Assembly: GCA_016350165.1 (NCBI GenBank)
Contig: CP066225.1
Coordinates: forward strand, 2,294,001-2,358,000
Length of the DNA stretch: 64,000 nt
DNA from: Planctomycetota bacterium
GTDB taxonomy: Bacteria > Planctomycetota > Phycisphaerae > Phycisphaerales > Phycisphaeraceae
Reading direction: 5' to 3'
Part shown: positions 1-64,000 of the stretch, piece after piece
Layout of the letters: every line of letters starts with the position of its first letter
How positions within the stretch are numbered: position 1 is the stretch's first letter
Translations under genes and position numbers: made by a program
The notes under the pieces: generated by a model
Database searches by the model: none
Seen by the model: only the letters and a program-made list of their open reading frames with translations
What the model was told of the DNA's origin: nothing

Positions 1-235
1 AACCAAACCGAAAGTGCCTGAGTGGGGTTCTGTTTACAAAGACTCACGAAGTGAAAAGATGGACTTCGCCAGCATGGAGGTAACCAACAAACATAGGCGG
101 ACAATCAGTTCTGTTTGCTAGAAGTACCAGTTGTGTATCCGATCCAATCCCTAGGGTGTAATCTTGGCGTGGCAGGCGGTAGTGCATTCCCCTTGCCACG
201 ATGCCATATATTAGGGGTAGTACGTAATCAGTATC
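1..235. repeat. Diverged repeat element, copy 1 (cut by window start)
   Basis: The first 35 bases match 2725-2760 almost exactly, with one T missing in a run. A second conserved block at about 179-230 matches 3030-3085. Both blocks have the same order and orientation in the two copies, so this is one element duplicated and diverged. Between them, a short hairpin (arms 47-52 and 63-68, CGAAGT/ACTTCG) is the counterpart of a much longer one in copy 2. The second block can fold, with CCCC pairing GGGG and GTGC pairing GTAC. The function is unknown. No transposase is present, so it could be a MITE-like remnant or a duplicated RNA gene. Confidence 0.65.
183..198 (-). promoter_or_regulatory. Sigma-54-like promoter motif in repeat copy 1
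   Basis: Read on the minus strand this is TGGCAAGGGGAATGCA. The GG and GC pairs have the exact -24/-12 spacing of the sigma-54 consensus TGGCACG-N4-TTGCA. The equivalent place in repeat copy 2 holds an even better match. Transcription would run leftward out of the window, so the product cannot be seen. Confidence 0.4.
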
Positions 236-339
236 AACATGATACCTAAAATATTTTCACTTTAAACCCTGTCTATTAATAACTTTATGACATTAGATGT
301 GTCTAAGTTGACTATACTACTTTATAAGTAATGCGCAAT

Positions 340-363
340 AAAAAACCGCGATCAAAATCGCGG
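340..363 (-). terminator. Rho-independent terminator after the 388-1083 gene
   Basis: Perfect 7-bp stem CCGCGAT / ATCGCGG with a 4-base loop. On the minus strand it is followed by a run of T, about 25 bases past the stop codon. Confidence 0.85.
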
Positions 364-387
364 CTAATGTAGGAGATTTTTGTTATT

Positions 388-1083
388 TCAAGCACGTCTT
401 CGCCGCTTCAGAGCAGCGAACCCGAGCAAACCGAGTGTGATCGAAGCGCTGGCTGGGGTGGGGACTTGTGGTGCGTGGTATTCTTTGAGTTGGAACATCA
501 CATCGGCAGTTTTAGCTTGATAGTCTGGTGAGCACCATGAGTCGCATATTGTATTTCCATTGTTGTTCGAGAAGCCGAGCATTTCGAGTTGATACTCTTT
601 GCCTTTGTAGTCGATGATCGGATCAGCAAGACCGTCGAGCACGTTAAGCTTGATAGAGCTACCGTAGTCGATAAGTTCAAGGTTGAATTTGAATTGATCG
701 GAGACGCCGGGCATTTTGAGAGTGAAGTCGATGTAGCGATAGTATGAGCCGGAGTAAACCGATGGGCTTGACCAAAGGTATAATTCCATACCTTTAAAAG
801 GCGTACGATCCATGTTGTTCGACACTGAGGAAGTAATGTATTCACCTTCATTACGTACAGCATGTGGCGAATAACTTGTCCATGTTTTACCTGTATATAA
901 AAGCTTTCCTACACCGGTGTGGTTCGTGATATTACCTTGGGCTGCGGAAGGTTGTCCTTCGGATGGGATCTCAATGCCTGCATAAGACCAGCCAGAATAA
1001 AACGCGGCATGTGATAATGTTGTTGTGGCAAACACGGTGATTGATGCGGCTGCAACAAAGATGGGTTTAATGAATAAAGACAT
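388..1083 (-). CDS. PEP-CTERM-like exported protein (PTP variant)
   Basis: A 231-residue exported protein of unknown function. It starts with a signal peptide (about residues 1-27, ending SHA) and ends with a sorting tail: VPTPASAS, a hydrophobic stretch, then KRRRRA. This is the layout of PEP-CTERM signals, which exosortase-type enzymes process in other bacteria, but Pro-Thr-Pro replaces Pro-Glu-Pro. The middle has no recognised domain. It is paralogous to the next gene (1574-2266): both share a G-I-E-x-P-x-x-GQP segment near the N terminus and an LYTG motif. The start is preceded by GGGAGA. It is a single gene with its own terminator. Confidence 0.8.
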   Translation of the reverse strand: MSLFIKPIFVAAASITVFATTTLSHAAFYSGWSYAGIEIPSEGQPSAAQGNITNHTGVGKLLYTGKTWTSYSPHAVRNEGEYITSSVSNNMDRTPFKGMELYLWSSPSVYSGSYYRYIDFTLKMPGVSDQFKFNLELIDYGSSIKLNVLDGLADPIIDYKGKEYQLEMLGFSNNNGNTICDSWCSPDYQAKTADVMFQLKEYHAPQVPTPASASITLGLLGFAALKRRRRA

Positions 1084-1520
1084 TTGATTCTCCCTGAAAT
1101 CAAGTAGGCGAATAACAACTCACATAGTGAACTCGTGAATCAATCGAGTACCCCTGCACGGATCGCGCACTGCGCTATCAATGCATTAACACAAGAACAG
1201 CGCAGCTCACAGCTAATCACGTCATGTGAATAGCTAAATATTCAGTTGTCTCAATTTCCCTGATCACCAGCCAAAACTTACGCAAAACTCATTGCCTCAC
1301 GAGGCAGCAAGTCGGCTGAATTTATTACTAGTCAACTAGACAATTCGTACGATCTAAAGCCAATCCAATAGTAAGTAAAAGTACTAGGTAATCCGTATCA
1401 GTTAGGTCTGTAACGCGCTGGAGGTCATGACTGACCCGATAACATATTCAAGTCAAGCACATCGCTGATGCGATTCAGAAATTACTGAATGTTCGAGGCT
1501 TACAACAATCATGTTAAATG
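1084..1520. other. Intergenic stretch between two PEP-CTERM-like genes
   Basis: About 440 bases without a credible gene. It must contain the promoter of the 388-1083 gene, but I see no clear -35/-10 pair. A small perfect hairpin GCCTC/GAGGC lies near 1294-1306. Nothing else stands out. Confidence 0.5.
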
Positions 1521-1551
1521 GAAAAAGCCGTCATGCATTGACGGCTTTTTT
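1521..1551 (-). terminator. Rho-independent terminator after the 1574-2266 gene
   Basis: Stem AAAAAGCCGTCA / TGACGGCTTTTT around a 5-base loop, with T runs on both strands. It lies about 22 bases beyond the stop codon of the minus-strand gene. Confidence 0.9.
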
Positions 1552-1573
1552 GTCTTTCAAATATTCAAATCAC

Positions 1574-2266
1574 TCAAGCTTGGCGGCGGCGTTTCAGAAC
1601 ACCCAATCCGATTAAGCCGAGTGAGATTGATGCGGTAGCAGGAGTTGGCACTGCGACAAATTCAAACTTAACATCAGCGGTCATAGCCGTGTTAGTATCA
1701 AGTGGATTGGTCAGGATTGATAATCCATCGACCACGCCACCATTCGCATATTCAAAGCTGACTAAACGCAGTTGATAGTCCATGCCTTGGAAACTTACGA
1801 TTTGAACCGCTGTATCATCGATCGCTGCAAGCTTAGTTTGATTACCAAGATCTGTGAACTCAAAATGAAATACAAAATCATCCAAGCTTGGATCTAAACT
1901 CAAATTCAAATCAACGAATTGATACGACGTGCCTGCAACCATGTTGATACCTCCGGATGAGATATAGGCTTTGACTGCAGAAAATTCTTGCGTAAATAGC
2001 GCATCAATGGTCGCTTGATCAAGATAGTTGCCTGTTACACGGAATGAATTCACTTTAGATGTAACTGGATCATTACCGGTATAAAGAATTTGGCCGCCAG
2101 CTACGAAGCCGATTGAACCAACTGCATTTATTGGTTGCCCAACAGTTGGCAGTTCAAGCTCAATTCCTGGATATCCAGGCGCAAAAGCGGCATTGACGTC
2201 ACTAATTCCCAGACAAGACACAACGGTAAGCGCAGCAACGTACGCAACATTCTTTAGTAGATGCAT
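1574..2266 (-). CDS. PEP-CTERM-like exported protein (PTP variant), paralogue
   Basis: A 230-residue exported protein of unknown function. I chose the ATG at 2266 because GAGGAG lies at the right distance before it and because it puts the signal peptide (MHLLKNVAYVAALTVVS...) at the N terminus; an in-frame start further upstream lacks both. The C terminus is the PTP variant of the PEP-CTERM tail: VPTPATAS, hydrophobic helix, KRRRQA. The body is probably all beta and is related to the 388-1083 product. The two form a tandem paralogous pair, each with its own terminator, so they are expressed as separate units. A surface or extracellular-matrix role is an inference from the tail only. Confidence 0.8.
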   Translation of the reverse strand: MHLLKNVAYVAALTVVSCLGISDVNAAFAPGYPGIELELPTVGQPINAVGSIGFVAGGQILYTGNDPVTSKVNSFRVTGNYLDQATIDALFTQEFSAVKAYISSGGINMVAGTSYQFVDLNLSLDPSLDDFVFHFEFTDLGNQTKLAAIDDTAVQIVSFQGMDYQLRLVSFEYANGGVVDGLSILTNPLDTNTAMTADVKFEFVAVPTPATASISLGLIGLGVLKRRRQA

Positions 2267-2570
2267 ATCTTTTCTCCTCGATTCTACTTTCAATGAAATA
2301 TCCAGCTTCTCCTACAGAAACCTTCTACTTCGATGTCATTGCAACATATAAACTTTTTTACTTAGCTGTGTGAGTGGCTCAAAATTTCACCACATGATGA
2401 AGAAATGCATATTTCACACATCAGCTATTTCTGAATATATCAGGGATCTGACGCTGATCAATATTTTCACGCAAGCAATTTACTTATTTATGCTGATCAT
2501 GACGCATTAACAACATAGTTAAGTTAGGTAAGACAAAAATCCAAGCACTGTTTCAAATGCGATAGACCAC

Positions 2571-2607
2571 TATAAAAAACAAAACCCAACCGGAAGGCTG
2601 GGCTTTG
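2571..2607 (-). terminator. Terminator reading leftward with no gene in front of it
   Basis: On the minus strand the sequence forms AAAGCCCAGCC-ttcc-GGTTGGGTTT followed by a T-rich run. Two of its pairs are G-U wobbles, which become A-C mismatches on the plus strand. It is therefore a good hairpin only in minus-strand RNA. The nearest conventional minus-strand gene upstream is far away, so it should end a transcript from the repeat copy at 2725-3085. Confidence 0.65.
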
Positions 2608-3023
2608 AATTCAACTTCGACTTGAAGCTGATGCGGGGGTACTTTTACATTTGTTGTATATGCATGTGTATTGCTACACGTTGTTCATCCGACCCCCACC
2701 ATCCATAGGTGGGAGATAAACTCAAACCAAACCGAAAGTGCCTGAGTGGGGTTTCTGTTTTGCTGAGCCTGATTCACAGACTCGTTGTGCTTCGTCGCTG
2801 CGAGTTTTTTGATCCGCCGGCTTGAAGCTTCAAAGTTCTGCTTGCGAAGTGAATATGATGATGGCACTTCGCAAGCGTTGCAACGATCACGCGACAAACA
2901 TCGGGCGTCGGTTTCATCGCTTTTCGATTGCAAATCCATGTTCGTCCAACCACCCTCCGTGACCTCAATTCACCGCCAATACTTCATCCACATATTCATC
3001 TCTCGAGGTTCGCCGTTTGGCTA
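2571..3023 (-). ncRNA. Candidate sigma-54-dependent transcript (RNA or small protein)
   Basis: A leftward transcript of about 450 bases is predicted from a sigma-54-like promoter (3034-3049) to the terminator at 2571-2607. It includes an 11-bp perfect inverted repeat (2841-2851 with 2865-2875, 13-base loop), a CCCACC/GGTGGG hairpin (2695-2713), a GTGTA/TACAC hairpin (2666-2679) and the block shared with repeat copy 1. A minus-strand reading frame of 84 codons (2685-2939) lies inside it; it has no recognisable domain and a distant GGAGGG in front. It ends in a peptide containing NPTQALSVWF, which copy 1 can also encode in a different frame. A structured RNA seems more likely than a protein. 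Confidence 0.3.
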
Positions 3024-3085
3024 CAGGAATTAGTGCTATCCCCGTGCCAATGCGGACAATACTAGGGAGTGCACCTAATCGAAGT
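2725..3085. repeat. Diverged repeat element, copy 2
   Basis: Full-looking copy of the element at the window start. The left block (2725-2760) is nearly identical to bases 1-35. The right block (about 3030-3085) is diverged but collinear with 179-230. Its ends form an inverted repeat (ATTAGTGCTATCCCC against the complement of GGGAGTGCACCTAAT). The interior is about 130 bases longer than in copy 1. No transposase gene is present. Confidence 0.65.
3034..3049 (-). promoter_or_regulatory. Strong sigma-54-like promoter motif in repeat copy 2
   Basis: The minus strand reads TGGCACGGGGATAGCA: a full match to the -24 element TGGCACG, a 4-base spacer and TAGCA at -12. The predicted start of transcription is near 3023, running leftward. 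Confidence 0.5.
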
Positions 3086-3534
3086 CCACCTCACCAATCA
3101 AAAAAATATTAAAACACCTCTATATGGCCAGAAAAGCTTGTTTTCAGACGACTTCTCATGCCTTCGATCATCATCCTGTCACACTCGCGATGTTGCGTGA
3201 AACGACATCTCAAACAGCCGATTTCATGATTTTGACTCTGACGACTATAATCCTGCTCCGCTGACTGGCAGAAATGACGGTACAAAACCACATCAGGGAC
3301 TGGTGGGCGGATACCGGCGAGGGATCAAACTCTAAAACAGCAATTAGCCTCGGAAAAGCCGACACCGATCGCGCGATCGGAGATTCGGCACACAGCCTTT
3401 TGCTTGAACACAGCCCAATCTGCACAGCCGACTTTCGGCAGCAGATCGCCGTAACTCCCCTTTGCGGCATAACGACCAACGTGTCAACGAGAAATGTTTT
3501 CGCAAAACGCATTAGAAATGGACAATACTCAGGC

Positions 3535-5430
3535 ATGAAACAGAAGTACCTACGAAATGTCGCTGTCATCGCACACGTCGACCATGGCAAGACGACCCTC
3601 ACCGACCAGATGCTCTATCAGTCTGGCATGTTCCGCACCGAAGACCTCGACAAACTCGCGGGGGGTCAGCACAACCTGATCATGGACACAGGCGACCTCG
3701 AACGGGAGCGTGGCATCACCATCACCTCCAAAAACTGCTCTGTCCGCTACGAAGCTTCCGACGGCAATGAATACAAAGTCAATCTCATCGACACGCCAGG
3801 CCACGCCGACTTCGGCGGTGAAGTTGAACGTGTACTCAAAATGGCAGACGGCTGCCTCCTCGTCGTCGATTCATTCGAAGGTCCAATGCCACAGACACGC
3901 TTCGTTCTTGAGAAAGCATTAAGCCATAACCTTAAGCCTGTCGTCGTCATCAATAAAATCGATAAACCCAATGCACGTCCTGACGATGTGATCAACGAAG
4001 TCTTCGATTTGCTCAGTGATCTTGATGCACCGGATGACTGTCTGGACTTCCCCGTTGTATACGCTTCAGCAAAAGAAGGCTGGGCGACAACCAACGGCGA
4101 CCGTCTTGGTGAGGATCATCCTAAAGACGTTCGCGAACTCTTTGAAACAGTCATCCACGAAGTCCCCGCTCCTGCTGTCAGTGCAATGGAAGGTATCGAG
4201 GACGAACCGCTACAGATGATGGTCACAACGATTGTTTACTCCGACTACATTGGCCGCATCGCTGTGGGCCGTGTTGAGGCAGGCACAATCCGCACCGGTT
4301 CACCTGTAACAGTCGTAAAGCGTGCCGATAAAGAGCATAAAAATCAGCGTGTTTTACAAGTTCAACAGTTTGAAGGCCTCTCACGTACCGACGTCGAGTT
4401 TGCAGAAGCAGGCGACCTCTGTGCAGTCACAGGCCTCGAAGGCATCGACATCGGCGACACTATCGCCTGTGCTGAAAACCCACAAGCACTTGATGCAGTC
4501 ATGATCGACGAGCCAACCCTCACCATGACTTTCCGTGTGAATGATTCTCCATTTGCAGGACAAGACGGTAAATTCGTCACTTCACGTCAGGTCTGGGATC
4601 GTTTGCAGAAAGAGCTTCAATCTAACGTTGCATTGCGTGTTGAGACTGGCGATTCACCCGAGCAATTCCAAGTCAGTGGTCGTGGCCTCATGCACCTCGG
4701 CGTCCTCGTCGAAACCATGCGCCGTGAAGGCTATGAGCTTTCCGTTGGCAAACCACGCGTGATCTACAAAAAGATCAATGACAAAGTGCATGAACCTATC
4801 GAGCAGTTAGTCGTTGATTGCCCAAGTGAATGTCAGAGTGACGTGATGAGCCTCGTCGCCAACCGTCGCGCTGAGCTAGTGAAAATGGACCCGAAGCCTG
4901 GTGCTGGTGATTATGTCCACATGGAATTCACCATTCCTGCACGTGGCTTGATCGGTCTTCGAACGAGAATGCTCACCGCCACGCAAGGCCGCGCAATCAT
5001 GCACCACACCCTACTCAAGTACGAACCACTTCGAGGTGAAGTACCCAAACGTGCAGCAGGCGTTATGGTCGCCACCGACACAGGCCAAGTCACACCTTAC
5101 TCACTCGACCGTCTATTCGACCGCGGCAACTTCTTCGTCAAGCCCGGCGACAAAATCTACGAAGGTCAAATCGTCGGCGAGCACTGCAAAGACAACGACA
5201 TCACCGTCAATCTGGTCATCAATAAGAAGCACTCCAACGTTCGTGCCGCTGGCTCCGATGACGAAACCAAGGTCAAGCCAGCCAGAATCATGAGCCTCGA
5301 AGCTTCCATGGAGTACATCGAAGAGGACGAGCTGGTCGAGATTACACCCGAGCACGTCCGTATGCGTAAGTACGTGCTAAGTGAATCAGTTAGGCGCCGC
5401 GAGGCACGCAAGAGCAAAGCTGATAAATAG
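3535..5430 (+). CDS. typA: Ribosome-associated GTPase TypA/BipA
   Basis: A translational GTPase of the EF-G/TypA family that acts on the ribosome, with known roles in 50S assembly and stress adaptation. All G motifs are present: AHVDHGKTT (residues 13-21), ERGIT (58-62), DTPGH (86-90) and NKID (140-143). EF-G-like domains and the TypA-specific C-terminal region follow. At 631 residues it is slightly longer than typical TypA (about 605-615). I chose the ATG at 3535 because the family begins within a few residues of the P-loop region; the frame stays open upstream to 3274 but that part has no family resemblance. The 3086-3534 stretch therefore holds only the leader. It stands alone, with no operon partner. 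Confidence 0.95.
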   Translation: MKQKYLRNVAVIAHVDHGKTTLTDQMLYQSGMFRTEDLDKLAGGQHNLIMDTGDLERERGITITSKNCSVRYEASDGNEYKVNLIDTPGHADFGGEVERVLKMADGCLLVVDSFEGPMPQTRFVLEKALSHNLKPVVVINKIDKPNARPDDVINEVFDLLSDLDAPDDCLDFPVVYASAKEGWATTNGDRLGEDHPKDVRELFETVIHEVPAPAVSAMEGIEDEPLQMMVTTIVYSDYIGRIAVGRVEAGTIRTGSPVTVVKRADKEHKNQRVLQVQQFEGLSRTDVEFAEAGDLCAVTGLEGIDIGDTIACAENPQALDAVMIDEPTLTMTFRVNDSPFAGQDGKFVTSRQVWDRLQKELQSNVALRVETGDSPEQFQVSGRGLMHLGVLVETMRREGYELSVGKPRVIYKKINDKVHEPIEQLVVDCPSECQSDVMSLVANRRAELVKMDPKPGAGDYVHMEFTIPARGLIGLRTRMLTATQGRAIMHHTLLKYEPLRGEVPKRAAGVMVATDTGQVTPYSLDRLFDRGNFFVKPGDKIYEGQIVGEHCKDNDITVNLVINKKHSNVRAAGSDDETKVKPARIMSLEASMEYIEEDELVEITPEHVRMRKYVLSESVRRREARKSKADK

Positions 5431-5484
5431 GCAATAACTCGTTATCACTAGCGTGCATTTAATGACACTTTCGCCCTTTGAGGG

Positions 5485-5514
5485 TTGTATCGTCATCCGC
5501 TCATGTGTTATAAT
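5485..5514 (+). promoter_or_regulatory. Sigma-70-type promoter of a candidate small RNA
   Basis: TTGTAT, 18-base spacer, then a perfect TATAAT at 5509-5514. The next plus-strand gene starts 500 bases further on, beyond a strong terminator, so the promoter should serve a short transcript. Confidence 0.55.
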
Positions 5515-5520
5515 GACGCC

Positions 5521-5615
5521 CGTAACGATGATTACCCCTAGCTGATGGGTCACTCAGCCTAAAACAGATCAACCACCCCCACCCGACTCCTTGGCCATCG
5601 GCCAAGGGGTTTTTT
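5521..5615 (+). ncRNA. Candidate small RNA of about 95 nucleotides
   Basis: The stretch lies between a promoter with a consensus -10 box and a strong terminator, with no convincing reading frame. It contains one small hairpin (GCTGA 5541-5545 / TCAGC 5554-5558), a single-stranded C- and A-rich linker, and the terminator stem. That layout is typical of a trans-acting regulatory RNA. I do not recognise a known family. Alternatively it may be the trailer of typA. Confidence 0.45.
5589..5615 (+). terminator. Rho-independent terminator
   Basis: Perfect 8-bp stem CCTTGGCC / GGCCAAGG with a 3-base loop, followed by GG and six T. It ends the candidate small RNA and possibly typA read-through. Confidence 0.9.
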
Positions 5616-6016
5616 CTTGCCCCTCAGCTAAGCATTTACCTCTGACACCTCGCAATACGACATCTCCATTCCTTACATTCACACGCCTCCCACACACGTC
5701 ATTTACACATGACTTAATTGTCTAGAACATATATTCACCACCACCTATACTGTTTTTCCGCAATTAGGGTGGCACTCTCGCTCTAAGCGGTGAATAATTC
5801 ATTGTGTTAACAAGTGATCGCCAACATCAAAACGCGTAATCTGCAACTCACTCCCTCATCTTGAGGCATCCAACACAACAAGCGTGTCACCTCACAACTG
5901 GGCCCGCTTCTACATTGGGATAGAATCGCAACTTGTTTCCTCAGCAAAGCACAAACTTTGTGCAAGCATGCTATCCTTACAATTGCATCGGTGTAATAAA
6001 GAAACGGAGCTACAGC
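5616..6016. other. Intergenic leader of the STAS gene
   Basis: About 400 bases without a gene. The last third must hold the promoter and leader of the STAS-domain gene. I see no unambiguous promoter, repeat or conserved structure. Confidence 0.5.
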
Positions 6017-6391
6017 ATGGGTGACAAATTAGTACTGCCAGAAGTTTCCAGACTACACGTCACTGACGAACATTCACACTACCGTATTGCCTTCAACGAA
6101 GGTAAAGTCGATGGCACCGCTGTCCGCGAACTCTACGAAGTGACCATGCAGCTCGTTGACCATGCGCAATCACTCAAGCTTCTCGTTGACCTCACCGACG
6201 TCCACTTCCTCCCATCTGGTGGGCTTGGCATGCTCGTTACCATTCGCAAGAAATTCCTCGCAACCGGTGGCCAACTCCACATCCTTGTACCAGATGCGCA
6301 AGTCAAAGAAGTTTTCACCGTCACAAATCTCGACAAACTTCTCACTCTCTTCGGCAACTCAAACGAAGCAGTCAGTGCTTTCAAAGTTTAA
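6017..6391 (+). CDS. STAS-domain anti-sigma factor antagonist-like protein
   Basis: A single STAS domain fills the 124 residues, as in SpoIIAA/RsbV-type proteins that bind an anti-sigma factor kinase. The conserved loop reads LPSGGLGML, and Ser67 is at the place of the usual phosphorylated serine. I chose the ATG at 6017 because GGAG lies 7 bases before it and the domain begins at once; the frame is open upstream without similarity. No kinase or phosphatase partner is adjacent, so the partner-switching circuit must be completed elsewhere. It stands alone between two terminators. Confidence 0.8.
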   Translation: MGDKLVLPEVSRLHVTDEHSHYRIAFNEGKVDGTAVRELYEVTMQLVDHAQSLKLLVDLTDVHFLPSGGLGMLVTIRKKFLATGGQLHILVPDAQVKEVFTVTNLDKLLTLFGNSNEAVSAFKV

Positions 6392-6415
6392 ACAACATGC
6401 AACATCACAAAAAAT

Positions 6416-6455
6416 AAACAAGCCCCTGACTCATCATCATGGGCTTGTTTTATTT
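6416..6455. terminator. Bidirectional terminator between convergent genes
   Basis: AACAAGCCC / GGGCTTGTT stem with a 15-base loop. It has T-rich sequence on the plus side and A-rich on the other, so it can serve both the STAS gene and the convergent lipoprotein gene. Confidence 0.75.
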
Positions 6456-6479
6456 TTCACTCATTCATTTAGCCACAAA

Positions 6480-7070
6480 CTACTCCAACGCATCCCCAAT
6501 CTTGTTCATCTCTTTCTCAATCGCATGCATCCCCGCTTCAAGCTGCTTCATTTCTTTTTCCATCTTCGCACGCTTCTTTGCCGCTTCAATTCTGATTTGT
6601 TCTGCAGAGACTGGACTTCTCAAGTAGCGCTCAAGATTTTCACCCGCTGCAGCTCGCATCGCTTTTTGCAATGCAATCGGCCTCACAAAACCATAATACC
6701 TTCGCGTTTCAATCTTCTCGAAGTTCGACACTGGAACGCGCTCAAACGATTCCGCAATATCTTGCACCTCAATCGTTCCCGGATGATCCGACGTAAAGAA
6801 GTATTGTTCACCCAACACACTCACTTCAACAGACACATTCTCCTCATCTGAAATGCGCCAATCTACCGCATCATGTTCCAATCCCTTGATCGCAAAAACG
6901 TGTGGCAACTCAAACGTCTCACCCGTCTTCAAATGCGTCATCGCAAACGAATAACCGGTTTCTTCAGGACTCGGGCAATCAATCGTCACATAAGTATTCC
7001 TAACGGCACTACAACTGCACATCACCACCACAACCATACTCAACATTAAAGCATTAATTATCCGCTTCAT
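6480..7070 (-). CDS. Putative lipoprotein with C-terminal coiled coil
   Basis: A 196-residue protein of unknown function. It has a hydrophobic N terminus followed by a Cys-rich stretch (MCSCS at about 17-21), compatible with a lipoprotein or signal-peptidase site. A beta-rich middle is followed by a charged helical tail (about residues 150-196: AAKKRAKMEKEMKQLEAG...) that looks like a coiled coil. The gene lies downstream of another lipoprotein gene on the same strand (7186-8142), but a terminator sits between them, so it is probably a separate unit. No family recognised. Confidence 0.65.
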   Translation of the reverse strand: MKRIINALMLSMVVVVMCSCSAVRNTYVTIDCPSPEETGYSFAMTHLKTGETFELPHVFAIKGLEHDAVDWRISDEENVSVEVSVLGEQYFFTSDHPGTIEVQDIAESFERVPVSNFEKIETRRYYGFVRPIALQKAMRAAAGENLERYLRSPVSAEQIRIEAAKKRAKMEKEMKQLEAGMHAIEKEMNKIGDALE

Positions 7071-7130
7071 AAAACCTCTCCGGCTAAATTTCCGTTCAAC
7101 ACAATATAACCACCCCCGCCCTTCACCTAA

Positions 7131-7156
7131 AGAAAAACCTGCCCATTGAGCAGGTT
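7131..7156 (-). terminator. Terminator after the 7186-8142 lipoprotein gene
   Basis: AACCTGC / GCAGGTT stem with a 7-base loop. On the minus strand it is followed by a T-rich run, about 30 bases past the stop. Confidence 0.8.
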
Positions 7157-7185
7157 CTGTTTTCTATTTTTACTATCTTCGCAGC

Positions 7186-8142
7186 TTACTCGTTGAACGA
7201 TGCTTCAATGATCTGCCTCAGCAATTTTTGCTCCATATGCAAATCACGATCAAACGTTTCCCAATATTTCGCAGGAACCCCACGCCGCCTCTGTTCAATC
7301 GGCACCTCATTCAACTCAGCAAATACATTATCCGAAATCTTACCATTCAAATATCGAAGCGTATTCACCTTCCTCTGCATATCCACTCGAATATACAAAT
7401 AGTATCCATCATCTTTCAGGTCTAACACTTGCTTAGACACAGACAATTTAGGGTTCGCAATCTGCCTGATTGTCTTCGGGTTCGCCATCTCATCAGGCAT
7501 AACCTGTGGCGTCCTTAGCGAACTCACCTCACCAACATCTTCACCACGATCGTCCTGCATCGACAACGCAAAAATTGCAACACCATCTACCATCGAATAA
7601 GGATCACCCGTCTCACCAAGATCCAACGGCTCCGCCGCATCCTCATCAATATTACCTTCAATAGGCGTACCTTCTAAAGGTACCGGACCCGGCACAACAT
7701 CCAAATCCACAGTATCCGTATCAGGCAATTCAGGCTGCAACATCGGAGACTCATCATCCTGGTAGCGTGGCAACTTCGCCAACTCAAATCGCATCAATCG
7801 GCCTGTCGTCACCCTCACCGTCACAACACGCTGCACCTGGTCCAACGTCGATGTATCAACCTGCTCCCAAGTCGAGTTCACACCACCATACCAAGGCTCA
7901 AGAATCGTCGGCGACGCCTGAGGCCTCGTCGAAATAATCCCATACCGATAGTTCTGCTCATCCAATTGGAACTGATCTTCTACCAGTACCTTCCTCGCCG
8001 CATTGTAAACACGACGATACTCAGCCTTATCAATCTCAAAGGGATTCTTCGCCATCGGGTAAGGCAGCGGCGTCGAATGACAACCCGCCAGCACACTCAC
8101 CAGCAAACCCAATATCCATATCCCATTCAAGCGTCTGCTCAT
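7186..8142 (-). CDS. Conserved-type lipoprotein of unknown function
   Basis: A 318-residue protein with a clear lipoprotein signal: MSRR, a hydrophobic core, then the lipobox LAGC with the Cys at about 21. The mature part begins with a basic, tyrosine-rich segment (residues about 35-75). An acidic, proline-rich linker follows (about 125-190, many D/E/P). A second folded part contains the pattern Y-L-Y-I-R-V-D-M-Q-R-K. The linker suggests two domains held apart. No enzyme motif was seen. A cell-envelope location is expected from the signal; nothing in the neighbourhood points to a task. Confidence 0.7.
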   Translation of the reverse strand: MSRRLNGIWILGLLVSVLAGCHSTPLPYPMAKNPFEIDKAEYRRVYNAARKVLVEDQFQLDEQNYRYGIISTRPQASPTILEPWYGGVNSTWEQVDTSTLDQVQRVVTVRVTTGRLMRFELAKLPRYQDDESPMLQPELPDTDTVDLDVVPGPVPLEGTPIEGNIDEDAAEPLDLGETGDPYSMVDGVAIFALSMQDDRGEDVGEVSSLRTPQVMPDEMANPKTIRQIANPKLSVSKQVLDLKDDGYYLYIRVDMQRKVNTLRYLNGKISDNVFAELNEVPIEQRRRGVPAKYWETFDRDLHMEQKLLRQIIEASFNE

Positions 8143-8340
8143 CTAGATCCGTCCAATCGCTCTTCAATCCCCTCGCCCATCTCTCGCTGCGACGCACCGC
8201 GCTACAACACGCTTTCCATCGACAAACTTCGCAGCTTTACATGCTGAAGTGTACCAAATCCACCCTCACCTCGCCCCATTTCCTTACCACCATTTTTCCG
8301 ATTTCTCATATAACCCCCAACACCCCAAACCCTTACACAA

Positions 8341-9705
8341 TCACCCCACCACTTCACAAACCTCCTCATGCTCCTCCTCAAACGACTTCTCATAACTCGC
8401 CGTATTTTGATACTCCTCATACCCACGCTCACGCCCCGCCTCATACCAAGCATGCACCACCGACACCATCATCACCCCAGCACCACTCAGCAGCGCCAGC
8501 TCCATCGACCCATACTTGATCATCGCCATCCCTGTAAGCGTACCGAATAATCGCAGCACCCCATTCATCGCAGTCTGCAATGACATATACCGGCTCGTAT
8601 CCGCCCCCGGCGGCGCAAACTGATGAATCCCCGTTTGCCACCAAAGCACCCACGACCCACCCATCGCACTCCCCCGCAACACTCTCGCTACAACAACCAA
8701 CGCCAACATCGCCCCCCACCCAACCGGCAACATAATCGCCAGCGCCAAAAACACCGCATCCAATCCCCACAACAAACGAATACCCGACCAGCCCTTCCAC
8801 ACATTCACCTTATCCAGCCACGCACCTACCGGCGCCACTGCCATAAACTGCACGCAGCCCGGCAGCACATGAATAAACGCTGCCGTCATCAAATATCCCA
8901 TCCCCATCTCCACCGTCAAAAGTTTCGGCACCCACGACACATACATCATCCCACCAAACCCAAACAGAAAGCACCCAATCAAATAGCGATGCAACCGCTT
9001 ATCCCGACCAATCGTCCGCCAAGGCATCACCTTCCCCACTTCATCCTTCACAACCTCACGCTCTCCCCTCCCATCGCTCGGCAAATCAATCTTCCAAAAC
9101 ATCAACAAACTCACAAGCGCGCACCCCGCACCAATCCACAACAACACATCAATCATCCCCAACACATCTCCCCCACTTCTCGTCACATCATCCAAAATCC
9201 AAGCACTACCAAATACACTCCCCACAAACACCACCGACGTCATCGCTCTGATCCGCCCCATCAACGTACTACGCACTTCAGCCGGATAACATTCGCGCAC
9301 GATCGCCGTAACCGCCGGCCTCGTCATCAATTCAAAAATCATCGCCACACCAACCAATGCCAAAAACATCAACGAACTATCCGCCAACGTCATCAACCCA
9401 ACACACATCGCGTAGAAAATCCCAGGCATCACAACAAACGGCTTCTTCCCCCTTCTCGCCATCAACCAGCCAATCCACAAGCTCGCAAACATCCCCAAAC
9501 TCGACAACGTCAACGTCAACCCCAACTTCCAATCCGTCGCGCCCATTGACTTGATCGCCATCACCGGCGCGTTCGCCATGATCCCATCCGTCACTGCTCG
9601 CATCAGCGCCCACCCCATCTGCCATCGATACCGCGCAACCACTTCCCTTCCCAACCCCAGACCTTTCAATCGAAAATCAAACGCGCTCACTGTCGTCGAT
9701 ATCAC
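8341..9705 (-). CDS. Major facilitator superfamily transporter
   Basis: A 454-residue integral membrane protein with about twelve hydrophobic helices in two halves and a long hydrophilic loop in the middle (about residues 213-238, DLPSDGRGEREVVKDE...), as usual for the family. Loop 2-3 holds the typical basic motif region (GWLMARRGKKPF). The substrate cannot be told from the sequence. The hydrophilic C-terminal tail is rich in Glu. It is the last gene of a three-gene minus-strand operon: its ATG overlaps the stop of the isochorismatase-like gene by 4 bases, which points to translational coupling. Confidence 0.85.
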   Translation of the reverse strand: MISTTVSAFDFRLKGLGLGREVVARYRWQMGWALMRAVTDGIMANAPVMAIKSMGATDWKLGLTLTLSSLGMFASLWIGWLMARRGKKPFVVMPGIFYAMCVGLMTLADSSLMFLALVGVAMIFELMTRPAVTAIVRECYPAEVRSTLMGRIRAMTSVVFVGSVFGSAWILDDVTRSGGDVLGMIDVLLWIGAGCALVSLLMFWKIDLPSDGRGEREVVKDEVGKVMPWRTIGRDKRLHRYLIGCFLFGFGGMMYVSWVPKLLTVEMGMGYLMTAAFIHVLPGCVQFMAVAPVGAWLDKVNVWKGWSGIRLLWGLDAVFLALAIMLPVGWGAMLALVVVARVLRGSAMGGSWVLWWQTGIHQFAPPGADTSRYMSLQTAMNGVLRLFGTLTGMAMIKYGSMELALLSGAGVMMVSVVHAWYEAGRERGYEEYQNTASYEKSFEEEHEEVCEVVG

Positions 9706-10361
9706 TGCACGACCTCCGCCTCAATCTTCTCAAAAAACGCATCAATCCCCATCCATTCAACCCCAATCGCGCTCAGTTCATCTTTCGTCTTCTGCATCGA
9801 TTCAACTGTACTCCGCGGCGACGGTAACGTCACATCCTCCAATACCACAACCTTCTGCCCCAATCGAACTAATCCCTCTGCCGTCACACGCAAACAAAAA
9901 TCAAACGACGCGCCAACAACCACCCACACATCCGCATCAATCTTCTCAACCAGCTTCGCCAAACTTTGATGATGCGCAAACACATCATAAAACCGCTTCT
10001 CAACCTTCTCCTCTCGGCACCCTTCACACGGGCGCCCTACCACAAATCTTCTCTTCCCCTCCAAATCCTCAACCACATTCACACCTCCATCCACCGGCAA
10101 CTGCCACACCCCCTCCCCATCTCTCACCTCAACACCCCCCATTGCCTGCGTCGTCGTAATACATGTCGAAATCACTTCCCGCGCACCACAAATCTTCGCC
10201 CACATCATCACACGACGTAATCTCTCTTCAATCACCTTCGCCTTCTCAACCAGCACCAATCCCCAATCACCACCCACCTGCTCATTCAGCCGCCGCGTAT
10301 CAACATCAAAAAGCGCATACCTCTCAGTATACACTTTCATTTCTTTTTCATTCCCATTCAT
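9702..10361 (-). CDS. Isochorismatase-family cysteine hydrolase
   Basis: A 219-residue alpha/beta hydrolase of the isochorismatase/nicotinamidase superfamily. The family marks are a beta strand ending in Asp near the N terminus (ALFDVD, about residues 16-21), and VVGASFDFCLRVTAEG (about 148-163) with the presumed nucleophilic Cys in FDFC. The stretch QKVVVLEDVT matches the strand after the active site. The usual DxQ is DVD here, so the substrate is uncertain. It overlaps the pseudopilin gene upstream and the transporter gene downstream by 4 bases each. Whether the three products work together is unknown; a hydrolase-transporter pair would make sense for uptake and hydrolysis of a small amide. 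Confidence 0.75.
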   Translation of the reverse strand: MNGNEKEMKVYTERYALFDVDTRRLNEQVGGDWGLVLVEKAKVIEERLRRVMMWAKICGAREVISTCITTTQAMGGVEVRDGEGVWQLPVDGGVNVVEDLEGKRRFVVGRPCEGCREEKVEKRFYDVFAHHQSLAKLVEKIDADVWVVVGASFDFCLRVTAEGLVRLGQKVVVLEDVTLPSPRSTVESMQKTKDELSAIGVEWMGIDAFFEKIEAEVVQ

Positions 10362-11176
10362 GGCTTCATCTCATCATAAGGATGGAAATTCTCACTCGTA
10401 CCCTGATCACCATCCTCATCAACATCGCCAATCGAATGCTGCTTCAAAATATCGTAAGTAATACCATGATTGTAAGACCAGCTCTCATCAACAAAAGGTG
10501 TCATTCCACTCACATGACCATCCGCCCATGCAATATTCCCAACCCCACCATTATGCCGACCATGAAACGACGGATACGCTGCCTTCGGATAGTTCACCCA
10601 CATTGTCGCCTCAAGATTCTCCAACTCAGGCCTCAACATTCGCCCCGCATCACCAAACAAAACAGTACTCGTCGGCTTCTGAATCGAAACAATCCGTACC
10701 AACTCAGGCGCCATCGCCTGTTCTTCAGGCTCCGCAATCAAAAAGTTATAGCCGATTCCCAATGCACCAAACTTACCCTCCCAATTATCCTCCCAATCCG
10801 GGCATGAACGAATATCCAAATCCGTCATCACGCTATACATAAACCCTTCTTCAGGTTTAAACTCATCAGGCATCCGATACCACGTTCCAGCCCACATCTT
10901 GTAAATCTTATTCGTCAAATCATAATCACGGCCTGGCAAAATCTGCCCATCATTCTGCGCACCATACGTCGTCCACGCCACATTAAACTGTCGCATATTC
11001 GATGCACATTGAATCGTTTTCGCACTACCCCTCGCTGCGCCCAACGCAGGCAACAATATCCCAATCAACAGCGCTATAATCGAAATGACCACGAGCAATT
11101 CAATTAGGGTAAAACCGTTCCACAACCGACCAAACTCAACACCACGTTTAACATCAATACGGCCATATTGATCCAT
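10358..11176 (-). CDS. Type II-like pseudopilin with H-Xn-DG C-terminal domain
   Basis: A prepilin-like protein with the class III leader and helix GFTLIELLVVISIIALLIGI, the site where a prepilin peptidase cuts after Gly and methylates Phe. A globular part follows with the planctomycete-type tail RHNGGVGNIAWADGHV; the gap between His and Asp-Gly is 10 residues rather than the common 9. I took the start at 11176 (272 residues) because GGGAAGAAG precedes it; another ATG at 11242 has AAGGA almost touching it and would give a leader of more than 40 residues. It is first in an operon with the isochorismatase-like and transporter genes, with 4-base overlap. Such proteins are numerous in planctomycetes; their role is unsettled. 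Confidence 0.85.
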   Translation of the reverse strand: MDQYGRIDVKRGVEFGRLWNGFTLIELLVVISIIALLIGILLPALGAARGSAKTIQCASNMRQFNVAWTTYGAQNDGQILPGRDYDLTNKIYKMWAGTWYRMPDEFKPEEGFMYSVMTDLDIRSCPDWEDNWEGKFGALGIGYNFLIAEPEEQAMAPELVRIVSIQKPTSTVLFGDAGRMLRPELENLEATMWVNYPKAAYPSFHGRHNGGVGNIAWADGHVSGMTPFVDESWSYNHGITYDILKQHSIGDVDEDGDQGTSENFHPYDEMKP

Positions 11177-11799
11177 CAGCTTCTTCCCAGAAATATCATT
11201 TTGTTTAGTTTCAGAATGAATGAGGCAAGCTGTTGTATTCATTCCTTGCCATTAATGTAATAACCCTAACAAAATATTGCTAACACTTTTTTTATTCAAC
11301 ATCCAACTCATAACCACTCACAACACACAACATCCACCTCTAACCATACAACAACCAACCATTTCATTTTAAATAAGCATTTTAAATCAACCATCTAACT
11401 CTTGATTAGTACCTGCCTCACCAATCAAACATATATCACACATACATGTATAAAATCGCCTCAAATCATTTCTCCCTTTCAACCTTCACCACACACCACA
11501 GCCTTATCGCTTAGTTGAATCAGTACTTTCCATATCAACCTGAAAAATACACCGCATAAGTCGCAAAATTCATAACCTTTCTTAGTCAACAGAAACACTT
11601 GTCTACTTACTACTTCACTTTTCACCAAAATGAGCATTCCATTTAAAAAGTCACATCTATACTTCCACGTATGGATGCATTTGTTGATTCTCTCAAAAAA
11701 CGGATTTTCAGCAGATCATCTCATTATTTTCTTTGCACCAACACAAAGCCACGGCCCTTCATTCGCCGCAGCTTTTGTGTTTAGCACCTAGGAGAAAGA
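11177..11799. other. AT-rich divergent intergenic region
   Basis: About 620 bases between the divergent pseudopilin and PEP-CTERM-like genes. It is AT-rich with many A and C runs. It must hold both promoters, but no confident pair, operator or hairpin could be picked out by eye. Confidence 0.5.
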
Positions 11800-12456
11800 A
11801 TGAACTGCTATAAATTCAGCCCTTATCTATTGGGCGTATCGACTCTGTTTTTCACCCATCAAATACTCGCAGCACCAGTCGCATACCAAGTCACCGCCAC
11901 TGTTAACTCCGCAAGTAACACATCCAACCTCCCCGGCGACCCAACTATCGGCGATACCATCACCGCTACAATTGTTCTCGACTTCGACCTTGCCACCGGC
12001 CCCTCTAACTCTGGCGTCATCCAATCCTATACACTTGAATCCAACGGCGAGTCACTCGACTTCGTCTCACTCTTTGATGACAACCCAACACAAAATACCG
12101 TCATCCTTTCAAACAACATTTTCGATAGCGACACCATCACCATCAACCTCTTCGGCATACAAGACGGCGTCAACCGTGGCAGCCAAAACGGTATCAGCCT
12201 CTTACTCCAATATCCCGAAGACACCTTTAATGCAGGTGATCCCATCAATTTCGATGCAGGCGACACCAACTTCACCCGCCTCTCCTTCGGCCTCATCGAC
12301 GATGAAGGCTCCTCGCGAGTCCTCGCATCATTTGACTCTATCATACAGATAGACCTCCCCGAAAATCCAGACTCACCCATCGCCGTACCAACCCCAACCG
12401 CATTCATGTCCCTCGGCCTACTCGTCCCACTCTTCCTCAGACGCCAACATCAATAA
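11800..12456 (+). CDS. PEP-CTERM-like exported protein (PTP variant)
   Basis: A 218-residue exported protein. The signal peptide runs to about residue 24 (QILAAP). The body is rich in Asp, Asn, Ser and Thr, probably beta-sandwich, with no known domain. The C terminus is VPTPTAF, a hydrophobic helix and LRRQHQ: the same Pro-Thr-Pro variant seen in the two genes at the left end of the window. TAGGAGAAAG precedes the ATG at a good distance. It is monocistronic, with its own terminator just downstream. Confidence 0.8.
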   Translation: MNCYKFSPYLLGVSTLFFTHQILAAPVAYQVTATVNSASNTSNLPGDPTIGDTITATIVLDFDLATGPSNSGVIQSYTLESNGESLDFVSLFDDNPTQNTVILSNNIFDSDTITINLFGIQDGVNRGSQNGISLLLQYPEDTFNAGDPINFDAGDTNFTRLSFGLIDDEGSSRVLASFDSIIQIDLPENPDSPIAVPTPTAFMSLGLLVPLFLRRQHQ

Positions 12457-12466
12457 CCAAACAAAC

Positions 12467-12491
12467 AAGCCGCTCCTAAAAGCGGCTTTTT
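12467..12491. terminator. Terminator between convergent genes
   Basis: AAGCCGCT / AGCGGCTT stem, 6-base loop, followed by T on the plus strand. It serves the PEP-CTERM-like gene and may also stop the convergent TetR gene. Confidence 0.85.
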
Positions 12492-12514
12492 CAATCCCCA
12501 TCTTCACATACACA

Positions 12515-13108
12515 TCACCCACCACACTCAAGCACGCCCCTCGCTAGCACCTTAAAATGCTTCGCATACTCACGATACACCTTCTTACGATCTTTCGCCA
12601 ACGCAATCCGAAGTGCATACGTATCGAGTGCACCCGACAAAAAGTCCGCCGTCATCATCGCCTTCCTATTCTTTCCCACAATATCACAAACCCCCTCATA
12701 CAAAACCCCATACGCATTCTCAGCATCCTTCGATCTGCAATACTCACTCCCCAAAACATGCGGGCCATCTACCAACAAAACATGCGCAAAAGCCTGATCC
12801 TCAAACACCTTCAAATATGCCGTACAGCCATCGATTAGATCATCGACATCATCACCACTCCGTTCCGCATACTTCATCAATCTCTCAGACATCTGCTCAC
12901 ACAAACCCTCATACACCGCCTTAAAGATCGCCCTCTTATCCTCAAAATGATGATACAACGACCCACGCGAACTCTTCGCCACATCAATAATCATCGTCGT
13001 CGATGTCTTCGCATAACCATGCTCTGCAAACAACTCCCTCGCCACCTCCAACAAGTGTAATCGTGTTCGCTCCAAATTATCTTTATTAGGACCTTGGGGT
13101 TTTGCCAT
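12515..13108 (-). CDS. TetR-family transcriptional regulator
   Basis: A 197-residue regulator. The N-terminal helix-turn-helix is typical of the family: RLHLLEVARELFAEHGYAKT followed by TTMIIDVAKSSRGSLYHHFEDKRAIF (about residues 11-60). The rest is an all-helical ligand-binding and dimer domain. I chose the ATG at 13108 (MAKPQGPNK) since the frame upstream runs through the operator region. It is divergent from the VOC-family gene at 13191, and two matching palindromes lie between them. It therefore most likely represses both itself and that gene; the ligand is unknown. Confidence 0.9.
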   Translation of the reverse strand: MAKPQGPNKDNLERTRLHLLEVARELFAEHGYAKTSTTMIIDVAKSSRGSLYHHFEDKRAIFKAVYEGLCEQMSERLMKYAERSGDDVDDLIDGCTAYLKVFEDQAFAHVLLVDGPHVLGSEYCRSKDAENAYGVLYEGVCDIVGKNRKAMMTADFLSGALDTYALRIALAKDRKKVYREYAKHFKVLARGVLECGG

Positions 13109-13126
13109 ACATAAATTGTATTGATT

Positions 13127-13172
13127 TACAGACACGTTGTCTATATCTTTACTTACAGACAACTTGTCTATA
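13127..13172. promoter_or_regulatory. Two tandem TetR-type operator palindromes
   Basis: Two 19-base near-identical sites, TACAGACACGTTGTCTATA (13127-13145) and TACAGACAACTTGTCTATA (13154-13172), start 27 bases apart. Each is a palindrome built on AGACA / TGTCT. They fill the gap between the divergent TetR and VOC genes, so they are the likely binding sites of the TetR protein. Confidence 0.8.
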
Positions 13173-13190
13173 TCTACAAGGAGATAATGC

Positions 13191-13601
13191 ATGATCAAAG
13201 TAAACAGCTACTACCCCGTCATCTGCGTCCTGGACGTGCATCGCGCTGCCGAGTTCTACCAGACTCATCTCGGCTTCAAGCCCATCTTCCAAAACGATTG
13301 GTACATCCACCTTCAGCACCCCGACAACCAATCAGTCAACCTCGCCTTCGTCGATTGCAACCACGACAGCATCCCCAAATCCCATCGCAAACCCGCCCAA
13401 GGCACACTCCTCAACTTCGAACTCGACAACATCGATGCCCTCTACAAAAACTGCAGACAACAAAAACTCGACATCCTGCTCGAACTTCGCGACGAACCCT
13501 GGGGGCAACGCCATTTCATCCTCACCGACAACGCAGGCATCATGATCGACATCATCAAACTCATCCAGCCCTCCCCTGAATATCAGCAACAATACCAATA
13601 G
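13191..13601 (+). CDS. VOC/glyoxalase-fold protein
   Basis: A 136-residue protein of the vicinal oxygen chelate superfamily, which includes glyoxalase I, antibiotic-resistance binding proteins and extradiol dioxygenases. Both beta-alpha-beta-beta-beta modules can be followed: YYPVICVLDVHRAAEFYQTHLGF (about 7-29) and LLNFELDNIDALYKNCRQQ with the later RDEPWGQRHFILTDNAG. The module 2 pattern (E-x-x-D-E-P-W-G-x-R) is common in bleomycin-resistance-like members. AAGGAG precedes the start. Control by the divergent TetR regulator suggests a response to a small toxic molecule; that is inference. Confidence 0.85.
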   Translation: MIKVNSYYPVICVLDVHRAAEFYQTHLGFKPIFQNDWYIHLQHPDNQSVNLAFVDCNHDSIPKSHRKPAQGTLLNFELDNIDALYKNCRQQKLDILLELRDEPWGQRHFILTDNAGIMIDIIKLIQPSPEYQQQYQ

Positions 13602-13628
13602 TTCGCCCTCCCTTAACCAGTATCCCAT

Positions 13629-13667
13629 CAGCGTGACAGTCATAACCACTGTTTCACGCTGCTTTTA
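13629..13667 (+). terminator. Probable terminator after the VOC gene
   Basis: CAGCGTGA / TCACGCTG stem, extended inside by CAGT/ACTG, followed by CTTTTAAATTTT. The T run is short, so it may be leaky. Confidence 0.6.
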
Positions 13668-13688
13668 AATTTTCCTCAATCAAAAATC

Positions 13689-13720
13689 TTTACATTGTAC
13701 ATTGTATGCGTACAATGTAC
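13689..13720 (+). promoter_or_regulatory. Promoter and operator of the GntR-family gene
   Basis: A perfect inverted repeat with 10-base arms GTACATTGTA (13697-13706) and TACAATGTAC (13711-13720) around TGCG. It overlaps a promoter: TTTACA (13689-13694), 16-base spacer, TACAAT (13711-13716). The expected transcription start falls on or next to the A of the ATG at 13723. Binding of the regulator to its own operator would block RNA polymerase. Confidence 0.75.
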
Positions 13721-13722
13721 TT

Positions 13723-14103
13723 ATGAGCGATAAGCCACTCCAGATTGACCATGCGAGCGACATTCCGGTCTACCGGCAGATCACCGATGACCTTCGCGCA
13801 CGTCTCGTTTCAGGCCAACTCCCCCCCGGCACACGCCTCCCACCAGTACGCCAACTTGCCGCCGACCTCACCGTTCATCACAACACCGTCGCACAAGCCT
13901 ATCGCCAGCTCGCAGAAGAAGGTTGGCTCTCCCTCAAGCGAGGTCGAGGCGTTCAAGTCATCCCCCGACACTCACAAACCGCCACCCCCGAAGATGAAAC
14001 CTGGTTCTCACAACGCTTCACCGATCTGCTCGCAAAGGCAAAAACCCGAGGCCTCACCCAATCTCAACTCACGCAAATCATTCAAAACCTCACATCAACA
14101 TAA
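13723..14103 (+). CDS. GntR-family regulator, YtrA type
   Basis: A 126-residue regulator. The winged helix (about residues 12-75: PVYRQITDDLRARLVSGQLPPG, LPPVRQLAADLTVHHNTV, LAEEGWLSLKRGRGV) is typical of GntR proteins. The short C-terminal part (about 50 residues) is the YtrA type, which often controls membrane-protein genes next to it. The ATG lies 2 bases after the operator palindrome and about 7 after the -10 box, so there is no room for a ribosome binding site; the mRNA should be leaderless. A TTG in frame 21 bases upstream lies inside the operator and is less likely. The membrane protein gene follows 89 bases later. Confidence 0.88.
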   Translation: MSDKPLQIDHASDIPVYRQITDDLRARLVSGQLPPGTRLPPVRQLAADLTVHHNTVAQAYRQLAEEGWLSLKRGRGVQVIPRHSQTATPEDETWFSQRFTDLLAKAKTRGLTQSQLTQIIQNLTST

Positions 14104-14192
14104 ACACCAAAACAATCCCCTATTGTCTAACTAACCATTAGTTTGACCTAATTCACTGATACTTAGTCGATCAAAACGAAACGAGGCAAACG

Positions 14193-15332
14193 ATGTTCAA
14201 TCTTCCATACACGATCGCCTTAACTCAATTTTTTACTTTCATCTATCTTCCAGTCATTGTCTTCATTTGGTTCTTTTACTCATACATACATCGATGGACT
14301 CGCCCCGCACTCTTCTTTTCAGTCACCGTTAGACCTGATTTCAAATCCTCCGAGCAAGGCAAACGATTTACCAAGCAATTCAAAAAGCACATCAACCTCT
14401 ACTCAATCATCGCAACGCTCGTCCTTCTCACTTACTTCCTGACCCCAAACTCAACAACACTAATGCTCTTTCAAACCTTGGGTGCCATAACCATCCAACT
14501 CCTCGGCATCACCATCGCCTTCGTCAAAATACGCCAAAAAGTCCTTAATTTCAGCATTTCTCAACCGACCACACGATCCGCATCTCTTATACCTCGCAAA
14601 ACCACACTCGCAACACCATACCTTTGGTTCGGGCCACCACTCATCATCCTCATCGCCGCCGCTGTTCTAGCATTTCAATGGGATAGCATCCCACCCGTCT
14701 TCACCACATCATGGGATGCTCTTGGTAATCCCACCCAACAAACACACAAATCCATCTCTTCCGTCTTCGCGCTCCCACTGCTCACGCTCTCCACATTTTT
14801 TCTCATGCTAATAAGCGCCCTCGCAATCTCACGCTTCACCAAACGCACCATCCCAGATGGCCCCGCCGCAATCAGACAATCCAAATTCATCAACTTAACT
14901 CAATCACTCGTACTCATCTCAACATACGCACTCACCATCATCTTCACCGCTCTATCCCTATTCCCACTTTCCTCAGCCGCCGATAGCGCACTACCAAATT
15001 CTTTTTATTACATCATGAGCTTCGCATTTATCCCAACAATTTTCGCGCTCTATTACATGATTAGAGCTGGCCAGGGTTGCTGGAAATACAATCGTTTATC
15101 ACCATCACAGATCGAATCCACCGATGCCATCGCCGACGGCACGCCCGACTCCGCATGGAAACTCGGTCTCGTCTACTTCAACCCCAACGACTCTGCACTC
15201 TTCGTCGAACGACGCTTCGGCATCGGATACGACATGAACTGGGCTCGTCCAACCGCCTATATCTTCATGGGCATCATCCTCCTCGCCTCCCTCGGCATCT
15301 CCCTCCTATGCACATGGATGCTAAACAGCTAA
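14193..15332 (+). CDS. DUF1648/DUF5808-type membrane protein
   Basis: A 379-residue integral membrane protein with about eight to nine hydrophobic segments. The middle holds a DUF1648-like stretch: WDSIPPVFTTSWDALGNP (about residues 168-185), the conserved extracytoplasmic motif of that family, then two helices. The C-terminal part has WKLGLVYFNPNDSALFVERRFGIG, the mark of DUF5808. This pairing, placed after a YtrA-type GntR gene, recurs in many bacteria. The role is not established; relatives of DUF1648 proteins include SdpI-like immunity proteins. GAGG precedes the start. It is likely under the control of the upstream regulator. Confidence 0.8.
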   Translation: MFNLPYTIALTQFFTFIYLPVIVFIWFFYSYIHRWTRPALFFSVTVRPDFKSSEQGKRFTKQFKKHINLYSIIATLVLLTYFLTPNSTTLMLFQTLGAITIQLLGITIAFVKIRQKVLNFSISQPTTRSASLIPRKTTLATPYLWFGPPLIILIAAAVLAFQWDSIPPVFTTSWDALGNPTQQTHKSISSVFALPLLTLSTFFLMLISALAISRFTKRTIPDGPAAIRQSKFINLTQSLVLISTYALTIIFTALSLFPLSSAADSALPNSFYYIMSFAFIPTIFALYYMIRAGQGCWKYNRLSPSQIESTDAIADGTPDSAWKLGLVYFNPNDSALFVERRFGIGYDMNWARPTAYIFMGIILLASLGISLLCTWMLNS

Positions 15333-15481
15333 CCCCCTCCCAATAACCACCTCCTTAAATCTTGACTACAACAAGACACTATAAAAACAAACCAATCAAC
15401 AACCACAACCTAACACAACAGAAAACATCTATGTGCTAAGTCCGACTATACTAATTGTTATTAAATGTATTGTACTGTTAC

Positions 15482-17548
15482 TTAGTATGTAAACTTCCGG
15501 TCAAACTCATCAATCAACGTGCTAAGCTTCATACCATTAGATGCCTTAAGCAAAATGGTCTGCCCCGGCATGATCCCTTTTGCCACCGCAAGCGCCGTCG
15601 GATTCTTCGGCCAATCCGGATACAAATGCACACGATGACCAATCCCCTTCACACTCTTTAACTCTTGCGCCGCCTGGCACATCCGCGGCCCAGCAAACAC
15701 CGCAACCGTCAATAGCCCTCTCTCTAGAAACTCTCTAACACGATCAGCAGCAGCCTGATGCTCCGACTTTTCATGCTCGCCCAACTCCAACATGTCACCC
15801 AAAACAATCGTGCAAGGCTCCCGAGTCGCAGTCCCTACGAAACCCGATCCCATAAATTTCTGACCACCACCTTCACTCGGTGAAATCGCGCCTATCACCT
15901 GATTAGACCCACCCTGCGAAGAGGCAGCCAAACTTTCGATCACATCGAAAGCGGCTGAGAGCGAATCAGGATTCGCGTTGTACGCGTCGTGGATCACAGT
16001 GGTATTCGTGTCCTCATAGACAATTGGCTGGAGGCGCCCAGGTGCGGGGGAGATAGCCATGAATCCCAAATTCAGTTGAATATCATCGATTCCCATCCAC
16101 TTCGCGATACCTATCGCGGCCAGCAAATTGATCGCATTGTGATACCCAATCAGTGGCACATTCACCGGCCCAAGCTTCTTCTGGCCTGGCAGCATCACAT
16201 CAAAGGAGATGCCATCCGGGAACTGCATGAAGTTTTGCAGCATCAATGATGCATCATTGTCTTTGCCATAAGTAATGCGGTGATGGTTAGTTGGCGGTTT
16301 TGCATATGGCGCGATCAACTTCGCTGCCTGCTGCTCAATCACAATAACTCCACCCGGCTTCAGGTGCGCGAGCAAAGCCGCTTCTTCTTTGGCGACCCCT
16401 TCTAGGTCGCCGAAGAATTCAAGATGTTCGCGGCCGATGGAGGTGATTACTGCGGCATCTGGTTCAATAATTCGGCCAAGCGCGTCGACTTCACCGGGGT
16501 GATTTGTGCCTACTTCAACGACCGTAAAATCATCCTCAGCCTTGGCTGCGAGCAGGGTCAAGGGGACACCAATGTGGTTGTTAAATGACTTAGGTGATTG
16601 TGTACCAACGACTTGGTGTAATCTCCAGAGGTCAGGCCGTTCTTCGTTTGGGACGGGTAATTTATGTTTAGGCGGGGTGAGTTCGCCCGTGTTAGCGGGT
16701 GAGCGATCGAGGGAGACCATGCGGCCGTGAATGAGTGAGTGGATGAGGTGTCGGGTTGAGGTTTTGCCGTTGGAGCCTGCGACGGCGATGACCTTGTTGT
16801 TGCAGTCACCGAGAACGTCTCGCCATGCGCGGGCGAGAGTTTGCAAAGCCGTTAAGGTATTGTCAACTAAGAGGATGGCAACCTCATAAAACGATGAACC
16901 CTGTTCATTATTTCTGTCTTCTGAACTTTGTTCACTGCTGTTGGTATGTGAATTTGGAGATGAAGTGTTGAGAGAAGCAGTGGAGTCGCTAGATGCTAAA
17001 TGCTGGGCTTCTGGCGCGAATTGCTGTGGATCGGGGAATGGGATGGCATCAGTGGAGATGAGTGATTCAGGGTTGCAATCGGAGGTAGAATCGGATGATT
17101 CAGCGGCGGGATTTTTGCTGGTGACAGGGAATGCATAGGTAGCAGGGATGTCGAAATCATCGCTGCTGGATGAAGAGGCATCTAGTTCGATTCCCTCTAA
17201 GTCTTTTATTGAATCGGGGTTATCAATGATAAGAAGTGAGGCGCCGGCATCAAGTGCTTTTTGAAGGAAGGCGTGGCCGTCATGGTTTTCGCCTTTGAGA
17301 GCGAGGTAGGCCTGGCCGGGCTGAAGTGTGCGCGTATCAATGGAGAGGCCCCGGATGATGGTGGATGGGGGCGTATTTGGGCATGTCTGGCTGGAGGGGC
17401 GGCGCAACCAAGAGCCTTGGGTAATCATGGCCAAATTGGGGAGCGACCAGAAAACTTCGCCTGCGCGCTGTGGGGTCATTGATCCATCTTCCTCGCTGTA
17501 ATACGTTGGTAAATCGACACTTAATGTTATCCGCCCTGGTGCGTTCAT
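15482..17548 (-). CDS. murF: UDP-MurNAc-tripeptide--D-Ala-D-Ala ligase (MurF) with long insertions
   Basis: Adds D-alanyl-D-alanine to the UDP-MurNAc-tripeptide in the cytoplasm, the last soluble step of the peptidoglycan precursor. Seen: N-terminal Mur domain (about 60-115), ATP loop AGSNGKTS (257-264), VVEVGTNHPGEV, the SIGREHLEFFGD segment, and the C-terminal ligase domain with HDAYNANPDS. At 688 residues it is far longer than the usual 450. A low-complexity Ser/Asp/Asn/Glu-rich block (about 116-221) interrupts the N-terminal domain; a smaller Gly/Ser-rich insertion lies near 560-595. All catalytic motifs are intact. It stands alone, not in a dcw cluster. A palindrome 29 bases upstream may control it. 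Confidence 0.92.
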   Translation of the reverse strand: MNAPGRITLSVDLPTYYSEEDGSMTPQRAGEVFWSLPNLAMITQGSWLRRPSSQTCPNTPPSTIIRGLSIDTRTLQPGQAYLALKGENHDGHAFLQKALDAGASLLIIDNPDSIKDLEGIELDASSSSSDDFDIPATYAFPVTSKNPAAESSDSTSDCNPESLISTDAIPFPDPQQFAPEAQHLASSDSTASLNTSSPNSHTNSSEQSSEDRNNEQGSSFYEVAILLVDNTLTALQTLARAWRDVLGDCNNKVIAVAGSNGKTSTRHLIHSLIHGRMVSLDRSPANTGELTPPKHKLPVPNEERPDLWRLHQVVGTQSPKSFNNHIGVPLTLLAAKAEDDFTVVEVGTNHPGEVDALGRIIEPDAAVITSIGREHLEFFGDLEGVAKEEAALLAHLKPGGVIVIEQQAAKLIAPYAKPPTNHHRITYGKDNDASLMLQNFMQFPDGISFDVMLPGQKKLGPVNVPLIGYHNAINLLAAIGIAKWMGIDDIQLNLGFMAISPAPGRLQPIVYEDTNTTVIHDAYNANPDSLSAAFDVIESLAASSQGGSNQVIGAISPSEGGGQKFMGSGFVGTATREPCTIVLGDMLELGEHEKSEHQAAADRVREFLERGLLTVAVFAGPRMCQAAQELKSVKGIGHRVHLYPDWPKNPTALAVAKGIMPGQTILLKASNGMKLSTLIDEFDRKFTY

Positions 17549-17576
17549 GGTGGCTTTGAATGAGGTTTTGAGGATG

Positions 17577-17599
17577 AAATATGAACAGTGTTCATATTT
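17577..17599. promoter_or_regulatory. 23-base perfect palindrome upstream of murF
   Basis: Two 11-base arms around a central G, with core ATGAACAGTGTTCAT. It lies 29 bases before the murF start, a normal operator position. The core GAACANTGTTC recurs upstream of murE (27144-27154). Confidence 0.6.
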
Positions 17600-18300
17600 T
17601 AATCGGAATGCGATAGTAAGGTGAGGGATGAGGCGAGTGGGAGGAGGCGGGCGTTCTTAAGCCCGGTGTGTGTAGAATAACTTGTTTATTATCGGCTCAT
17701 AAGGGGGGTTCACTAGAAAGGAAATCGGGCTGCTGGAGCGCTACTTAGAGATAATTTTGAGGCCCGCTTTTGTGCGCGCTGGCGCACGTTTTTTGAGAAT
17801 GATGAACTTATTTAGAACGTGATTGAGATTCTTTTCGTGCGCGCGTTTTGCACGGGTTTCTGCAAGCGCGTCTGTAAGTGTTTGGGTTGTAACGGGTTTT
17901 GAATTTCGTTTTGTGCGCGCGGTTTGATGAGGTTTTGACGAGGTGAATTCAAAACGATTCAGTTTTGGGCAGTTTTGAAGAGAAACGATGAAGGTTTGGT
18001 GCGTTTTGGTCAGAAACGGGCCCAAAATGGCAACGTTGAAAACTGGTGGATACTGAGAATTGAGCAAAACGTGCGCGCCAGTGAGCCAGTAACTGGGGAT
18101 CGCAAGATTAGCGAGCCGAGCGAATCGATTGATGGTGATCAAGTTTTTAACGAGAGGCCGAGTCGGCGAGGTGGTCAAACAAAATGACGCGTGGAAAAGA
18201 AAGGATGGGGGGGAGAGATGGGGTGAGATTTTGATGCCATGTTTAGAGAGGTTGGGTTATCATCAAGTTAGCTGAGGGGTGGCGTATTGAGGGCAATACA
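17600..18300. other. Repeat-rich non-coding stretch between murF and four membrane-protein genes
   Basis: About 700 bases with no credible gene. Two opposed reading frames (17741-18178 minus, 17975-18187 plus) overlap each other, lack ribosome binding sites and resemble nothing. The stretch holds four copies of GTGCGCGC, many GTTTTG/GTTTTGA motifs, a GTGCGC/GCGCAC hairpin (17772-17787) followed by T6 on the plus strand, and a GGGC/GCCC hairpin near 17650. No DnaA box (TTATCCACA type) was found. Confidence 0.5.
17772..18078. repeat. Four dispersed copies of the octamer GTGCGCGC
   Basis: Copies at 17772-17779, 17837-17844, 17913-17920 and 18071-18078. The first three follow CTTTT, CTTTTC or GTTTT; the fourth follows CAAAAC. 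Such a GC-rich palindromic octamer four times in 310 bases is not expected by chance here. Binding sites or decayed iterons are possible. Confidence 0.6.
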
Positions 18301-18957
18301 ATGATGAATAAGGAAGTGAAGGTACAGCCTCGGCAATGGGAGCATTCGCAGGGGAAATATGTCGAAACGAAGGACGGGTTCAAGCTTGTCTTTCGTGGGG
18401 TTGATCCAATGGGAAAGACGACGGTGGTGTTGGGAGTTGGGGGATTGCTGCTGGGGCTTAGTATTGGGTTGGAAGTTTATGTTGTGACGTATGAGACGCC
18501 GTTTGTAATAGGTATGCTTGGTGTAATCGCGGGATTGCTTGGGTTCAATTTGTTATGGATGTCGCTGTTTATAAAATTTGCGAGTGATGTCGTGAAAGTG
18601 AGAGGGCAGCGCATTTCGTTCAAGAATTATACGAAGAATCCATTTTGGCCACGACGCCGAGGTTGCCAGGCTGGTGATGTTGAGTTTGCGATTAACTTAA
18701 ATAGTAGAAGAAATGAGTATTACCTCACGCTACACAAAGGGAATGGGTGGTATACGAAGAAATCAAAATGCGAAATTGTGGCGGTGACATCAGATGGTGA
18801 TCAGGTTTGTTTTAGCGAATGGGAGATTGAGGATCTTCGATGGATCATTGACATGTTATGTTGGAAGTTCCCGGATATACGCAGTTATGAATGTGTTGAT
18901 GGTAAGCTGATTGAGGATGAATTTGAAGGGGCGGTAATGAATGAGGGCAAATCGTGA
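18301..18957 (+). CDS. Membrane protein of a local four-member family (1)
   Basis: A 218-residue protein of unknown function. A polar N-terminal part (about 1-40) is followed by two close hydrophobic segments (about 41-63 and 68-95), and then a cytoplasmic-type beta-rich domain. The C-terminal pattern includes TSDGDQVCFSEWEIEDLRWI, then WKFPDIRSYECVDGK. The next two genes encode proteins with the same layout and the same closing motif (RW-V/I, WKxP, YE-C/Y-x-DG). The beta-rich part may be a PH-like domain; this is inferred from the layout, not recognised. It is first in a tight plus-strand array whose genes overlap. GAGGG precedes the start. Confidence 0.7.
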   Translation: MMNKEVKVQPRQWEHSQGKYVETKDGFKLVFRGVDPMGKTTVVLGVGGLLLGLSIGLEVYVVTYETPFVIGMLGVIAGLLGFNLLWMSLFIKFASDVVKVRGQRISFKNYTKNPFWPRRRGCQAGDVEFAINLNSRRNEYYLTLHKGNGWYTKKSKCEIVAVTSDGDQVCFSEWEIEDLRWIIDMLCWKFPDIRSYECVDGKLIEDEFEGAVMNEGKS

Positions 18958-19613
18958 TGAGTGAGGTTCGTGAAATACCGCGGCAGTGGGAGCATTCCGA
19001 GGGTCAGTATATTGAGAAGGAGAATGGGTTTCTTCTTCGCTTTGTAAATCTTGATCCTAAGGGTGTGACGACGATTGTATTGATGGTTGGTGGATTGATG
19101 TTGAGCTTTGGAGTTTGGTGGGAGGTATATATAGATAGCTATAAGTTTTCAGTATGGGGAACAATGTTTGCAATATGCACTGGGGTATTTGGTTTTACTT
19201 TGATTTTCCTGATGTTGCCTTTAAAAATTGCTAAGAACAAAGTACTTGTTGATGATCAAACGATCAGAATCCAGAAGTGGATGCCTTTCAGATACTTCCC
19301 ACGAAGAATGGAGTTTGGTGTTGATGATGTTGAGTTTGTAATCAATATCAATACTAAAAGGATTGAGAAGTTTGTCATGTTACATCGGACGGATGGATGG
19401 GTTCACAAGATGGCCTACAGCGAACTTGTGGCACTGACATCGGATGGTAATCGTATTTGTTTCGAGCAGTGGCCGATGGAGGAGCTGAGGTGGGTGACTG
19501 AAATGATCAATTGGAAACACCCGTACATCAATGTCTATGAATATGTTGATGGACATTTGGCTGAACGTGAGGATGAAGGGGTGGTTGTTAGTGAGGTAAT
19601 GAGTGATGAGTGA
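18957..19613 (+). CDS. Membrane protein of a local four-member family (2)
   Basis: A 218-residue paralogue of the preceding product; the N termini even share PRQWEHS and GQY/GKY. It has the same two hydrophobic segments, the beta-rich part with DDVEFVININTKR, and the closing motif EELRWVTEMINWKHPYINVY. The ATG at 18957 shares its A with the upstream TGA (TGATG), so translation is probably coupled. A GTG one codon earlier is possible. Function unknown. Confidence 0.7.
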   Translation: MSEVREIPRQWEHSEGQYIEKENGFLLRFVNLDPKGVTTIVLMVGGLMLSFGVWWEVYIDSYKFSVWGTMFAICTGVFGFTLIFLMLPLKIAKNKVLVDDQTIRIQKWMPFRYFPRRMEFGVDDVEFVININTKRIEKFVMLHRTDGWVHKMAYSELVALTSDGNRICFEQWPMEELRWVTEMINWKHPYINVYEYVDGHLAEREDEGVVVSEVMSDE

Positions 19614-20232
19614 AGTAAATGAGATGCCGCCCAAGAGTGATTGGGTTCGGTGTAAGTACGTTGAAGCGAAGGATGGTTTCAGGATTATCAATTCACTACA
19701 AGATCCGAAAGGGATTGGGTGGTATTTTGTGGTGCTTGGCTTTTTGGTTGTGGTAACTGGGATGCTTCTTGTTTTTGATGTTTTTGGAGCAACGAGTGAT
19801 GGATTGGGGCTAACATTTTCTTTTGGTGGTTTTGTAATTCTTGTTAGCGCGGCGATTTTGAAGAATACGATACCTTTGGTGACTGTTAAGCATAATGAGA
19901 TCAGGTTTGGTGATGGGAAGGCTAGAAGTAGGAAATACCGGATTGATGAGTTTGAGCTGATTATCAATCAATATTCTAAGAAGAAGGGATTTGCGATTTT
20001 TTTTAATAAGGGTTGGAAGTTATTGATTGTTAAATCAATCAGTGAGCTGGTGGTATCGTCGAATGAGGGCGAGAAGATTTATTTGCGATCAAGGACACGT
20101 AAGGAAGTGAAATGGATCGCAGATGTGATTCAATGGAAATATCCGCAAGTACGTGTTTATGAGTGTATTGATGGGAAGATGGTGAAGGAAGATGAAGCTT
20201 CTCTTGAGGTTGTAGGTGAGGATACAAACTAA
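19606..20232 (+). CDS. Membrane protein of a local four-member family (3)
   Basis: A 208-residue paralogue, more diverged than the first two. It keeps the polar N terminus, two hydrophobic segments (about 40-62, 70-90), FELIINQYSKKKG in the beta-rich part and the closing motif KWIADVIQWKYPQVRVYECIDGK. The start overlaps the upstream gene by 8 bases. No terminator is seen before the next gene, 187 bases on, so the fourth member may be on the same transcript. Function unknown. Confidence 0.7.
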   Translation: MSEVNEMPPKSDWVRCKYVEAKDGFRIINSLQDPKGIGWYFVVLGFLVVVTGMLLVFDVFGATSDGLGLTFSFGGFVILVSAAILKNTIPLVTVKHNEIRFGDGKARSRKYRIDEFELIINQYSKKKGFAIFFNKGWKLLIVKSISELVVSSNEGEKIYLRSRTRKEVKWIADVIQWKYPQVRVYECIDGKMVKEDEASLEVVGEDTN

Positions 20233-20418
20233 CGGTTAGTTAGATGTTTTGAGATGGCATTATCCGGGGCTGATGATTGGTGAATGATCAGTTGATACGT
20301 AGAAATTAGTGCATACTTATTGTAAAGATGGATTTTTGAAACTCGAAAAGTGTGACGTAAGTCATTTAGCCACGTCAGTTTTGTGGCGCTAAAAAAAAGA
20401 AGAGCGAGGGCAGTGTTG

Positions 20419-21552
20419 ATGGAAGAACTATTAGAAGAGCGGATTATGCCTGCGAAACCTGAAGGGGTAGATGCGGATTTTGTGGTTGATGAAGATGGGC
20501 TGACGGTGAAGTTTTCGATCCATGACCCGAGGAATGTGATGGGGAAGTGGGCGCTGGTTGGTGTGGGTTTGATTTTGCTGGCGATGGTATGGCCTGTGGT
20601 GAATGGTTTGAATTTTGATACGCTGCCTTGGTATGGATGGGCGGTAAGTTGTGTGCTTTTTTTTCCTGGGTTTTTATTGTTACTTCAGTTTGTGATGATT
20701 AAGGCTGCGCGTGGGTTTGTGAGGGTGGATGATGAGATGCTGTATGTGGGGTCGAATGGTGTGAAGGATGCGAAGAAGTATCGGCTGGATGAGATTGTGG
20801 GAGTGAGGCAGCGATTATTAGATAAGGAGAGGACGGATACAAATTTGTCGCGGCCTTGGGGAGAGATGAAAAAGAAGCAGCAGAAGACGGTATTTGAGGT
20901 GGTATTGCTGAATGAAGTGCATCAGTATTTACATCCTTGGGGGAAGGATGATATTGCTTGGTTGGTTTGGATGGTGAAGTGGTATCGGCCTGAGATTGGG
21001 TTGGCGGAATGGGATGATCGTGAGGGAGTGAGTGAGAGTGAAGAAGAACCTCGCGTATTGAAGGAGGGGAGTAAGTGGAAGATTGGTAAGGATTCGGATT
21101 GGAAGGGAATCAAGGTAAGCGTGCTTGTGGCTGTGGCGGTGATTGGATGGTTGATGGGGTCAACATCTCTTGATGGATACCGTGCTCAATCGTGGGTACA
21201 GACGGATGGTGTTGCGACGTATTGGCACTATGAGAAGGATGGGGATATGGATAAGCTGAAGGTTTACTACAGCTATGAAGTTGATGGGGTTGAGTATTAT
21301 GGGGAGAAAATGCGTGCGGGGAGAGGGGCGACAAGCGAGGAGGAACAAGCGTTTTTGGAGGGGATTGGTGAGAATAATGAAGTGAAGGTGTTTTACAATC
21401 CTGAGAATGTGGAGCAGAGCGCACTACTGCGAGCGGAGATGTCGGAAGTGATTATTACTGGGGGTATATGTTTGGGTGTGGTAATGTTGGGGATTGCGGT
21501 GATTGCGTTGCTGAGCTTGATGAAGATGAGGAAGAAGCGTTTAGCTGTCTGA
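20419..21552 (+). CDS. Membrane protein: family domain fused to DUF3592
   Basis: A 377-residue protein. The first half has the same plan as the three preceding products: two hydrophobic segments, a beta-rich part with the sequence KYRLDEIVGVRQR, and the closing motif DDIAWLVWMVKWYRPEI. The second half is a DUF3592-type domain: a hydrophobic segment, then YRAQSWVQTDGVATYWHYEKD, VYYSYEVDGVEYYGEKM and VKVFYNPENVEQSALL, ending in a last hydrophobic helix and a basic tail. I chose the ATG at 20419; GAGGG lies before it. The frame is open upstream as a lysine/arginine-rich stretch with a GTG start. It overlaps the convergent zinc-ribbon gene by 12 bases. Confidence 0.75.
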   Translation: MEELLEERIMPAKPEGVDADFVVDEDGLTVKFSIHDPRNVMGKWALVGVGLILLAMVWPVVNGLNFDTLPWYGWAVSCVLFFPGFLLLLQFVMIKAARGFVRVDDEMLYVGSNGVKDAKKYRLDEIVGVRQRLLDKERTDTNLSRPWGEMKKKQQKTVFEVVLLNEVHQYLHPWGKDDIAWLVWMVKWYRPEIGLAEWDDREGVSESEEEPRVLKEGSKWKIGKDSDWKGIKVSVLVAVAVIGWLMGSTSLDGYRAQSWVQTDGVATYWHYEKDGDMDKLKVYYSYEVDGVEYYGEKMRAGRGATSEEEQAFLEGIGENNEVKVFYNPENVEQSALLRAEMSEVIITGGICLGVVMLGIAVIALLSLMKMRKKRLAV

Positions 21553-21966
21553 TTTATTCGATGTCGGGACGATGATGGTGGAGCCGCATTCGGGGCAGGA
21601 GTTTGTGTCTTCGGTTGCGCGGAGGTCGAAGCCGCAGGTGAGGCAGCATGGAAGTTTTTGGCCTTGGGAATGTTGCATGATTGTGTAACGGATGTTGGCG
21701 CGGAAGCGGAGAAGTGAGTACTGGTAGAAGAGGATGGCAATGACAGGAGCTATGCAGTAGAAGATGACATATTTTGTGTCGTTGCTGAGTGTAGGGAGTA
21801 CGAAGCTGATGGTGAAGAATGAGATGAGTGCAGCAAAGAAGATGCAGCCAAAGATATTGCGGATGTAGATACTACGAAGATTGACTGCAGAGAAGAGAGC
21901 TTTTTGTTGTTGATCGGAGAGGTGTTGTAGTTCGGGGAAAGACGTTATTCGCCAATAGAATTGCAT
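21541..21966 (-). CDS. Two-helix membrane protein with C-terminal zinc ribbon
   Basis: A 141-residue protein. Two hydrophobic segments (about 37-58 and 66-85) are followed by a zinc ribbon CLTCGFDLRATEDTNSCPECGS (about 108-129): two C-x2-C knuckles with the G-F/Y-D-L-R signature seen in very many planctomycete membrane proteins. The function of that ribbon is not known. It is convergent with the DUF3592 fusion gene and overlaps it by 12 bases at the 3' ends. Confidence 0.75.
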   Translation of the reverse strand: MQFYWRITSFPELQHLSDQQQKALFSAVNLRSIYIRNIFGCIFFAALISFFTISFVLPTLSNDTKYVIFYCIAPVIAILFYQYSLLRFRANIRYTIMQHSQGQKLPCCLTCGFDLRATEDTNSCPECGSTIIVPTSNKSDS

Positions 21967-22139
21967 GGGTTGGTTCCGGGAAGTGTCTGGTTTCTGAATG
22001 TGTATGTATTATACGAAGAAAATTAGATGCATGAATGAGGGTGGGGTGAATGCTTTTATCAGTTTTAAAGTGTTGGTGAATTGTTTTGTGATTTATAATG
22101 TTGTTTTGATTTTTTGAAATGATAGCCGGGAGTTATTTT

Positions 22140-23102
22140 ATGCCACGTCGAGTAAATTTGTTGGTTTTATGTTTGATGGGATTGATTATTGGAAGTGCTT
22201 GGGGTGAAGGCGTAAAGCTGAAAGAAATTGAGGTGGGTGAGCTTATTGAGTTGGTGAATAAGGGGCAGGCGAAATATAAACGGATGAATATTGAGTATAA
22301 GATTGTGTATGGGTTTTCGGATGATGTGGCTACTATGAAGGAAAGCTTCGTTGCTCAAGAGCCTGCTTATGAAGTGGATATGAATTTCAATTGCGATCGG
22401 AAGACAGGAAGATACTTTATAGAAGAAGATATGCTGACGAAAGATGGAAGGCATTTCATGTCAGCGATCTCAACGGATGGTTCGACGTACCGCAGGTTGG
22501 CGATGGATAAACCGAATGGGAAGCAGTGGTTTGGGGTCATAGGCCAAGCACCACATCGTTCATTTACAAGAGGTTTTGTTTCACAGTGGCGGCCAACGGA
22601 TTTAGTTTTGGGGCCGGTGAAGGCGACTAATCGCGCAAAATTGTTAAAGGACTCGGAACTGGTTGAGATTGAACGCGTGAAGTATGAGGGGAATGATGCG
22701 TACAAGGTATGGATGCGTGTGAAAGATGAAAAATCTATTATGTTTCAGGGGAAATCAGCTAAGACTGTTAGCTATGAGGATTATTGCACGTGGTATGTGC
22801 CTGCATATGGAATGATGGTTGTTCGAGAAGAGAAATATCATATTGATTCGAGAACACAAGAGCGTCATGAAAAAATACATTCGGTGATGGTGATTGATGA
22901 TATTGAGAAGAAGAGTTGGAAACTTTGGTGGCCGAACAAAGTGTATATGATGTTCAATTATGGTAAAAAAAAGAAAGTTTACCGTGTCGAAATGAAGAAT
23001 GTTAAGATAGGTGATAGCGTGCAAGTGAGAGGAGATTTAAAGTTTCCTATTGGCACGCATGTTACTGATGAAGTGATTATGAAAAAATTTAAAGTCAAGT
23101 AA
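22140..23102 (+). CDS. Exported protein of unknown function
   Basis: A 320-residue exported protein. The ATG at 22140 has GGGAG 8 bases before it and opens a clean signal peptide (MPRRVNLLVLCLMGLIIGSAWG). The mature protein starts with a helical segment (LKEIEVGELIELVNKGQAKY), then alternating strands rich in Lys, Asp and Tyr. This is the general layout of LolA/LolB-like lipoprotein-sorting folds found in many planctomycete proteins, but I cannot confirm membership. It stands alone with a strong terminator. Confidence 0.65.
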   Translation: MPRRVNLLVLCLMGLIIGSAWGEGVKLKEIEVGELIELVNKGQAKYKRMNIEYKIVYGFSDDVATMKESFVAQEPAYEVDMNFNCDRKTGRYFIEEDMLTKDGRHFMSAISTDGSTYRRLAMDKPNGKQWFGVIGQAPHRSFTRGFVSQWRPTDLVLGPVKATNRAKLLKDSELVEIERVKYEGNDAYKVWMRVKDEKSIMFQGKSAKTVSYEDYCTWYVPAYGMMVVREEKYHIDSRTQERHEKIHSVMVIDDIEKKSWKLWWPNKVYMMFNYGKKKKVYRVEMKNVKIGDSVQVRGDLKFPIGTHVTDEVIMKKFKVK

Positions 23103-23131
23103 TACAGCGGCTGATTAGATTATTATTAAAG

Positions 23132-23161
23132 AAAAAGCTACATCCTATGATGTAGCTTTTT
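23132..23161. terminator. Bidirectional terminator between convergent genes
   Basis: AAAAAGCTACATC / GATGTAGCTTTTT, a 13-bp perfect stem with a 4-base loop. It serves the exported-protein gene and the convergent PEP-CTERM gene. Confidence 0.92.
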
Positions 23162-23180
23162 CTTTGTATGCAATTAATTT

Positions 23181-24137
23181 TTAGCGACGACGGACCAGTG
23201 CGAGTGAACCGAGTGCGATAAGTGCTAACGAAGCTGGTTCTGGGACGAGTGTGATTGTTCCTGAATAAATAGCGCCACCGACTTCAACAGAATCGATATA
23301 GTAGCTGATTTCAAAATCTGAACCATCAGCGAGTGTGCCGGAAAGTATGCCGGTAGTTTGTTCGATATCGCCGAGTAGCACATCAATACCATCTATCTGG
23401 AAGTTAGACCCATGAATGACTGCTACACCTTGATGGTTTGTAACAAGCCCTGCTGATGCAGTAACACCGATGTTTCCGCCAGTGATGGTTAGATTTGAAT
23501 CATTAATTGCGAAGATGTTACCTTCAACTGTGCCACCTTCGAGATATACTGTGCTTTCGTGTTCAAGAATCATATCGCCATGGATCGTTCCGCCCGTGAT
23601 GGTTGTTTCTGAGTCACCTTGACCTTCAAAATCACCGCTAATATTGCCACCATGTATAAATGCGGTTGCTTCATCACGGGATTCGAAGTCCTCTTGAACA
23701 TCTGCATCGTACATGGTGAGTGTTGAACCATGAATTGCGTTGACGTCATCTTGGATGGTACCGCCGTTGATGATGATAGTGGAATCATCTTCTGCATAAA
23801 CGTCGTCTTCGATCGTTCCGCCATTAATTGTGACATGCCCGTTGTTCCATGCATTAACATCTTCAGCGATGGTGCCGCCGTTGACGATGAGAAATGAGTT
23901 TTCGTCAGCGAGCAGACTACTATCGATAGGGCTATCGTCGCCGATACTGGCAGGCGATTCGATGGTAAGTGTTGTCGGGTTGCCCAAACCATCATCTACG
24001 ACGACAATCGATTCAGATGTAGTTGAATTGAAAATGTGATTGCCACCGTCTTGAAAGACGATGGTTGCGTAGGTGGTGGATGACAGTAAAGCAGCCGCTG
24101 CGGTAATCGCAGCGACAGAAAGATTTGTGGTTCTCAT
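23181..24137 (-). CDS. PEP-CTERM protein with repeated GGTI beta-helix units
   Basis: A 318-residue exported protein. A signal peptide (to about residue 24) is followed by at least seven imperfect repeats of roughly 20 residues, built on the pattern N/H-G-G-T/N-I-x-x-D/E-V, for example INGGTIEDDVYAEDDSTI. This periodicity suits a right-handed parallel beta-helix, as in autotransporter passenger domains. The C terminus is a canonical PEP-CTERM tail (VPEPASLALIALGSLALV then RRR), unlike the PTP tails elsewhere in the window. GAGGAG precedes the ATG. Likely an exposed surface or matrix protein. Confidence 0.85.
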   Translation of the reverse strand: MRTTNLSVAAITAAAALLSSTTYATIVFQDGGNHIFNSTTSESIVVVDDGLGNPTTLTIESPASIGDDSPIDSSLLADENSFLIVNGGTIAEDVNAWNNGHVTINGGTIEDDVYAEDDSTIIINGGTIQDDVNAIHGSTLTMYDADVQEDFESRDEATAFIHGGNISGDFEGQGDSETTITGGTIHGDMILEHESTVYLEGGTVEGNIFAINDSNLTITGGNIGVTASAGLVTNHQGVAVIHGSNFQIDGIDVLLGDIEQTTGILSGTLADGSDFEISYYIDSVEVGGAIYSGTITLVPEPASLALIALGSLALVRRR

Positions 24138-24355
24138 TCTTTTCTCCTCGAACTTTGTAAATGCACGATTTGGATCGTGCGATATCTTTTCTCGCGCCTA
24201 TTAAATCACAATTTCATATGTGATTCCAATCATTTCCCTGCTGTCTAAACGTTTTTTTGTAGGCATTTATTGCATGTCGTAAATAAAAATAAGTAGCTAC
24301 ACCTATTAAAATGCAGCTACTTTGATATCAATTTATTAATTACAAAGTTATATAA

Positions 24356-25042
24356 CTAGCGTTTAAGTAGTATTAACGAACTTAAAGATAGAAGTAAGAG
24401 TGATGCCGGTTCGGGGATAAGCGTTAATGAGGTTACTTCAAAGTATGTATAACCATTGTAGAAGGATGTACCATCGCCGAAGATGAAGAATTCGGTTGCT
24501 GTATAAAGAGTATCACGTCCTGTTATGTTTACGAAAGTTGATAACTTATTATTGGTCAATGTATGTGGGTTAGGTGTGCTAACATCGAAAATATTATTGT
24601 AATTTGGATGAGTATTATGAGTTTCAAAAAGCAATGAGAAATATTCTGAGCCGGATAAATTGTGCAGGAATTCGATTTTGTTTTTGTTGCGTGGATCAGT
24701 TGCTGAGTAGTTAACGTCGGTCAGTTCCATACTTGCGGGGTTGTTTAAGAAGCTGATATTTTCGTCGGGATGAGGTAATGAAAGCGAATGAATCGTGATG
24801 CCTGAGTATTCTGATTTTGTGCCATAAATTGGTGTCGTGTGGCTATCCAGAGTAATGGATGCTGGGACCGTGATCAGCATTTCACCAGTGGTGAAGAGGT
24901 TGTGATCAAAGCCATCGGCAGGGTCGTCATCATATGGATCTACGACAGAGAATGTGGCGTGGTAAGTGTTTGCGTGTGTTAGAGTTGTTAATGAAAATGC
25001 GAAAGCGCACAGGATAGATAACATCAACAGTTTGCTGTTCAT
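24356..25042 (-). CDS. PEP-CTERM exported protein
   Basis: A 228-residue exported protein with canonical tail (IPEPASLLLLSLSSLILLKR). The ATG at 25042 is preceded by GAGGAG and opens the signal peptide MNSKLLMLSILCAFAFSLTT; the open frame further upstream has no such features. The body has no recognised domain and is rich in Thr, Asn and Ser. It is next to another PEP-CTERM gene on the same strand, but more than 200 bases and a separate leader lie between them. Confidence 0.8.
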   Translation of the reverse strand: MNSKLLMLSILCAFAFSLTTLTHANTYHATFSVVDPYDDDPADGFDHNLFTTGEMLITVPASITLDSHTTPIYGTKSEYSGITIHSLSLPHPDENISFLNNPASMELTDVNYSATDPRNKNKIEFLHNLSGSEYFSLLFETHNTHPNYNNIFDVSTPNPHTLTNNKLSTFVNITGRDTLYTATEFFIFGDGTSFYNGYTYFEVTSLTLIPEPASLLLLSLSSLILLKR

Positions 25043-25177
25043 CTTTAGCTCCTCGAAAATTGAATTTTGATATGATTCGTTCTCACTTCTACTTGCCGCT
25101 TTGGTAGCGGCCATCGCGCAGTATGACAGATGTAAGCTAAGAATTCAATATGTTTTTTCTGTGCTCAAGCGAATGTA

Positions 25178-27019
25178 CTACGATTGAGAGGAGGAATCAT
25201 AGAAGCGTGTTGCCCATTGCTTGAGAGACTTGCGAGCTTGCTCACGGTCATCGAAGTGGATTTTGAGTGTTCCCTTGGGTGAAGGGGTTGCGTTACGAAG
25301 AAGCTCTGGGTCGGTCACGTCTTGCTGACGAAGAACTTGATAGGTTTCGTGCCCCTTCCCTGCAATGAGTACGACGTCTTCGGGTTCAGCTATGAGAATG
25401 GCACGATGTATAGCTTTTGCGCGATCCAGCTCAATAATGCCACCTTCAGATTCGAAAGCTTTGATCCGATCTTCAACAGATACATTTGCGTCTAACTCCT
25501 GAATAGATATGCCGGGCATGATGTCGTTGATGATGGTTTGCGGGTCTTCGCTGCGCGGGTTGTCCGAAGTGATGACAATGATGTCGGAATATTCAGCAGC
25601 TACTGAACCCATGCGTGGACGTTTGGAAATATCACGATCGCCGCCACAACCGAAGACTGTAATGACGCGGCCGAGGGCGAGTGGACGGACAGCGAGGAGA
25701 GCGTTTTCGAGTGAGTCGTCTGTGTGTGAGTAATCAACGAGAACAGTTGGGTATGGAAGTTCGTGTGGTATTTCGGTTGAGTCTTCAGGGAGGCCGGTGA
25801 AGGGGTCGAGGGTCATGTGCATCTCGTTGAATTCGAGTACAGCGAGGTCTAATTCAGAGATGTCGATGAAAACTTGTTCGAGGCGGCCGGGGACGCCGGG
25901 GGTTTGTTCGATGGCTTTGCGAACGTGTCGGGATTTGAGTCGGGAGGGCAGTGAGAGAACATTGAGTGCGGCGACGGCTTGGATTGCATTGATCGCGTTA
26001 TAGCGACCGATGAGTGGAAGGCGTGCGGAGAAAGAGCCCCAGGGTCCGGTGTAGCGAGCGGTTGTGCCGTCGATGGTGAGTGCGGTGACGTTGACGTGGC
26101 ATGATTGGTGGTGAGTGTGCTTGGCTGGTTGAAAGTCGGGGTTGGTTGAGGTCCAGATTTGCTTGGCGGAACAAGATTGAGCCATGCGACGGGCGAAGTG
26201 ATCGTCGGCGTTGAGGATGGCCCATGATGATTCGTCGAGTGATTCGAAAAGCATTGCTTTGGCAGCGGCGTAGGAATTCATGTCGGGGTGGAAGTCGAGA
26301 TGATCGCCGGAGAGATTGGTGAAGATGGCGGCGTCGAAGTGGAGACCTTCGGCGCGACGCTGATGGAGTGCGTGTGAGGAAACTTCCATAACGGCGGCGG
26401 TGCAACCTGCGTCTACCATCTGGGCGAGGATGCGACGGATGTCGATGGCGCCGGGAGTGGTGAGTTCGGTGGGTTGGATGCCGGAGCCGGTGTCGATGTG
26501 GACGGTGCCGATGAGACCGGTTTTGTTGCCGAAGTATTTGAGGAGGTGTTGAGTGATGAAGCCGGTTGTTGTTTTGCCATTGGTTCCGGTGATGCCAAGG
26601 AGCTTGAGTTTTGATGATGGGTTGTCGAAGAATTTGTCGGCGATGCGTCCAGCGAATGCTTGGTCGATTTTGGTGTTCGGTTGTGTGGTGAGTAGTGTGA
26701 CAGAGGGTGGTATGACGGGGCGGCCGATGGGTTCGGGGAGGTGCGCGTCGTAAACGGTGATGTCGGAATCAGAAATGTCGATGATGGCGGTGGCACCGAG
26801 GACGACTGCATCCTGAATGAAGGAACGTGTTGCGCCGCCGGGGCTGCCGATGATGGAGGCGCCGTCGTGTGCCCATGATCTGACGATGAAAAGGGAGCCG
26901 GGAGTAATGCGGCGTGAGTCGTCGGTGATATCGGTGATGGGTATATCGAGAGAACCTTGGATGTGATGAAGGTCGAGGTCGGCAATGATATCGCGAAGTT
27001 GTTTTTGGCTGGTGGGCAT
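25178..27019 (-). CDS. murE: UDP-MurNAc-L-Ala-D-Glu--2,6-diaminopimelate ligase (MurE)
   Basis: Adds the third residue of the peptidoglycan stem peptide in the cytoplasm. Seen: ATP loop TGTNGKT (about 144-150), the segment SSHALHQRR, the Lys that is carbamylated in the family (AAAKAMLF, about 254), the C-terminal domain VLVDYSHTDDSLENAL, GCGGDRD and DNPR (486-489). DNPR is the mark of meso-diaminopimelate specificity. At 613 residues it exceeds the usual 490 or so; an extra acidic segment (about 386-424) lies just before the C-terminal domain. It is not linked to other mur genes. A GAACATTGTTC palindrome lies 125 bases upstream. Confidence 0.95.
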   Translation of the reverse strand: MPTSQKQLRDIIADLDLHHIQGSLDIPITDITDDSRRITPGSLFIVRSWAHDGASIIGSPGGATRSFIQDAVVLGATAIIDISDSDITVYDAHLPEPIGRPVIPPSVTLLTTQPNTKIDQAFAGRIADKFFDNPSSKLKLLGITGTNGKTTTGFITQHLLKYFGNKTGLIGTVHIDTGSGIQPTELTTPGAIDIRRILAQMVDAGCTAAVMEVSSHALHQRRAEGLHFDAAIFTNLSGDHLDFHPDMNSYAAAKAMLFESLDESSWAILNADDHFARRMAQSCSAKQIWTSTNPDFQPAKHTHHQSCHVNVTALTIDGTTARYTGPWGSFSARLPLIGRYNAINAIQAVAALNVLSLPSRLKSRHVRKAIEQTPGVPGRLEQVFIDISELDLAVLEFNEMHMTLDPFTGLPEDSTEIPHELPYPTVLVDYSHTDDSLENALLAVRPLALGRVITVFGCGGDRDISKRPRMGSVAAEYSDIIVITSDNPRSEDPQTIINDIMPGISIQELDANVSVEDRIKAFESEGGIIELDRAKAIHRAILIAEPEDVVLIAGKGHETYQVLRQQDVTDPELLRNATPSPKGTLKIHFDDREQARKSLKQWATRFYDSSSQS

Positions 27020-27143
27020 GATGCTTGGCTAATTTTAGGCGGGTTATGAGGGAATAGACGTCTATATAGTTATCGTGCATATGGGGGCTGAGGGTGTAAT
27101 GGGTGTGATATGGGCAATAAAAAACGAACAATGATCATTTTGC

Positions 27144-27154
27144 GAACATTGTTC
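27144..27154. promoter_or_regulatory. GAACATTGTTC palindrome upstream of murE
   Basis: An 11-base palindrome followed by AT, the same GAACANTGTTCAT core as the site 29 bases upstream of murF. An imperfect relative, GAACAATGATC, starts at 27126. It lies between mqnD and murE, in the murE leader region. Confidence 0.45.
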
Positions 27155-27222
27155 ATTTTGTTTTATTATTTCTGTATGACTTCTTGTAAGTCTATGTTTT
27201 TTAGTTAGTTGAGTGGTTAGGT

Positions 27223-28161
27223 CTAGAGTGACTCGGCGGGTTCGGCGAAGTCGACGGGGCCGCAATCGGGGATGAGGCCTGCGTCGATGCCTTCCTGAAT
27301 GAAGGTTGAGACGGCTTTGCGGCCGCGCTCGCCGTAGTCGATGGTCCAGTCGTTGACGTACATGCCGACGAACTCGTCAGCGAGGTCGGCGCCCATGTCA
27401 CGGGCGTAGTTGAGTGCGAAATCGACTGATTGTTGACGGTTGTCGAGCGCGTACTGAATGCTGTTCAGCAGGATGCGTGTGATGATTGGGGCTTCGTTGA
27501 TGAGGTCTCTGCGAATGGCGTTCGCGCCGAGCGGAAGAGGGAGGTTTCGTGATTCGGTCCACCACTTGCCGAGGTCGACGATGAGTTTGAGTTGTTGGTT
27601 TTGGTAGGTGATTTGGCCTTCATGGATGATGAGGCCTGCATCGAATTTGCCTTCAGCGACGGCGGGGATGATTTCGTCGAACATGACGTTTTCAAACTTG
27701 ACGTCGTCTTTGGTGAGATTGTTTTCAGCGAGGAGGAGTTGAAAGGCGAGCCATGCGGAGGTGCGTTCGCCGGGGATGGCGAGGGTCTTGCCTTTGATGT
27801 CTTTAATATCGAATGATTCGCGAGCGACGACCATTGGTCCATAACCATCACCCATTGATGAGCCGCAGGAGGTCATGATGTATTTGTCTGCGACGTATGG
27901 GTATTGGTGGATTGAGAAGGCGGTGATTTCGAGTTCGCCTTTTTCGGATCGGACGTTGAGGGATTGGATGTCTTCGAGGACGTGCACGAAGTCATAGTTG
28001 GCGGTGTCGATTTTGGGGGTGTATTGCTGACCGTCTGGGCCGATGAAGTTTGCGAGTGGGTACCACATGAACGCGTCATCGGGGTCGGGGGAGTGGCCGA
28101 TGCGGAGGGTTTTACGTTCGAGTGCGTTTGCTGTTTCGATATCTTTGGTGTTCTCGCTCAT
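27223..28161 (-). CDS. mqnD: 1,4-dihydroxy-6-naphthoate synthase (MqnD)
   Basis: An enzyme of the futalosine route to menaquinone; it turns cyclic dehypoxanthine futalosine into 1,4-dihydroxy-6-naphthoate. The fold is that of periplasmic binding proteins, but without a signal peptide. Family marks: GHSPDPDDAFMWYPL (about 23-37), FSIHQYPYVADKY, GDGYGPMVVAR, IPGERTSAWLAFQLL and DAGLIIHEGQITY with its conserved His. The 312-residue length is slightly above usual, owing to a polar N-terminal extension of about 18 residues. Upstream on the same strand is a radical SAM gene, 94 bases away. No other mqn gene is nearby. Confidence 0.93.
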   Translation of the reverse strand: MSENTKDIETANALERKTLRIGHSPDPDDAFMWYPLANFIGPDGQQYTPKIDTANYDFVHVLEDIQSLNVRSEKGELEITAFSIHQYPYVADKYIMTSCGSSMGDGYGPMVVARESFDIKDIKGKTLAIPGERTSAWLAFQLLLAENNLTKDDVKFENVMFDEIIPAVAEGKFDAGLIIHEGQITYQNQQLKLIVDLGKWWTESRNLPLPLGANAIRRDLINEAPIITRILLNSIQYALDNRQQSVDFALNYARDMGADLADEFVGMYVNDWTIDYGERGRKAVSTFIQEGIDAGLIPDCGPVDFAEPAESL

Positions 28162-28255
28162 GGGGGTGATTGTAGCAGGGTGAAGGAGGTTTGGGGAAGT
28201 GGGGGAGAATGAGTGGAGGAGTTTTGAATCAATGCGGATTGAGGGGCGAGCATCA

Positions 28256-29344
28256 TTAATAAGAGAGTGAAACAGGTTTAGTTTGGAGGGTGGATTCGAG
28301 GGTTAGAGGGATGGTGGTGTTGTTGCCGCGGCGGAGGGCGGTGAAGCCGGCTTCGAAGAGCATGGTTTTGGCTTGATGGATATTGATGCCACGGTTGGTT
28401 GCGGTGTCGAGGGCGATATCGCGTGGGTTGGCGCCGGCTTCTGCGTAAACGACGTTTGCACCGGAAGTTAAACCGAGGAGATTGGGTTCGTGGACGGCGA
28501 TGTTGTCGACGGTTTCGGATGCGAGGGTGGCGAGTGCGACGACGGCGGTGATTTGAGCGAGGCGTAGTTCGGAGATTTGGCCGAACTCTGAGAGTGGAGC
28601 TTGTTCGAGATAAACACGACGCATAGTGGCGTGCTGAAAACACTCGTACTGAACGCCGAGTTGAAGTTGATCGACGATTTCGTCGGGGGTGTGCTCGGGG
28701 CCGATAGGTTCGCAGCAGTAATACCAGTCGAGCTCGGATTCTTTGATTGCTTGGATTGTGTTGAGTCGGTCTTGTGGATTGAGGTCGGTGTCGCAACCTT
28801 CGCGGAGGCGGCAAACATGATAAGCGCCGGTGATGCCGAGGGATTTGAGTTGGCTGGCTTGATCGAGAGTGAAGTCGCCGACATTGATGACAATTTTTGT
28901 GTGAGAGGGGATTGCTTCACGGACGGCTTGAACGACGTCGAGAAGGTGGAAGTAATCGTAGTTGTGCATGGTCATGAGGAAGAGGGCATAGAGATCGCCG
29001 TCTTCAGTGAGCATGCGTGCTTGATTGATGATCTGGTCGATGGTGAGCTTGGATTGAGGGAGGGTGAAATCACGTTCGCTGAAAACACAGAACTTGCAGT
29101 TTGCTGGGCATGGTGCGGTTTCGATGCCGATTTGGCCGAGGATGAGGGCCTGATTGTTGAAGCGTTTGCGTGAGATAGCATCGGCGCTCGCGCGGATGAT
29201 GGAAGCTTCGATGGAAGTCTCAGGATATGAGAGCATCTGAACGCAGTGTTCGGGTGATGGGTTCACGCCGGCTTTTGATGCGTAGAGGATGTCGAGGAGG
29301 TGAGGATGGATGAGGCTTTCCAAAGATGATTGATTTGAAACCAT
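28256..29344 (-). CDS. Radical SAM protein, biotin-synthase-like
   Basis: A 362-residue radical SAM enzyme with the 4Fe-4S motif C79-x3-C83-x2-C86 (CPANCKFC) inside IGIETAPCPANCKFCVF, which resembles the BioB/HydE group. Downstream barrel strands with VINVGDF and YYCCEPIGPEHTPDE can be followed. The start at 29344 lacks a strong ribosome binding site. It precedes mqnD on the same strand, so a role in quinone synthesis is possible; yet the sequence around the cluster does not look like MqnC or MqnE, which carry a different pattern. I call the family but not the reaction. Confidence 0.75.
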   Translation of the reverse strand: MVSNQSSLESLIHPHLLDILYASKAGVNPSPEHCVQMLSYPETSIEASIIRASADAISRKRFNNQALILGQIGIETAPCPANCKFCVFSERDFTLPQSKLTIDQIINQARMLTEDGDLYALFLMTMHNYDYFHLLDVVQAVREAIPSHTKIVINVGDFTLDQASQLKSLGITGAYHVCRLREGCDTDLNPQDRLNTIQAIKESELDWYYCCEPIGPEHTPDEIVDQLQLGVQYECFQHATMRRVYLEQAPLSEFGQISELRLAQITAVVALATLASETVDNIAVHEPNLLGLTSGANVVYAEAGANPRDIALDTATNRGINIHQAKTMLFEAGFTALRRGNNTTIPLTLESTLQTKPVSLSY

Positions 29345-29542
29345 GATGTTGGTCCCGTGTTAACTAATTGTTTGAGGAAGTATGGCGGTACTGAATGGGA
29401 TTGTAATTTTAAGTTGTGGGGATGTGTAGCAATAATGATGCTTTGAATTTGTAGATTTGTGTTGTGAGGGTGTGGGTAGGTTGGTGTATGATTCTGCTTG
29501 TTATATATAGATACTGAAGTGGTCGTCATGAGGAGATGCTTG

Positions 29543-30184
29543 ATGAGTTTGATCAGTAAGATGAAAGATGTGGAGATGCCGCTGCGGTGCGAGACGCCGA
29601 TGAGTTGGGGTGAGCGAATGATGGCAGGCGATAAGTTGGCGTTGCTAAATGATCATGCACACTTGGAGAAGAAGGCGGGGCTGAACGCACTTGAGATGTT
29701 GAACAGATGGCCTGAACCGGTACCGCCTGAGGCTTGGGTGCAGCTGATGTGTGGTGTGGCGAAGGATGAAGTTGAGCATTTGGCAATTGTGTGTCGAATT
29801 TTGCATAAGCGCGGTGGGGCTTTGAGTAAGAGTCATCGCAATCCTTATGCAAAAGGGTTGAGGGATCTGATCAGAAAGGGAGTTGCGAGTAGTCAGACTG
29901 GGTTGGTGGATCGGCTTATGGTGAGTTCGCTAATTGAACTTCGGAGTTGTGAACGATTTGCGGTGTTAGGTGAGTGTGCTGATGATGATAAAGAGCTTGG
30001 AAAGTTATATCAGGGGCTATGGGCGAGTGAGCATGGGCACTATAAAACATTTTTGAATATGTGCTATCAGGTACCGGGCGTGTCTAAGCGCGAAGTAGAT
30101 GAGCGATGGAACTGGTTCTTGGATGAAGAAGCGGAGCTGTTGGGCCGACAAGGTCAGTACATGGGGATGCATAGTGGGATATGA
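29543..30184 (+). CDS. miaE: MiaE-like tRNA hydroxylase (non-haem di-iron)
   Basis: A 213-residue ferritin-like protein related to MiaE, which hydroxylates the isopentenyl side chain of ms2i6A in tRNA. Expected iron ligands are seen in two pairs: NDHAHLEKKA with the later DEVEH, and IELRSCERF with the later SEHGHY. The ATG at 29543 follows GAGGAG at the right distance; two earlier in-frame starts are less well placed. The MiaA and MiaB partners are not in this window. It ends at a strong terminator. Confidence 0.85.
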   Translation: MSLISKMKDVEMPLRCETPMSWGERMMAGDKLALLNDHAHLEKKAGLNALEMLNRWPEPVPPEAWVQLMCGVAKDEVEHLAIVCRILHKRGGALSKSHRNPYAKGLRDLIRKGVASSQTGLVDRLMVSSLIELRSCERFAVLGECADDDKELGKLYQGLWASEHGHYKTFLNMCYQVPGVSKREVDERWNWFLDEEAELLGRQGQYMGMHSGI

Positions 30185-30205
30185 CGTGATGAAGAATAAA
30201 AGAAA

Positions 30206-30236
30206 AACCGAGTGGCATGGTTGCCACTCGGTTATT
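30206..30236. terminator. Terminator between convergent genes
   Basis: AACCGAGTGGC / GCCACTCGGTT, an 11-bp perfect stem with a 6-base loop, then ATTT; A-rich on the other side. It serves the MiaE-like gene and probably the convergent response-regulator transcript. Confidence 0.88.
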
Positions 30237-30241
30237 TGATT

Positions 30242-30312
30242 GCCGGCGTAATGGTTCTTTTCCCTCTGCACCAATGATGAACCTAAGATCCAGCTGCTAC
30301 TGGTAGGCCGGC
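30242..30312. ncRNA. Candidate three-way-junction structured RNA in a 3' region
   Basis: A closing stem GCCGGC (30242-30247 with 30307-30312) encloses two further stems: GGTTC/GAACC (30253-30257, 30279-30283) and CCAG/CTGG (30290-30293, 30300-30303). All three are perfect pairs and together make a compact 71-base fold. It lies between the response-regulator stop and the shared terminator, so it would be in the 3' untranslated part of that mRNA. No known riboswitch or ribozyme core was recognised, and the active strand is unclear. Confidence 0.4.
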
Positions 30313-30361
30313 TCATGTTTTGTTTGGTCTATCTAATCGTAAGAAAGAATGTATTTCTTGA

Positions 30362-30940
30362 TTAGTAGACGAGAGCGACAGCGTCTTCGACAGCTTCAAC
30401 AACCTGACGGACGTGGAATGGCTTCTTGAGGTAGCCATCGAATCCGTTTTGCAGGAGGTGTTGTGCTTGGCCGTCGGTGAGCTTGCCACTCATTGCAACA
30501 ACTTTGGTGAGTTGAAGATCTGGATTGCTCTTAACAAACTTGAGGATCTCTTCGCCCTTGAGGTCAGAGAGGTGCATGTTCAGAAGCATGACGTGAGGAC
30601 GTGCTTTTTCACATGCGATACCTGCTGCAAAACCGGAATGAGCGGTATGAACTTCGTAGTTTGCTTGTTCAGCGAGTACTTTTTCAAGTACTTCGATGAT
30701 TTCGGTGTCATCGTCCACGATGAGAACTCGTGTTTGGCCTGACTGGAGGCCATCGAGTGGGATGTTGTGCGCTTTCATGAACTTGATGAGTGAGCTTAGT
30801 GGGATACGGCGATCTTTTGAGCCGGGGATGCGGTATCCCTGGAGTTGGCCTGAATCGAACCACTTGCTAACTGTTCTTGGCGCTACGTTGCAGATCTTTG
30901 CGACTTCACCAGTTGTTAAGATGTCTTTCTGTCTGGGCAT
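30362..30940 (-). CDS. HTH (MerR/excisionase-type) protein with degenerate receiver domain
   Basis: A 192-residue fusion. The N-terminal part is an excisionase/MerR-type DNA-binding helix-turn-helix (about 8-55: LTTGEVAKICNVAPRTVSKWFDSGQLQGYRIPG). The C-terminal part is a response-regulator receiver (71-192): acidic patch DDD (76-78), Ser151 and Lys173 are kept. The place of the phosphorylated Asp is Asn121 (MLLNMHL; the codon is AAC). It therefore cannot be phosphorylated in the usual way and may work constitutively or by protein contact. HTH first and receiver second is the reverse of common response regulators. No kinase gene is nearby. Confidence 0.85.
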   Translation of the reverse strand: MPRQKDILTTGEVAKICNVAPRTVSKWFDSGQLQGYRIPGSKDRRIPLSSLIKFMKAHNIPLDGLQSGQTRVLIVDDDTEIIEVLEKVLAEQANYEVHTAHSGFAAGIACEKARPHVMLLNMHLSDLKGEEILKFVKSNPDLQLTKVVAMSGKLTDGQAQHLLQNGFDGYLKKPFHVRQVVEAVEDAVALVY

Positions 30941-31417
30941 ACCTTGTCAACCTTTCTCCGTTAGGTCCTCCATCAGACGCGTTTCGTACTCCTGGAAACA
31001 TTCACGAACGCCTGACAAAAAATACATCGGCAGGTTGAGTGAGCGGATTAACCGTTATGTTAGGAAAATGCGCACATAATCGTCAGAAGTGATATGTTTG
31101 CTGTGGGTGGGTGTAGACAGCATGGGACGCACAGACGGTGTGTCCGAAAATATCGCGTTTGAGGAGACGACTGGAACGGAATGTCGAGTGACGCACAATC
31201 CTCACAATTGTCTCGCCGATGGTAGGTGAAGCTACACGATGGGTTGGCGAGAGGTCACGATCAGTCTGAATAATCCACTTGATCTGGCATGCTATGTAGG
31301 AACAAGTCATTATCAGAAAAGACTAGATTAAAAGTCGGATATTATGGTTCTGTAAGCGTAAAAGATTATCCGTGGTGCTTATCGGACAGATTTAGATGGT
31401 CTAATCAAGTGTTACAG
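30941..31417. other. Long leader region with nested hairpins
   Basis: About 480 bases without a credible gene. Two structures are visible. One is GGACGCAC / GTGTGTCC (about 31123-31144, with one G-U or mismatch). The other is TCTCGCC / GGCGAGA (31211-31217 with 31246-31252), which encloses GTAG/CTAC. They could be part of the long leader of the HTH-receiver gene. No clear promoter was found. Confidence 0.4.
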
Positions 31418-32680
31418 TCATTGATTAGTGCCTAGTAGATGAAGGAATGGAAGAGGGGAGCCGGGTGGGACAGGTTGTGAACGGAGGGGCAAGCGAACGA
31501 AACCGTGGGCTGTTGAAGTGTGGACGATGTCGCCTGATGTATGCCATGGAATGAGTTGAATCTGATCGTGTGCATCACCAAAATAGCAAGCAGCTCGAAA
31601 CAGTTCGCGTTTAGGATTGGGCTTGATTTCTTCGGCTGACCAAACACGACGCCAAGGCAATGCTGTGTTGAGATTGGTCATACGATTGATAATCGGCCAC
31701 GCAAGCAGGTGGAAAGTTGCGAGTGCTGAAACAGGGTTACCGGGGAGAGCAAGAATTAGTGGGTATTGTTGCGAAATCCCTGTATTTGTAGGGCTAAACA
31801 AACCTGTTGGTTTACCGGGCTGAATGGCAAGGCCATGAAAAATTGGAGCATATCCAAGCTCTTTGAAAATATTTGGAAGCAGGTCATGCTGGCCAACTGA
31901 GATGCTGCCAGCGGTGATGATGAGATCGGATTGTGGCAGTAAGTCATGAAATGTTTTTAATAAATGCTGATGATCATCTGGGATGTGTTCAACACGAACA
32001 ATGGTTTGATGAAGTGCGTGGACGAGTGATGTGAGCATGGGGAGATTCGTGTTACGGATTTTCGTGAGCTGAAGTTGAGCGGTTGGCGTATTGGGATCTT
32101 GTACTTCGTTGCCAGTGGTGAGTATTGCGATTTTTATTGGCTGAGAAGTAAGAAGTTGTGTGTGCCCTACTGAAGCAGCGATAGCGAGATGGTGAGGGGT
32201 AAGTAATGTATGAGGCTTAATAAGGATGTCGTTTACTGATGCATCCGAAGCGCAGAGGTGCATGTTTTGGTTAGGCAATATTGAATCTATGTTAAAAGTG
32301 ACGCGGCGATCATGACGCGACGACTGTTCAATTGGTATTACTGCATCATATGGGGGAGGGACTGCAGCGCCGGTTGAAATACTAATAATGCCTGATGTGA
32401 GGTCGAGATTGGGAGGAGGGGAGGAGCCTGCAGGCAAATCTGTAAGGATGGGATATGGTTTGTTGGATGAAAAATGAGAAGTTTGAACAGCGTAACCATC
32501 CATCGTTGCCCGGTTGAAAGGCGGAAGATCCCTGTCCGCAATTACCGGCTCAAGCAGCACACGATTGGGAGCTTGATCAATAGACAATTTTATGGCTTCG
32601 AGCGGATTGATTTGCTGCGAAATTAGCTGCAGAGCGGTGTCATAGGCAAGCAATGAGCCTGCATTATTCTTAGAATTCAT
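31418..32680 (-). CDS. moeA: Molybdopterin molybdenumtransferase (MoeA)
   Basis: Inserts molybdenum into adenylated molybdopterin. Family marks: DLPPFNRATMDGYAV (near residue 50), ILTTGNEV, an ITAGSISVGQHD loop (usually SGGxSVGxxD; here Ala-Gly-Ser), QPGKPTG and LPGNPVSALATF. Length about 420, as usual. The start is uncertain: the ATG at 32680 gives a family-like N terminus, the one at 32725 adds 15 residues, and neither has a good ribosome binding site. No other molybdenum-cofactor gene is near. The 5' end is divergent from the HAD gene at 32830. Confidence 0.9.
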   Translation of the reverse strand: MNSKNNAGSLLAYDTALQLISQQINPLEAIKLSIDQAPNRVLLEPVIADRDLPPFNRATMDGYAVQTSHFSSNKPYPILTDLPAGSSPPPNLDLTSGIISISTGAAVPPPYDAVIPIEQSSRHDRRVTFNIDSILPNQNMHLCASDASVNDILIKPHTLLTPHHLAIAASVGHTQLLTSQPIKIAILTTGNEVQDPNTPTAQLQLTKIRNTNLPMLTSLVHALHQTIVRVEHIPDDHQHLLKTFHDLLPQSDLIITAGSISVGQHDLLPNIFKELGYAPIFHGLAIQPGKPTGLFSPTNTGISQQYPLILALPGNPVSALATFHLLAWPIINRMTNLNTALPWRRVWSAEEIKPNPKRELFRAACYFGDAHDQIQLIPWHTSGDIVHTSTAHGFVRLPLRSQPVPPGSPLPFLHLLGTNQ

Positions 32681-32829
32681 GGAGCCATCATACGATGATT
32701 TATCGCAAGATTGTATATATGACATCTTCTAATACAGCGCGGTTTTGGGGGTTATGGAGGTATAAAAAATCTGCTATGAGGTGATTACAATTTTGCTGCA
32801 AAGGGGCGAAACGCCTAAACTTGTGTGTT

Positions 32830-33519
32830 ATGAAAGCAATTGTATTTGATTTTGATGGCGTGGTTTTTGATTCGGAACCAGTTCACTTTCAGGCATTTCT
32901 GATGGTCAGCAGAGGACTCGGCATTGAGTTTGATTATCAGAAGTATCTACAAGATTTTATTGGTTTTGATGATCGCGACGCATTCCGTGTCATGCTGGAC
33001 ATGATTGGATATGAGGGCGATCGCAATGAGAAGATTGCTGAATTGTGCGCACAGAAACAAGATGCTTTTGAAAGCTTAGTGAAAGCTGGTGTTGCGAAGC
33101 CAATTGAAGGCGTGATGGATTTTGTAAAACAACTCAAAAAAGCTGAAATTCCATTTGCAGTTGCTAGCGGCGCTACCCGATTAGATATTGAGTTGATGCT
33201 TGAAAGCATTGGTATGCGTGATGCGTTTAATGTAATTGTGACAGCTGACGATGTTGCGACATCGAAGCCTCATCCTGAAACATATGAGAAAGCTGTCGAT
33301 CAATTAGCTGAGGCGCACCCACAAGCAGGGATTGAATACAAACGATGCGTTGCAATTGAAGATACCTCTACAGGTATCAAATCTGCACGAGCAGCTGGCT
33401 TGCAGGTTCTTGGCATTACGACCAGTAATGAGCCTGAACTATTGCGAGATGCACACCGTGTGATTGATCGATTTGATGAGATCAATCCTGCAAAATTGGA
33501 AGATTGGTTTATTGACTGA
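32830..33519 (+). CDS. HAD-superfamily phosphatase/phosphomutase
   Basis: A 229-residue HAD hydrolase of the beta-phosphoglucomutase-like group. Motif I is VFDFDGVVFDSEP (with the nucleophile DFD), followed by a helical cap (about 17-90). Motif II is VASGATR, motif III has TSKPHPETY, and motif IV is CVAIEDTSTGIKSA. The substrate is probably a sugar phosphate or phosphoglycolate; the sequence does not decide. Its gene lies 80 bases before a phosphohexomutase gene on the same strand, so a sugar-phosphate role fits. The ATG at 32830 starts directly at the first strand. Confidence 0.85.
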   Translation: MKAIVFDFDGVVFDSEPVHFQAFLMVSRGLGIEFDYQKYLQDFIGFDDRDAFRVMLDMIGYEGDRNEKIAELCAQKQDAFESLVKAGVAKPIEGVMDFVKQLKKAEIPFAVASGATRLDIELMLESIGMRDAFNVIVTADDVATSKPHPETYEKAVDQLAEAHPQAGIEYKRCVAIEDTSTGIKSARAAGLQVLGITTSNEPELLRDAHRVIDRFDEINPAKLEDWFID

Positions 33520-33599
33520 GACAAGTTGTATAAATAGCTATTAGCAATGACTTGTTTCATAAGTGTGGTTTAAATGGGTTATCAGAAGGAGTAGAAAAT

Positions 33600-34982
33600 A
33601 TGTGTGCAAAAAAAGCACCATTAATGTTGAGCGTGAGTGGGATGAGAGGCTGGGTTGGTGATTCATTAACACCAATTGAAGTGATTAGATATGCGGCGGC
33701 CTTCGGCAGTTGGCTTAAAGAATCTTTGGGTAATAAAGATGCTGCTCCACATGTAGTCATTGGTCGCGACTCACGCCCTTCTGGTGAGATGTTTGAAAGT
33801 GCGGCAAGCGCAGGCTTGGCAAGTGTTGGCTGTAAGGTGACAAAGCTAGGTATCGCATCGACGCCTGGTGTAGCAATTATGGGCAAGCATTTAAAAGCTG
33901 ATGGCGGTGTCGTTGTCACAGCAAGCCACAACCCTATTATTTGGAATGGCTTTAAAGCTTTACGCTCTGACGGTGTCGCTCCACCAGTGGATCAAGCGAA
34001 TGTCATCATTGAAAAATTCAAAAAGAATGAAGCAGATTATGTCGGCGTAGAAAAACTACAACCAATCTGCGAAGACAAAACAACGGCTCAAGTGCATGTT
34101 GACAAGGTTCTTCAGCATATTGACGTCGAAGCAGTTAAAGCTGCGAAATTACATGCTGTTGTAGATTCAGTGCATGGCGCGGGTGGCGAGGAAGCTAAGA
34201 TTCTATTTGATGCACTTGGGGTTCAGATCACGCACTTATATGCGGAACCTACAGGACAATTCCCACACGTACCAGAGCCAACACAAGAAAATCTTGTGGA
34301 GCTAGCTAAAGTAGTAAAGAAAGAAGACGCAGATATTGGGTTTGCTCAAGATCCGGATGCTGACAGGCTTGCTGTTGTAGATAACAACGGCAAATATATT
34401 GGTGAAGAGTATACACTTGCTTTATGTGCAAAGCATGTACTTCGCGAGGGAGATAGTTCTGCAGCTAATCTTTCAACGAGCCGCATGCTTGATGACATTG
34501 CAAAGGCGGCTGGAGCGTCAGTTATAAGGTCAGCTGTTGGCGAAGCGAATGTCGCATCTGCTATGAAAGCAAATAATGCGATTGTTGGTGGCGAAGGTAA
34601 TGGTGGAATTATCTGGTCAAAAGTGATACATGTACGTGATTCATTGGTTGGCATCGCACTCCTCTGTGAGATGCTTGCTCAACGCAAAACGACACTCGAT
34701 AAGATTGTCGAAGAAATTCCAAGTTATGCTATCGTTAAAGACAAAGTTGATCTTGAATCTGGAATGGGTGAAAAGATTATGCCAACAATGCTTGATGTCT
34801 TTGGCGATCAAAAAATCGATATCCAGGACGGCGTGCGTGTTGATTGGGAAAACAAGTGGGTTCATGTTCGTACGAGTAACACAGAACCAATTATGCGAAT
34901 CATCGCTGAAGCAAGTAGTGATAATGAAGCAGTTGATTTAATAAATCAAGTTAGAGAAGCATTAAAACTTCCAACGATATAA
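33600..34982 (+). CDS. Phosphohexomutase (GlmM/phosphomannomutase family)
   Basis: A 460-residue alpha-D-phosphohexomutase. Seen: SVSGMRGWVGD at the N terminus, the phosphoserine loop VTASHNP (Ser about 109), the metal loop DPDADR, the sugar loop GGEGNGG and the phosphate-binding end RTSNTEPIMRI. The SGMRG start and GEGNGG loop suit GlmM or a close relative. If GlmM, it makes glucosamine-1-phosphate for peptidoglycan, but phosphomannomutase activity cannot be excluded. AAGGAG precedes the ATG at 33600; an earlier in-frame start lacks it. It probably shares a transcript with the HAD gene and ends at a shared terminator. Confidence 0.88.
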   Translation: MCAKKAPLMLSVSGMRGWVGDSLTPIEVIRYAAAFGSWLKESLGNKDAAPHVVIGRDSRPSGEMFESAASAGLASVGCKVTKLGIASTPGVAIMGKHLKADGGVVVTASHNPIIWNGFKALRSDGVAPPVDQANVIIEKFKKNEADYVGVEKLQPICEDKTTAQVHVDKVLQHIDVEAVKAAKLHAVVDSVHGAGGEEAKILFDALGVQITHLYAEPTGQFPHVPEPTQENLVELAKVVKKEDADIGFAQDPDADRLAVVDNNGKYIGEEYTLALCAKHVLREGDSSAANLSTSRMLDDIAKAAGASVIRSAVGEANVASAMKANNAIVGGEGNGGIIWSKVIHVRDSLVGIALLCEMLAQRKTTLDKIVEEIPSYAIVKDKVDLESGMGEKIMPTMLDVFGDQKIDIQDGVRVDWENKWVHVRTSNTEPIMRIIAEASSDNEAVDLINQVREALKLPTI

Positions 34983-35010
34983 GTAAGACTTCAAATAAAT
35001 AGTAACACTT

Positions 35011-35037
35011 AAAAAGCCGCTTAAAGCGGCTTTTTTT
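35011..35037. terminator. Bidirectional terminator between the phosphohexomutase gene and the phage-like operon
   Basis: AAAAAGCCGCTT / AAGCGGCTTTTT with a 2-base loop and T runs on both sides. Its last bases overlap the stop codon of the minus-strand lipoprotein gene. It is the only terminator seen for the whole minus-strand operon reaching from 40620 down to here. Confidence 0.92.
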
Positions 35038-35539
35038 ATGGCAAGATTGGTTGTTGCGTATCTAACCGTCTCCCAACCACCGGTGTATACACCACGTGCA
35101 ACACACCACCCTGCTGGGCAACTTTGCTTTCATGCATCTCTAACGGAAAAAAGTAACTCCTCGCGATGGGGTCATAATACTTTTCTTGTGCTTGTAATGT
35201 TGTTAGGTCAATATTCCATGCGTAGAGTTTAGACCCTGCGCCGCCACTTGTTGGGCCTACAGCTTCTAATAGCTCAAATGCGTAAATCCCCGATCCTTTG
35301 ATAGAATCTCCCATCTCATCAAAAAGCTCAACTCGAGCTTCAAGAATCTGTGTTTTATCTTTTACAACAAAGCGTGTAGAAGGATATATTCGTAGAGCTA
35401 TTGGTTTCGGTTGCCACGCTTTACTCGTCACGAGATTGTTCTGTGAATCATTGGAAATTTCTTTGCCTTTGAATTCACATCCATACAAATTAAAAAGTAT
35501 GAATAAACTCAGAAGTAGTAATAGCAGTGTATATCTCAT
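35036..35539 (-). CDS. Small lipoprotein at the end of the phage-like operon
   Basis: A 167-residue protein with a lipoprotein signal: MRYTLLLLLLSLFILFNLYGC, the Cys at 21 being the lipidation site. The mature part looks like a beta sandwich (RIYPSTRFVVKDKTQILEARVELFDEMGD). I chose the ATG at 35539 because it opens the signal peptide. It lies 93 bases after the holin-like gene with no strong terminator between, so it may be the last gene of the capsid operon or a host gene read along with it. No family recognised. Confidence 0.65.
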   Translation of the reverse strand: MRYTLLLLLLSLFILFNLYGCEFKGKEISNDSQNNLVTSKAWQPKPIALRIYPSTRFVVKDKTQILEARVELFDEMGDSIKGSGIYAFELLEAVGPTSGGAGSKLYAWNIDLTTLQAQEKYYDPIARSYFFPLEMHESKVAQQGGVLHVVYTPVVGRRLDTQQPILP

Positions 35540-35631
35540 ACAGCTAAAGATAAGCATTTCAGTATATAGAATCAACACCTTGCAAAATGCGAGAGTTATA
35601 TTCACATGAACAGCACTCTCAAGCATTACTT

Positions 35632-35850
35632 TTATGACTTGTTTTCATTCTCGACCAAATTCTGATCAATTTTGCCCTGAACCGATATGTATCCTAGCGA
35701 GGTCATAACGAGAACACACATGGCTGTAATTGCTTGTGATGCTTGCATGACATCTGATTCATATGCAGGGAAACATAGCACAAGCAATGCTGTTAACTGT
35801 GTAGATACAGCAATTATGAATTTACGGCTCAACCATGATTTGTTTTTCAT
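35632..35850 (-). CDS. Holin-like two-helix membrane protein
   Basis: A 72-residue protein with two hydrophobic helices (about 9-29 and 34-56), a short basic N terminus and a polar C terminus. The pattern SRKFIIAV...GYISVQGKIDQ resembles small phage holin-type proteins. Its position at the end of a phage structural operon supports that reading. Its ATG lies one base past the stop of the preceding gene. A true holin role needs an endolysin, and none is seen in the window. Confidence 0.55.
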   Translation of the reverse strand: MKNKSWLSRKFIIAVSTQLTALLVLCFPAYESDVMQASQAITAMCVLVMTSLGYISVQGKIDQNLVENENKS

Positions 35851-35851
35851 T

Positions 35852-36127
35852 TCAAATTCCCATCGTCTTAGCGCAAAATTTAATTTTTCTTTGAATAGAT
35901 TGAATTAATCTATGTATCACTTGATACTGGTATTCTTCTATAGCTAACCCTTCAAGCATATTTTTAATATTTTCATCTCTGTCAATTTCTTGCACTGTAA
36001 GCTCAACAAGTTTGTTGTGATCTATGAATGCCGATAGATTGGGATGCTCTTCCGACCATAGTTTCCAGTCTTCACTGATTTGATTATTTATCAATCTCTT
36101 CAGAGCTAATCCCTTATCATCTTTCAT
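35852..36127 (-). CDS. Small helical protein of the phage-like operon
   Basis: A 91-residue, highly charged, probably all-helical protein with no known domain. AGGAGGA lies just before the ATG at 36127, which decides the start; the frame upstream belongs to the coding part of the previous gene. It overlaps the lipoprotein gene before it by 11 bases and is followed after 1 base by the holin-like gene. Function unknown. Confidence 0.65.
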   Translation of the reverse strand: MKDDKGLALKRLINNQISEDWKLWSEEHPNLSAFIDHNKLVELTVQEIDRDENIKNMLEGLAIEEYQYQVIHRLIQSIQRKIKFCAKTMGI

Positions 36128-36569
36128 ATTTTTCCTCCTTCTGAGTTTTGAAAGGTAAAAATCCATCCGTAATCTGTGTAACCATATCCTGTTGATATAT
36201 AAGTAAACTAACAGCCTTATCATTAAGCAGACTCGCTTTGCGTAATTGATCCTGCTTATTAATTAATTTCTGCTTTTCTGAAAAATAATTTGTTACCAAA
36301 TTCTGCAACGCAATACCATAAACCTGATTTGCTTCACAAATCCAATCTTTATCAATCTGCGTATCATGTAACATCACATCTCTAAAAAATACTTCATCTA
36401 GATTCTTACGAGTATTCTCATAATTCACAAAATCTTTTTGAATCACTTGATCGATAAAATTGATCTGATCATTCAAAACAGTGTTTGTATGCTGTAAAAC
36501 CGGAATTATATTTGACTCTGATACACAACCTGACGTAAACAGCAATAAACTAACAATTAAAATACGCAT
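36117..36569 (-). CDS. Small lipoprotein, possible outer-membrane spanin-like
   Basis: A 150-residue protein with a lipoprotein signal (MRILIVSLLLFTSGC, Cys at 15) and a long helical mature part that looks able to form coiled coils. Directly upstream is a protein with one N-terminal membrane helix and a coiled coil. A membrane-anchored coil next to a lipoprotein is the layout of two-component spanins (i-spanin and o-spanin) of phages, though this lipoprotein is longer than usual o-spanins. Function inferred only. Confidence 0.55.
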   Translation of the reverse strand: MRILIVSLLLFTSGCVSESNIIPVLQHTNTVLNDQINFIDQVIQKDFVNYENTRKNLDEVFFRDVMLHDTQIDKDWICEANQVYGIALQNLVTNYFSEKQKLINKQDQLRKASLLNDKAVSLLIYQQDMVTQITDGFLPFKTQKEEKYER

Positions 36570-36571
36570 GT

Positions 36572-36853
36572 TTATCCCTCTCTATTTTTGTTTATGGTAA
36601 AGGCGATATTAATATTATCCAGCGACTCTTTTAAGCGATTTTGTGTTTGATTAAATTTTTCTATTGTTTCAGTATTCTGTTTAACAATGTCGATTAATAC
36701 ACCGAATTTTTCCTGTTGTCTAAAAATATAGTCATGTGATTCGGAAAGTTGTTTAATCAAACTCCTTGACATAAATCGCTCCCAAATCCATAGGACTCCC
36801 ATTAATCCCGCAACACCAAATTGAACGAGAAGTTTTACGATTTCAACTGACAT
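36572..36853 (-). CDS. Membrane-anchored coiled-coil protein (BhlA/i-spanin-like)
   Basis: A 93-residue protein: one hydrophobic helix (about 6-25, LLVQFGVAGLMGVLWIW), then a basic turn and a long coiled-coil helix. This layout recalls the BhlA/UviB holin-like proteins and also inner-membrane spanins. GGTGGGA precedes the start. It lies between the connector-like gene and the lipoprotein gene with gaps of only 8 and 2 bases. Confidence 0.55.
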   Translation of the reverse strand: MSVEIVKLLVQFGVAGLMGVLWIWERFMSRSLIKQLSESHDYIFRQQEKFGVLIDIVKQNTETIEKFNQTQNRLKESLDNINIAFTINKNREG

Positions 36854-36861
36854 AATCCCAC

Positions 36862-37476
36862 CTATGTGCGTTTAAGCTGAATGCTATTTAAATGTATTAG
36901 ATGATTGGGAACACTCTCACTATCCGAATCAATCTCAATTGCTAATCGCTCGATTAAATTTTTATATTTTTTATCATAATGCTCCATTTTAATTTTATTC
37001 ATAAAATGACCTTCCTCACCCATAGCGATAGCAGCTGAATAGATTTGAAATAGAACTAAATTTGCTTCTATTTCTTGTATATTATTTATGTCTAATATCT
37101 GATCTTGTTCAACATTTAAATGGCTTAATAGTGATTCATGCACTAACGATATTTGATGTTTGAAGGTAGGTACACTAAACACACCATTTTGTGAATATGA
37201 CCCCTTAATATAAGGATCTGACGCATTAACACGTATTTGAGACAGACGTAGTTTATTTGCTGATATCTTTTCAACAATCTCATATGACTTATCGTTTAAT
37301 TTTAGAATCCCCCCTGCTTGAATTGGATATTCATTGAAATCCACAGCATCACTCGTTAACACAAACCCATCAAAATCACATGCTGCGTTTTCAATTATAT
37401 TTTGACTCGTAAAAATAACTTCATTAAGAATATTTGGTTCATATAACAATAAATCCCTATCTGATATAAAACACAT
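36862..37476 (-). CDS. Phage head-tail connector-like protein
   Basis: A 204-residue protein without a recognised domain. It begins MCFISDRDLLLYEPNILNE, much as head-completion or adaptor proteins do, continues with a beta-rich part (about 55-105) and ends in helices with ELAVL-like periodicity. Its place directly after the capsid gene is where phages with this gene order encode the connector or adaptor. AAGGAAAAG precedes the start. The assignment rests on position and length. Confidence 0.5.
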   Translation of the reverse strand: MCFISDRDLLLYEPNILNEVIFTSQNIIENAACDFDGFVLTSDAVDFNEYPIQAGGILKLNDKSYEIVEKISANKLRLSQIRVNASDPYIKGSYSQNGVFSVPTFKHQISLVHESLLSHLNVEQDQILDINNIQEIEANLVLFQIYSAAIAMGEEGHFMNKIKMEHYDKKYKNLIERLAIEIDSDSESVPNHLIHLNSIQLKRT

Positions 37477-37495
37477 ACTTTTCCTTTGTATATAT

Positions 37496-37521
37496 AAGTG
37501 AGCCAGTTGCCTGGCTCACTT
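37496..37521 (-). other. Perfect hairpin after the capsid gene
   Basis: AAGTGAGCCAG / CTGGCTCACTT, an 11-bp perfect stem with a 4-base loop, 8 bases after the capsid stop. On the minus strand it is not followed by a T run, so it is probably an mRNA-stabilising or partial-attenuation element. Such an element would let the capsid protein be made in excess of the genes behind it. Confidence 0.7.
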
Positions 37522-37528
37522 GATGCAT

Positions 37529-38659
37529 TTACGACACATCCAAATTTTCAATTAAACCGTGTGCATTCTCATTTCTAAATTCGAGTGTATACTCACCAAT
37601 TAATTGACCACTTTCAGAATCACCTGCTGATGCTAATGGTTTATAGTGAAAACTACGGCCGTTCAACGGCACGACTGAAACACGTGACGAATCAAGCAAA
37701 AGAATTTTGTCTCTTGGCACCCATCGTGACAAAACAACACGGCATACACCAAAATCTGATTCATATATATCAACCAAATCTGAGTATTTGTTATCAGTTG
37801 CGCTATAACTTCGATTACCACTAATAATATTATTTATTTTTCGTTTTTGATAGCCATTAACAACAATCGTATCTACATGTCCTGCTGATTGCTCCCAGAT
37901 AGATCGTAAAGCTTCATTCAATGCTTCCTCAGTAAGCTCGCTACTTGAGGCATCAGTAATGTTGGAGGTAATAGATGGAATCAATCCACGCATCGTTCGC
38001 CTTGTCGTATGACTCCCTTGCTGATTCAACGATGGAGACATACCATTAATTACACTATTCTCAAGATCACGTAGCAATTCTCGAAGTCTTTCTTGCTTCT
38101 GATAATCAAGCTCATCTGCAACTCCGACTTGTTTCGTAGCAAGCATTGAGCCAGACACTTCAATCGCTGAAGTAAAAATCTGAGTATAGTTCATACAACG
38201 CTTACGATTTGTAAAAATTGCTTTAGGTGCATTTTCGCCTTCGTAGGCTGCTCCACTTATACGATAAATCTTTGTAGCAGCTACAATTTCCTCATTACTG
38301 CTACCGCCATACCCTCTCGTTACTGAAATCTCCTGGGCAACACTGGCAGCATTGACTTGCATAATCTCGCTGTAACCTTCAAAGCGGATTAAATCCCCAG
38401 TTTTAAACAAACTACTATCCTGTACTTGAATCTCATCAGCTTGTTCGTCAACAGCGTTGATCAACGATGTCTGATTTGGTTGAAGATTATCTTCAAGCCA
38501 TTCATGCACTGTACTGGTTGCAACAAGATTTGAATCACCTAGATAGTCGAGTAGTGCAGTTTCGTAAGGACTGACAATACTAACAATATCTGAAATATCC
38601 TCGGCAATTTCTGGCAGAGTATTACCTGCAGAAAATGTTGCTTTTCCTGTAAATGACAT
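37529..38659 (-). CDS. Phage major capsid protein, SU10/DUF5309 type
   Basis: A 376-residue protein resembling the DUF5309/SU10-like major capsid proteins (HK97 fold). Marks: the N-terminal segment DIVSIVSPYETALLDYLG, EWLEDNL, a central helix RLRELLRDLENSVINGM and the later VVNGYQKRKINNI and LSRWVPRDKILLLDSSRV. I chose the ATG at 38659 because TTGGAG stands the proper distance before it; an in-frame TTG just upstream would consume that site. It follows the scaffold-like gene closely, as in tailed phages. Confidence 0.8.
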   Translation of the reverse strand: MSFTGKATFSAGNTLPEIAEDISDIVSIVSPYETALLDYLGDSNLVATSTVHEWLEDNLQPNQTSLINAVDEQADEIQVQDSSLFKTGDLIRFEGYSEIMQVNAASVAQEISVTRGYGGSSNEEIVAATKIYRISGAAYEGENAPKAIFTNRKRCMNYTQIFTSAIEVSGSMLATKQVGVADELDYQKQERLRELLRDLENSVINGMSPSLNQQGSHTTRRTMRGLIPSITSNITDASSSELTEEALNEALRSIWEQSAGHVDTIVVNGYQKRKINNIISGNRSYSATDNKYSDLVDIYESDFGVCRVVLSRWVPRDKILLLDSSRVSVVPLNGRSFHYKPLASAGDSESGQLIGEYTLEFRNENAHGLIENLDVS

Positions 38660-38671
38660 ATTTTTCTCCAA

Positions 38672-39226
38672 TTATTTTTTCTTACGTTTAATTCTTAGAT
38701 ATCGCAGCAAATCTGCGCGATTTCCTGTTTGCGTCGCACTAACTGCTGCTGTTTCAATTTCATTATTTTGAATATATTCATTCGCCGGCATGGCAGATGC
38801 GCATATCGAATGTTTGCTACGGAAAAGGTAAGGCTTAGATTCTCTTAAATCTTTAATTGTTTCCTCAATATCCGGCTCATCCATTGATTCGATTGCGATC
38901 TCTGTTAGCAATCTGGCTGCATCCAGATCTATTGCTTCTTCTTGAGCGAGCAATGAGTTTATATGTTGCTTTCGCTCCAAATACTTAACTGTTTCCTCTG
39001 TTTCTTTTAATTCATCTGAAAGTGAACCGACTTTATCTTGCATTTCTGTCAGCATTTTCTCAGCGACCTGCGCTCTCTTTCTGTATTTGATGGCTTCAGA
39101 TACAGGAACCTTTTTTTCTGTAATGCTATCTTTAGTGACTACAGGTTCAGTATTATCATTACTACTCATATCTAGATTACAACTATTATCATTATTTGAT
39201 TTTTCTACCATGTATTTTACTCTCAA
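38672..39226 (-). CDS. Phage scaffold-like protein
   Basis: A 184-residue acidic protein with a central coiled coil (about 45-100: KYRKRAQVAEKMLTEMQDKV...) and a basic C terminus (RYLRIKRKKK). Charge pattern and place between portal and capsid genes are those of scaffolding proteins. The start is either the TTG at 39226, which overlaps the portal stop (TTGA) and has GAGGAAAG before it, or the ATG at 39211. The overlap favours coupled translation from the TTG. Confidence 0.65.
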   Translation of the reverse strand: MRVKYMVEKSNNDNSCNLDMSSNDNTEPVVTKDSITEKKVPVSEAIKYRKRAQVAEKMLTEMQDKVGSLSDELKETEETVKYLERKQHINSLLAQEEAIDLDAARLLTEIAIESMDEPDIEETIKDLRESKPYLFRSKHSICASAMPANEYIQNNEIETAAVSATQTGNRADLLRYLRIKRKKK

Positions 39227-40620
39227 CTTTCCTCGATTTGATCAATTTTGCTATACCCAAGTTCAGCTAGTACCTGCTTTTGTGGCACGCCTATTCGTAG
39301 CTTCTTTTCAGCATTTACTAAACTCTGCGACTCACCTATAGGCATTGGCTCTGGCCAATCTAAACGAACTAGCCTTTCTTCTGGCTTTGTTACAAACTCG
39401 CCTGTGATAGTTGCGGCATGAAGAATCATATTGCACATTTTGATCAAACCATCACCATAATTGATCCTCTTTTTCGCAGTTTTCGCGAGCAAACCCATCA
39501 TCACAATACGTAATGCATTTTCACTTGTAAGATTCCCAATTCGATCACGAACAGAGCCTGTAACCAGCGGACTAATACCACTCGCTTTATCAAGCGCGTC
39601 TCGGATTTCTGCGATATGGCTGTCTTCAGAAGGCGTATGGGCATCTCCACCAAATTCCTCAATTTCAGCATCTAAGTTTTCTGTTGCCCACATTTGACCT
39701 GGACCAACCTGCCGATCAACAAAACCATCAATCCCTTTACCCAAATACATCTTAAATGCATGAAATGTCACACGATTAGCACGATCCGAAAGTCTCGTAT
39801 TAAGTTCATCCTGCAAGCTGATTAATGGCTCGACTTCACCCAAACCCTCATAATGAAATGGCTGCGACATATTTTGAATATGTACTAAAGGCATATATCC
39901 AAACGGATTTGGCGTTCGTGTTACTTTGCTATGATGCGAGATATCACCATTCGGCACTAACGCATAATCAAAATATTCAGGTGTTAAGTGATAAATATGA
40001 GATACAGATTTGGCGGTATTTTTCTGCAACACCTTAGACTTCAATTTTCCTAACAGCGTTTTTTGAATACCGCTGTTTTCTTCATCCCATGCAATCACAT
40101 ATGAGTCTAACTTTCGATAATCCGATGCACTTAGTTTTGGAACAATTCTTGGAGCAGCTAATGTTTCAATCACAATTTGCTTTGAGTCATCAATCCTTAC
40201 AAGCAAATCAACAAAACCATAGATCGCTCCAATGAGTGCAAGATTGTGATAAAAATTCATACCACCATTTGCTTTTATTGTATCTTTCAAAAATCGCTCG
40301 ATATCATCAGCTCTCTCGGATGATGTTGCCAAACTTTGTATCGTTGGCTCTCGTGAGAACATAAAATCGATCATCGCATGTACTCGCCATGCAATATCAT
40401 TCTCAATAACAATCTCCTTTGCTGCACCAAACGCGTCCTTTCGCTTCAGACGAGCGGGCAATCCTTCTCGCTGCGTTTGCGAATCATGTGGATTGCGATA
40501 GTAACCCCATAGTTTTTGATACGTGGGAAGACGAGTTGCTTGGTATTGCTTAATATTGCCGAATAATTCATTCATACCTTTCAATCCGACTGGTGTCGTA
40601 TTTTCGGATTTCCGAGCCAT
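39223..40620 (-). CDS. Phage portal protein
   Basis: A 465-residue portal protein, forming in phages the ring at one capsid vertex through which DNA passes. Family-like features: the N-terminal helical YQKLWGYYRNP, VHAMIDFMFSREPTIQ, the HIQNMSQPFHYEGLGEVEPLI stretch, and LQDELNTRLSDRANRV with the following stem region. The GISPLVTGSVRDRIGNLTSENALR stretch fits SPP1-type portals. AAGGAGGAATA precedes the ATG at 40620. It is the first gene of the operon. No terminase gene lies upstream, where phages usually have one. Confidence 0.85.
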   Translation of the reverse strand: MARKSENTTPVGLKGMNELFGNIKQYQATRLPTYQKLWGYYRNPHDSQTQREGLPARLKRKDAFGAAKEIVIENDIAWRVHAMIDFMFSREPTIQSLATSSERADDIERFLKDTIKANGGMNFYHNLALIGAIYGFVDLLVRIDDSKQIVIETLAAPRIVPKLSASDYRKLDSYVIAWDEENSGIQKTLLGKLKSKVLQKNTAKSVSHIYHLTPEYFDYALVPNGDISHHSKVTRTPNPFGYMPLVHIQNMSQPFHYEGLGEVEPLISLQDELNTRLSDRANRVTFHAFKMYLGKGIDGFVDRQVGPGQMWATENLDAEIEEFGGDAHTPSEDSHIAEIRDALDKASGISPLVTGSVRDRIGNLTSENALRIVMMGLLAKTAKKRINYGDGLIKMCNMILHAATITGEFVTKPEERLVRLDWPEPMPIGESQSLVNAEKKLRIGVPQKQVLAELGYSKIDQIEES

Positions 40621-40715
40621 TATTCCTCCTTGTGCGGTATACACATTCTGATCACTACAGAATTTATGTTTCCTGTACCCAATCAGCGAAAACGCGTTCT
40701 CGTGCGCCTTTCTGT

Positions 40716-40731
40716 TGCTTTAAGCTCACCA
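40716..40731 (-). promoter_or_regulatory. Possible sigma-54 promoter of the capsid operon
   Basis: The minus strand reads TGGTGAGCTTAAAGCA. The invariant GG and GC are correctly spaced, but the match outside them is weak. It would start transcription near 40705, about 85 bases before the portal ATG. Its interest comes from the divergent sigma-54 activator gene next door. Confidence 0.25.
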
Positions 40732-40887
40732 TGATGTTTTTATCTGCTTTGTTTTGTGAGATTTATAGATTTTAAATATGCGAGACAAAAATGTTAGGTT
40801 CCTGATTGGTATTTGTGCGCAAAACTATAGTATGTAATGCGTATTATTCACTTGAATTTTTACAGAGTGATGATTTAATAGTCAGTA

Positions 40888-42483
40888 ATGAAAAATAGCG
40901 AGCAAGAATTAGTCACATTAGCTGAGGTTACCCAAATCCTAGGTGACGGCCTCGAATTGCATCAAGTCTTTCAACGAGCAATGACCATGCTCTCCGAACG
41001 GCTTGCTATCAGCCGCGCGGCGCTTGTACTTCTAGACCAAGCAACCGACCAGCTTCAAATCTTTGCTGCCATTGGACTTACCTCTAAAGAACAACAACGC
41101 GGTCAATATTCAATTGGCGAAGGCGTCACAGGTCAGGTACTTGCGAGCGGCAAACCTGCGATCATTTCCGACATTTCCAAACATCCAGATTTTCTCAACC
41201 GCACCAAAAGCCGCCCAGTATCAAATGAGAACGACAAACCAATTGCATTCATCTGCCTGCCCGTCAAAGACGGCAATGACTACGTCGGCACCATTAGCAT
41301 TGACCTCCCCTATCAGGGCCAAGAAGAACTTAACGCCACCACAAGCTTTCTAACCATTATCGCAGGCTTGTTCTCACAGACTGTTCGTATCCACCATCTC
41401 ATCCAAATGGAGAAAGAGCAATGGGCCACAGAGAATCAACAGCTCAGAGACAACCTTCATAACAAATATCGATTTGACAACATCATCGGCTCAAGCCCTG
41501 CAATGCTGGATGTTCTCTCAACGATCGGCCAAGTCTCATCTTCACGCGCGACCATATTACTGCTTGGTGAAACCGGTTGCGGCAAGGAGCTCATTGCAAA
41601 AGCGATTCATTACAACTCACCACGCAAAGACAAGCCAATGATTCGGATCAACTGCGGCGCACTCTCACCGCAATTACTTGAATCTGAGCTATTTGGTCAT
41701 GTTAAAGGTGCATTTACTGGGGCTGTACGTGATAAAATTGGGCGATTCGAAGCTGCAAATGGAGGAACAATCTTCCTCGATGAAGTCGGCACTCTTGATA
41801 CACAACTGCAAGTCAAGCTATTGCGTGTCCTGCAAGAACGAGAACTGGAGCGGGTAGGTGACCACCAAACAATAAATATAGATGTACGCGTCATCGCTGC
41901 TACGAACTTGGATCTTGAGGAGGAAGTACGTAAAGGTAACTTCCGTGAAGATCTTTATTACAGACTCAATGTTGTCACGGTCAATCTTCCTTCATTACGT
42001 AATCGACGTGATGACATTCCAAAACTTATTGACCACTTCCTTGATCTATATAACAAGGAAAACAATCGCAATCTTTCAAAGATGAATCGCGATGTACTCA
42101 ACACACTCCTACGTTACCCATGGCCAGGCAACGTACGTGAACTTGAAAACGCAATAGAGCGTGCAACCGTCCTATCAACGAATGACGAATTCACACTCGA
42201 ATTACTCCCGTTACAAATTCGCATGTATGCCCAACAAACGCGAGGTGACAGCATCAACGATTCAGTAGAAGCACTCTCTTCAAAACTAGCCGAACTTGGA
42301 ATCAAGCAATACAGCATATACGAAGGTGAAATCTACAGCCTCATCATTAACGAAGTCGAGAAACAGCTTATCCGTGAAGCATTAAGCTACAACGATGGCA
42401 CCAAAACTCGCACCGCTGATTTTCTTGGCATCAATCGAAACACACTTAACAAAAAAGTTAAAGAGTTCGGCATCACAAGCTAA
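40888..42483 (+). CDS. Sigma-54-dependent activator (GAF-AAA+-Fis), NifA-like layout
   Basis: A 531-residue enhancer-binding protein. An N-terminal GAF sensor domain (about 24-165) is followed by the AAA+ ATPase (about 197-425) with Walker A GETGCGKE (227-234), the sigma-54-contact loop GAFTGA (274-279), Walker B FLDE and the VRELENAIERA end. The C terminus has a Fis-type helix-turn-helix (TRTADFLGINRNTLNKKVKEF). It is not a response regulator, as no receiver is present; the signal is probably a small molecule or protein acting on GAF. Divergent from the phage capsid operon across 267 bases, so it may control it. Ends at a terminator. Confidence 0.93.
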   Translation: MKNSEQELVTLAEVTQILGDGLELHQVFQRAMTMLSERLAISRAALVLLDQATDQLQIFAAIGLTSKEQQRGQYSIGEGVTGQVLASGKPAIISDISKHPDFLNRTKSRPVSNENDKPIAFICLPVKDGNDYVGTISIDLPYQGQEELNATTSFLTIIAGLFSQTVRIHHLIQMEKEQWATENQQLRDNLHNKYRFDNIIGSSPAMLDVLSTIGQVSSSRATILLLGETGCGKELIAKAIHYNSPRKDKPMIRINCGALSPQLLESELFGHVKGAFTGAVRDKIGRFEAANGGTIFLDEVGTLDTQLQVKLLRVLQERELERVGDHQTINIDVRVIAATNLDLEEEVRKGNFREDLYYRLNVVTVNLPSLRNRRDDIPKLIDHFLDLYNKENNRNLSKMNRDVLNTLLRYPWPGNVRELENAIERATVLSTNDEFTLELLPLQIRMYAQQTRGDSINDSVEALSSKLAELGIKQYSIYEGEIYSLIINEVEKQLIREALSYNDGTKTRTADFLGINRNTLNKKVKEFGITS

Positions 42484-42485
42484 TA

Positions 42486-42513
42486 AAAAAGCCGCTTCAG
42501 TGAGCGGCTTTTT
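42486..42513. terminator. Bidirectional terminator
   Basis: AAAAAGCCGCT / AGCGGCTTTTT stem with a 6-base loop. It lies between the activator gene and the convergent pepA. Confidence 0.9.
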
Positions 42514-42527
42514 ACTTCATTTTCACA

Positions 42528-44051
42528 TTATCGTTTTGACAAATATTCCGTCACTAATCTCACTCCCCAACCTGACGGGCCTTTAGCATACATCGGTGTT
42601 TCCGAATCAAACGAAGCCACGCCAGCAATATCAATATGCATCCATGGCATCTTCGGCATTTCTCTTGGTGCTTTTTCACCTACAAAATAAGATAAAAATG
42701 CTGCACCTTGGATTGGATGAGCCTCACGATTAGCCGAGTTCACAATATCCGCATGCGTACCTTGCATTTGTTTACGGTGATCATTCCATAACGGCAACCG
42801 CCATACTCGCTCACCTGTCTTATCTGCAGCATCCTGCATACTAGCCATCAGCTTATCATCTGTAGTGAATACACCCGCACACACTGAACCCAATGCAACA
42901 ACAACGCCGCCCGTTAGTGTTGCCATATCAACAACTGACTTTGGCTTATACGTTTTCGTACCGTAAGCTAATGCATCTGCAAGCACTAATCGACCTTCAG
43001 CATCGGTATTCGTGACTTCGCACGTCACGCCATTCGAAAACTTAATAATATCATCAACACGATACGCATTTGCATCAATCATATTCTCAGCAGCAGCAAC
43101 AATCCCCACCACACGCTGTTTCAGTTTCAATTTTGCGACCGCTTCCATAATTCCAATTACGGTCATCCCACCACACTTATCGTATTTCATATTCTTCCCG
43201 CCATCCGGCTTCAGCGAATAGCCACCCGTATCAAAAGTGATTGATTTGCCAACTAACAGATCAGGCTGAGCTTTCGGATTCTTACCTGCCCACTCTAGAA
43301 TAATTAGCGCAGGCTTAGAAACACTACCTGCTCCAACGGCAAGAAGTCCACCCATTCCCAACTGTTTTGCCTTAGCAGCATTGATTACACTGCATTTCAG
43401 TCCCAACTTTTTAGCCGTCGCACGGCAGTATTTCTCTATATAAGGTACGTTCGCCACATTTGGTGGCGTCGCAGCCAAACGCTTGGCTGTATTCACGCCT
43501 TCATTAACAGCAACTGCACGATCAACCCCCTTCTTAACGCCAGCTTCAACAACAATGGTCAAAGCATTCGACTTAGCTTTCTTATCCTGACCTGTCGCAG
43601 CGCCTTTGTATTCATTGAAGTCAAAGCAAACCAATCCTATTCCCTCAGCCACTACCTCACCAAACTGCTGCTCATCAACGTATTTCTTTACAACCTCAAC
43701 ACCAGCAATAGCTAGCTTCTTGACCCCTGCCCCATTCGCAGCCTTGCACAGATTCTTAGAAGCAAGACGCAGCACATTTGCCGTAAAACTCTCAGCACAA
43801 CCAAGCCCGACAACATACACACGACTAACGCCTACCTCTGGATACAACACTGCCACATCACCAGCATTACCACTGAACTCACTCCGCTTTAGATGCGCTG
43901 ACACACATTTGCCGACTGCCTCATCCAATTGCTTGTAGGCAGGTGACAATTGCGCTTTCTTTCCAAACACAAATATCGCTAAACTATCTGAAGTAAAAGC
44001 TTTACCGTCTGTCTTCAGTGCACTCACTGCTGTCTTGATTGTCTGATACAT
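42528..44051 (-). CDS. pepA: Leucyl aminopeptidase (M17)
   Basis: A 507-residue cytosolic M17 metallopeptidase that removes N-terminal residues from peptides. The two-metal active site is visible in ITFDTGGYSLKP, the KYDKCGG segment and NTDAEGRLVLADAL, the family signature. The N-terminal macro-like domain is rather diverged. A single gene with terminator; no signal peptide. Confidence 0.95.
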   Translation of the reverse strand: MYQTIKTAVSALKTDGKAFTSDSLAIFVFGKKAQLSPAYKQLDEAVGKCVSAHLKRSEFSGNAGDVAVLYPEVGVSRVYVVGLGCAESFTANVLRLASKNLCKAANGAGVKKLAIAGVEVVKKYVDEQQFGEVVAEGIGLVCFDFNEYKGAATGQDKKAKSNALTIVVEAGVKKGVDRAVAVNEGVNTAKRLAATPPNVANVPYIEKYCRATAKKLGLKCSVINAAKAKQLGMGGLLAVGAGSVSKPALIILEWAGKNPKAQPDLLVGKSITFDTGGYSLKPDGGKNMKYDKCGGMTVIGIMEAVAKLKLKQRVVGIVAAAENMIDANAYRVDDIIKFSNGVTCEVTNTDAEGRLVLADALAYGTKTYKPKSVVDMATLTGGVVVALGSVCAGVFTTDDKLMASMQDAADKTGERVWRLPLWNDHRKQMQGTHADIVNSANREAHPIQGAAFLSYFVGEKAPREMPKMPWMHIDIAGVASFDSETPMYAKGPSGWGVRLVTEYLSKR

Positions 44052-44373
44052 CCTCAGTACCTCATCTTGGCGTCAATGTTTGGGCACGGCTAACAACATG
44101 CCAATACCACCTGATCCTAATTATTTCGACTATTTACCGGCCCCATATCAAATTTGATTCACGTGAAACATACCTTTTCACACTTCACCTTGCTGCAGCA
44201 CTAATCATATTTGTGCAGATACCACCATATTTCACTTGCGTATCACACCCACAAGAGCGATACTCATTTATCCCTTGCCGACCATCGGCACTCACCCGCC
44301 TTTGATAAAAGTCGCAAAAATACTTAAACTCAATAAATCTAAAGATTTGCAGCAATGCAAACTTAGAAATTAT
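44052..44373. other. Intergenic region between pepA and an exported-protein gene
   Basis: About 320 bases between divergent genes. It must contain the pepA promoter; no clear pair was seen for it. The other end holds the promoter described at 44374-44401. Confidence 0.5.
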
Positions 44374-44401
44374 TTGACAACCCCCCCTGCCCAATGATAA
44401 T
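44374..44401 (+). promoter_or_regulatory. Sigma-70-type promoter
   Basis: Perfect TTGACA (44374-44379), 16-base C-rich spacer, GATAAT (44396-44401). It gives a leader of about 70 bases for the exported-protein gene at 44477. Confidence 0.6.
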
Positions 44402-44476
44402 CTGCAAGGGTAAATCAGAACTGGTTTTATGAGCATTTTGCCCTCCTCCTTCAGTAGATTTTCGGAGAGTTCAGTA

Positions 44477-45589
44477 ATGAGACGAATGCGTCCGCTGCTC
44501 GGCGCCATGGCAATTGCCGCGGCCGGGATGTTGGGAACTTATCCCCTCCCCGTTCACGCGCAATCCACACAGGCTGCCCCAAGAATCACGCAAAGCATCC
44601 AAACCGTCGAAGCACCTATTTCCGCACAGGATCTTCAGGTCATCGATTCTTTCAATCGCTACTGGGTCGATCAACTCGCCAGTGGTGATAAGGCCAGCAT
44701 CACCAAAGCTAGACAGACTCTTCGTTCAGCCATGTCTCCTGCTGGTTCTTCAGAAGAATACCTCAAGCAATTCAACAAAAATCTTCTCCAGAAGATCCAG
44801 GTTGCAATCCAAGCTCCCAAGATCCCTGCTAATGCAACAAAGGATGAACGAGAAAGCATTGCCAAGAATCTGATGCTCACTCGCATCAACACCATGATTG
44901 TTCTCGTCAATACTCAAGGCGAAGGTGTTGAAGCTGCTCTGGCTGTTGGACTCAGCGATAGCAATGGTGGCGTCCGTTACTGGGCATCAAAAGCGATTGC
45001 TAAAATTGCTGAATACAAACGTATTACCAAAGAAGAGCAGCCAAAAATTCTCAAGCTCTTGGAAAAATCACTAGGCAAAGAAACACAAGCTGCTGCACTT
45101 AGTGAACAGCTTGCTGCTCTAAGCAACATGAACGTAGGCTCAGCAAGAGAAATCCTGCTCAACGTTCTTTCTGCTCGTGTTGGTGTTCACGCTAAAGATG
45201 TCCTCGCATCTTACACTCCTGAACAAAAAGCACTCCAGGACATGTTTTTCAAGCTGATTTCCGATACTGAACGCAACGGCATCGACCCTGTTCAGATCAA
45301 AACTTTCACCCGCGTTGCTTTCCGCTATGCAAAGCTCGCAACTGATCAGCTTATCGAAAATGAAAATCTGACACCTGAGATTATTGCTGACAAACGTGCA
45401 ATGATTCGGCTCACAGATGACATCTTCCGCTTCGCTCATGAGAAAATCGATCCAGGTGCACGTCAGCCAGAGAAAATCGATAATGCTCTGACCCTCTCCA
45501 AATGGGACTTCATCAGAATCAAGATCGACCAATGGCATGGCATCTTCACCAAGTCGCCATTCAACATCGATGCGAAAGAACTCGAGTAG
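44477..45589 (+). CDS. Exported protein with helical repeats
   Basis: A 370-residue exported protein of unknown function. The ATG at 44477 is preceded by GGAGAG and opens a signal peptide (MRRMRPLLGAMAIAAAGMLG...HAQ). The mature protein is almost entirely helical. One part, EAALAVGLSDSNGGVRYWASKAIAKIAEYK (about 160-189), has the look of a HEAT repeat. No enzyme motif. An earlier in-frame ATG at 44429 is possible but would put charged residues before the signal peptide. Monocistronic. Confidence 0.75.
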   Translation: MRRMRPLLGAMAIAAAGMLGTYPLPVHAQSTQAAPRITQSIQTVEAPISAQDLQVIDSFNRYWVDQLASGDKASITKARQTLRSAMSPAGSSEEYLKQFNKNLLQKIQVAIQAPKIPANATKDERESIAKNLMLTRINTMIVLVNTQGEGVEAALAVGLSDSNGGVRYWASKAIAKIAEYKRITKEEQPKILKLLEKSLGKETQAAALSEQLAALSNMNVGSAREILLNVLSARVGVHAKDVLASYTPEQKALQDMFFKLISDTERNGIDPVQIKTFTRVAFRYAKLATDQLIENENLTPEIIADKRAMIRLTDDIFRFAHEKIDPGARQPEKIDNALTLSKWDFIRIKIDQWHGIFTKSPFNIDAKELE

Positions 45590-45614
45590 TTCAAAATTAA
45601 ATTTCGAAATTTTC

Positions 45615-45640
45615 AAAGCTGCAGAAACTGCAGCTTTTTT
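45615..45640 (+). terminator. Rho-independent terminator
   Basis: AAAGCTGCAG / CTGCAGCTTT stem with a 3-base loop, then T6. Confidence 0.92.
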
Positions 45641-45866
45641 AATATTTACATCCCCAACACCTCAGAGCGTACCGAAAAAGCCAACATTCCTAAAGTCGAT
45701 CGTCAAATCAAACCAAAAACATGCTAAACAAGGGTTATTACCTAGATAATTAAGTGTAATCAGACTCCTTTTGTCCGATAATACCTGTCTTAATTGAACC
45801 TCAAGTCTAACTTTTGGGGTAGTCGATAAATTTAAAGCCTAGGGGCGGGTCCCGGAGCATTAGACC

Positions 45867-46364
45867 TTGGCGTCTGATACAAGGGTAATCTTTGCAGCAC
45901 AGGTGAAGTCCCAAGATGCACAGCCTGTACCGCCGCCTTGCGCGTCATCCATTAAAAGGATGTCTTGCCGCAGGGTGCGTTCGTCTTTTGGAAATACGGT
46001 TTTAAGCGGCGCGATCTTTAGGATCGGACAGTCAGGCCAAATTTTGTGGGCAAGTGATACTGCTCGTATTGTTCTGCGTTTGCTTGGTGCTTTGGATACC
46101 AGCAAATCAACTTTACATCTCAGTATCAATTGGCAACAACGTTTTTGGCTGCCCATTAATCGCTCAGATTCACGTCCACAGACTCACATCATTAGTGACC
46201 CTCTGTGGCCATGCACTGCAGCGATCTATTGGACACCCAAACACCCCCTCGGCCTGACAGCTTCACTATGGAATGTCCAAGCTGTAAATATACAATTCAG
46301 CAGCCTCGACATCGATCCAATGTGGGAGTCCATTCTTGAGAAACTGAGTAAGCACAAGACATAA
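45867..46364 (+). CDS. Hypothetical protein upstream of an Rrf2-type regulator
   Basis: A 165-residue protein that I do not recognise. A TTG start at 45867 is supported by CGGAG 9-10 bases before it; the first ATG is only at codon 32 and lacks a ribosome binding site. The C-terminal two thirds are rich in Trp, Leu and Ile with strand-like periodicity (ILWASDTARIVLRLLGALD, LHLSINWQQRFWLPINR). No signal peptide or membrane helix. The Rrf2-type gene starts 55 bases downstream on the same strand, so the two may be co-transcribed. A minus-strand frame overlaps it (45860-46156) but lacks a start signal. Confidence 0.5.
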   Translation: MASDTRVIFAAQVKSQDAQPVPPPCASSIKRMSCRRVRSSFGNTVLSGAIFRIGQSGQILWASDTARIVLRLLGALDTSKSTLHLSINWQQRFWLPINRSDSRPQTHIISDPLWPCTAAIYWTPKHPLGLTASLWNVQAVNIQFSSLDIDPMWESILEKLSKHKT

Positions 46365-46418
46365 AGTATCGTCTTGTCCCTCACGAGTGCCGCGCATCAT
46401 GGAAGGTCGGTGCTCCCG

Positions 46419-46850
46419 ATGAAACTCAGTAAAACGTCTGCACATGCAGCACTCGCAATTGCTTTCCTCGCAAGCAAATGCAACGAAGGTCCAACTCAGG
46501 CGCGTACAGTCGCTGAACATTTGGGTATCCCAACTGATTCAGCTCTGAAAATTCTTCAGGCTCTGTCTCGTCATCGCCTAATTAAAAGTCAGCTCGGTCG
46601 TAGCGGTGGTTACCTGCTTCATCGCCCGTCTGAAGGCATCAGTCTGCTTGAGATTGTTGAAGCCATTGATGGCCCAATCGCTGGTGAAATGCCCATCAGC
46701 CAGCATGCCAACAAACTCGACTACTCAATGAACATCCTTCAGAATGCATGTGTCCACGCTGCGGAACAGCTTCGTGATTCTCTCAGTAAATACACGATCG
46801 CTGATTTGATTATGATTGAAGAACAACCTCAACTAGCCTTTGCTGGTTAA
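46419..46850 (+). CDS. Rrf2-family transcriptional regulator
   Basis: A 143-residue winged-helix regulator of the Rrf2 family: MKLSKTSAHAALAIAFLAS, VAEHLGIPTDSALKILQALSRHRLIKSQLGRSGGYLLHRP and ISLLEIVEAIDGPI are clear family marks. Unlike IscR or NsrR it lacks the three-cysteine cluster; only one Cys (NACVHA) lies in the region where the iron-sulfur ligands sit. It is therefore probably not an Fe-S sensor of the usual kind. Start chosen at 46419, where GGAAGG precedes it. Confidence 0.88.
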   Translation: MKLSKTSAHAALAIAFLASKCNEGPTQARTVAEHLGIPTDSALKILQALSRHRLIKSQLGRSGGYLLHRPSEGISLLEIVEAIDGPIAGEMPISQHANKLDYSMNILQNACVHAAEQLRDSLSKYTIADLIMIEEQPQLAFAG

Positions 46851-46879
46851 CTCACCACCGCGATATCTCGATTGATTAC

Positions 46880-46903
46880 GCCCTGCTCAATGGGGCTTTT
46901 TTT
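46880..46903 (+). terminator. Rho-independent terminator after the Rrf2-type gene
   Basis: GCCC / GGGC stem with a 9-base loop followed by T7; a short stem but good T run. Confidence 0.65.
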
Positions 46904-47239
46904 ATGCGCACCTTCAATCCGTTATCGGGCCACACATTCCGAACTCCCCTATTCTCACCTCATTTCAACAAGACTTCTCTTACTCACGTCTAAATATTGC
47001 GGATTATTTTCCAGTATTAAGTACATCCCCTAAAGATGACCGCTCGACACTCCGATTCATTATCCGGAGCAGGTTCTTATGTGTAATCATTCAAATCTGC
47101 TTCACACAAGCAAAGGCAGTAATCGCGATCCAGCTTTAATAAACGATTACAAACAAGCTTTGAATACACCTTTGTTCCCTAACCTTTATCAGATCCAGAT
47201 ATTCCCGGGGCAAGGGAATATGTTCAGGAGGTATGAAAC
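46904..47239 (+). promoter_or_regulatory. Leader of the chemotaxis operon with a possible sigma-28-like promoter
   Basis: About 340 bases without a supported gene. TAAAGATG (47031-47038) and TCCGATTC (47051-47058) have 12 bases between them and partly match the flagellar sigma-28 consensus TAAAGTTT-N11-GCCGATAA. The match is weak. A short frame at 47079-47267 has no ribosome binding site and overlaps cheW. Confidence 0.3.
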
Positions 47240-47785
47240 ATGTCCATTGAAAACCCAAATGCGATAGGCGACTCAGCCGGCAATCCCAACAACGATGGCA
47301 CCATCACTGCCGTCTCCGAAGGCGAACTGCTGCAACTCGTCAGCTTCGTCGTAGGTGACGAAGAATTTGCAGTTCCAATTCTCAGCGTTCAGGAAATCAA
47401 CCGCATGATGCAGATCACTCGCGTTCCTCAGTCTCCTGAGTACGTCGAGGGTGTCATCAACCTACGCGGCAAGATCATTCCTGTCATCGACCTTCGTAAA
47501 CGCTTCAGTATGGGCGAACTCAAAGATTCATCTGATGCACGAATCATCGTTGTTGAAGTTGCAAACCGCGTCATCGGCTTCACTGTCGATCGTGTGAATG
47601 AAGTGCTTCGTATCAGTTCAGACATTGTTGACCCACCTCCTTCTATCTGCAGCAGTATCAGCACCGACTACATCCAAGGTGTTGGCAAGCTTAACGACCG
47701 CCTGCTCATCATGCTTAATCTCGAAAAACTATTCGCTGATTATGACATGGATGAACTTGAGCAGGTCACTAAAAACGCTGCGTAA
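47240..47785 (+). CDS. cheW: Chemotaxis coupling protein CheW
   Basis: A 181-residue CheW that links receptors with the kinase CheA. Family marks: LVSFVVGDEEFAVPILSVQEINRM (about 31-54), ITRVPQSPEYVEGVINLRGKIIPVIDLRKRF and a second SH3-like half with LNDRLLIMLNLEKLF. An unusual polar N-terminal extension of about 25 residues is present. AGGAGG precedes the ATG. First gene of a seven-gene operon reaching cheB at 54711. Confidence 0.95.
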   Translation: MSIENPNAIGDSAGNPNNDGTITAVSEGELLQLVSFVVGDEEFAVPILSVQEINRMMQITRVPQSPEYVEGVINLRGKIIPVIDLRKRFSMGELKDSSDARIIVVEVANRVIGFTVDRVNEVLRISSDIVDPPPSICSSISTDYIQGVGKLNDRLLIMLNLEKLFADYDMDELEQVTKNAA

Positions 47786-47861
47786 AGTCAATCAATCATA
47801 ACGTGGAGCCTCTGCGCTCACAGAGCGCTCCACTTCTATTTATTCGTCTGAAAGAAAAACG

Positions 47862-48722
47862 ATGGCGCTTACATCTCTCACATCTGCAAATAAGATTAAG
47901 ATGTCAGACTCGCAATTCGATCAACTTCGCAAAGTGATCTATCAGCGTGCAGGCATTCATTTCTTAGATTCAAAGAAGTACGTTCTCGAAAGCCGCCTCT
48001 CACGCCGTGTTGAAGAGCTCGAATTCGAAAACTTCGATCAATACATCATGTACCTGACCACTGGCCCATACCAAATGGACGAGTTTCAGGAGATGTTCAA
48101 TCGTATCACGATTAACGAAACAAGTTTCTTCCGCAATGAACCTCAACTTCTCTACTTCGAACAGCAGGTTCTTCCAAAACTAATTGAAGCACGTCAAAAA
48201 ACCAAAACACTACGCATTTGGTCAAGTGCTGCTTCCAGTGGCGAAGAAGCTTACACACTCGCAATTCAACTCCATCGTTCACTCGGTATCCGTGCGATGG
48301 ACTGGAAAATCGAAATCCTAGGCACAGACATCAGTGAAAAAGTGCTCCTACAAGCACAAGAAGCAAAGTACCCACATTATGCCGTGCGTACACTCAGCCC
48401 GATGGTTCTGCAAAAATACTTCAAGCAGGAAGGCAGCTTCTATCACCTCGATCCTAGCCTGAAAACAATGTGTCGCTTCGAGAAACTCAACCTGAAAGAT
48501 CGAATCTCAGCACGTCGTTTCGGCACTTTCGATGTCATCTTCTGCCGTAACGTTCTCATCTATTTCGACGATGAAATGCGCAAAGGCGTCATTAACATGT
48601 TCCATGATCAGCTCGCCAAAGACGGCACGCTCTTCATTGGTCACTCCGAATCTTTACGCAACCTCAATGTTAAATTCGAACAGATAGCAGCTCCTCAGGC
48701 TTTCGCCTACACGAAGCTCTGA
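47862..48722 (+). CDS. cheR: Chemoreceptor methyltransferase CheR
   Basis: A 286-residue SAM-dependent methyltransferase that methylates glutamates of chemoreceptors. The N-terminal helical domain (about 14-85) ends in ITINETSFFRNEPQL. The SAM domain has RIWSSAASSGEEAYTLAIQL, ILGTDISEKVL, FDVIFCRNVLIYFD and LFIGHSESL, all typical. Counteracts CheB in the same operon. Confidence 0.95.
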   Translation: MALTSLTSANKIKMSDSQFDQLRKVIYQRAGIHFLDSKKYVLESRLSRRVEELEFENFDQYIMYLTTGPYQMDEFQEMFNRITINETSFFRNEPQLLYFEQQVLPKLIEARQKTKTLRIWSSAASSGEEAYTLAIQLHRSLGIRAMDWKIEILGTDISEKVLLQAQEAKYPHYAVRTLSPMVLQKYFKQEGSFYHLDPSLKTMCRFEKLNLKDRISARRFGTFDVIFCRNVLIYFDDEMRKGVINMFHDQLAKDGTLFIGHSESLRNLNVKFEQIAAPQAFAYTKL

Positions 48723-48791
48723 GTTAAGCATATAGCCTGAATTCAACTAAGCATTTCTGTATTCAGGCAAGACGCAAAAAGGAATACGATT

Positions 48792-51086
48792 ATGTCTCTG
48801 GAGGATATGGATCAAAGCTTACTGCAGGACTTTCTCACCGAAGCCGGCGAACTCATCGAGCAACTCGATAGTGACCTTGTACGCCTGGAAAGCTCCTCTG
48901 AAAGCGAACACGCTGATCTTTGCAATAGCTGTTTCCGCGCACTACACACGATCAAAGGTGCCGCTTCTTTCCTCGGCCTCACCGCAGTCACAACCTTCGC
49001 ACATGCCGCAGAAGATTGCCTCAATTGTCTACGTAAAGGCGAAATCCAAATGACGCCTGATGTCATGGATGCACTCTTACGTAGTGCCGACATCGTTCGT
49101 GACCAGATCGAAGCACTCTCCAATGGCGAAGATGCGCCTGAAGGTCCACAAGATCTCATCGATACTCTCCATGCTCTCGCATCAGGCGATGACACTGCAG
49201 CAACCGATGAATCATCTGATCCTGCAACTATTGCTATACCACAAGCTGATGAACTGCCTGGTGAAACTCTTGATTTGCCTGCACAAAAAGTCGACCTTAT
49301 CGAATTCATGATCATCGACTTGCAAGACTATTCAAAGCAGCTTGATGAAGTCTTCGACAAGATTGGCAATGATGGTACACGTCACGAAGCAGCCGAAATT
49401 CTCGAAGAAATTGCGGATAATATGATCAAAACCGCTGATTTCTTTGAGCTTGATGCGCTCTGTGATGTGGTCAAACTACTAGGCCGCATTGCATCTACAA
49501 TCGATGAATGTCCACACGATCTGATTGATGAAACAGTCATTCGTTTGAAGGCAGCGAAGTTCTTAATTGATGACCAAACCGAAATGCTCGGCAAGAACCG
49601 CGCTCTCAATTGGCCACTCGATACCTTCATCGAACGCACCAACACACTCTGCGATCATAAGCCACTTGAAGATGACGTCATGAAGAAACACAATGACGAC
49701 ATCCAGCAACTTCTGATCCTCGATAAAGTTGTAACGGCAGAAGCCGATGCTACTCCGACTGAAGCACCAGCACCCGTTGAAGAATCAGAAACTGATCAAC
49801 CTATAACTGAAACTAAAGCAACTCCTGAAGCGACAGCAAAAACTGAAACCAAAGCAGAAGCAGCCGCTCCAGCGAAGAAAACCGTCGAACAAACAATTCG
49901 TGTTGAAGTGAGTAGACTCGAATCGCTACTCAATCTCGTCGGACAACTCGTACTTAATAAAAACCGTGTTCTCGCACTGACGCGTACACTCAAGGATGCA
50001 AACACCTCAAACGAACTCAATGAAGATTTCGTTGGTGCTGCAGGCGAACTCGATCGCCTCATGGGTGAACTACAAGTCAGCGTCATGCGAACACGCATGC
50101 AGCCACTCGCGAAACTTTTCGATCGCTATCCACGCGTTATCCGTGACATCGCTCGCATGACCAGCAAAAAGATCAATCTGCAAATCGAAGGTAAAGAAAC
50201 AGAAGTCGACAAGAGTGTTCTCGAACAACTTGCTGATCCACTGGTTCATATTCTTCGCAACTCCGCAGATCATGGCGTCGAAGCACCCGAAGATCGACTC
50301 ACGAACAGCAAACCCGAAGTCGGCACAATCACCTTGTCCGCTGAACATCAAGGTAGTCACGTTCGTGTTGCAATCAAAGACGACGGCAAAGGTCTCGATC
50401 GCGAAGTCATCGGCAACAAAGCACTCGAACGTGGTCTCACTACTCCCGAACAACTCGCACAACTCTCTGACAACGATGTTTTCCGCTTTATCTTCGAAGC
50501 TGGCTTCTCAACTGCCGAACAAGTCTCCGATCTCTCAGGTCGTGGCGTCGGCATGGACGTTGTCCGTACAAACATCAACAAGCTCAACGGCAGTATCAAT
50601 ATTAGTTCCAAAAAGGGTAAAGGAACCACAATCGAAATCCTTATCCCACTCACAGTCGCCATCATGCCAGCCATGGTCGTCGGTGTTGGCAATCACACAT
50701 ACTCAATCCCACTACAGAGCATTCTCGAAATCGTTCGACCAGGCGAAGAAGACGTCTACTCAGTCAATGGCCAAAAAGTCATGCGACTCCGCGACACAGT
50801 CCTCCCACTCCTCAACATGCGTAACAGACTCAATGAATTGCCAACCGAAAACGGCGATCGTTTTGCAGTCGTCGTAGCAGTTGGCGGCCAATCCGCCGGA
50901 CTCGTCGTTGACTCACTCATTGGCCAACAAGAAATCGTAATCAAACCGCTCGACGACGCCTACACCCAGGGCGGACCATTCAGCGGTGCAACAATACAAG
51001 AAGACGGTGAGGTTTGTTTGATTCTTGATGTAATCGAACTACTCAAGCACACGACAAATCTGGGGCAAGAAAAGGCAGCAGCCTGA
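48792..51086 (+). CDS. cheA: Chemotaxis histidine kinase CheA
   Basis: A 764-residue CheA. The N-terminal HPt domain has the phosphorylated His52 in RALHTIKGAASFLGL. A second helical, HPt-like part (about 170-310) follows that lacks the HxxKG pattern. Next come an Ala/Glu/Thr-rich linker (about 320-365), the dimerisation domain with RVEVSRLESLLNLVGQLVLNKNR, the ATPase domain (HILRNSADHGVE, DDGKGLD, GRGVGMDVVR) and a CheW-like C-terminal domain. No classical P2 domain is evident. GGAAT lies before the start. Centre of the chemotaxis operon. Confidence 0.95.
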   Translation: MSLEDMDQSLLQDFLTEAGELIEQLDSDLVRLESSSESEHADLCNSCFRALHTIKGAASFLGLTAVTTFAHAAEDCLNCLRKGEIQMTPDVMDALLRSADIVRDQIEALSNGEDAPEGPQDLIDTLHALASGDDTAATDESSDPATIAIPQADELPGETLDLPAQKVDLIEFMIIDLQDYSKQLDEVFDKIGNDGTRHEAAEILEEIADNMIKTADFFELDALCDVVKLLGRIASTIDECPHDLIDETVIRLKAAKFLIDDQTEMLGKNRALNWPLDTFIERTNTLCDHKPLEDDVMKKHNDDIQQLLILDKVVTAEADATPTEAPAPVEESETDQPITETKATPEATAKTETKAEAAAPAKKTVEQTIRVEVSRLESLLNLVGQLVLNKNRVLALTRTLKDANTSNELNEDFVGAAGELDRLMGELQVSVMRTRMQPLAKLFDRYPRVIRDIARMTSKKINLQIEGKETEVDKSVLEQLADPLVHILRNSADHGVEAPEDRLTNSKPEVGTITLSAEHQGSHVRVAIKDDGKGLDREVIGNKALERGLTTPEQLAQLSDNDVFRFIFEAGFSTAEQVSDLSGRGVGMDVVRTNINKLNGSINISSKKGKGTTIEILIPLTVAIMPAMVVGVGNHTYSIPLQSILEIVRPGEEDVYSVNGQKVMRLRDTVLPLLNMRNRLNELPTENGDRFAVVVAVGGQSAGLVVDSLIGQQEIVIKPLDDAYTQGGPFSGATIQEDGEVCLILDVIELLKHTTNLGQEKAAA

Positions 51087-51102
51087 GATTAGGAGATTCA
51101 GT

Positions 51103-51582
51103 ATGAATCAGAATTACATTATCCCATTCATGAAGTCTGTACAGAATGTTTTTGAAACGATGCTTCAATTACCTGTACAGATCAAAGAACCAACGCTTAA
51201 ACACGACAACGAACCTTCTTTTGATGTCTCCGGCATCATCGGCATGTCAGGTGACGTTGATGGTACAGTCGTACTTAGCTTTCCCACAACAACCGCTGAA
51301 CGTATCGTTTCCATCTTCACTGGTATGGAAATGACATACGAGCATGATGATTTTGCCGATGCCGTTGGTGAACTCGTCAACATGGTTTCCGGCGGTGCGA
51401 AAGCTCAATTTACTGACAAAACCGTCTCCATCTCATGCCCTTCAGTTGTCATTGGCAGCAACCACCAGATCTTCGGCCAAAAAGATCTCACATGCATCCT
51501 CATACCATGTGAATCCGATTGCGGTGAATTCTGCGTCGAAGTCGGTATCCGTAACCTCGTCACGGCCGAAGTACCTGCCTGA
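51103..51582 (+). CDS. cheX: CheX-type CheY-P phosphatase
   Basis: A 159-residue CheX/CheC-family protein that dephosphorylates CheY-P. The catalytic pattern E-x2-N is present (GELVNMVSG, Glu90 and Asn93). The preceding GDVDGTVVLSFP is the family's strand region. A single active motif, as in CheX. Located just before cheY, 17 bases after cheA, with AGGAG. Confidence 0.9.
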   Translation: MNQNYIIPFMKSVQNVFETMLQLPVQIKEPTLKHDNEPSFDVSGIIGMSGDVDGTVVLSFPTTTAERIVSIFTGMEMTYEHDDFADAVGELVNMVSGGAKAQFTDKTVSISCPSVVIGSNHQIFGQKDLTCILIPCESDCGEFCVEVGIRNLVTAEVPA

Positions 51583-51640
51583 TCTCTCTAACCTTTAAAT
51601 AGAACTACAAAATACATCATTAAGATGTGGAGCGAATAGA

Positions 51641-52009
51641 ATGAAAGTCTTACTCGTAGACGATTCGAAAACGATGCGTAACATCCAGAAGGGTATCCTT
51701 ACCCAGCTCGGATACGGCGAAATCGAAGAAGCTGTTGATGGTCTCGATGCTCTATCAAAAGTCGGGGCTTTCGAACCTGATCTCCTATTGGTCGACTGGA
51801 ACATGCCAAACATGGACGGCCTCAGCTTTGTTAAAAAATACCGTAGCATGGGTAAAGCAAATCCAATCATCATGGTTACGACCGAAGCCGAGAAAATGCG
51901 CGTCGTCGAAGCGATCAAAGCTGGCGTCAACAACTACGTTGTAAAACCATTTACACCTGACGTACTCTCTGAACGCATCAAAGAAACACTGGCCAGAGTT
52001 GCTGCCTAA
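51641..52009 (+). CDS. cheY: Chemotaxis response regulator CheY
   Basis: A 122-residue single-domain receiver: DD at 7-8, phosphorylated Asp52 (LLVDWNMPNMDG), Thr80-81 (MVTTEAE) and Lys102 (VVKPF). The MVTTEAEK stretch is typical of CheY proteins that act in chemotaxis. GGAG precedes the start. Confidence 0.93.
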   Translation: MKVLLVDDSKTMRNIQKGILTQLGYGEIEEAVDGLDALSKVGAFEPDLLLVDWNMPNMDGLSFVKKYRSMGKANPIIMVTTEAEKMRVVEAIKAGVNNYVVKPFTPDVLSERIKETLARVAA

Positions 52010-52070
52010 AGCAGCAACTGCCGCCATTGCAGGATCATAAGCCTGGCAATGTAACTGTTGGTATATCAAC

Positions 52071-53546
52071 ATGCCTGATCACACGGAAAAAAACTTAGTC
52101 CGGGCGATCATTTCAGCCGACAAAACATCTGCCGAATTATGTGTTAACGCAGATTGCGATCGCTCAGTCGTTAATGAACCTCTATGCCTTACCACGATGC
52201 TCGAAGCAGGCATAGAGATTAACGATGCTGTATCCAAAGAACTGCAAAACTTCATCAAAAAAGCCAAAGCGCTTCCCAACAAGGAAGTTCGGCATCTAAT
52301 CTCTGAAGCCCAACTTCCAAAGCACGGCATTGATGGTACAGTTAATTGGATATCTAACGATGATCCTGCAAATAAAGACAGTAAGAAAAAATCTCACTAT
52401 CAACGTAGTGCCTATACCATAGTTAAAACTGATGACATCATAGGCACATACATTGAAGCGCAACCCGGGATCGATGGCAGAGATGTTACAGGTAAAACCA
52501 TCCCTGCCAAAGAGCCTCTCAATTGCAACATCAATTTTGATCACACCATCATGCTCAATAAAGATGGTGATCTGATCGCGCAACTCGATGGCGTCCTAAT
52601 TCATAAAGAGGATCTAGCAACCATCGAGCAGCTGCTTGTCGTTGATGATAATGTTGATTTTTCAACTGGCAATATAGACTTTCTCGGTGATATCGAAATA
52701 CGTCGCGATATTCGCGATCGTTTTGTCGTTAAAGCAACAGGCAATATTACTGTACAAGGCTTCATCGAAGATGCTTCGATTCACTGTGGTGGTTCACTTG
52801 AAGCTTTACGTGGTTACGCAGGACGTACAAGAGCCGATGCAATCGTTAACGGTGACTTAACAACCAAATATCTCGACAATGTCGATGCTGAAGTGGGCAA
52901 CAACCTTTCTGTTACGAAAGAAGTCATCAATTCACGCCTCATCGTCCACGGTGAAATCCAATCTCCTGAAGCATCCTTCATTGGTGGTACACTCAACGTC
53001 AGCAAAACTTTTATTGCTAATATTCTTGGCTCCGTGGGGCATGTTAAAACAACAATCTTTCTCGGCAGCGTCCCCAAACTTCAACCGCTCGCTGATGAAC
53101 TCGACAGTGTCATCAATCAATTCAACGAACATAAAGACATTCTCACTGATAAAATCGAGTCATTAAACAACCTCGCAGCACAAGGCCAACTCTCAGCCAA
53201 GGAAGCGGAACAGCAAACCGAATATACTTTTGATGTGCAGCATATCGATGCAACCCTCGATAAAGCAACACCAACACGTGAGAATCTCAGTAACCGCATC
53301 GAGACCTATCGAAATATCGAAGTGCAAATTCATAAATCGATACATGCTAATGTCACATTCATAACCAACGATCTTGTCTACACGATCGAAAAAGACATCC
53401 GTGGCCCAATCACAATTACCGAAGATTCTCAAAAGCAACTCGTACTAAAAGCAACCGGCTCAAAACCCCAACCTTTGGCTGAATTCTCTTCCGTTCGCCC
53501 TTTAACTCATGACCAGCGAAGTACGATAAACAATCTAGAGAAATAG
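52071..53546 (+). CDS. DUF342/FapA-family protein in the chemotaxis operon
   Basis: A 491-residue protein of the FapA (DUF342) family. The N-terminal part with YIEAQPGIDGRDVTGKTIPAKEP (about 127-149) is the family's conserved entry. A long right-handed beta-helix-like part (about 200-340, GDIEIRRDIRDRFVVKATGNITVQGFIEDA) and a coiled coil (about 345-440) follow. Family members stand in flagellar or chemotaxis loci of other bacteria; the biochemical role is poorly known. Placed between cheY and cheB with short gaps, so probably co-expressed. The start has only a weak ribosome binding site. Confidence 0.85.
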   Translation: MPDHTEKNLVRAIISADKTSAELCVNADCDRSVVNEPLCLTTMLEAGIEINDAVSKELQNFIKKAKALPNKEVRHLISEAQLPKHGIDGTVNWISNDDPANKDSKKKSHYQRSAYTIVKTDDIIGTYIEAQPGIDGRDVTGKTIPAKEPLNCNINFDHTIMLNKDGDLIAQLDGVLIHKEDLATIEQLLVVDDNVDFSTGNIDFLGDIEIRRDIRDRFVVKATGNITVQGFIEDASIHCGGSLEALRGYAGRTRADAIVNGDLTTKYLDNVDAEVGNNLSVTKEVINSRLIVHGEIQSPEASFIGGTLNVSKTFIANILGSVGHVKTTIFLGSVPKLQPLADELDSVINQFNEHKDILTDKIESLNNLAAQGQLSAKEAEQQTEYTFDVQHIDATLDKATPTRENLSNRIETYRNIEVQIHKSIHANVTFITNDLVYTIEKDIRGPITITEDSQKQLVLKATGSKPQPLAEFSSVRPLTHDQRSTINNLEK

Positions 53547-53571
53547 TCAGTTAATGTAGAGACTCACCAAA

Positions 53572-54711
53572 ATGAATAAAATTAAAGTGCTTGTTGTTGA
53601 TGACTCAGCTTTCATGCGACGCGCCATTACTAGCATGTTCGAAGGCGAACGTGATATTGAAGTTCTAAAAGCTGCACGTAATGGTCGCGAAGCCGTTGAA
53701 CTCGCAAAAGAACACCAACCCGACGTCATCACACTTGACATTGAAATGCCCGAAATGGACGGCCTCACCGCACTTCGTCGCATCATGAGACAAGATCCCA
53801 CAAACGTCATCATGATCAGCTCACTCACAACCGAAGGTTCCGTCGCCTCCTTACAAGCGCTTAGACTCGGCGCTGCTGATGTTATTGCAAAAGACCACTC
53901 AACATTTTCAACCAGCATTCATAACATCAAAGGCCAACTTCTCGCACTCGTTCGTGCACTCGCTAAAAGCAATAAGCACAAAAAACTATCAGCTAAATCG
54001 CTAACTAAAACATCAGCAAATATCTCATCAGCGCGTGCCAAACTAGCCGCAGCGATGACTGACAATACCGACATTTCTAATCTTCCGCTCAAGATCCCAA
54101 ATTACAAACCCAATCAATTCGACATGATCTGCATCGGTTCCAGCACAGGCGGGCCTCCTGCTCTCGAAGCAATTCTCACGCAAATCCCAGACAACTTCGA
54201 TACACCAATTGTCGTTGCTCAACACATGCCGCGTCTATTCACCGAATCAATGTCAGCTCGTCTCAACGATATCTGCAAAATTCCTGTCATTCACATCGAC
54301 AACCACATGCGTGTCGAGCCTGGCAAAATTTATATTGCTCCCGGCGCTAAACACACCCACATTCGCAAAGCAGGTCTAGGAAAATGGAAATTTGAAGTCA
54401 GCGACGAACCCAAGTCCGCTGTCTACAAGCCAAGTGTCGATGCACTTTTTGAATCAGCATCAGAATCCGTCGGCACAAAAACGCTCGCTGTCGTTCTTAC
54501 AGGCATCGGTGAAGATGGCAAAATCGGTGCAACACAACTTCACTCGAAAAAAGCATCCATCATCGCACAATACCCCGACTCATGCGTCGTCTACGGCATG
54601 CCAAAGGCCGTCACCAACGCTAAACTCATTGAAGCATCACTCTCACCCGAAAATATCGGCCAGTGTATCGCCAACCTTGCACCACAAGCCGCAACACGCA
54701 TCGCAGGCTAA
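53572..54711 (+). CDS. cheB: Chemoreceptor glutamate methylesterase CheB
   Basis: A 379-residue CheB. Receiver domain (1-120) with Asp56 (ITLDIEMPEMDG), a linker rich in Lys and Ser (about 130-180), and the methylesterase with the triad regions IGSSTGGPPAL (Ser191), AQHMP (His218) and LTGIGEDG (usually GMGxDG). It removes methyl groups from receptors and opposes CheR. Last gene of the operon, followed by a strong terminator. No chemoreceptor or flagellar gene is in the window. Confidence 0.95.
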   Translation: MNKIKVLVVDDSAFMRRAITSMFEGERDIEVLKAARNGREAVELAKEHQPDVITLDIEMPEMDGLTALRRIMRQDPTNVIMISSLTTEGSVASLQALRLGAADVIAKDHSTFSTSIHNIKGQLLALVRALAKSNKHKKLSAKSLTKTSANISSARAKLAAAMTDNTDISNLPLKIPNYKPNQFDMICIGSSTGGPPALEAILTQIPDNFDTPIVVAQHMPRLFTESMSARLNDICKIPVIHIDNHMRVEPGKIYIAPGAKHTHIRKAGLGKWKFEVSDEPKSAVYKPSVDALFESASESVGTKTLAVVLTGIGEDGKIGATQLHSKKASIIAQYPDSCVVYGMPKAVTNAKLIEASLSPENIGQCIANLAPQAATRIAG

Positions 54712-54733
54712 TCAACAATTAGACATCCAAACA

Positions 54734-54765
54734 AAAAAGACGGACACACAATGTGCCCGTCTTTT
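54734..54765 (+). terminator. Terminator of the chemotaxis operon
   Basis: AAAGACGG / CCGTCTTT stem, extended inside by CACA/TGTG, and T5. A-rich on the other side, so it may also serve the convergent gene at 54786. Confidence 0.88.
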
Positions 54766-54785
54766 TCTATTCATAAGTTAGTCTA

Positions 54786-55607
54786 TCAAAGCAGATCAGC
54801 AATCAACTCGCCAGCCGTCTTAATATCAGCAATCCGCTGATCTCCAGCTTCACGCTCAACCACATAATGACCATCATAACCGTGATCCTTCAACACCTTC
54901 ACAAACACGTTCCAATCAACCTCACCAGCTCCAACACATACCTCAGCCCCCCACGTTCCAGGCTCTTTCGTCGCCGTCGCATCCTTAATATGCACCTGAC
55001 ACACCTTACTAATTAACTTCCGCAACGACTCAATCGGATCACCCTTCCCATATAAAATCATATTTGCAGGATCAAAATTAATTCCCACATCTTCACGTCC
55101 AAGCACCTTCAAAAATGCCATCAAATCATCTGCCGTCTCTTGTCCCGTCTCAAACAGTGTTTCACACCCAGCATCCTTAAAGATATCTGCAACTGTAACA
55201 ATACGATCACACAACTTCCTAAACATAGGATCACTCGAATCATGCGGTATAAAACCAGCATGAAACGTAATCACTTTCAAATCATTTTTATTCGCAACCT
55301 CAGCAACAGCTTTCGCCATCTCCTGATTCGCCTCCCAAACTTCATCCATCGCCAAACCGCCCGTCATCTTGATCGTCTCAAGCGTCGAGTAATCCTCACC
55401 CAGTGGCGAATACATCCCTGAAACCACTTCATACCCCTCACCCTTAAGCTCACCAAACACGCTCTCCCAAGCTGCTTTCTCTTCAACCAACGGACTAAGC
55501 GCCAACTGCACCTTTCCAAACCCAATCTTTTTCATCGCCGCTAACAACTCACCCTTATCCTTAGGCTGAAGTGACCAGCTACAAACACCTAATGTCGTCG
55601 TATCCAT
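54786..55607 (-). CDS. Sugar phosphate isomerase/epimerase-like TIM barrel
   Basis: A 273-residue protein of the xylose-isomerase-like (AP endonuclease 2) superfamily. Seen: LGVCSWSLQP at strand 1, VITFHAGF, LFETGQETADDLMAF, GINFDPANMILYGKGDP, CQVHIKDA and the last strand YVVEREAG, with the metal-binding Glu, Asp, His and Glu at expected places. Cytosolic, no signal. Many relatives in planctomycetes act on sugars or inositol, but the substrate is open. Confidence 0.85.
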   Translation of the reverse strand: MDTTTLGVCSWSLQPKDKGELLAAMKKIGFGKVQLALSPLVEEKAAWESVFGELKGEGYEVVSGMYSPLGEDYSTLETIKMTGGLAMDEVWEANQEMAKAVAEVANKNDLKVITFHAGFIPHDSSDPMFRKLCDRIVTVADIFKDAGCETLFETGQETADDLMAFLKVLGREDVGINFDPANMILYGKGDPIESLRKLISKVCQVHIKDATATKEPGTWGAEVCVGAGEVDWNVFVKVLKDHGYDGHYVVEREAGDQRIADIKTAGELIADLL

Positions 55608-55792
55608 CTATATTTCCTATCAATATTTACAAGATTTTCATTTACTTCACGACGCCACTGATACCGCAGATTATAGCCAACTCAGCCCCAATCAACCATC
55701 ACAACTCCCACCAAAACTCTTGTTCACCACACCCCCGCTCAAGTATCATAGTACCCATAGCCTCCTCGACCGCCTGACCGTGAGAGACACCC

Positions 55793-57352
55793 ATGTTTAA
55801 CCAAATTCGCTACTACCTTTGCACATTCGTTGCGCTACTCACAGCAACAACACTTCATGCGGACCTCACTATTGGCCAACTTTCTCAGCAAGATCAAATC
55901 AATTACCACATCCTCTCACGCATGACCTTCGGCCCAACTCCCCAAGCTCTCTCATCTATTCAAAAGTTAGGCGCAGAACAATGGATCAAAAATCAGCTCA
56001 ACCCTTCACAAATCAGTACAGCTAACATCGACACCCGTTGCAAAATCGATTTTCCCTCACTCTATATGCCCCTCACCGACGCAATACGCACATACAATCC
56101 ACCTTACACCAAAGCTTCCAATTCACCCAAAGACCAGAAACGCCGCAATCGCCTTCGATCCGAAATCCAATCAGAACTTCGCAACTTCGTCATCTTTCGT
56201 GCAGCGAATTCTGAACGACAATTCGAAGAAGTCATCCTTAACTTTTGGCGAAACCATTTCGCTATCGATCAAACCAAAGACAACGTTGCCTTCTACGCTC
56301 CAGATTTCGAAAACACACTCCGCACTCACGCCTTTGGCCGCTTCGACCAACTCCTCCTCGCAACCGCCAAACACCCCGCTATGCTCTTTTACCTCGACAA
56401 CCACATTTCACAAAAACCTCTCTCGCCGCGTGAAGAAAAACAAGTCGCCGCAGCAGAGCGTCGTAACGCACCAAAAGCCAAATCACTACGCGCACTCGAA
56501 CGTCAACGTGGCCTCAACGAAAACTACGCACGTGAACTCATGGAGCTTCACACCCTCGGCGTCGACAACGGCTACACGCAACAAGACGTCACCGACCTCG
56601 CACGCGCACTCACCGGCTGGACTGCCGCATGGTCCACTAAACGCGCACAAGCCGACCCCAAAGCTGTGTACAACTTCCATTTCAACACCAAAGTACACGA
56701 CTCAAAACCCAAATACGTACTCGGTTCACGTCTCACAGGCAGCACCCGCGTCACCGAAGGTTCCAACATCATTCTCAAACTAGCTCATCACCCCAACACC
56801 GCTCGCTTCATCTCTTTCAAACTCTGCCAATACCTCGTTGATGATCAGCCACCCGAAGGACTTGTCACCGAAATCGCTTCAGTCTTCACTCAATCCAAAG
56901 GCAATCTGAAAAAAGTATACAAAGCAATCCTCTTCTCAGATGACTTCTTACGAGCTGATCATTACCGCTCAAAATTCCGCACACCATTTGAATTCACCAT
57001 CGCCTCACTCCGCGCAACCAACGCATCTATCTCGCGCTATGACTCACTCATCTATGCCATGAACAGCATGGGCCAAAATCTCTATCGATGTCCCGACCCC
57101 ACAGGTTACTACGACTTCGCCGAAGCATGGCTCGACCCAGGCGTCATGATCTACCGTTGGCAATTCGCAGAAAACCTCGCAAACAATCGTATCAAAGGTG
57201 TTCGCACCTCACCTATCAAACCCAATCAACTCGCTAACTACATCGACACACAAACCGCCACACAAATCCTTATGTTAAAACTCAAACCCGATCTATCCTC
57301 TGCTAATTACACCGCTCTCATACTCGGGTCTCCAGATTTTCAATCGCAGTAA
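55793..57352 (+). CDS. DUF1800-family exported protein
   Basis: A 519-residue exported protein with a signal peptide (to about residue 23, LHA). It has the DUF1800 marks: HILSRMTFGPTPQAL near the N terminus, VILNFWRNHFAI, NENYARELMELHTLGVDNGYTQQDVTDLARALTGW and the later RSKFRTPFEFTIASLRA. DUF1800 genes are nearly always next to DUF1501 genes, as here (41 bases to the next gene). The pair is common in planctomycetes; the biochemical function is not established. Confidence 0.92.
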   Translation: MFNQIRYYLCTFVALLTATTLHADLTIGQLSQQDQINYHILSRMTFGPTPQALSSIQKLGAEQWIKNQLNPSQISTANIDTRCKIDFPSLYMPLTDAIRTYNPPYTKASNSPKDQKRRNRLRSEIQSELRNFVIFRAANSERQFEEVILNFWRNHFAIDQTKDNVAFYAPDFENTLRTHAFGRFDQLLLATAKHPAMLFYLDNHISQKPLSPREEKQVAAAERRNAPKAKSLRALERQRGLNENYARELMELHTLGVDNGYTQQDVTDLARALTGWTAAWSTKRAQADPKAVYNFHFNTKVHDSKPKYVLGSRLTGSTRVTEGSNIILKLAHHPNTARFISFKLCQYLVDDQPPEGLVTEIASVFTQSKGNLKKVYKAILFSDDFLRADHYRSKFRTPFEFTIASLRATNASISRYDSLIYAMNSMGQNLYRCPDPTGYYDFAEAWLDPGVMIYRWQFAENLANNRIKGVRTSPIKPNQLANYIDTQTATQILMLKLKPDLSSANYTALILGSPDFQSQ

Positions 57353-57393
57353 CCACTGCATCATTCTTCAAAATACAACAAAGTACAACCACC

Positions 57394-58701
57394 ATGACCA
57401 CCACACGCCGTGATTTTATTAAAGCTTCCGCCCTTCTCTCCGCAGCAACTGCAGGAGCACTATCTCCAATCGCCGCTGTTCGTGCATTCGCTCAATCTTC
57501 AACCCTCGCTCTAATCAACGGCTGCAAAGAAACTCCTACCCTCATCACCATCTTCCTTCGTGGCGGCGCCGACCCCATCAACACCATCATTCCCTACTCA
57601 GACAAATTCTACTCACGACTTCGCCCTACAATCGCCCTCTCACATTCAGAAGATCCCAAAACAAGCATCCTCCCCATCAGCCAACACTTCGCATTCCACC
57701 CCGCTGCAAAGCCTCTCGCACAACTCTACAACCAAAAACTCCTCGCACCTATCCTCTGTGTTGGTTCCAAACATCCAACGCGCTCACACTTTGACGCACA
57801 AGACTTCATGGAGCGCGCAGCCCCCGGCATTAAAACCATCCACGAAGGTTGGCTCAACCGTTTCCTCGAACTCACTAAAACCTCAAGCGATCACCCTCTC
57901 CGCGCTCTCTGCATGCAACCCATTCTCCCACGCACCCTACGTGGCCAATATCCTGTCATCGCTGTCCCCGACTATAACGCAACCCAATCAATCAAAACCT
58001 TCGAAGAGCTTTACACATGTGATGAAGGTTTACAAATATCTAAAAACAACTCTCAAACTTCCCTCGACTCCGATGCTATCAATAACCGAAACAAAATCAT
58101 CAAAGCTGGCTCACTCGCCATCGACCGCATCCAATCACTCAACAAACTCTTACAAAACTACAACCCAAACATTCCCTACCCCAACACAAACCTCGGCAAT
58201 CAACTAAAAGATCTCGCTGCAGTCATCAAACGAGATCAACACCTCCAAATTGCATCCATCGACTACAACGGGTGGGATCACCACACATACCAAGGCTCCA
58301 CCCAAGGCGTCTTCACAAACATGCTCACCAACCTTTCTTCATCAATCTATTCATTTGTTAGTGATCTCGGCCCCCACATCAACAACACCGTCATCCTCGT
58401 CATGTCTGAATTCGGACGCACCGTTAAAGAGAACGGCAACAACGGAACCGATCACGGACACGGCGGATACATGTTCGCCATCGGCGGCCCCATCTCAGGC
58501 AAACAAATCCTAGGCAAATGGACAGGACTCGATCGACGCAATCTCTACCAATCACGCGATCTCCCCGTTTACACAGATTTCCGTGACGTTTTCTCTTCAG
58601 TCCTCCAAAACCTCTTCAACTTCGATACCGATAAGCACAACTTCTTCCCAGAATACGATGCAGACCCTTCAATTCTTAAACTCTTCAAGCGCACAACATA
58701 A
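57394..58701 (+). CDS. DUF1501-family protein with Tat signal
   Basis: A 435-residue protein with a twin-arginine signal (TTRRDFIKASALLSAAT), so it is exported folded. The body belongs to DUF1501, which is distantly related to alkaline phosphatase/sulfatase folds. Family marks: FLRGGADPINTIIPY, SHFDAQDFMERAAPG, NGWDHHTYQG, VILVMSEFGRTVKENGN and TDHGHGGYMFAIGGPI. It forms an operon with the DUF1800 gene. Substrate unknown. Confidence 0.92.
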   Translation: MTTTRRDFIKASALLSAATAGALSPIAAVRAFAQSSTLALINGCKETPTLITIFLRGGADPINTIIPYSDKFYSRLRPTIALSHSEDPKTSILPISQHFAFHPAAKPLAQLYNQKLLAPILCVGSKHPTRSHFDAQDFMERAAPGIKTIHEGWLNRFLELTKTSSDHPLRALCMQPILPRTLRGQYPVIAVPDYNATQSIKTFEELYTCDEGLQISKNNSQTSLDSDAINNRNKIIKAGSLAIDRIQSLNKLLQNYNPNIPYPNTNLGNQLKDLAAVIKRDQHLQIASIDYNGWDHHTYQGSTQGVFTNMLTNLSSSIYSFVSDLGPHINNTVILVMSEFGRTVKENGNNGTDHGHGGYMFAIGGPISGKQILGKWTGLDRRNLYQSRDLPVYTDFRDVFSSVLQNLFNFDTDKHNFFPEYDADPSILKLFKRTT

Positions 58702-58926
58702 ACCCTCGCTAATTACCCAACCAACCTAAGGTCTGCTCCTATCGTTGTTATCAAATTCGTTACTTTGCCGACATTCTCATAAGACATCCAAAACTACAAT
58801 CGCTCACATGAATGTAAATGTATGCGCTTTTATCACTTGATCTCATCAACTAACTCACCAAACATTCAATAGCGCACTCATTCAGCTTCATTTATCTCAC
58901 ATTACTCTTATTTGATGGACACTCAC

Positions 58927-59841
58927 ATGAAGTTTATATCACAACACATAAATCGTCTTCTCTTTCTAACTGCCATCATTCTTATCGGCTCTCTACTATC
59001 ATGCGAAAGAAAATCTGGTACAGGCCTTGAAGATACAAACATCACACAAATCGGTACGATCCATACACTCTTTGCCGGACAGTACGATGGTATCTTTACA
59101 AGCAAAGAACTCTCAAAATATGGTGACTATGGTTTAGGCACCTTCAACGCTCTCGACGGCGAACTCATTCAATTCGACGGCGTTATCTACAAAGCCGCTG
59201 CCGATGGCACATTAAAAGTCGTAGAACCTTCCCAAACAATCCCATATGCGACAACAACTTTCTTCAAACCATCCATTAAATACGATGTCACAAAAGAAAA
59301 ACGACTCGTCGACGTAGCCGACAAACTCATCTACGACAACCTCATCAACATCAACCACGTTTATGCAGTCAACATCCAAGGAGATTTTGAGTTCATCCTC
59401 TATCGTTCATGGCCAAAACAAAATCCTCCTTACCGTCCACTCGATCAACTCGTCGTTGATGAAAAACGCCACATCGCTCGCAACATTAAAGCAAATCTCG
59501 TCGGCTTCTACTACCCCATGTGGTTCGGCCAAGTCAACACCAACGGCTTCCACTACCACTTCATCTCAGATGACAAAATGATCGGAGGCCACGTCCTCGA
59601 AGGCAATATCACCAACGGTATAATTGATATTATGCCAATCAATCAACTTACCATTCTTGATCTTCCAGTATTAACAATTCAGCCGCGCACCTCAATCGAG
59701 AAACCACCCGTACCAGCTCCAACAACACCCGCCCCATCAGTTAAACCACAAGCACCTGGCGACACGCTACCCCAAACACCTATCAACTCCAAAGAAGCAA
59801 CTGAAACCATAGATCAATCCAAAGCTTCCGAGCCAGAATAA
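58927..59841 (+). CDS. Lipoprotein homologue of alpha-acetolactate decarboxylase
   Basis: A 304-residue lipoprotein (MKFISQH..., lipobox LLSC with Cys about 26). The mature part resembles acetolactate decarboxylase: LGTFNALDGELIQFDGVIYK, the YRSWPKQNPPYRPL segment and the zinc-site motif FHYHFISDDKMIGGHVLEG with all three His (H-x-H-x10-H). The classical enzyme turns acetolactate into acetoin and is soluble; here it would sit on the envelope. A Pro/Ala/Thr-rich tail (about 255-304) follows. The ATG at 58927 is chosen as start of the signal. Its stop overlaps the start of the PqiA-like gene (TAATG). Confidence 0.82.
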   Translation: MKFISQHINRLLFLTAIILIGSLLSCERKSGTGLEDTNITQIGTIHTLFAGQYDGIFTSKELSKYGDYGLGTFNALDGELIQFDGVIYKAAADGTLKVVEPSQTIPYATTTFFKPSIKYDVTKEKRLVDVADKLIYDNLININHVYAVNIQGDFEFILYRSWPKQNPPYRPLDQLVVDEKRHIARNIKANLVGFYYPMWFGQVNTNGFHYHFISDDKMIGGHVLEGNITNGIIDIMPINQLTILDLPVLTIQPRTSIEKPPVPAPTTPAPSVKPQAPGDTLPQTPINSKEATETIDQSKASEPE

Positions 59842-60896
59842 TGCCCCCCTCCACAAACCAACCTCCAACCACACTTCATCGCCAATTCCCCAAACATTCC
59901 AAATACATTATCGCACTTTGGGCAACCTCTCTCATCTGCAACATCATCGCGCTCACAACACCTTTCATGCAAGTAAACCTCGCCTTCTCACCCACTCACA
60001 TCTACTCACTCCCCCACTCAGTCAAACTCATGTGGCAAGCTCACCTCTACATCGTCGCCATTCTCATCCTCGGCTTCTCCATCCTCTTTCCACTCATCAA
60101 ACTCATACTCATCGCCATCACATGGCTCATCATTACCTCACCTCAAAAACAAAACCGCTACATCAACACGCTCGAAAAACTCGGCAAATGGTCCATGCTC
60201 GACATCTTTGTCGTCTGCATTCTCCTCGTCCTCACCAACGACCAAGTCGTCATTTCCTCAACCATTCATTACGGCGTCTACTTCTTCCTCATTGCCATCA
60301 CCCTCTCCATGACCACTTCACTCATCATCCAAAACCTCATCCATAACCACGTCCTTCCTCACACCACAAGTCCATCCGACCACTCCCAACTCATCTGCCC
60401 TGCTCGTCTTGCGAAAAACCACAACATCCCAATCCTCATCCTCTGGTTTATCGCACTCTTCACCCTCATCGCCGCTGTCGGCATCCCCTTCTTTCGCATC
60501 GAAGGCTTTTTCTTCAACCAGCACGCTTTCTCAATTTTCAAAACATCCATCACGCTCTTCGAATCAAAAATTCCAGTCCTTGCGATCTTTATTTTTATCA
60601 CACTCATACTCACACCATTCGCCTACCTCATCGCCCTCATCATTCTTTGGCTCGGCGAACTAACACCACACACCTACAATCGCTACATAAAAATCGCCGA
60701 CACGCTTTACTCATGGTCCATGCTCGACGTCTTCGGCTTCGCGCTCATCGTCTTCCTTCTTGAAGGTCGTTCTCTCATAAAAACCGCTATAAAACCTGGC
60801 CTTTACCTCCTAACACTCGCCATTATCATCACACTCACCACTGCCTACCTCGTCACCTTCCTCCGCAACAAGTACATCAAGCAACTAAAAAATTAA
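59841..60896 (+). CDS. PqiA-like membrane protein
   Basis: A 351-residue integral membrane protein with two copies of the PqiA domain, each with about four hydrophobic helices. The signatures KLGKWSMLDIFVVCILLVL (first half) and the later YSWSMLDVFGFALIVF (second half) are characteristic. PqiA works with MCE-domain PqiB in lipid transport in proteobacteria; no MCE gene is near. Translation is coupled to the lipoprotein gene by a 1-base overlap. Between the halves lies a Cys/Pro-containing linker. Confidence 0.85.
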   Translation: MPPSTNQPPTTLHRQFPKHSKYIIALWATSLICNIIALTTPFMQVNLAFSPTHIYSLPHSVKLMWQAHLYIVAILILGFSILFPLIKLILIAITWLIITSPQKQNRYINTLEKLGKWSMLDIFVVCILLVLTNDQVVISSTIHYGVYFFLIAITLSMTTSLIIQNLIHNHVLPHTTSPSDHSQLICPARLAKNHNIPILILWFIALFTLIAAVGIPFFRIEGFFFNQHAFSIFKTSITLFESKIPVLAIFIFITLILTPFAYLIALIILWLGELTPHTYNRYIKIADTLYSWSMLDVFGFALIVFLLEGRSLIKTAIKPGLYLLTLAIIITLTTAYLVTFLRNKYIKQLKN

Positions 60897-60958
60897 CCAC
60901 CCACCATATCAACTAATCACCTATTAGACCTATAACCCTTCTCTTCACACAAATAATA

Positions 60959-60985
60959 ACCCCGCGAACATCAAGTTCGCGGGGT
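60959..60985. terminator. Bidirectional terminator
   Basis: CCCCGCGAAC / GTTCGCGGGG perfect stem with a 5-base loop, between convergent genes. The T runs are weak, but the stem is very stable. Confidence 0.75.
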
Positions 60986-61014
60986 ATAACATTCTTCCTA
61001 ATCGTGGTTAATAT

Positions 61015-61767
61015 TTAGCGAGGTGAGACCAATGGTGGTTGCACGTCACCCGTCATGATATACATGTTAGGCAACTGCATCATCTCGATCTTACCCGAAC
61101 GAATCTTCGCATCAACCAAGTGACCGCCGTGACGAGCATCGTCCTGCAGGAAATGGAATGTGTAACGCTTGAAGTTCAACTCACCAAGGAATGGTGGGTA
61201 GTAGAAACCTACCAGCGTACCTTTCACATTGTCATTCTCATAAACGTGTTCGTTCTTCACAGCCTGATCATATGGCACGTAATTTTGTGTCAGCGTCAAG
61301 CAACGATAACGTACGGTATCAAACGTACCCGTTACCTTAATCGCATTCACATGTTCCGGATTAATCACTTGCTCATCAAGCAACTTCTCCAGATCCGTAT
61401 AATTCATCGAATTGGTGATTGGCCAACTCTTCTGAGACGAAAAATGCGTCACTGTCGCAAACGGAGTCTGCAAGTTGGCCGCAGGTTTCGTTAACTCATC
61501 TCCCACACATGACTGGTAAATCTCACCATCTAACATGATTAGCTCACCATTCAAGTTCTCCGCCACGCCAATGCCAAAGTTTCCATAGGTTTGTAACTCA
61601 CCTACAGATAATTGACCTTGGTACGCCCCAATCTCTAACGCTTGGGCCGTCCCTACCTGGTTCACCGAACCAATCTTCTGTGATGCGGCCTTCTTAGGCG
61701 TCGATTCACATCCAACGCCTAATACGACCACTGTCGTAATTGCTAGTAATGATAAACTTCTTTTCAT
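61015..61767 (-). CDS. Lipoprotein homologue of acetolactate decarboxylase lacking one zinc His
   Basis: A 250-residue lipoprotein (MKRSLSLLAITTVVVLGVGC, Cys 20). Homologous to the 58927-59841 product: FGIGVAENLNGELIMLDGEIYQ, then VGFYYPPFLGELNFKRYTFHFLQDDARHGGHLVDA. In the zinc site the first His of H-x-H is Thr (YTFHF; codon ACA), while the other two His keep their spacing. It may have lost catalysis or use a changed metal site. It is convergent with the PqiA-like gene, so the two homologues flank it. GGGGA lies before the start. Confidence 0.82.
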   Translation of the reverse strand: MKRSLSLLAITTVVVLGVGCESTPKKAASQKIGSVNQVGTAQALEIGAYQGQLSVGELQTYGNFGIGVAENLNGELIMLDGEIYQSCVGDELTKPAANLQTPFATVTHFSSQKSWPITNSMNYTDLEKLLDEQVINPEHVNAIKVTGTFDTVRYRCLTLTQNYVPYDQAVKNEHVYENDNVKGTLVGFYYPPFLGELNFKRYTFHFLQDDARHGGHLVDAKIRSGKIEMMQLPNMYIMTGDVQPPLVSPR

Positions 61768-62032
61768 GGTGCATGTCCCCTGCTAGGAAGAATAGCTGAA
61801 TACAAATTAAACTTAGTTTTCCATGCCCACATTCTTTTCGACATTCAATGCACCCAAATAAACTAAAGCAGGGTAAAATCTCTCACACTCTCCGCCATCC
61901 CCACATTATCAAGACTCGTTCTATCAATACTTGAACAAATAACTTTATTATCACGACATTAACTCATTCACACCCTTTTACATTTTTATTCCTCATACAC
62001 TAAAGCGCTATGCAGGAACCTACGAACGCGCA
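61768..62032. other. Intergenic region
   Basis: About 265 bases upstream of the 61015-61767 gene. It must contain that gene's promoter. No clear motif was seen. Confidence 0.5.
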
Positions 62033-62068
62033 CAAAAAAAACAACGACTCATCATAAACAAGCCGTTG
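62033..62068 (-). terminator. Terminator after the small lipoprotein gene
   Basis: On the minus strand CAACG / CGTTG with a 17-base loop, directly followed by T8. Short stem, good T run. Confidence 0.6.
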
Positions 62069-62127
62069 CTTCATCATTCTATTATTCAGCTTCAACCCTA
62101 TAACCGCACATTCAACCACTCAGTACA

Positions 62128-62325
62128 TTATTCCCATGCACCAAACTTCGATGTCTTCCGAGAACTCACCCCATTCTCGCTCTCAACCTTCTTCGTTTTC
62201 TGATCACGACCAAAATCGATCCCACCGCCCCAATCAAGCGTGCGCGTTTCCTTCGTATAACAACCTCCAAGCAGAAGCGTCATCGAAAACATACCCACAA
62301 CCAACATTATGACCAAAAGATTATT
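62128..62325 (-). CDS. Small lipoprotein
   Basis: A 65-residue protein with lipobox LLGGC (Cys about 21-23) after a hydrophobic helix; the mature part is short, polar and Lys/Ser-rich. The ATG at 62325 begins the signal peptide; the upstream in-frame start adds charged residues. Small lipoproteins of this kind cannot be given a function from sequence. Confidence 0.6.
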   Translation of the reverse strand, partial: NNLLVIMLVVGMFSMTLLLGGCYTKETRTLDWGGGIDFGRDQKTKKVESENGVSSRKTSKFGAWE

Positions 62326-62581
62326 CATCCTATGACTCCATTTCCAAGCACACATTGTACCACACCCACTCGCCCCTCCAAATAAAACCCCAAACCACCC
62401 TTTCTAGACTCCATTCTCACCCTTCTGGTTTTAAGTATTTTCAGCACACGCCTTAAATACATACAACACATCACTCTCATTACGCCGACACCATATCATG
62501 CGTTCTATACTTTTTCTCGCATAGTCCTTTTATTATGCGACCCTAATCCCAAACCCGACTTTACAGCCGCCTGAGTTGCCT

Positions 62582-63448
62582 ATGTCTCACTCACTCGACA
62601 TTCACAAACTTGGCTCCGTCCCACCACAAGCCTTCGTCGACGCGCGCCTTCAGCTTCACTACGCCGCACAAATCCTCGCCGCAACCGCTGACCTGCTCAT
62701 ACACTCTGAGCCCGACGACTCGCACACCGCCCTCACCTTCGACCCCGATCACAACGCGCTACTCACCCAACCTCTCCCTCAGAACTACCAACTCGCACTC
62801 ATTCTCGACACGCCCCTCCTCATGCTCCTCGACTCGCAGCAAAACATCCTCGCCGAATCCCCTCTCATCGGCCTCACCCTCACCGAAGCCCTCGACTGGG
62901 CCGATCATCAACTAAAACGCCATCTCCCCTCACCTCCTGAAAACAACATCCGCCTTCGCAACTACGACATGCCGCAGCACCCCATCTCCGATGGCGACAC
63001 CCCCTTCACCCTCAAACATCAAAACCATTTCACCGAAGTCGCCCGCTACTTCGCCTTCGCTCATCGTCTCATCGATCTCTTCACCAGACACATCCCTCAC
63101 ACCTCACCCATACGCACCTGGCCACACCACTTCGACATCGCAACACTCACATTCCTCGACCCCGACCTGTCTCCCGACCAGTCACGAACCATCGGCGTCG
63201 GACTCTCCCCCGGCGACCATCACATCACCGAACCATACATCTACATCACCCCATTCCCAACCAAAAACATCAACAAAAGCACGCTACCCACACCACCACA
63301 CCACACCACATGGGCCACCACCTTTCTCGGCGTAACCATCACCGCTACCGAATTCCTCGCCATCCCACACGAACACCGCATCCCAAACCTCATCGACACA
63401 CTCACCGACGCCTTCATCCTCAACCGCCAACTCCTCTCCAACCTCTAA
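62582..63448 (+). CDS. Hypothetical cytosolic protein
   Basis: A 288-residue protein, no signal or membrane helix. Rich in His, Leu, Pro and Thr. Conserved-looking stretches are RTWPHHFDIATLTFLDP and IGVGLSPGDHHITEPYIYITPFP (about 195-240), which look like parts of an active or binding site with clustered His and Asp. I do not recognise the family with confidence. The ATG at 62582 follows a TTG two codons earlier; no strong ribosome binding site is seen for either. The coding strand is strongly C-rich, like the plus strand around it. Confidence 0.65.
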   Translation: MSHSLDIHKLGSVPPQAFVDARLQLHYAAQILAATADLLIHSEPDDSHTALTFDPDHNALLTQPLPQNYQLALILDTPLLMLLDSQQNILAESPLIGLTLTEALDWADHQLKRHLPSPPENNIRLRNYDMPQHPISDGDTPFTLKHQNHFTEVARYFAFAHRLIDLFTRHIPHTSPIRTWPHHFDIATLTFLDPDLSPDQSRTIGVGLSPGDHHITEPYIYITPFPTKNINKSTLPTPPHHTTWATTFLGVTITATEFLAIPHEHRIPNLIDTLTDAFILNRQLLSNL

Positions 63449-63470
63449 TACCTCCCCCCATCCCCTCCCA

Positions 63471-63526
63471 TAAAAAAATCAGCTTCATCCATCTCTATTC
63501 ATCGAATAGAAACAGATAAAGCTGAT
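63471..63526 (-). terminator. Terminator after the SPFH-like gene
   Basis: On the minus strand ATCAGCTT / AAGCTGAT closes a long hairpin with inner pairing TCTATTC/GAATAGA, followed by T7. Confidence 0.8.
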
Positions 63527-63550
63527 CATCATTTGTCGTTACTCTAAAAC

Positions 63551-64000
63551 TTACTGCTTAGGCGACATCACCTGCTGTACTGATTTCATAAACGATTCAG
63601 ACAGCAAATTAACCTTCATATCCTGTGGCAAGTATCCGTCAATATTCTTAAACGCCTCAGCGATCTGCTTCGATATTTCAATCTTCACAAACGCATCAGC
63701 ACCCTCAACAGCATAAGCCTGCAAATTCAACTTCGTTGCCTCAGCCTCAGCCATACCCAAAGCCAGAATCGCATCAGCCTTCAACTCACCCGATTCCTTC
63801 TCTGCTTCAGCCGCCAAAACAACCTTCTTCTTGTCAGCTTCCGCCGCAAGCTCAACCTGCTTCGCCGATGCTTCCGCAGCTAGAACCTCCTGCTCAGCCT
63901 TCTTCTCATACTCAAGAATACCAACTTCCTTATCACGCCTCGCCTCAACCAATGCCTTCTCATACTGCGCCTGCGCCTCAGCCTTAACCTTCTGAGCCTC
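63551..64000 (-). CDS. SPFH/flotillin-like protein, C-terminal part (cut by window end)
   Basis: The visible 149 residues are the C-terminal part; the frame stays open through base 64000. It is a long Ala/Glu/Lys coiled coil (EAxAKxVELAAEADKKKV-like repeats), then LGMAEAEATKLNLQAYAVEGADAFVKIEISKQIAEAF and a short end. That is the tail layout of flotillin/SPFH-type membrane scaffold proteins. The N-terminal membrane and SPFH domains would lie outside the window, so the family call is provisional. Confidence 0.75.
   Translation of the reverse strand, partial: EAQKVKAEAQAQYEKALVEARRDKEVGILEYEKKAEQEVLAAEASAKQVELAAEADKKKVVLAAEAEKESGELKADAILALGMAEAEATKLNLQAYAVEGADAFVKIEISKQIAEAFKNIDGYLPQDMKVNLLSESFMKSVQQVMSPKQ

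Follow-up and report, generated by a model that had tools for sequence, protein, structure and literature searches.

A candidate gene-transfer-agent-like head module in Phycisphaerae with a terminase at a second chromosomal locus

A compact run of phage head genes without a recognised tail, integrase or replication gene, located in the 5.23-Mb single-contig genome of a member of the Phycisphaerae (G000), raises the question of whether it is the remnant of a prophage, a satellite, or a module that the bacteria have taken over. The window, that is, the whole 64,000-nucleotide stretch of DNA that was analysed, comprises bases 2294001–2358000 of this genome, and positions of the cassette are given relative to its first base.

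Read 5′ to 3′ on the minus strand, the cassette consists of the portal (39223–40620), scaffold-like (38672–39208), SU10-type major capsid (37529–38656) and adaptor-like (36862–37476) genes, followed by small genes. The portal and capsid identities assigned in an earlier reading of the sequence alone were confirmed by family searches (Pfam SPP1_portal, 5e-17, and PHROG portal, 3e-27, for the portal, which is syntenic in relatives; Pfam SU10_MCP, 5e-87, for the capsid). The scaffold-like protein matched Phage_scaffold under the Pfam cut-off (2e-5) and PHROG head scaffolding (5e-4), and its position is conserved. Downstream lie orf5 (36572–36853), which encodes a small membrane or coiled-coil protein with no function assigned and is found in many relatives 3′ of the adaptor gene or of an inserted block; lipo6 (36117–36569), a lipoprotein-like gene with a lipobox-like start identified by reading; the small gene orf7 (35852–36127), which like lipo6 is matched in some relatives; and orf8 (35632–35850), which encodes a holin-like small membrane protein of 72 aa. 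All eight genes were indeed open on the minus strand and tightly packed, as the sequence-only reading had described, with purine-rich stretches preceding most starts. That reading had ended the cassette with the four small genes. All four are present, but the unit reaches 35036 and includes a further lipoprotein-like gene, lipo9 (35036–35539, minus strand, start codon assigned by reading), which is the last gene of the unit, is conserved with the cassette and holds the same position in relatives. The end of the cassette was placed, by reading, at a palindrome with A/T flanks (35010–35034) between lipo9 and the convergent glmM, a possible two-way terminator common to both; the palindrome was absent from the output of the scanner used. 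The label of lysis genes was only weakly supported, the sole holin-like match being that of orf8 (PHROG holin, E 0.012), and no endolysin was recognised in the unit. No integrase or replication gene was recognised by Pfam or PHROG among the nine cassette proteins.

A GAF/sigma-54 activator gene (40888–42483, plus strand; Pfam Sigma54_activat, 5e-72) diverges from the portal gene and is a possible regulator. It was found in this position in 13 of the 14 loci of the same family with more than 1.3 kb of upstream sequence, and in none of the other loci shown. The sigma-54 promoter pattern used gave no match 5′ of the portal gene in 12 loci, sigma-70-like sites within 34900–41000 numbered 13 against 23 expected, and no Rfam family reached its gathering score within 34000–42000.

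The capsid protein matched 109 of 201 genomes of the order, and 108 of these were of the cassette type after removal of one match at 26% identity (G190); distant second capsid matches (24–34%) in a few genomes were left aside. By reading of the match rows, 88 of the 108 capsid genes were single unbroken matches at about 49–64% identity (100% for G000 itself). Broken copies were a minority. The gene was split by an insertion in eight genomes (G033, G094, G122, G128, G143, G148, G164 and G193), with the pieces on different contigs in G148 and G193, and was rearranged in G015, where it adjoins the same kind of insertion element. Fragments alone were found in G011 and G110, an apparent frameshift in G085, one stop each in G014 and G074, and partial pieces in six draft genomes (G020, G076, G139, G140, G151 and G171). 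The order portal, scaffold, capsid, adaptor and small genes was kept across families, with some small genes undetectable in places, and the flanks of the cassette were fixed within its own family. The comparison of synteny proposed in the sequence-only reading therefore favours a domesticated module, and the conditions that it had named as refuting were for the most part not observed, the set being found in many genomes and not in one strain only.

The packaging genes had been suggested to lie elsewhere. Searches of G000 with the terminase families PF03354, PF03237 and PF04466 gave no match. Four matches to PF03237 below the cut-off in relatives all belonged to a single TerL family, in which Walker A, Walker B and nuclease motifs are present, and a profile built from these four matched 116 of the 201 genomes. 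Six weak matches (E 7e-9 or worse; G031, G052, G100, G109, G133 and G163) were removed, leaving 110, a count that keeps a fragment in G198; the TerL of G011 carries a stop. The sole PF03237 match above the cut-off, in G031, was a different terminase. Since the profile recovered a TerL that the Pfam families had missed, the lack of a Pfam hit could not be taken as evidence of absence. G000 encodes terL at genome positions 2396490–2397887; the capsid gene is 64 kb away, and the window ends about 38 kb short of terL. Every motif checked was intact (RGGGKT, KLRCDE, MDFG and DHACDALRY), and the protein matched terminase large subunits in PHROG (3e-14) and large terminases in a PDB profile search (1e-4). 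This gene, on the same chromosome, co-distributed with the capsid and following RpoB as described below, bears out the suggestion.

In G000, terL is the last gene of an operon that encodes a GNAT-like protein, an HTH protein, an ABC-type ATPase, a ParB-like protein and a 156-aa TerS candidate. The structural model of the TerS candidate was of low confidence (pLDDT 71), and its Foldseek matches to Sf6 TerS were at E > 1. Further members of the operon were detected by tblastn in 19 of 20 TerL loci fetched (L126–L145), L134 containing TerL only. A divergent HTH-S24 repressor gene accompanied the operon in 14 of the 20 and is inferred to control the system; it was not seen in the genus of G000, and G000 itself gave only a match of E 9e-4, pointing to a repressor that is either absent there or highly diverged. 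Neither the head nor the packaging unit contained a recognised replication or integration gene. The interval between cassette and TerL was also considered as the site of a third conserved phage gene. This was rejected, the G000 open reading frames shared beyond the sister genome being few and apparently cellular, in a comparison of 14 genomes that covered the whole interval or, for several of them, only part of it, and in which "cellular" was judged by reading without a family search.

Capsid and TerL were both present in 103 of the 201 genomes and both missing from 86 (phi 0.88; Fisher p 1e-41, uncorrected for kinship). The capsid alone was found in five (G030, G118, G139, G151 and G185) and TerL alone in seven, of which four had at least a partial portal gene (G038, G067, G103 and G127) and three had none that could be found (G025, G026 and G055). 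In 47 genomes noted to have both genes on the same contig, the distance between the two, taken by hand from match coordinates, ranged from 8.5 to 647 kb (median 35.5 kb) and was below 150 kb in 42. Loci that are separate yet neighbouring look as though a single ancestral locus came apart, an inference from these distances.

Distances between capsid, portal and TerL sequences correlated with those of RpoB (0.68 and 0.77 in 27 genomes each, and 0.85 in 24 genomes, respectively), and none of 2000 permutations gave values as high. The trees had 14 of 24 (capsid), 12 of 24 (portal) and 10 of 21 (TerL) splits in common with RpoB. The high correlation together with agreement in only about half of the splits indicates descent that was largely, not strictly, vertical. 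The ratio dN/dS was estimated by the Nei-Gojobori method, for each gene in each genus, from no more than the three closest pairs; a few dS values were saturated. In these close pairs it was 0.06–0.25 for the portal, 0.03–0.16 for the capsid, 0.06–0.19 for TerL and 0.05–0.50 for the adaptor, and the values of 0.03–0.25 for the first three confirm purifying selection. The sequence-only reading had described the cassette as richer in A/T than its surroundings. This held for the capsid gene, whose GC of 0.396 compares with 0.462 in the window as a whole, and is a trait of the genus; in 20 relatives capsid GC was within about 0.03 of that of its own 20-kb region. Between G000 and its sister G049, flanking proteins were 54–98% identical (most 66–98%, one 54%), matching cassette proteins 31–64% and TerL 66%, and orf8, orf7 and the 150-aa lipoprotein had no match. 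The fast-changing, A/T-shifted cassette of this genus could mean relaxed constraint.

These data bear on the possibility that the cassette is an ordinary prophage remnant or a defective prophage. The recognised genes all belong to phage types, truncations, deletions or stop codons occur in a few relatives, and the A/T shift and rapid change in the genus of G000 would fit decay. A remnant would be expected to be patchy, strain-specific and decaying, and this was not observed: the capsid occurs in 108 of 201 genomes and is unbroken in 88 of the 108, the flanks are the same within the family, distances are RpoB-like, selection is purifying and a terminase is kept at a second locus. Breadth and host-like descent largely contradict this explanation, which we consider improbable.

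The system extends beyond the order. Of 392 genomes sampled from the phylum, 50 matched the capsid and 42 TerL (E ≤ 1e-20). Ten class members from outside the order carried the capsid, and TerL was present in the same ten at E ≤ 5e-115. Outside the class, 22 genomes had the capsid at 34–51% identity, eight of these with TerL at only E 1e-20 to 1e-27, and a further four lacked the capsid but had TerL (E 5e-22 to 2e-53); at three loci examined outside the class, other cassette genes were not found beside the capsid. One genome of the class outside the order (G513) encodes the portal, the scaffold (by tblastn) and the capsid, to which reading of the sequence adds an adaptor and a lipoprotein, with an ABC ATPase, a GNAT-like protein and TerL about 9 kb from the head genes, and looks like the minimal core of the system. 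Phage relatives were distant, with identities, among the matches listed, of at most 33% for the capsid, 21–24% for TerL and 21–25% for the portal. In IMG/VR, the peptide patterns used recovered one capsid relative and three TerL relatives at 27–30%.

The protein that had been called connector-like (204 aa) belongs to no sequence family in Pfam or PHROG. Its predicted structure (pLDDT 94.1) aligned over its whole length in VIA-align with podovirus adaptor or portal-tail chains (Moo19, Z 7.2; N4, 6.7; SU10, 6.3; VP1, 6.2; GP4, 5.8). The highest-scoring row, at Z 8.0, was a fragment of a tailspike, and partial matches to unrelated chains were interspersed among the adaptors. Foldseek with the same model gave nothing at E ≤ 0.001 against the PDB and a single match against viral models (9e-4), which covered a portion of a lipase-like tail protein. 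The structural alignments are suggestive of a phage adaptor and are not proof; family support for the connector assignment was lacking. The cassette resembles SU10-type podovirus heads in its capsid family and in the alignment of the adaptor model with SU10 tail chains, and differs from them in the low identities to phages given above and in the lack of recognised replication and integration genes in its own units.

No tail gene was recognised in the cassette unit of G000. Relatives carry an extra block marked by a conserved protein of about 580 aa, matched in 29 of the 201 genomes. This block was considered as a tail block of G000 itself and ruled out, the marker protein having no match in that genome. 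Some loci of families f2 and f3 have two small genes between the adaptor gene and orf5 that matched nothing in PHROG below E 0.6; that they are tail-like is only an impression.

The uncertain tail leaves room for a domesticated capsid with a use other than transfer, such as carrying protein cargo, killing competitors or storing or exporting DNA, with the terminase kept for this or another purpose. The lack of a recognised tail in the cassette unit of G000, the different extra genes found at the same place in other families and the unproven delivery of DNA are all compatible with it. However, the ATPase and nuclease motifs of the terminase are intact, and terminase, portal and capsid have been retained together under purifying selection, which points to DNA packaging. 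A non-transfer use is therefore judged unlikely, though it is not to be dismissed. The probability that the cassette provides the head of a gene-transfer-agent-like system which the bacteria have made their own is put at roughly 0.75, and the data are best read as an anciently exapted Phycisphaerae system in which head and packaging genes occupy separate loci and no conserved tail has been recognised. Synteny, purifying selection, RpoB-like distances and the co-distributed terminase support the domesticated module that had been inferred from the sequence; particle formation, DNA content and transfer are still inferences. Against the gene-transfer-agent-like reading weigh the loss or breakage of parts in some relatives, the unrecognised tail and endolysin, a co-occurrence uncorrected for relatedness, the agreement with RpoB in only about half of the splits, the rapid change of the cassette in this genus and the repressor that is absent or highly diverged in G000. 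In such a system, scaffold and capsid would assemble a head upon the portal, TerL would pump chromosomal DNA in through the portal, and the adaptor would seal the particle, together with lineage-specific extra structural proteins where these are present. The holin-like and lipoprotein products may work at the envelope in release or attachment, and particles would likely be produced by a subset of cells. Since replication and integration genes were unseen in both units, the particles would hold mostly host DNA.

PMC9662315 evaluates three groups of gene transfer agents (GTAs), a kind of viriform, that were exapted independently and whose genetic basis is known. The attributes given there are proteins derived from tailed phages, fully endogenised genes that often occupy multiple loci, mostly vertical inheritance, packaging of mostly random host DNA, a particle capacity smaller than the GTA's own gene set, and delivery of DNA to other cells. 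Three of these six are met: portal, capsid and TerL match tailed-phage families; the loci are 64 kb apart in G000, with flanks fixed in the family, and separate in relatives; and the genes have co-diversified with the host (r = 0.68–0.85 against RpoB). The system is consequently GTA-like and not a proven GTA, particles, DNA content and transfer being inferred. The system and GTAs such as RcGTA are alike in their tailed-phage-type portal, capsid and terminase, chromosomal location over several loci, host descent and purifying selection. Unlike RcGTA, the cassette has a different head type (SU10 MCP and SPP1-type portal), a head and terminase 64 kb apart, a packaging operon with ABC, GNAT and ParB members and no recognised tail, and its packaging and transfer have not been demonstrated. 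A literature search limited to titles and the starts of abstracts, with preprints and most subscription journals outside its scope, found no planctomycete GTA. PMC13055281 names a GTA operon that belongs to a Rhodobacteraceae genome, and the pertinence of PMC12213060 is limited to a reference. To the unresolved matter of how often phages have been domesticated for exchanging genes, this candidate, spanning a class of the Planctomycetota, brings a defined gene set, a packaging motor and many species for comparison. If DNA is packaged, it would exemplify a GTA-like system whose head and motor are encoded at separate loci and whose tail is minimal or absent.

The insertions in the split capsid genes occupy one site, after about codon 57–63, in all eight genomes. 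The insert, which is an element distinct from the cassette and does not occur in the window, was 10.5–11.6 kb long in the six contiguous cases. Its genes specify a large serine recombinase, an AAA primase/helicase-like protein and a protease-capsid fusion from a different capsid family, matched in all six. The insert resembles a satellite that encodes a capsid and for which the resident capsid gene serves as attachment site; dependence on the resident system has not been shown. The insert was compared with the capsid-forming phage satellites (cf-PICI), with which it shares a recombinase, an ATPase of primase/helicase type and a protease-capsid protein of its own, and from which it differs in its large serine recombinase and its site in a resident capsid gene, with no terminase, portal or helper link shown. 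That elements encoding capsids along with recombinase and primase-like proteins exist, one kind inside the very gene under study, might suggest that the cassette itself is a capsid-forming satellite, a phage-inducible island in need of a helper phage, as had been offered as an alternative from the sequence. The cassette, however, has no recognised integrase or replication gene, its flanks are fixed in the family, its descent is RpoB-like, and only a single related capsid was recovered from IMG/VR with the peptide patterns used. This origin is contradicted by the fixed location and the host-like descent and appears very remote.

A lone cassette-type capsid gene is also carried by one phage contig in IMG/VR that has a portal (2e-93), a major head protein (3e-68) and a terminase of its own. 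The capsid encoded by this lone gene is nested within those of the Phycisphaerae, a placement of moderate support (0.77). A fuller form of the GTA-like reading, in which a class-wide lineage was exapted independently, with a podovirus-type head lacking a conserved tail, split operons, capsid-bearing serine-recombinase parasites at one site of its capsid gene and a capsid gene captured by a phage, is regarded as evenly balanced between right and wrong; under it, satellites integrated in a resident capsid gene imply a lineage old enough to have acquired parasites. The inserts may be parasites of a GTA-like system. We know of no precedent for elements inside the capsid gene of such a system, and the literature search found none, which is weak evidence of novelty. 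In one locus (L062) the insert additionally encodes a type I methylase-specificity fusion.

The resident capsid gene, the SU10-type major capsid gene of the head gene cassette, was split at one site by an element of 10.5–11.6 kb in loci L059–L064 of the relatives G094, G033, G164, G143, G122 and G128, and also in L065–L069. In these loci the element carried genes for a serine recombinase, a primase-like ATPase and a protease-capsid fusion; a short inverted repeat was read by eye at the element ends. The recombinase reading frame (L062 14442–16418, and other copies) extended into the resident capsid gene, with its last ~60 codons matching the opposite strand of the capsid gene's initial ~60. 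This overlap was apparent as 50–80% matches between the recombinase end and unbroken capsid genes from elsewhere.

In G164 the capsid gene of the element also occurred as a second copy (L134 19801–20000), near the packaging locus encoding the large terminase, TerL; this copy matched the element's gene at 97% over the 66 residues available. In addition to a portal, capsid and terminase of its own, the phage on IMG/VR contig 3300033145_000895 carried a lone further capsid gene (L058 7023–8183; also L095), which was of the Phycisphaerae cassette type, with 57% identity. The same capsid type was also seen at 47–49% in three loci from families outside the class (L261, L262 and L263), where the neighbouring genes were different and similarly ordered; these loci are possibly a sister system.

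Comparison of the window cassette (35036–40620, minus strand) with L070, the corresponding locus of the genus's other species, revealed cassette proteins changing far faster than most of their neighbours, and GC content was lowered in the window's copy. Two decaying cassette copies were observed among relatives. In G011 (L196) the capsid gene was cut after codon ~41 and TerL contained a stop, and G110 (L197) seems to have lost most of the portal-to-capsid region and retained TerL.

Cassettes of some relatives contained an extra block (L074 11231–18784 and equivalents), a protein of which was present in 29 of the 201 genomes drawn from the order. In the loci read, the block lay between the adaptor gene and orf5, a small membrane or coiled-coil protein gene, and the proteins it encodes include one of LamG type and one of the TIGR03790 family.
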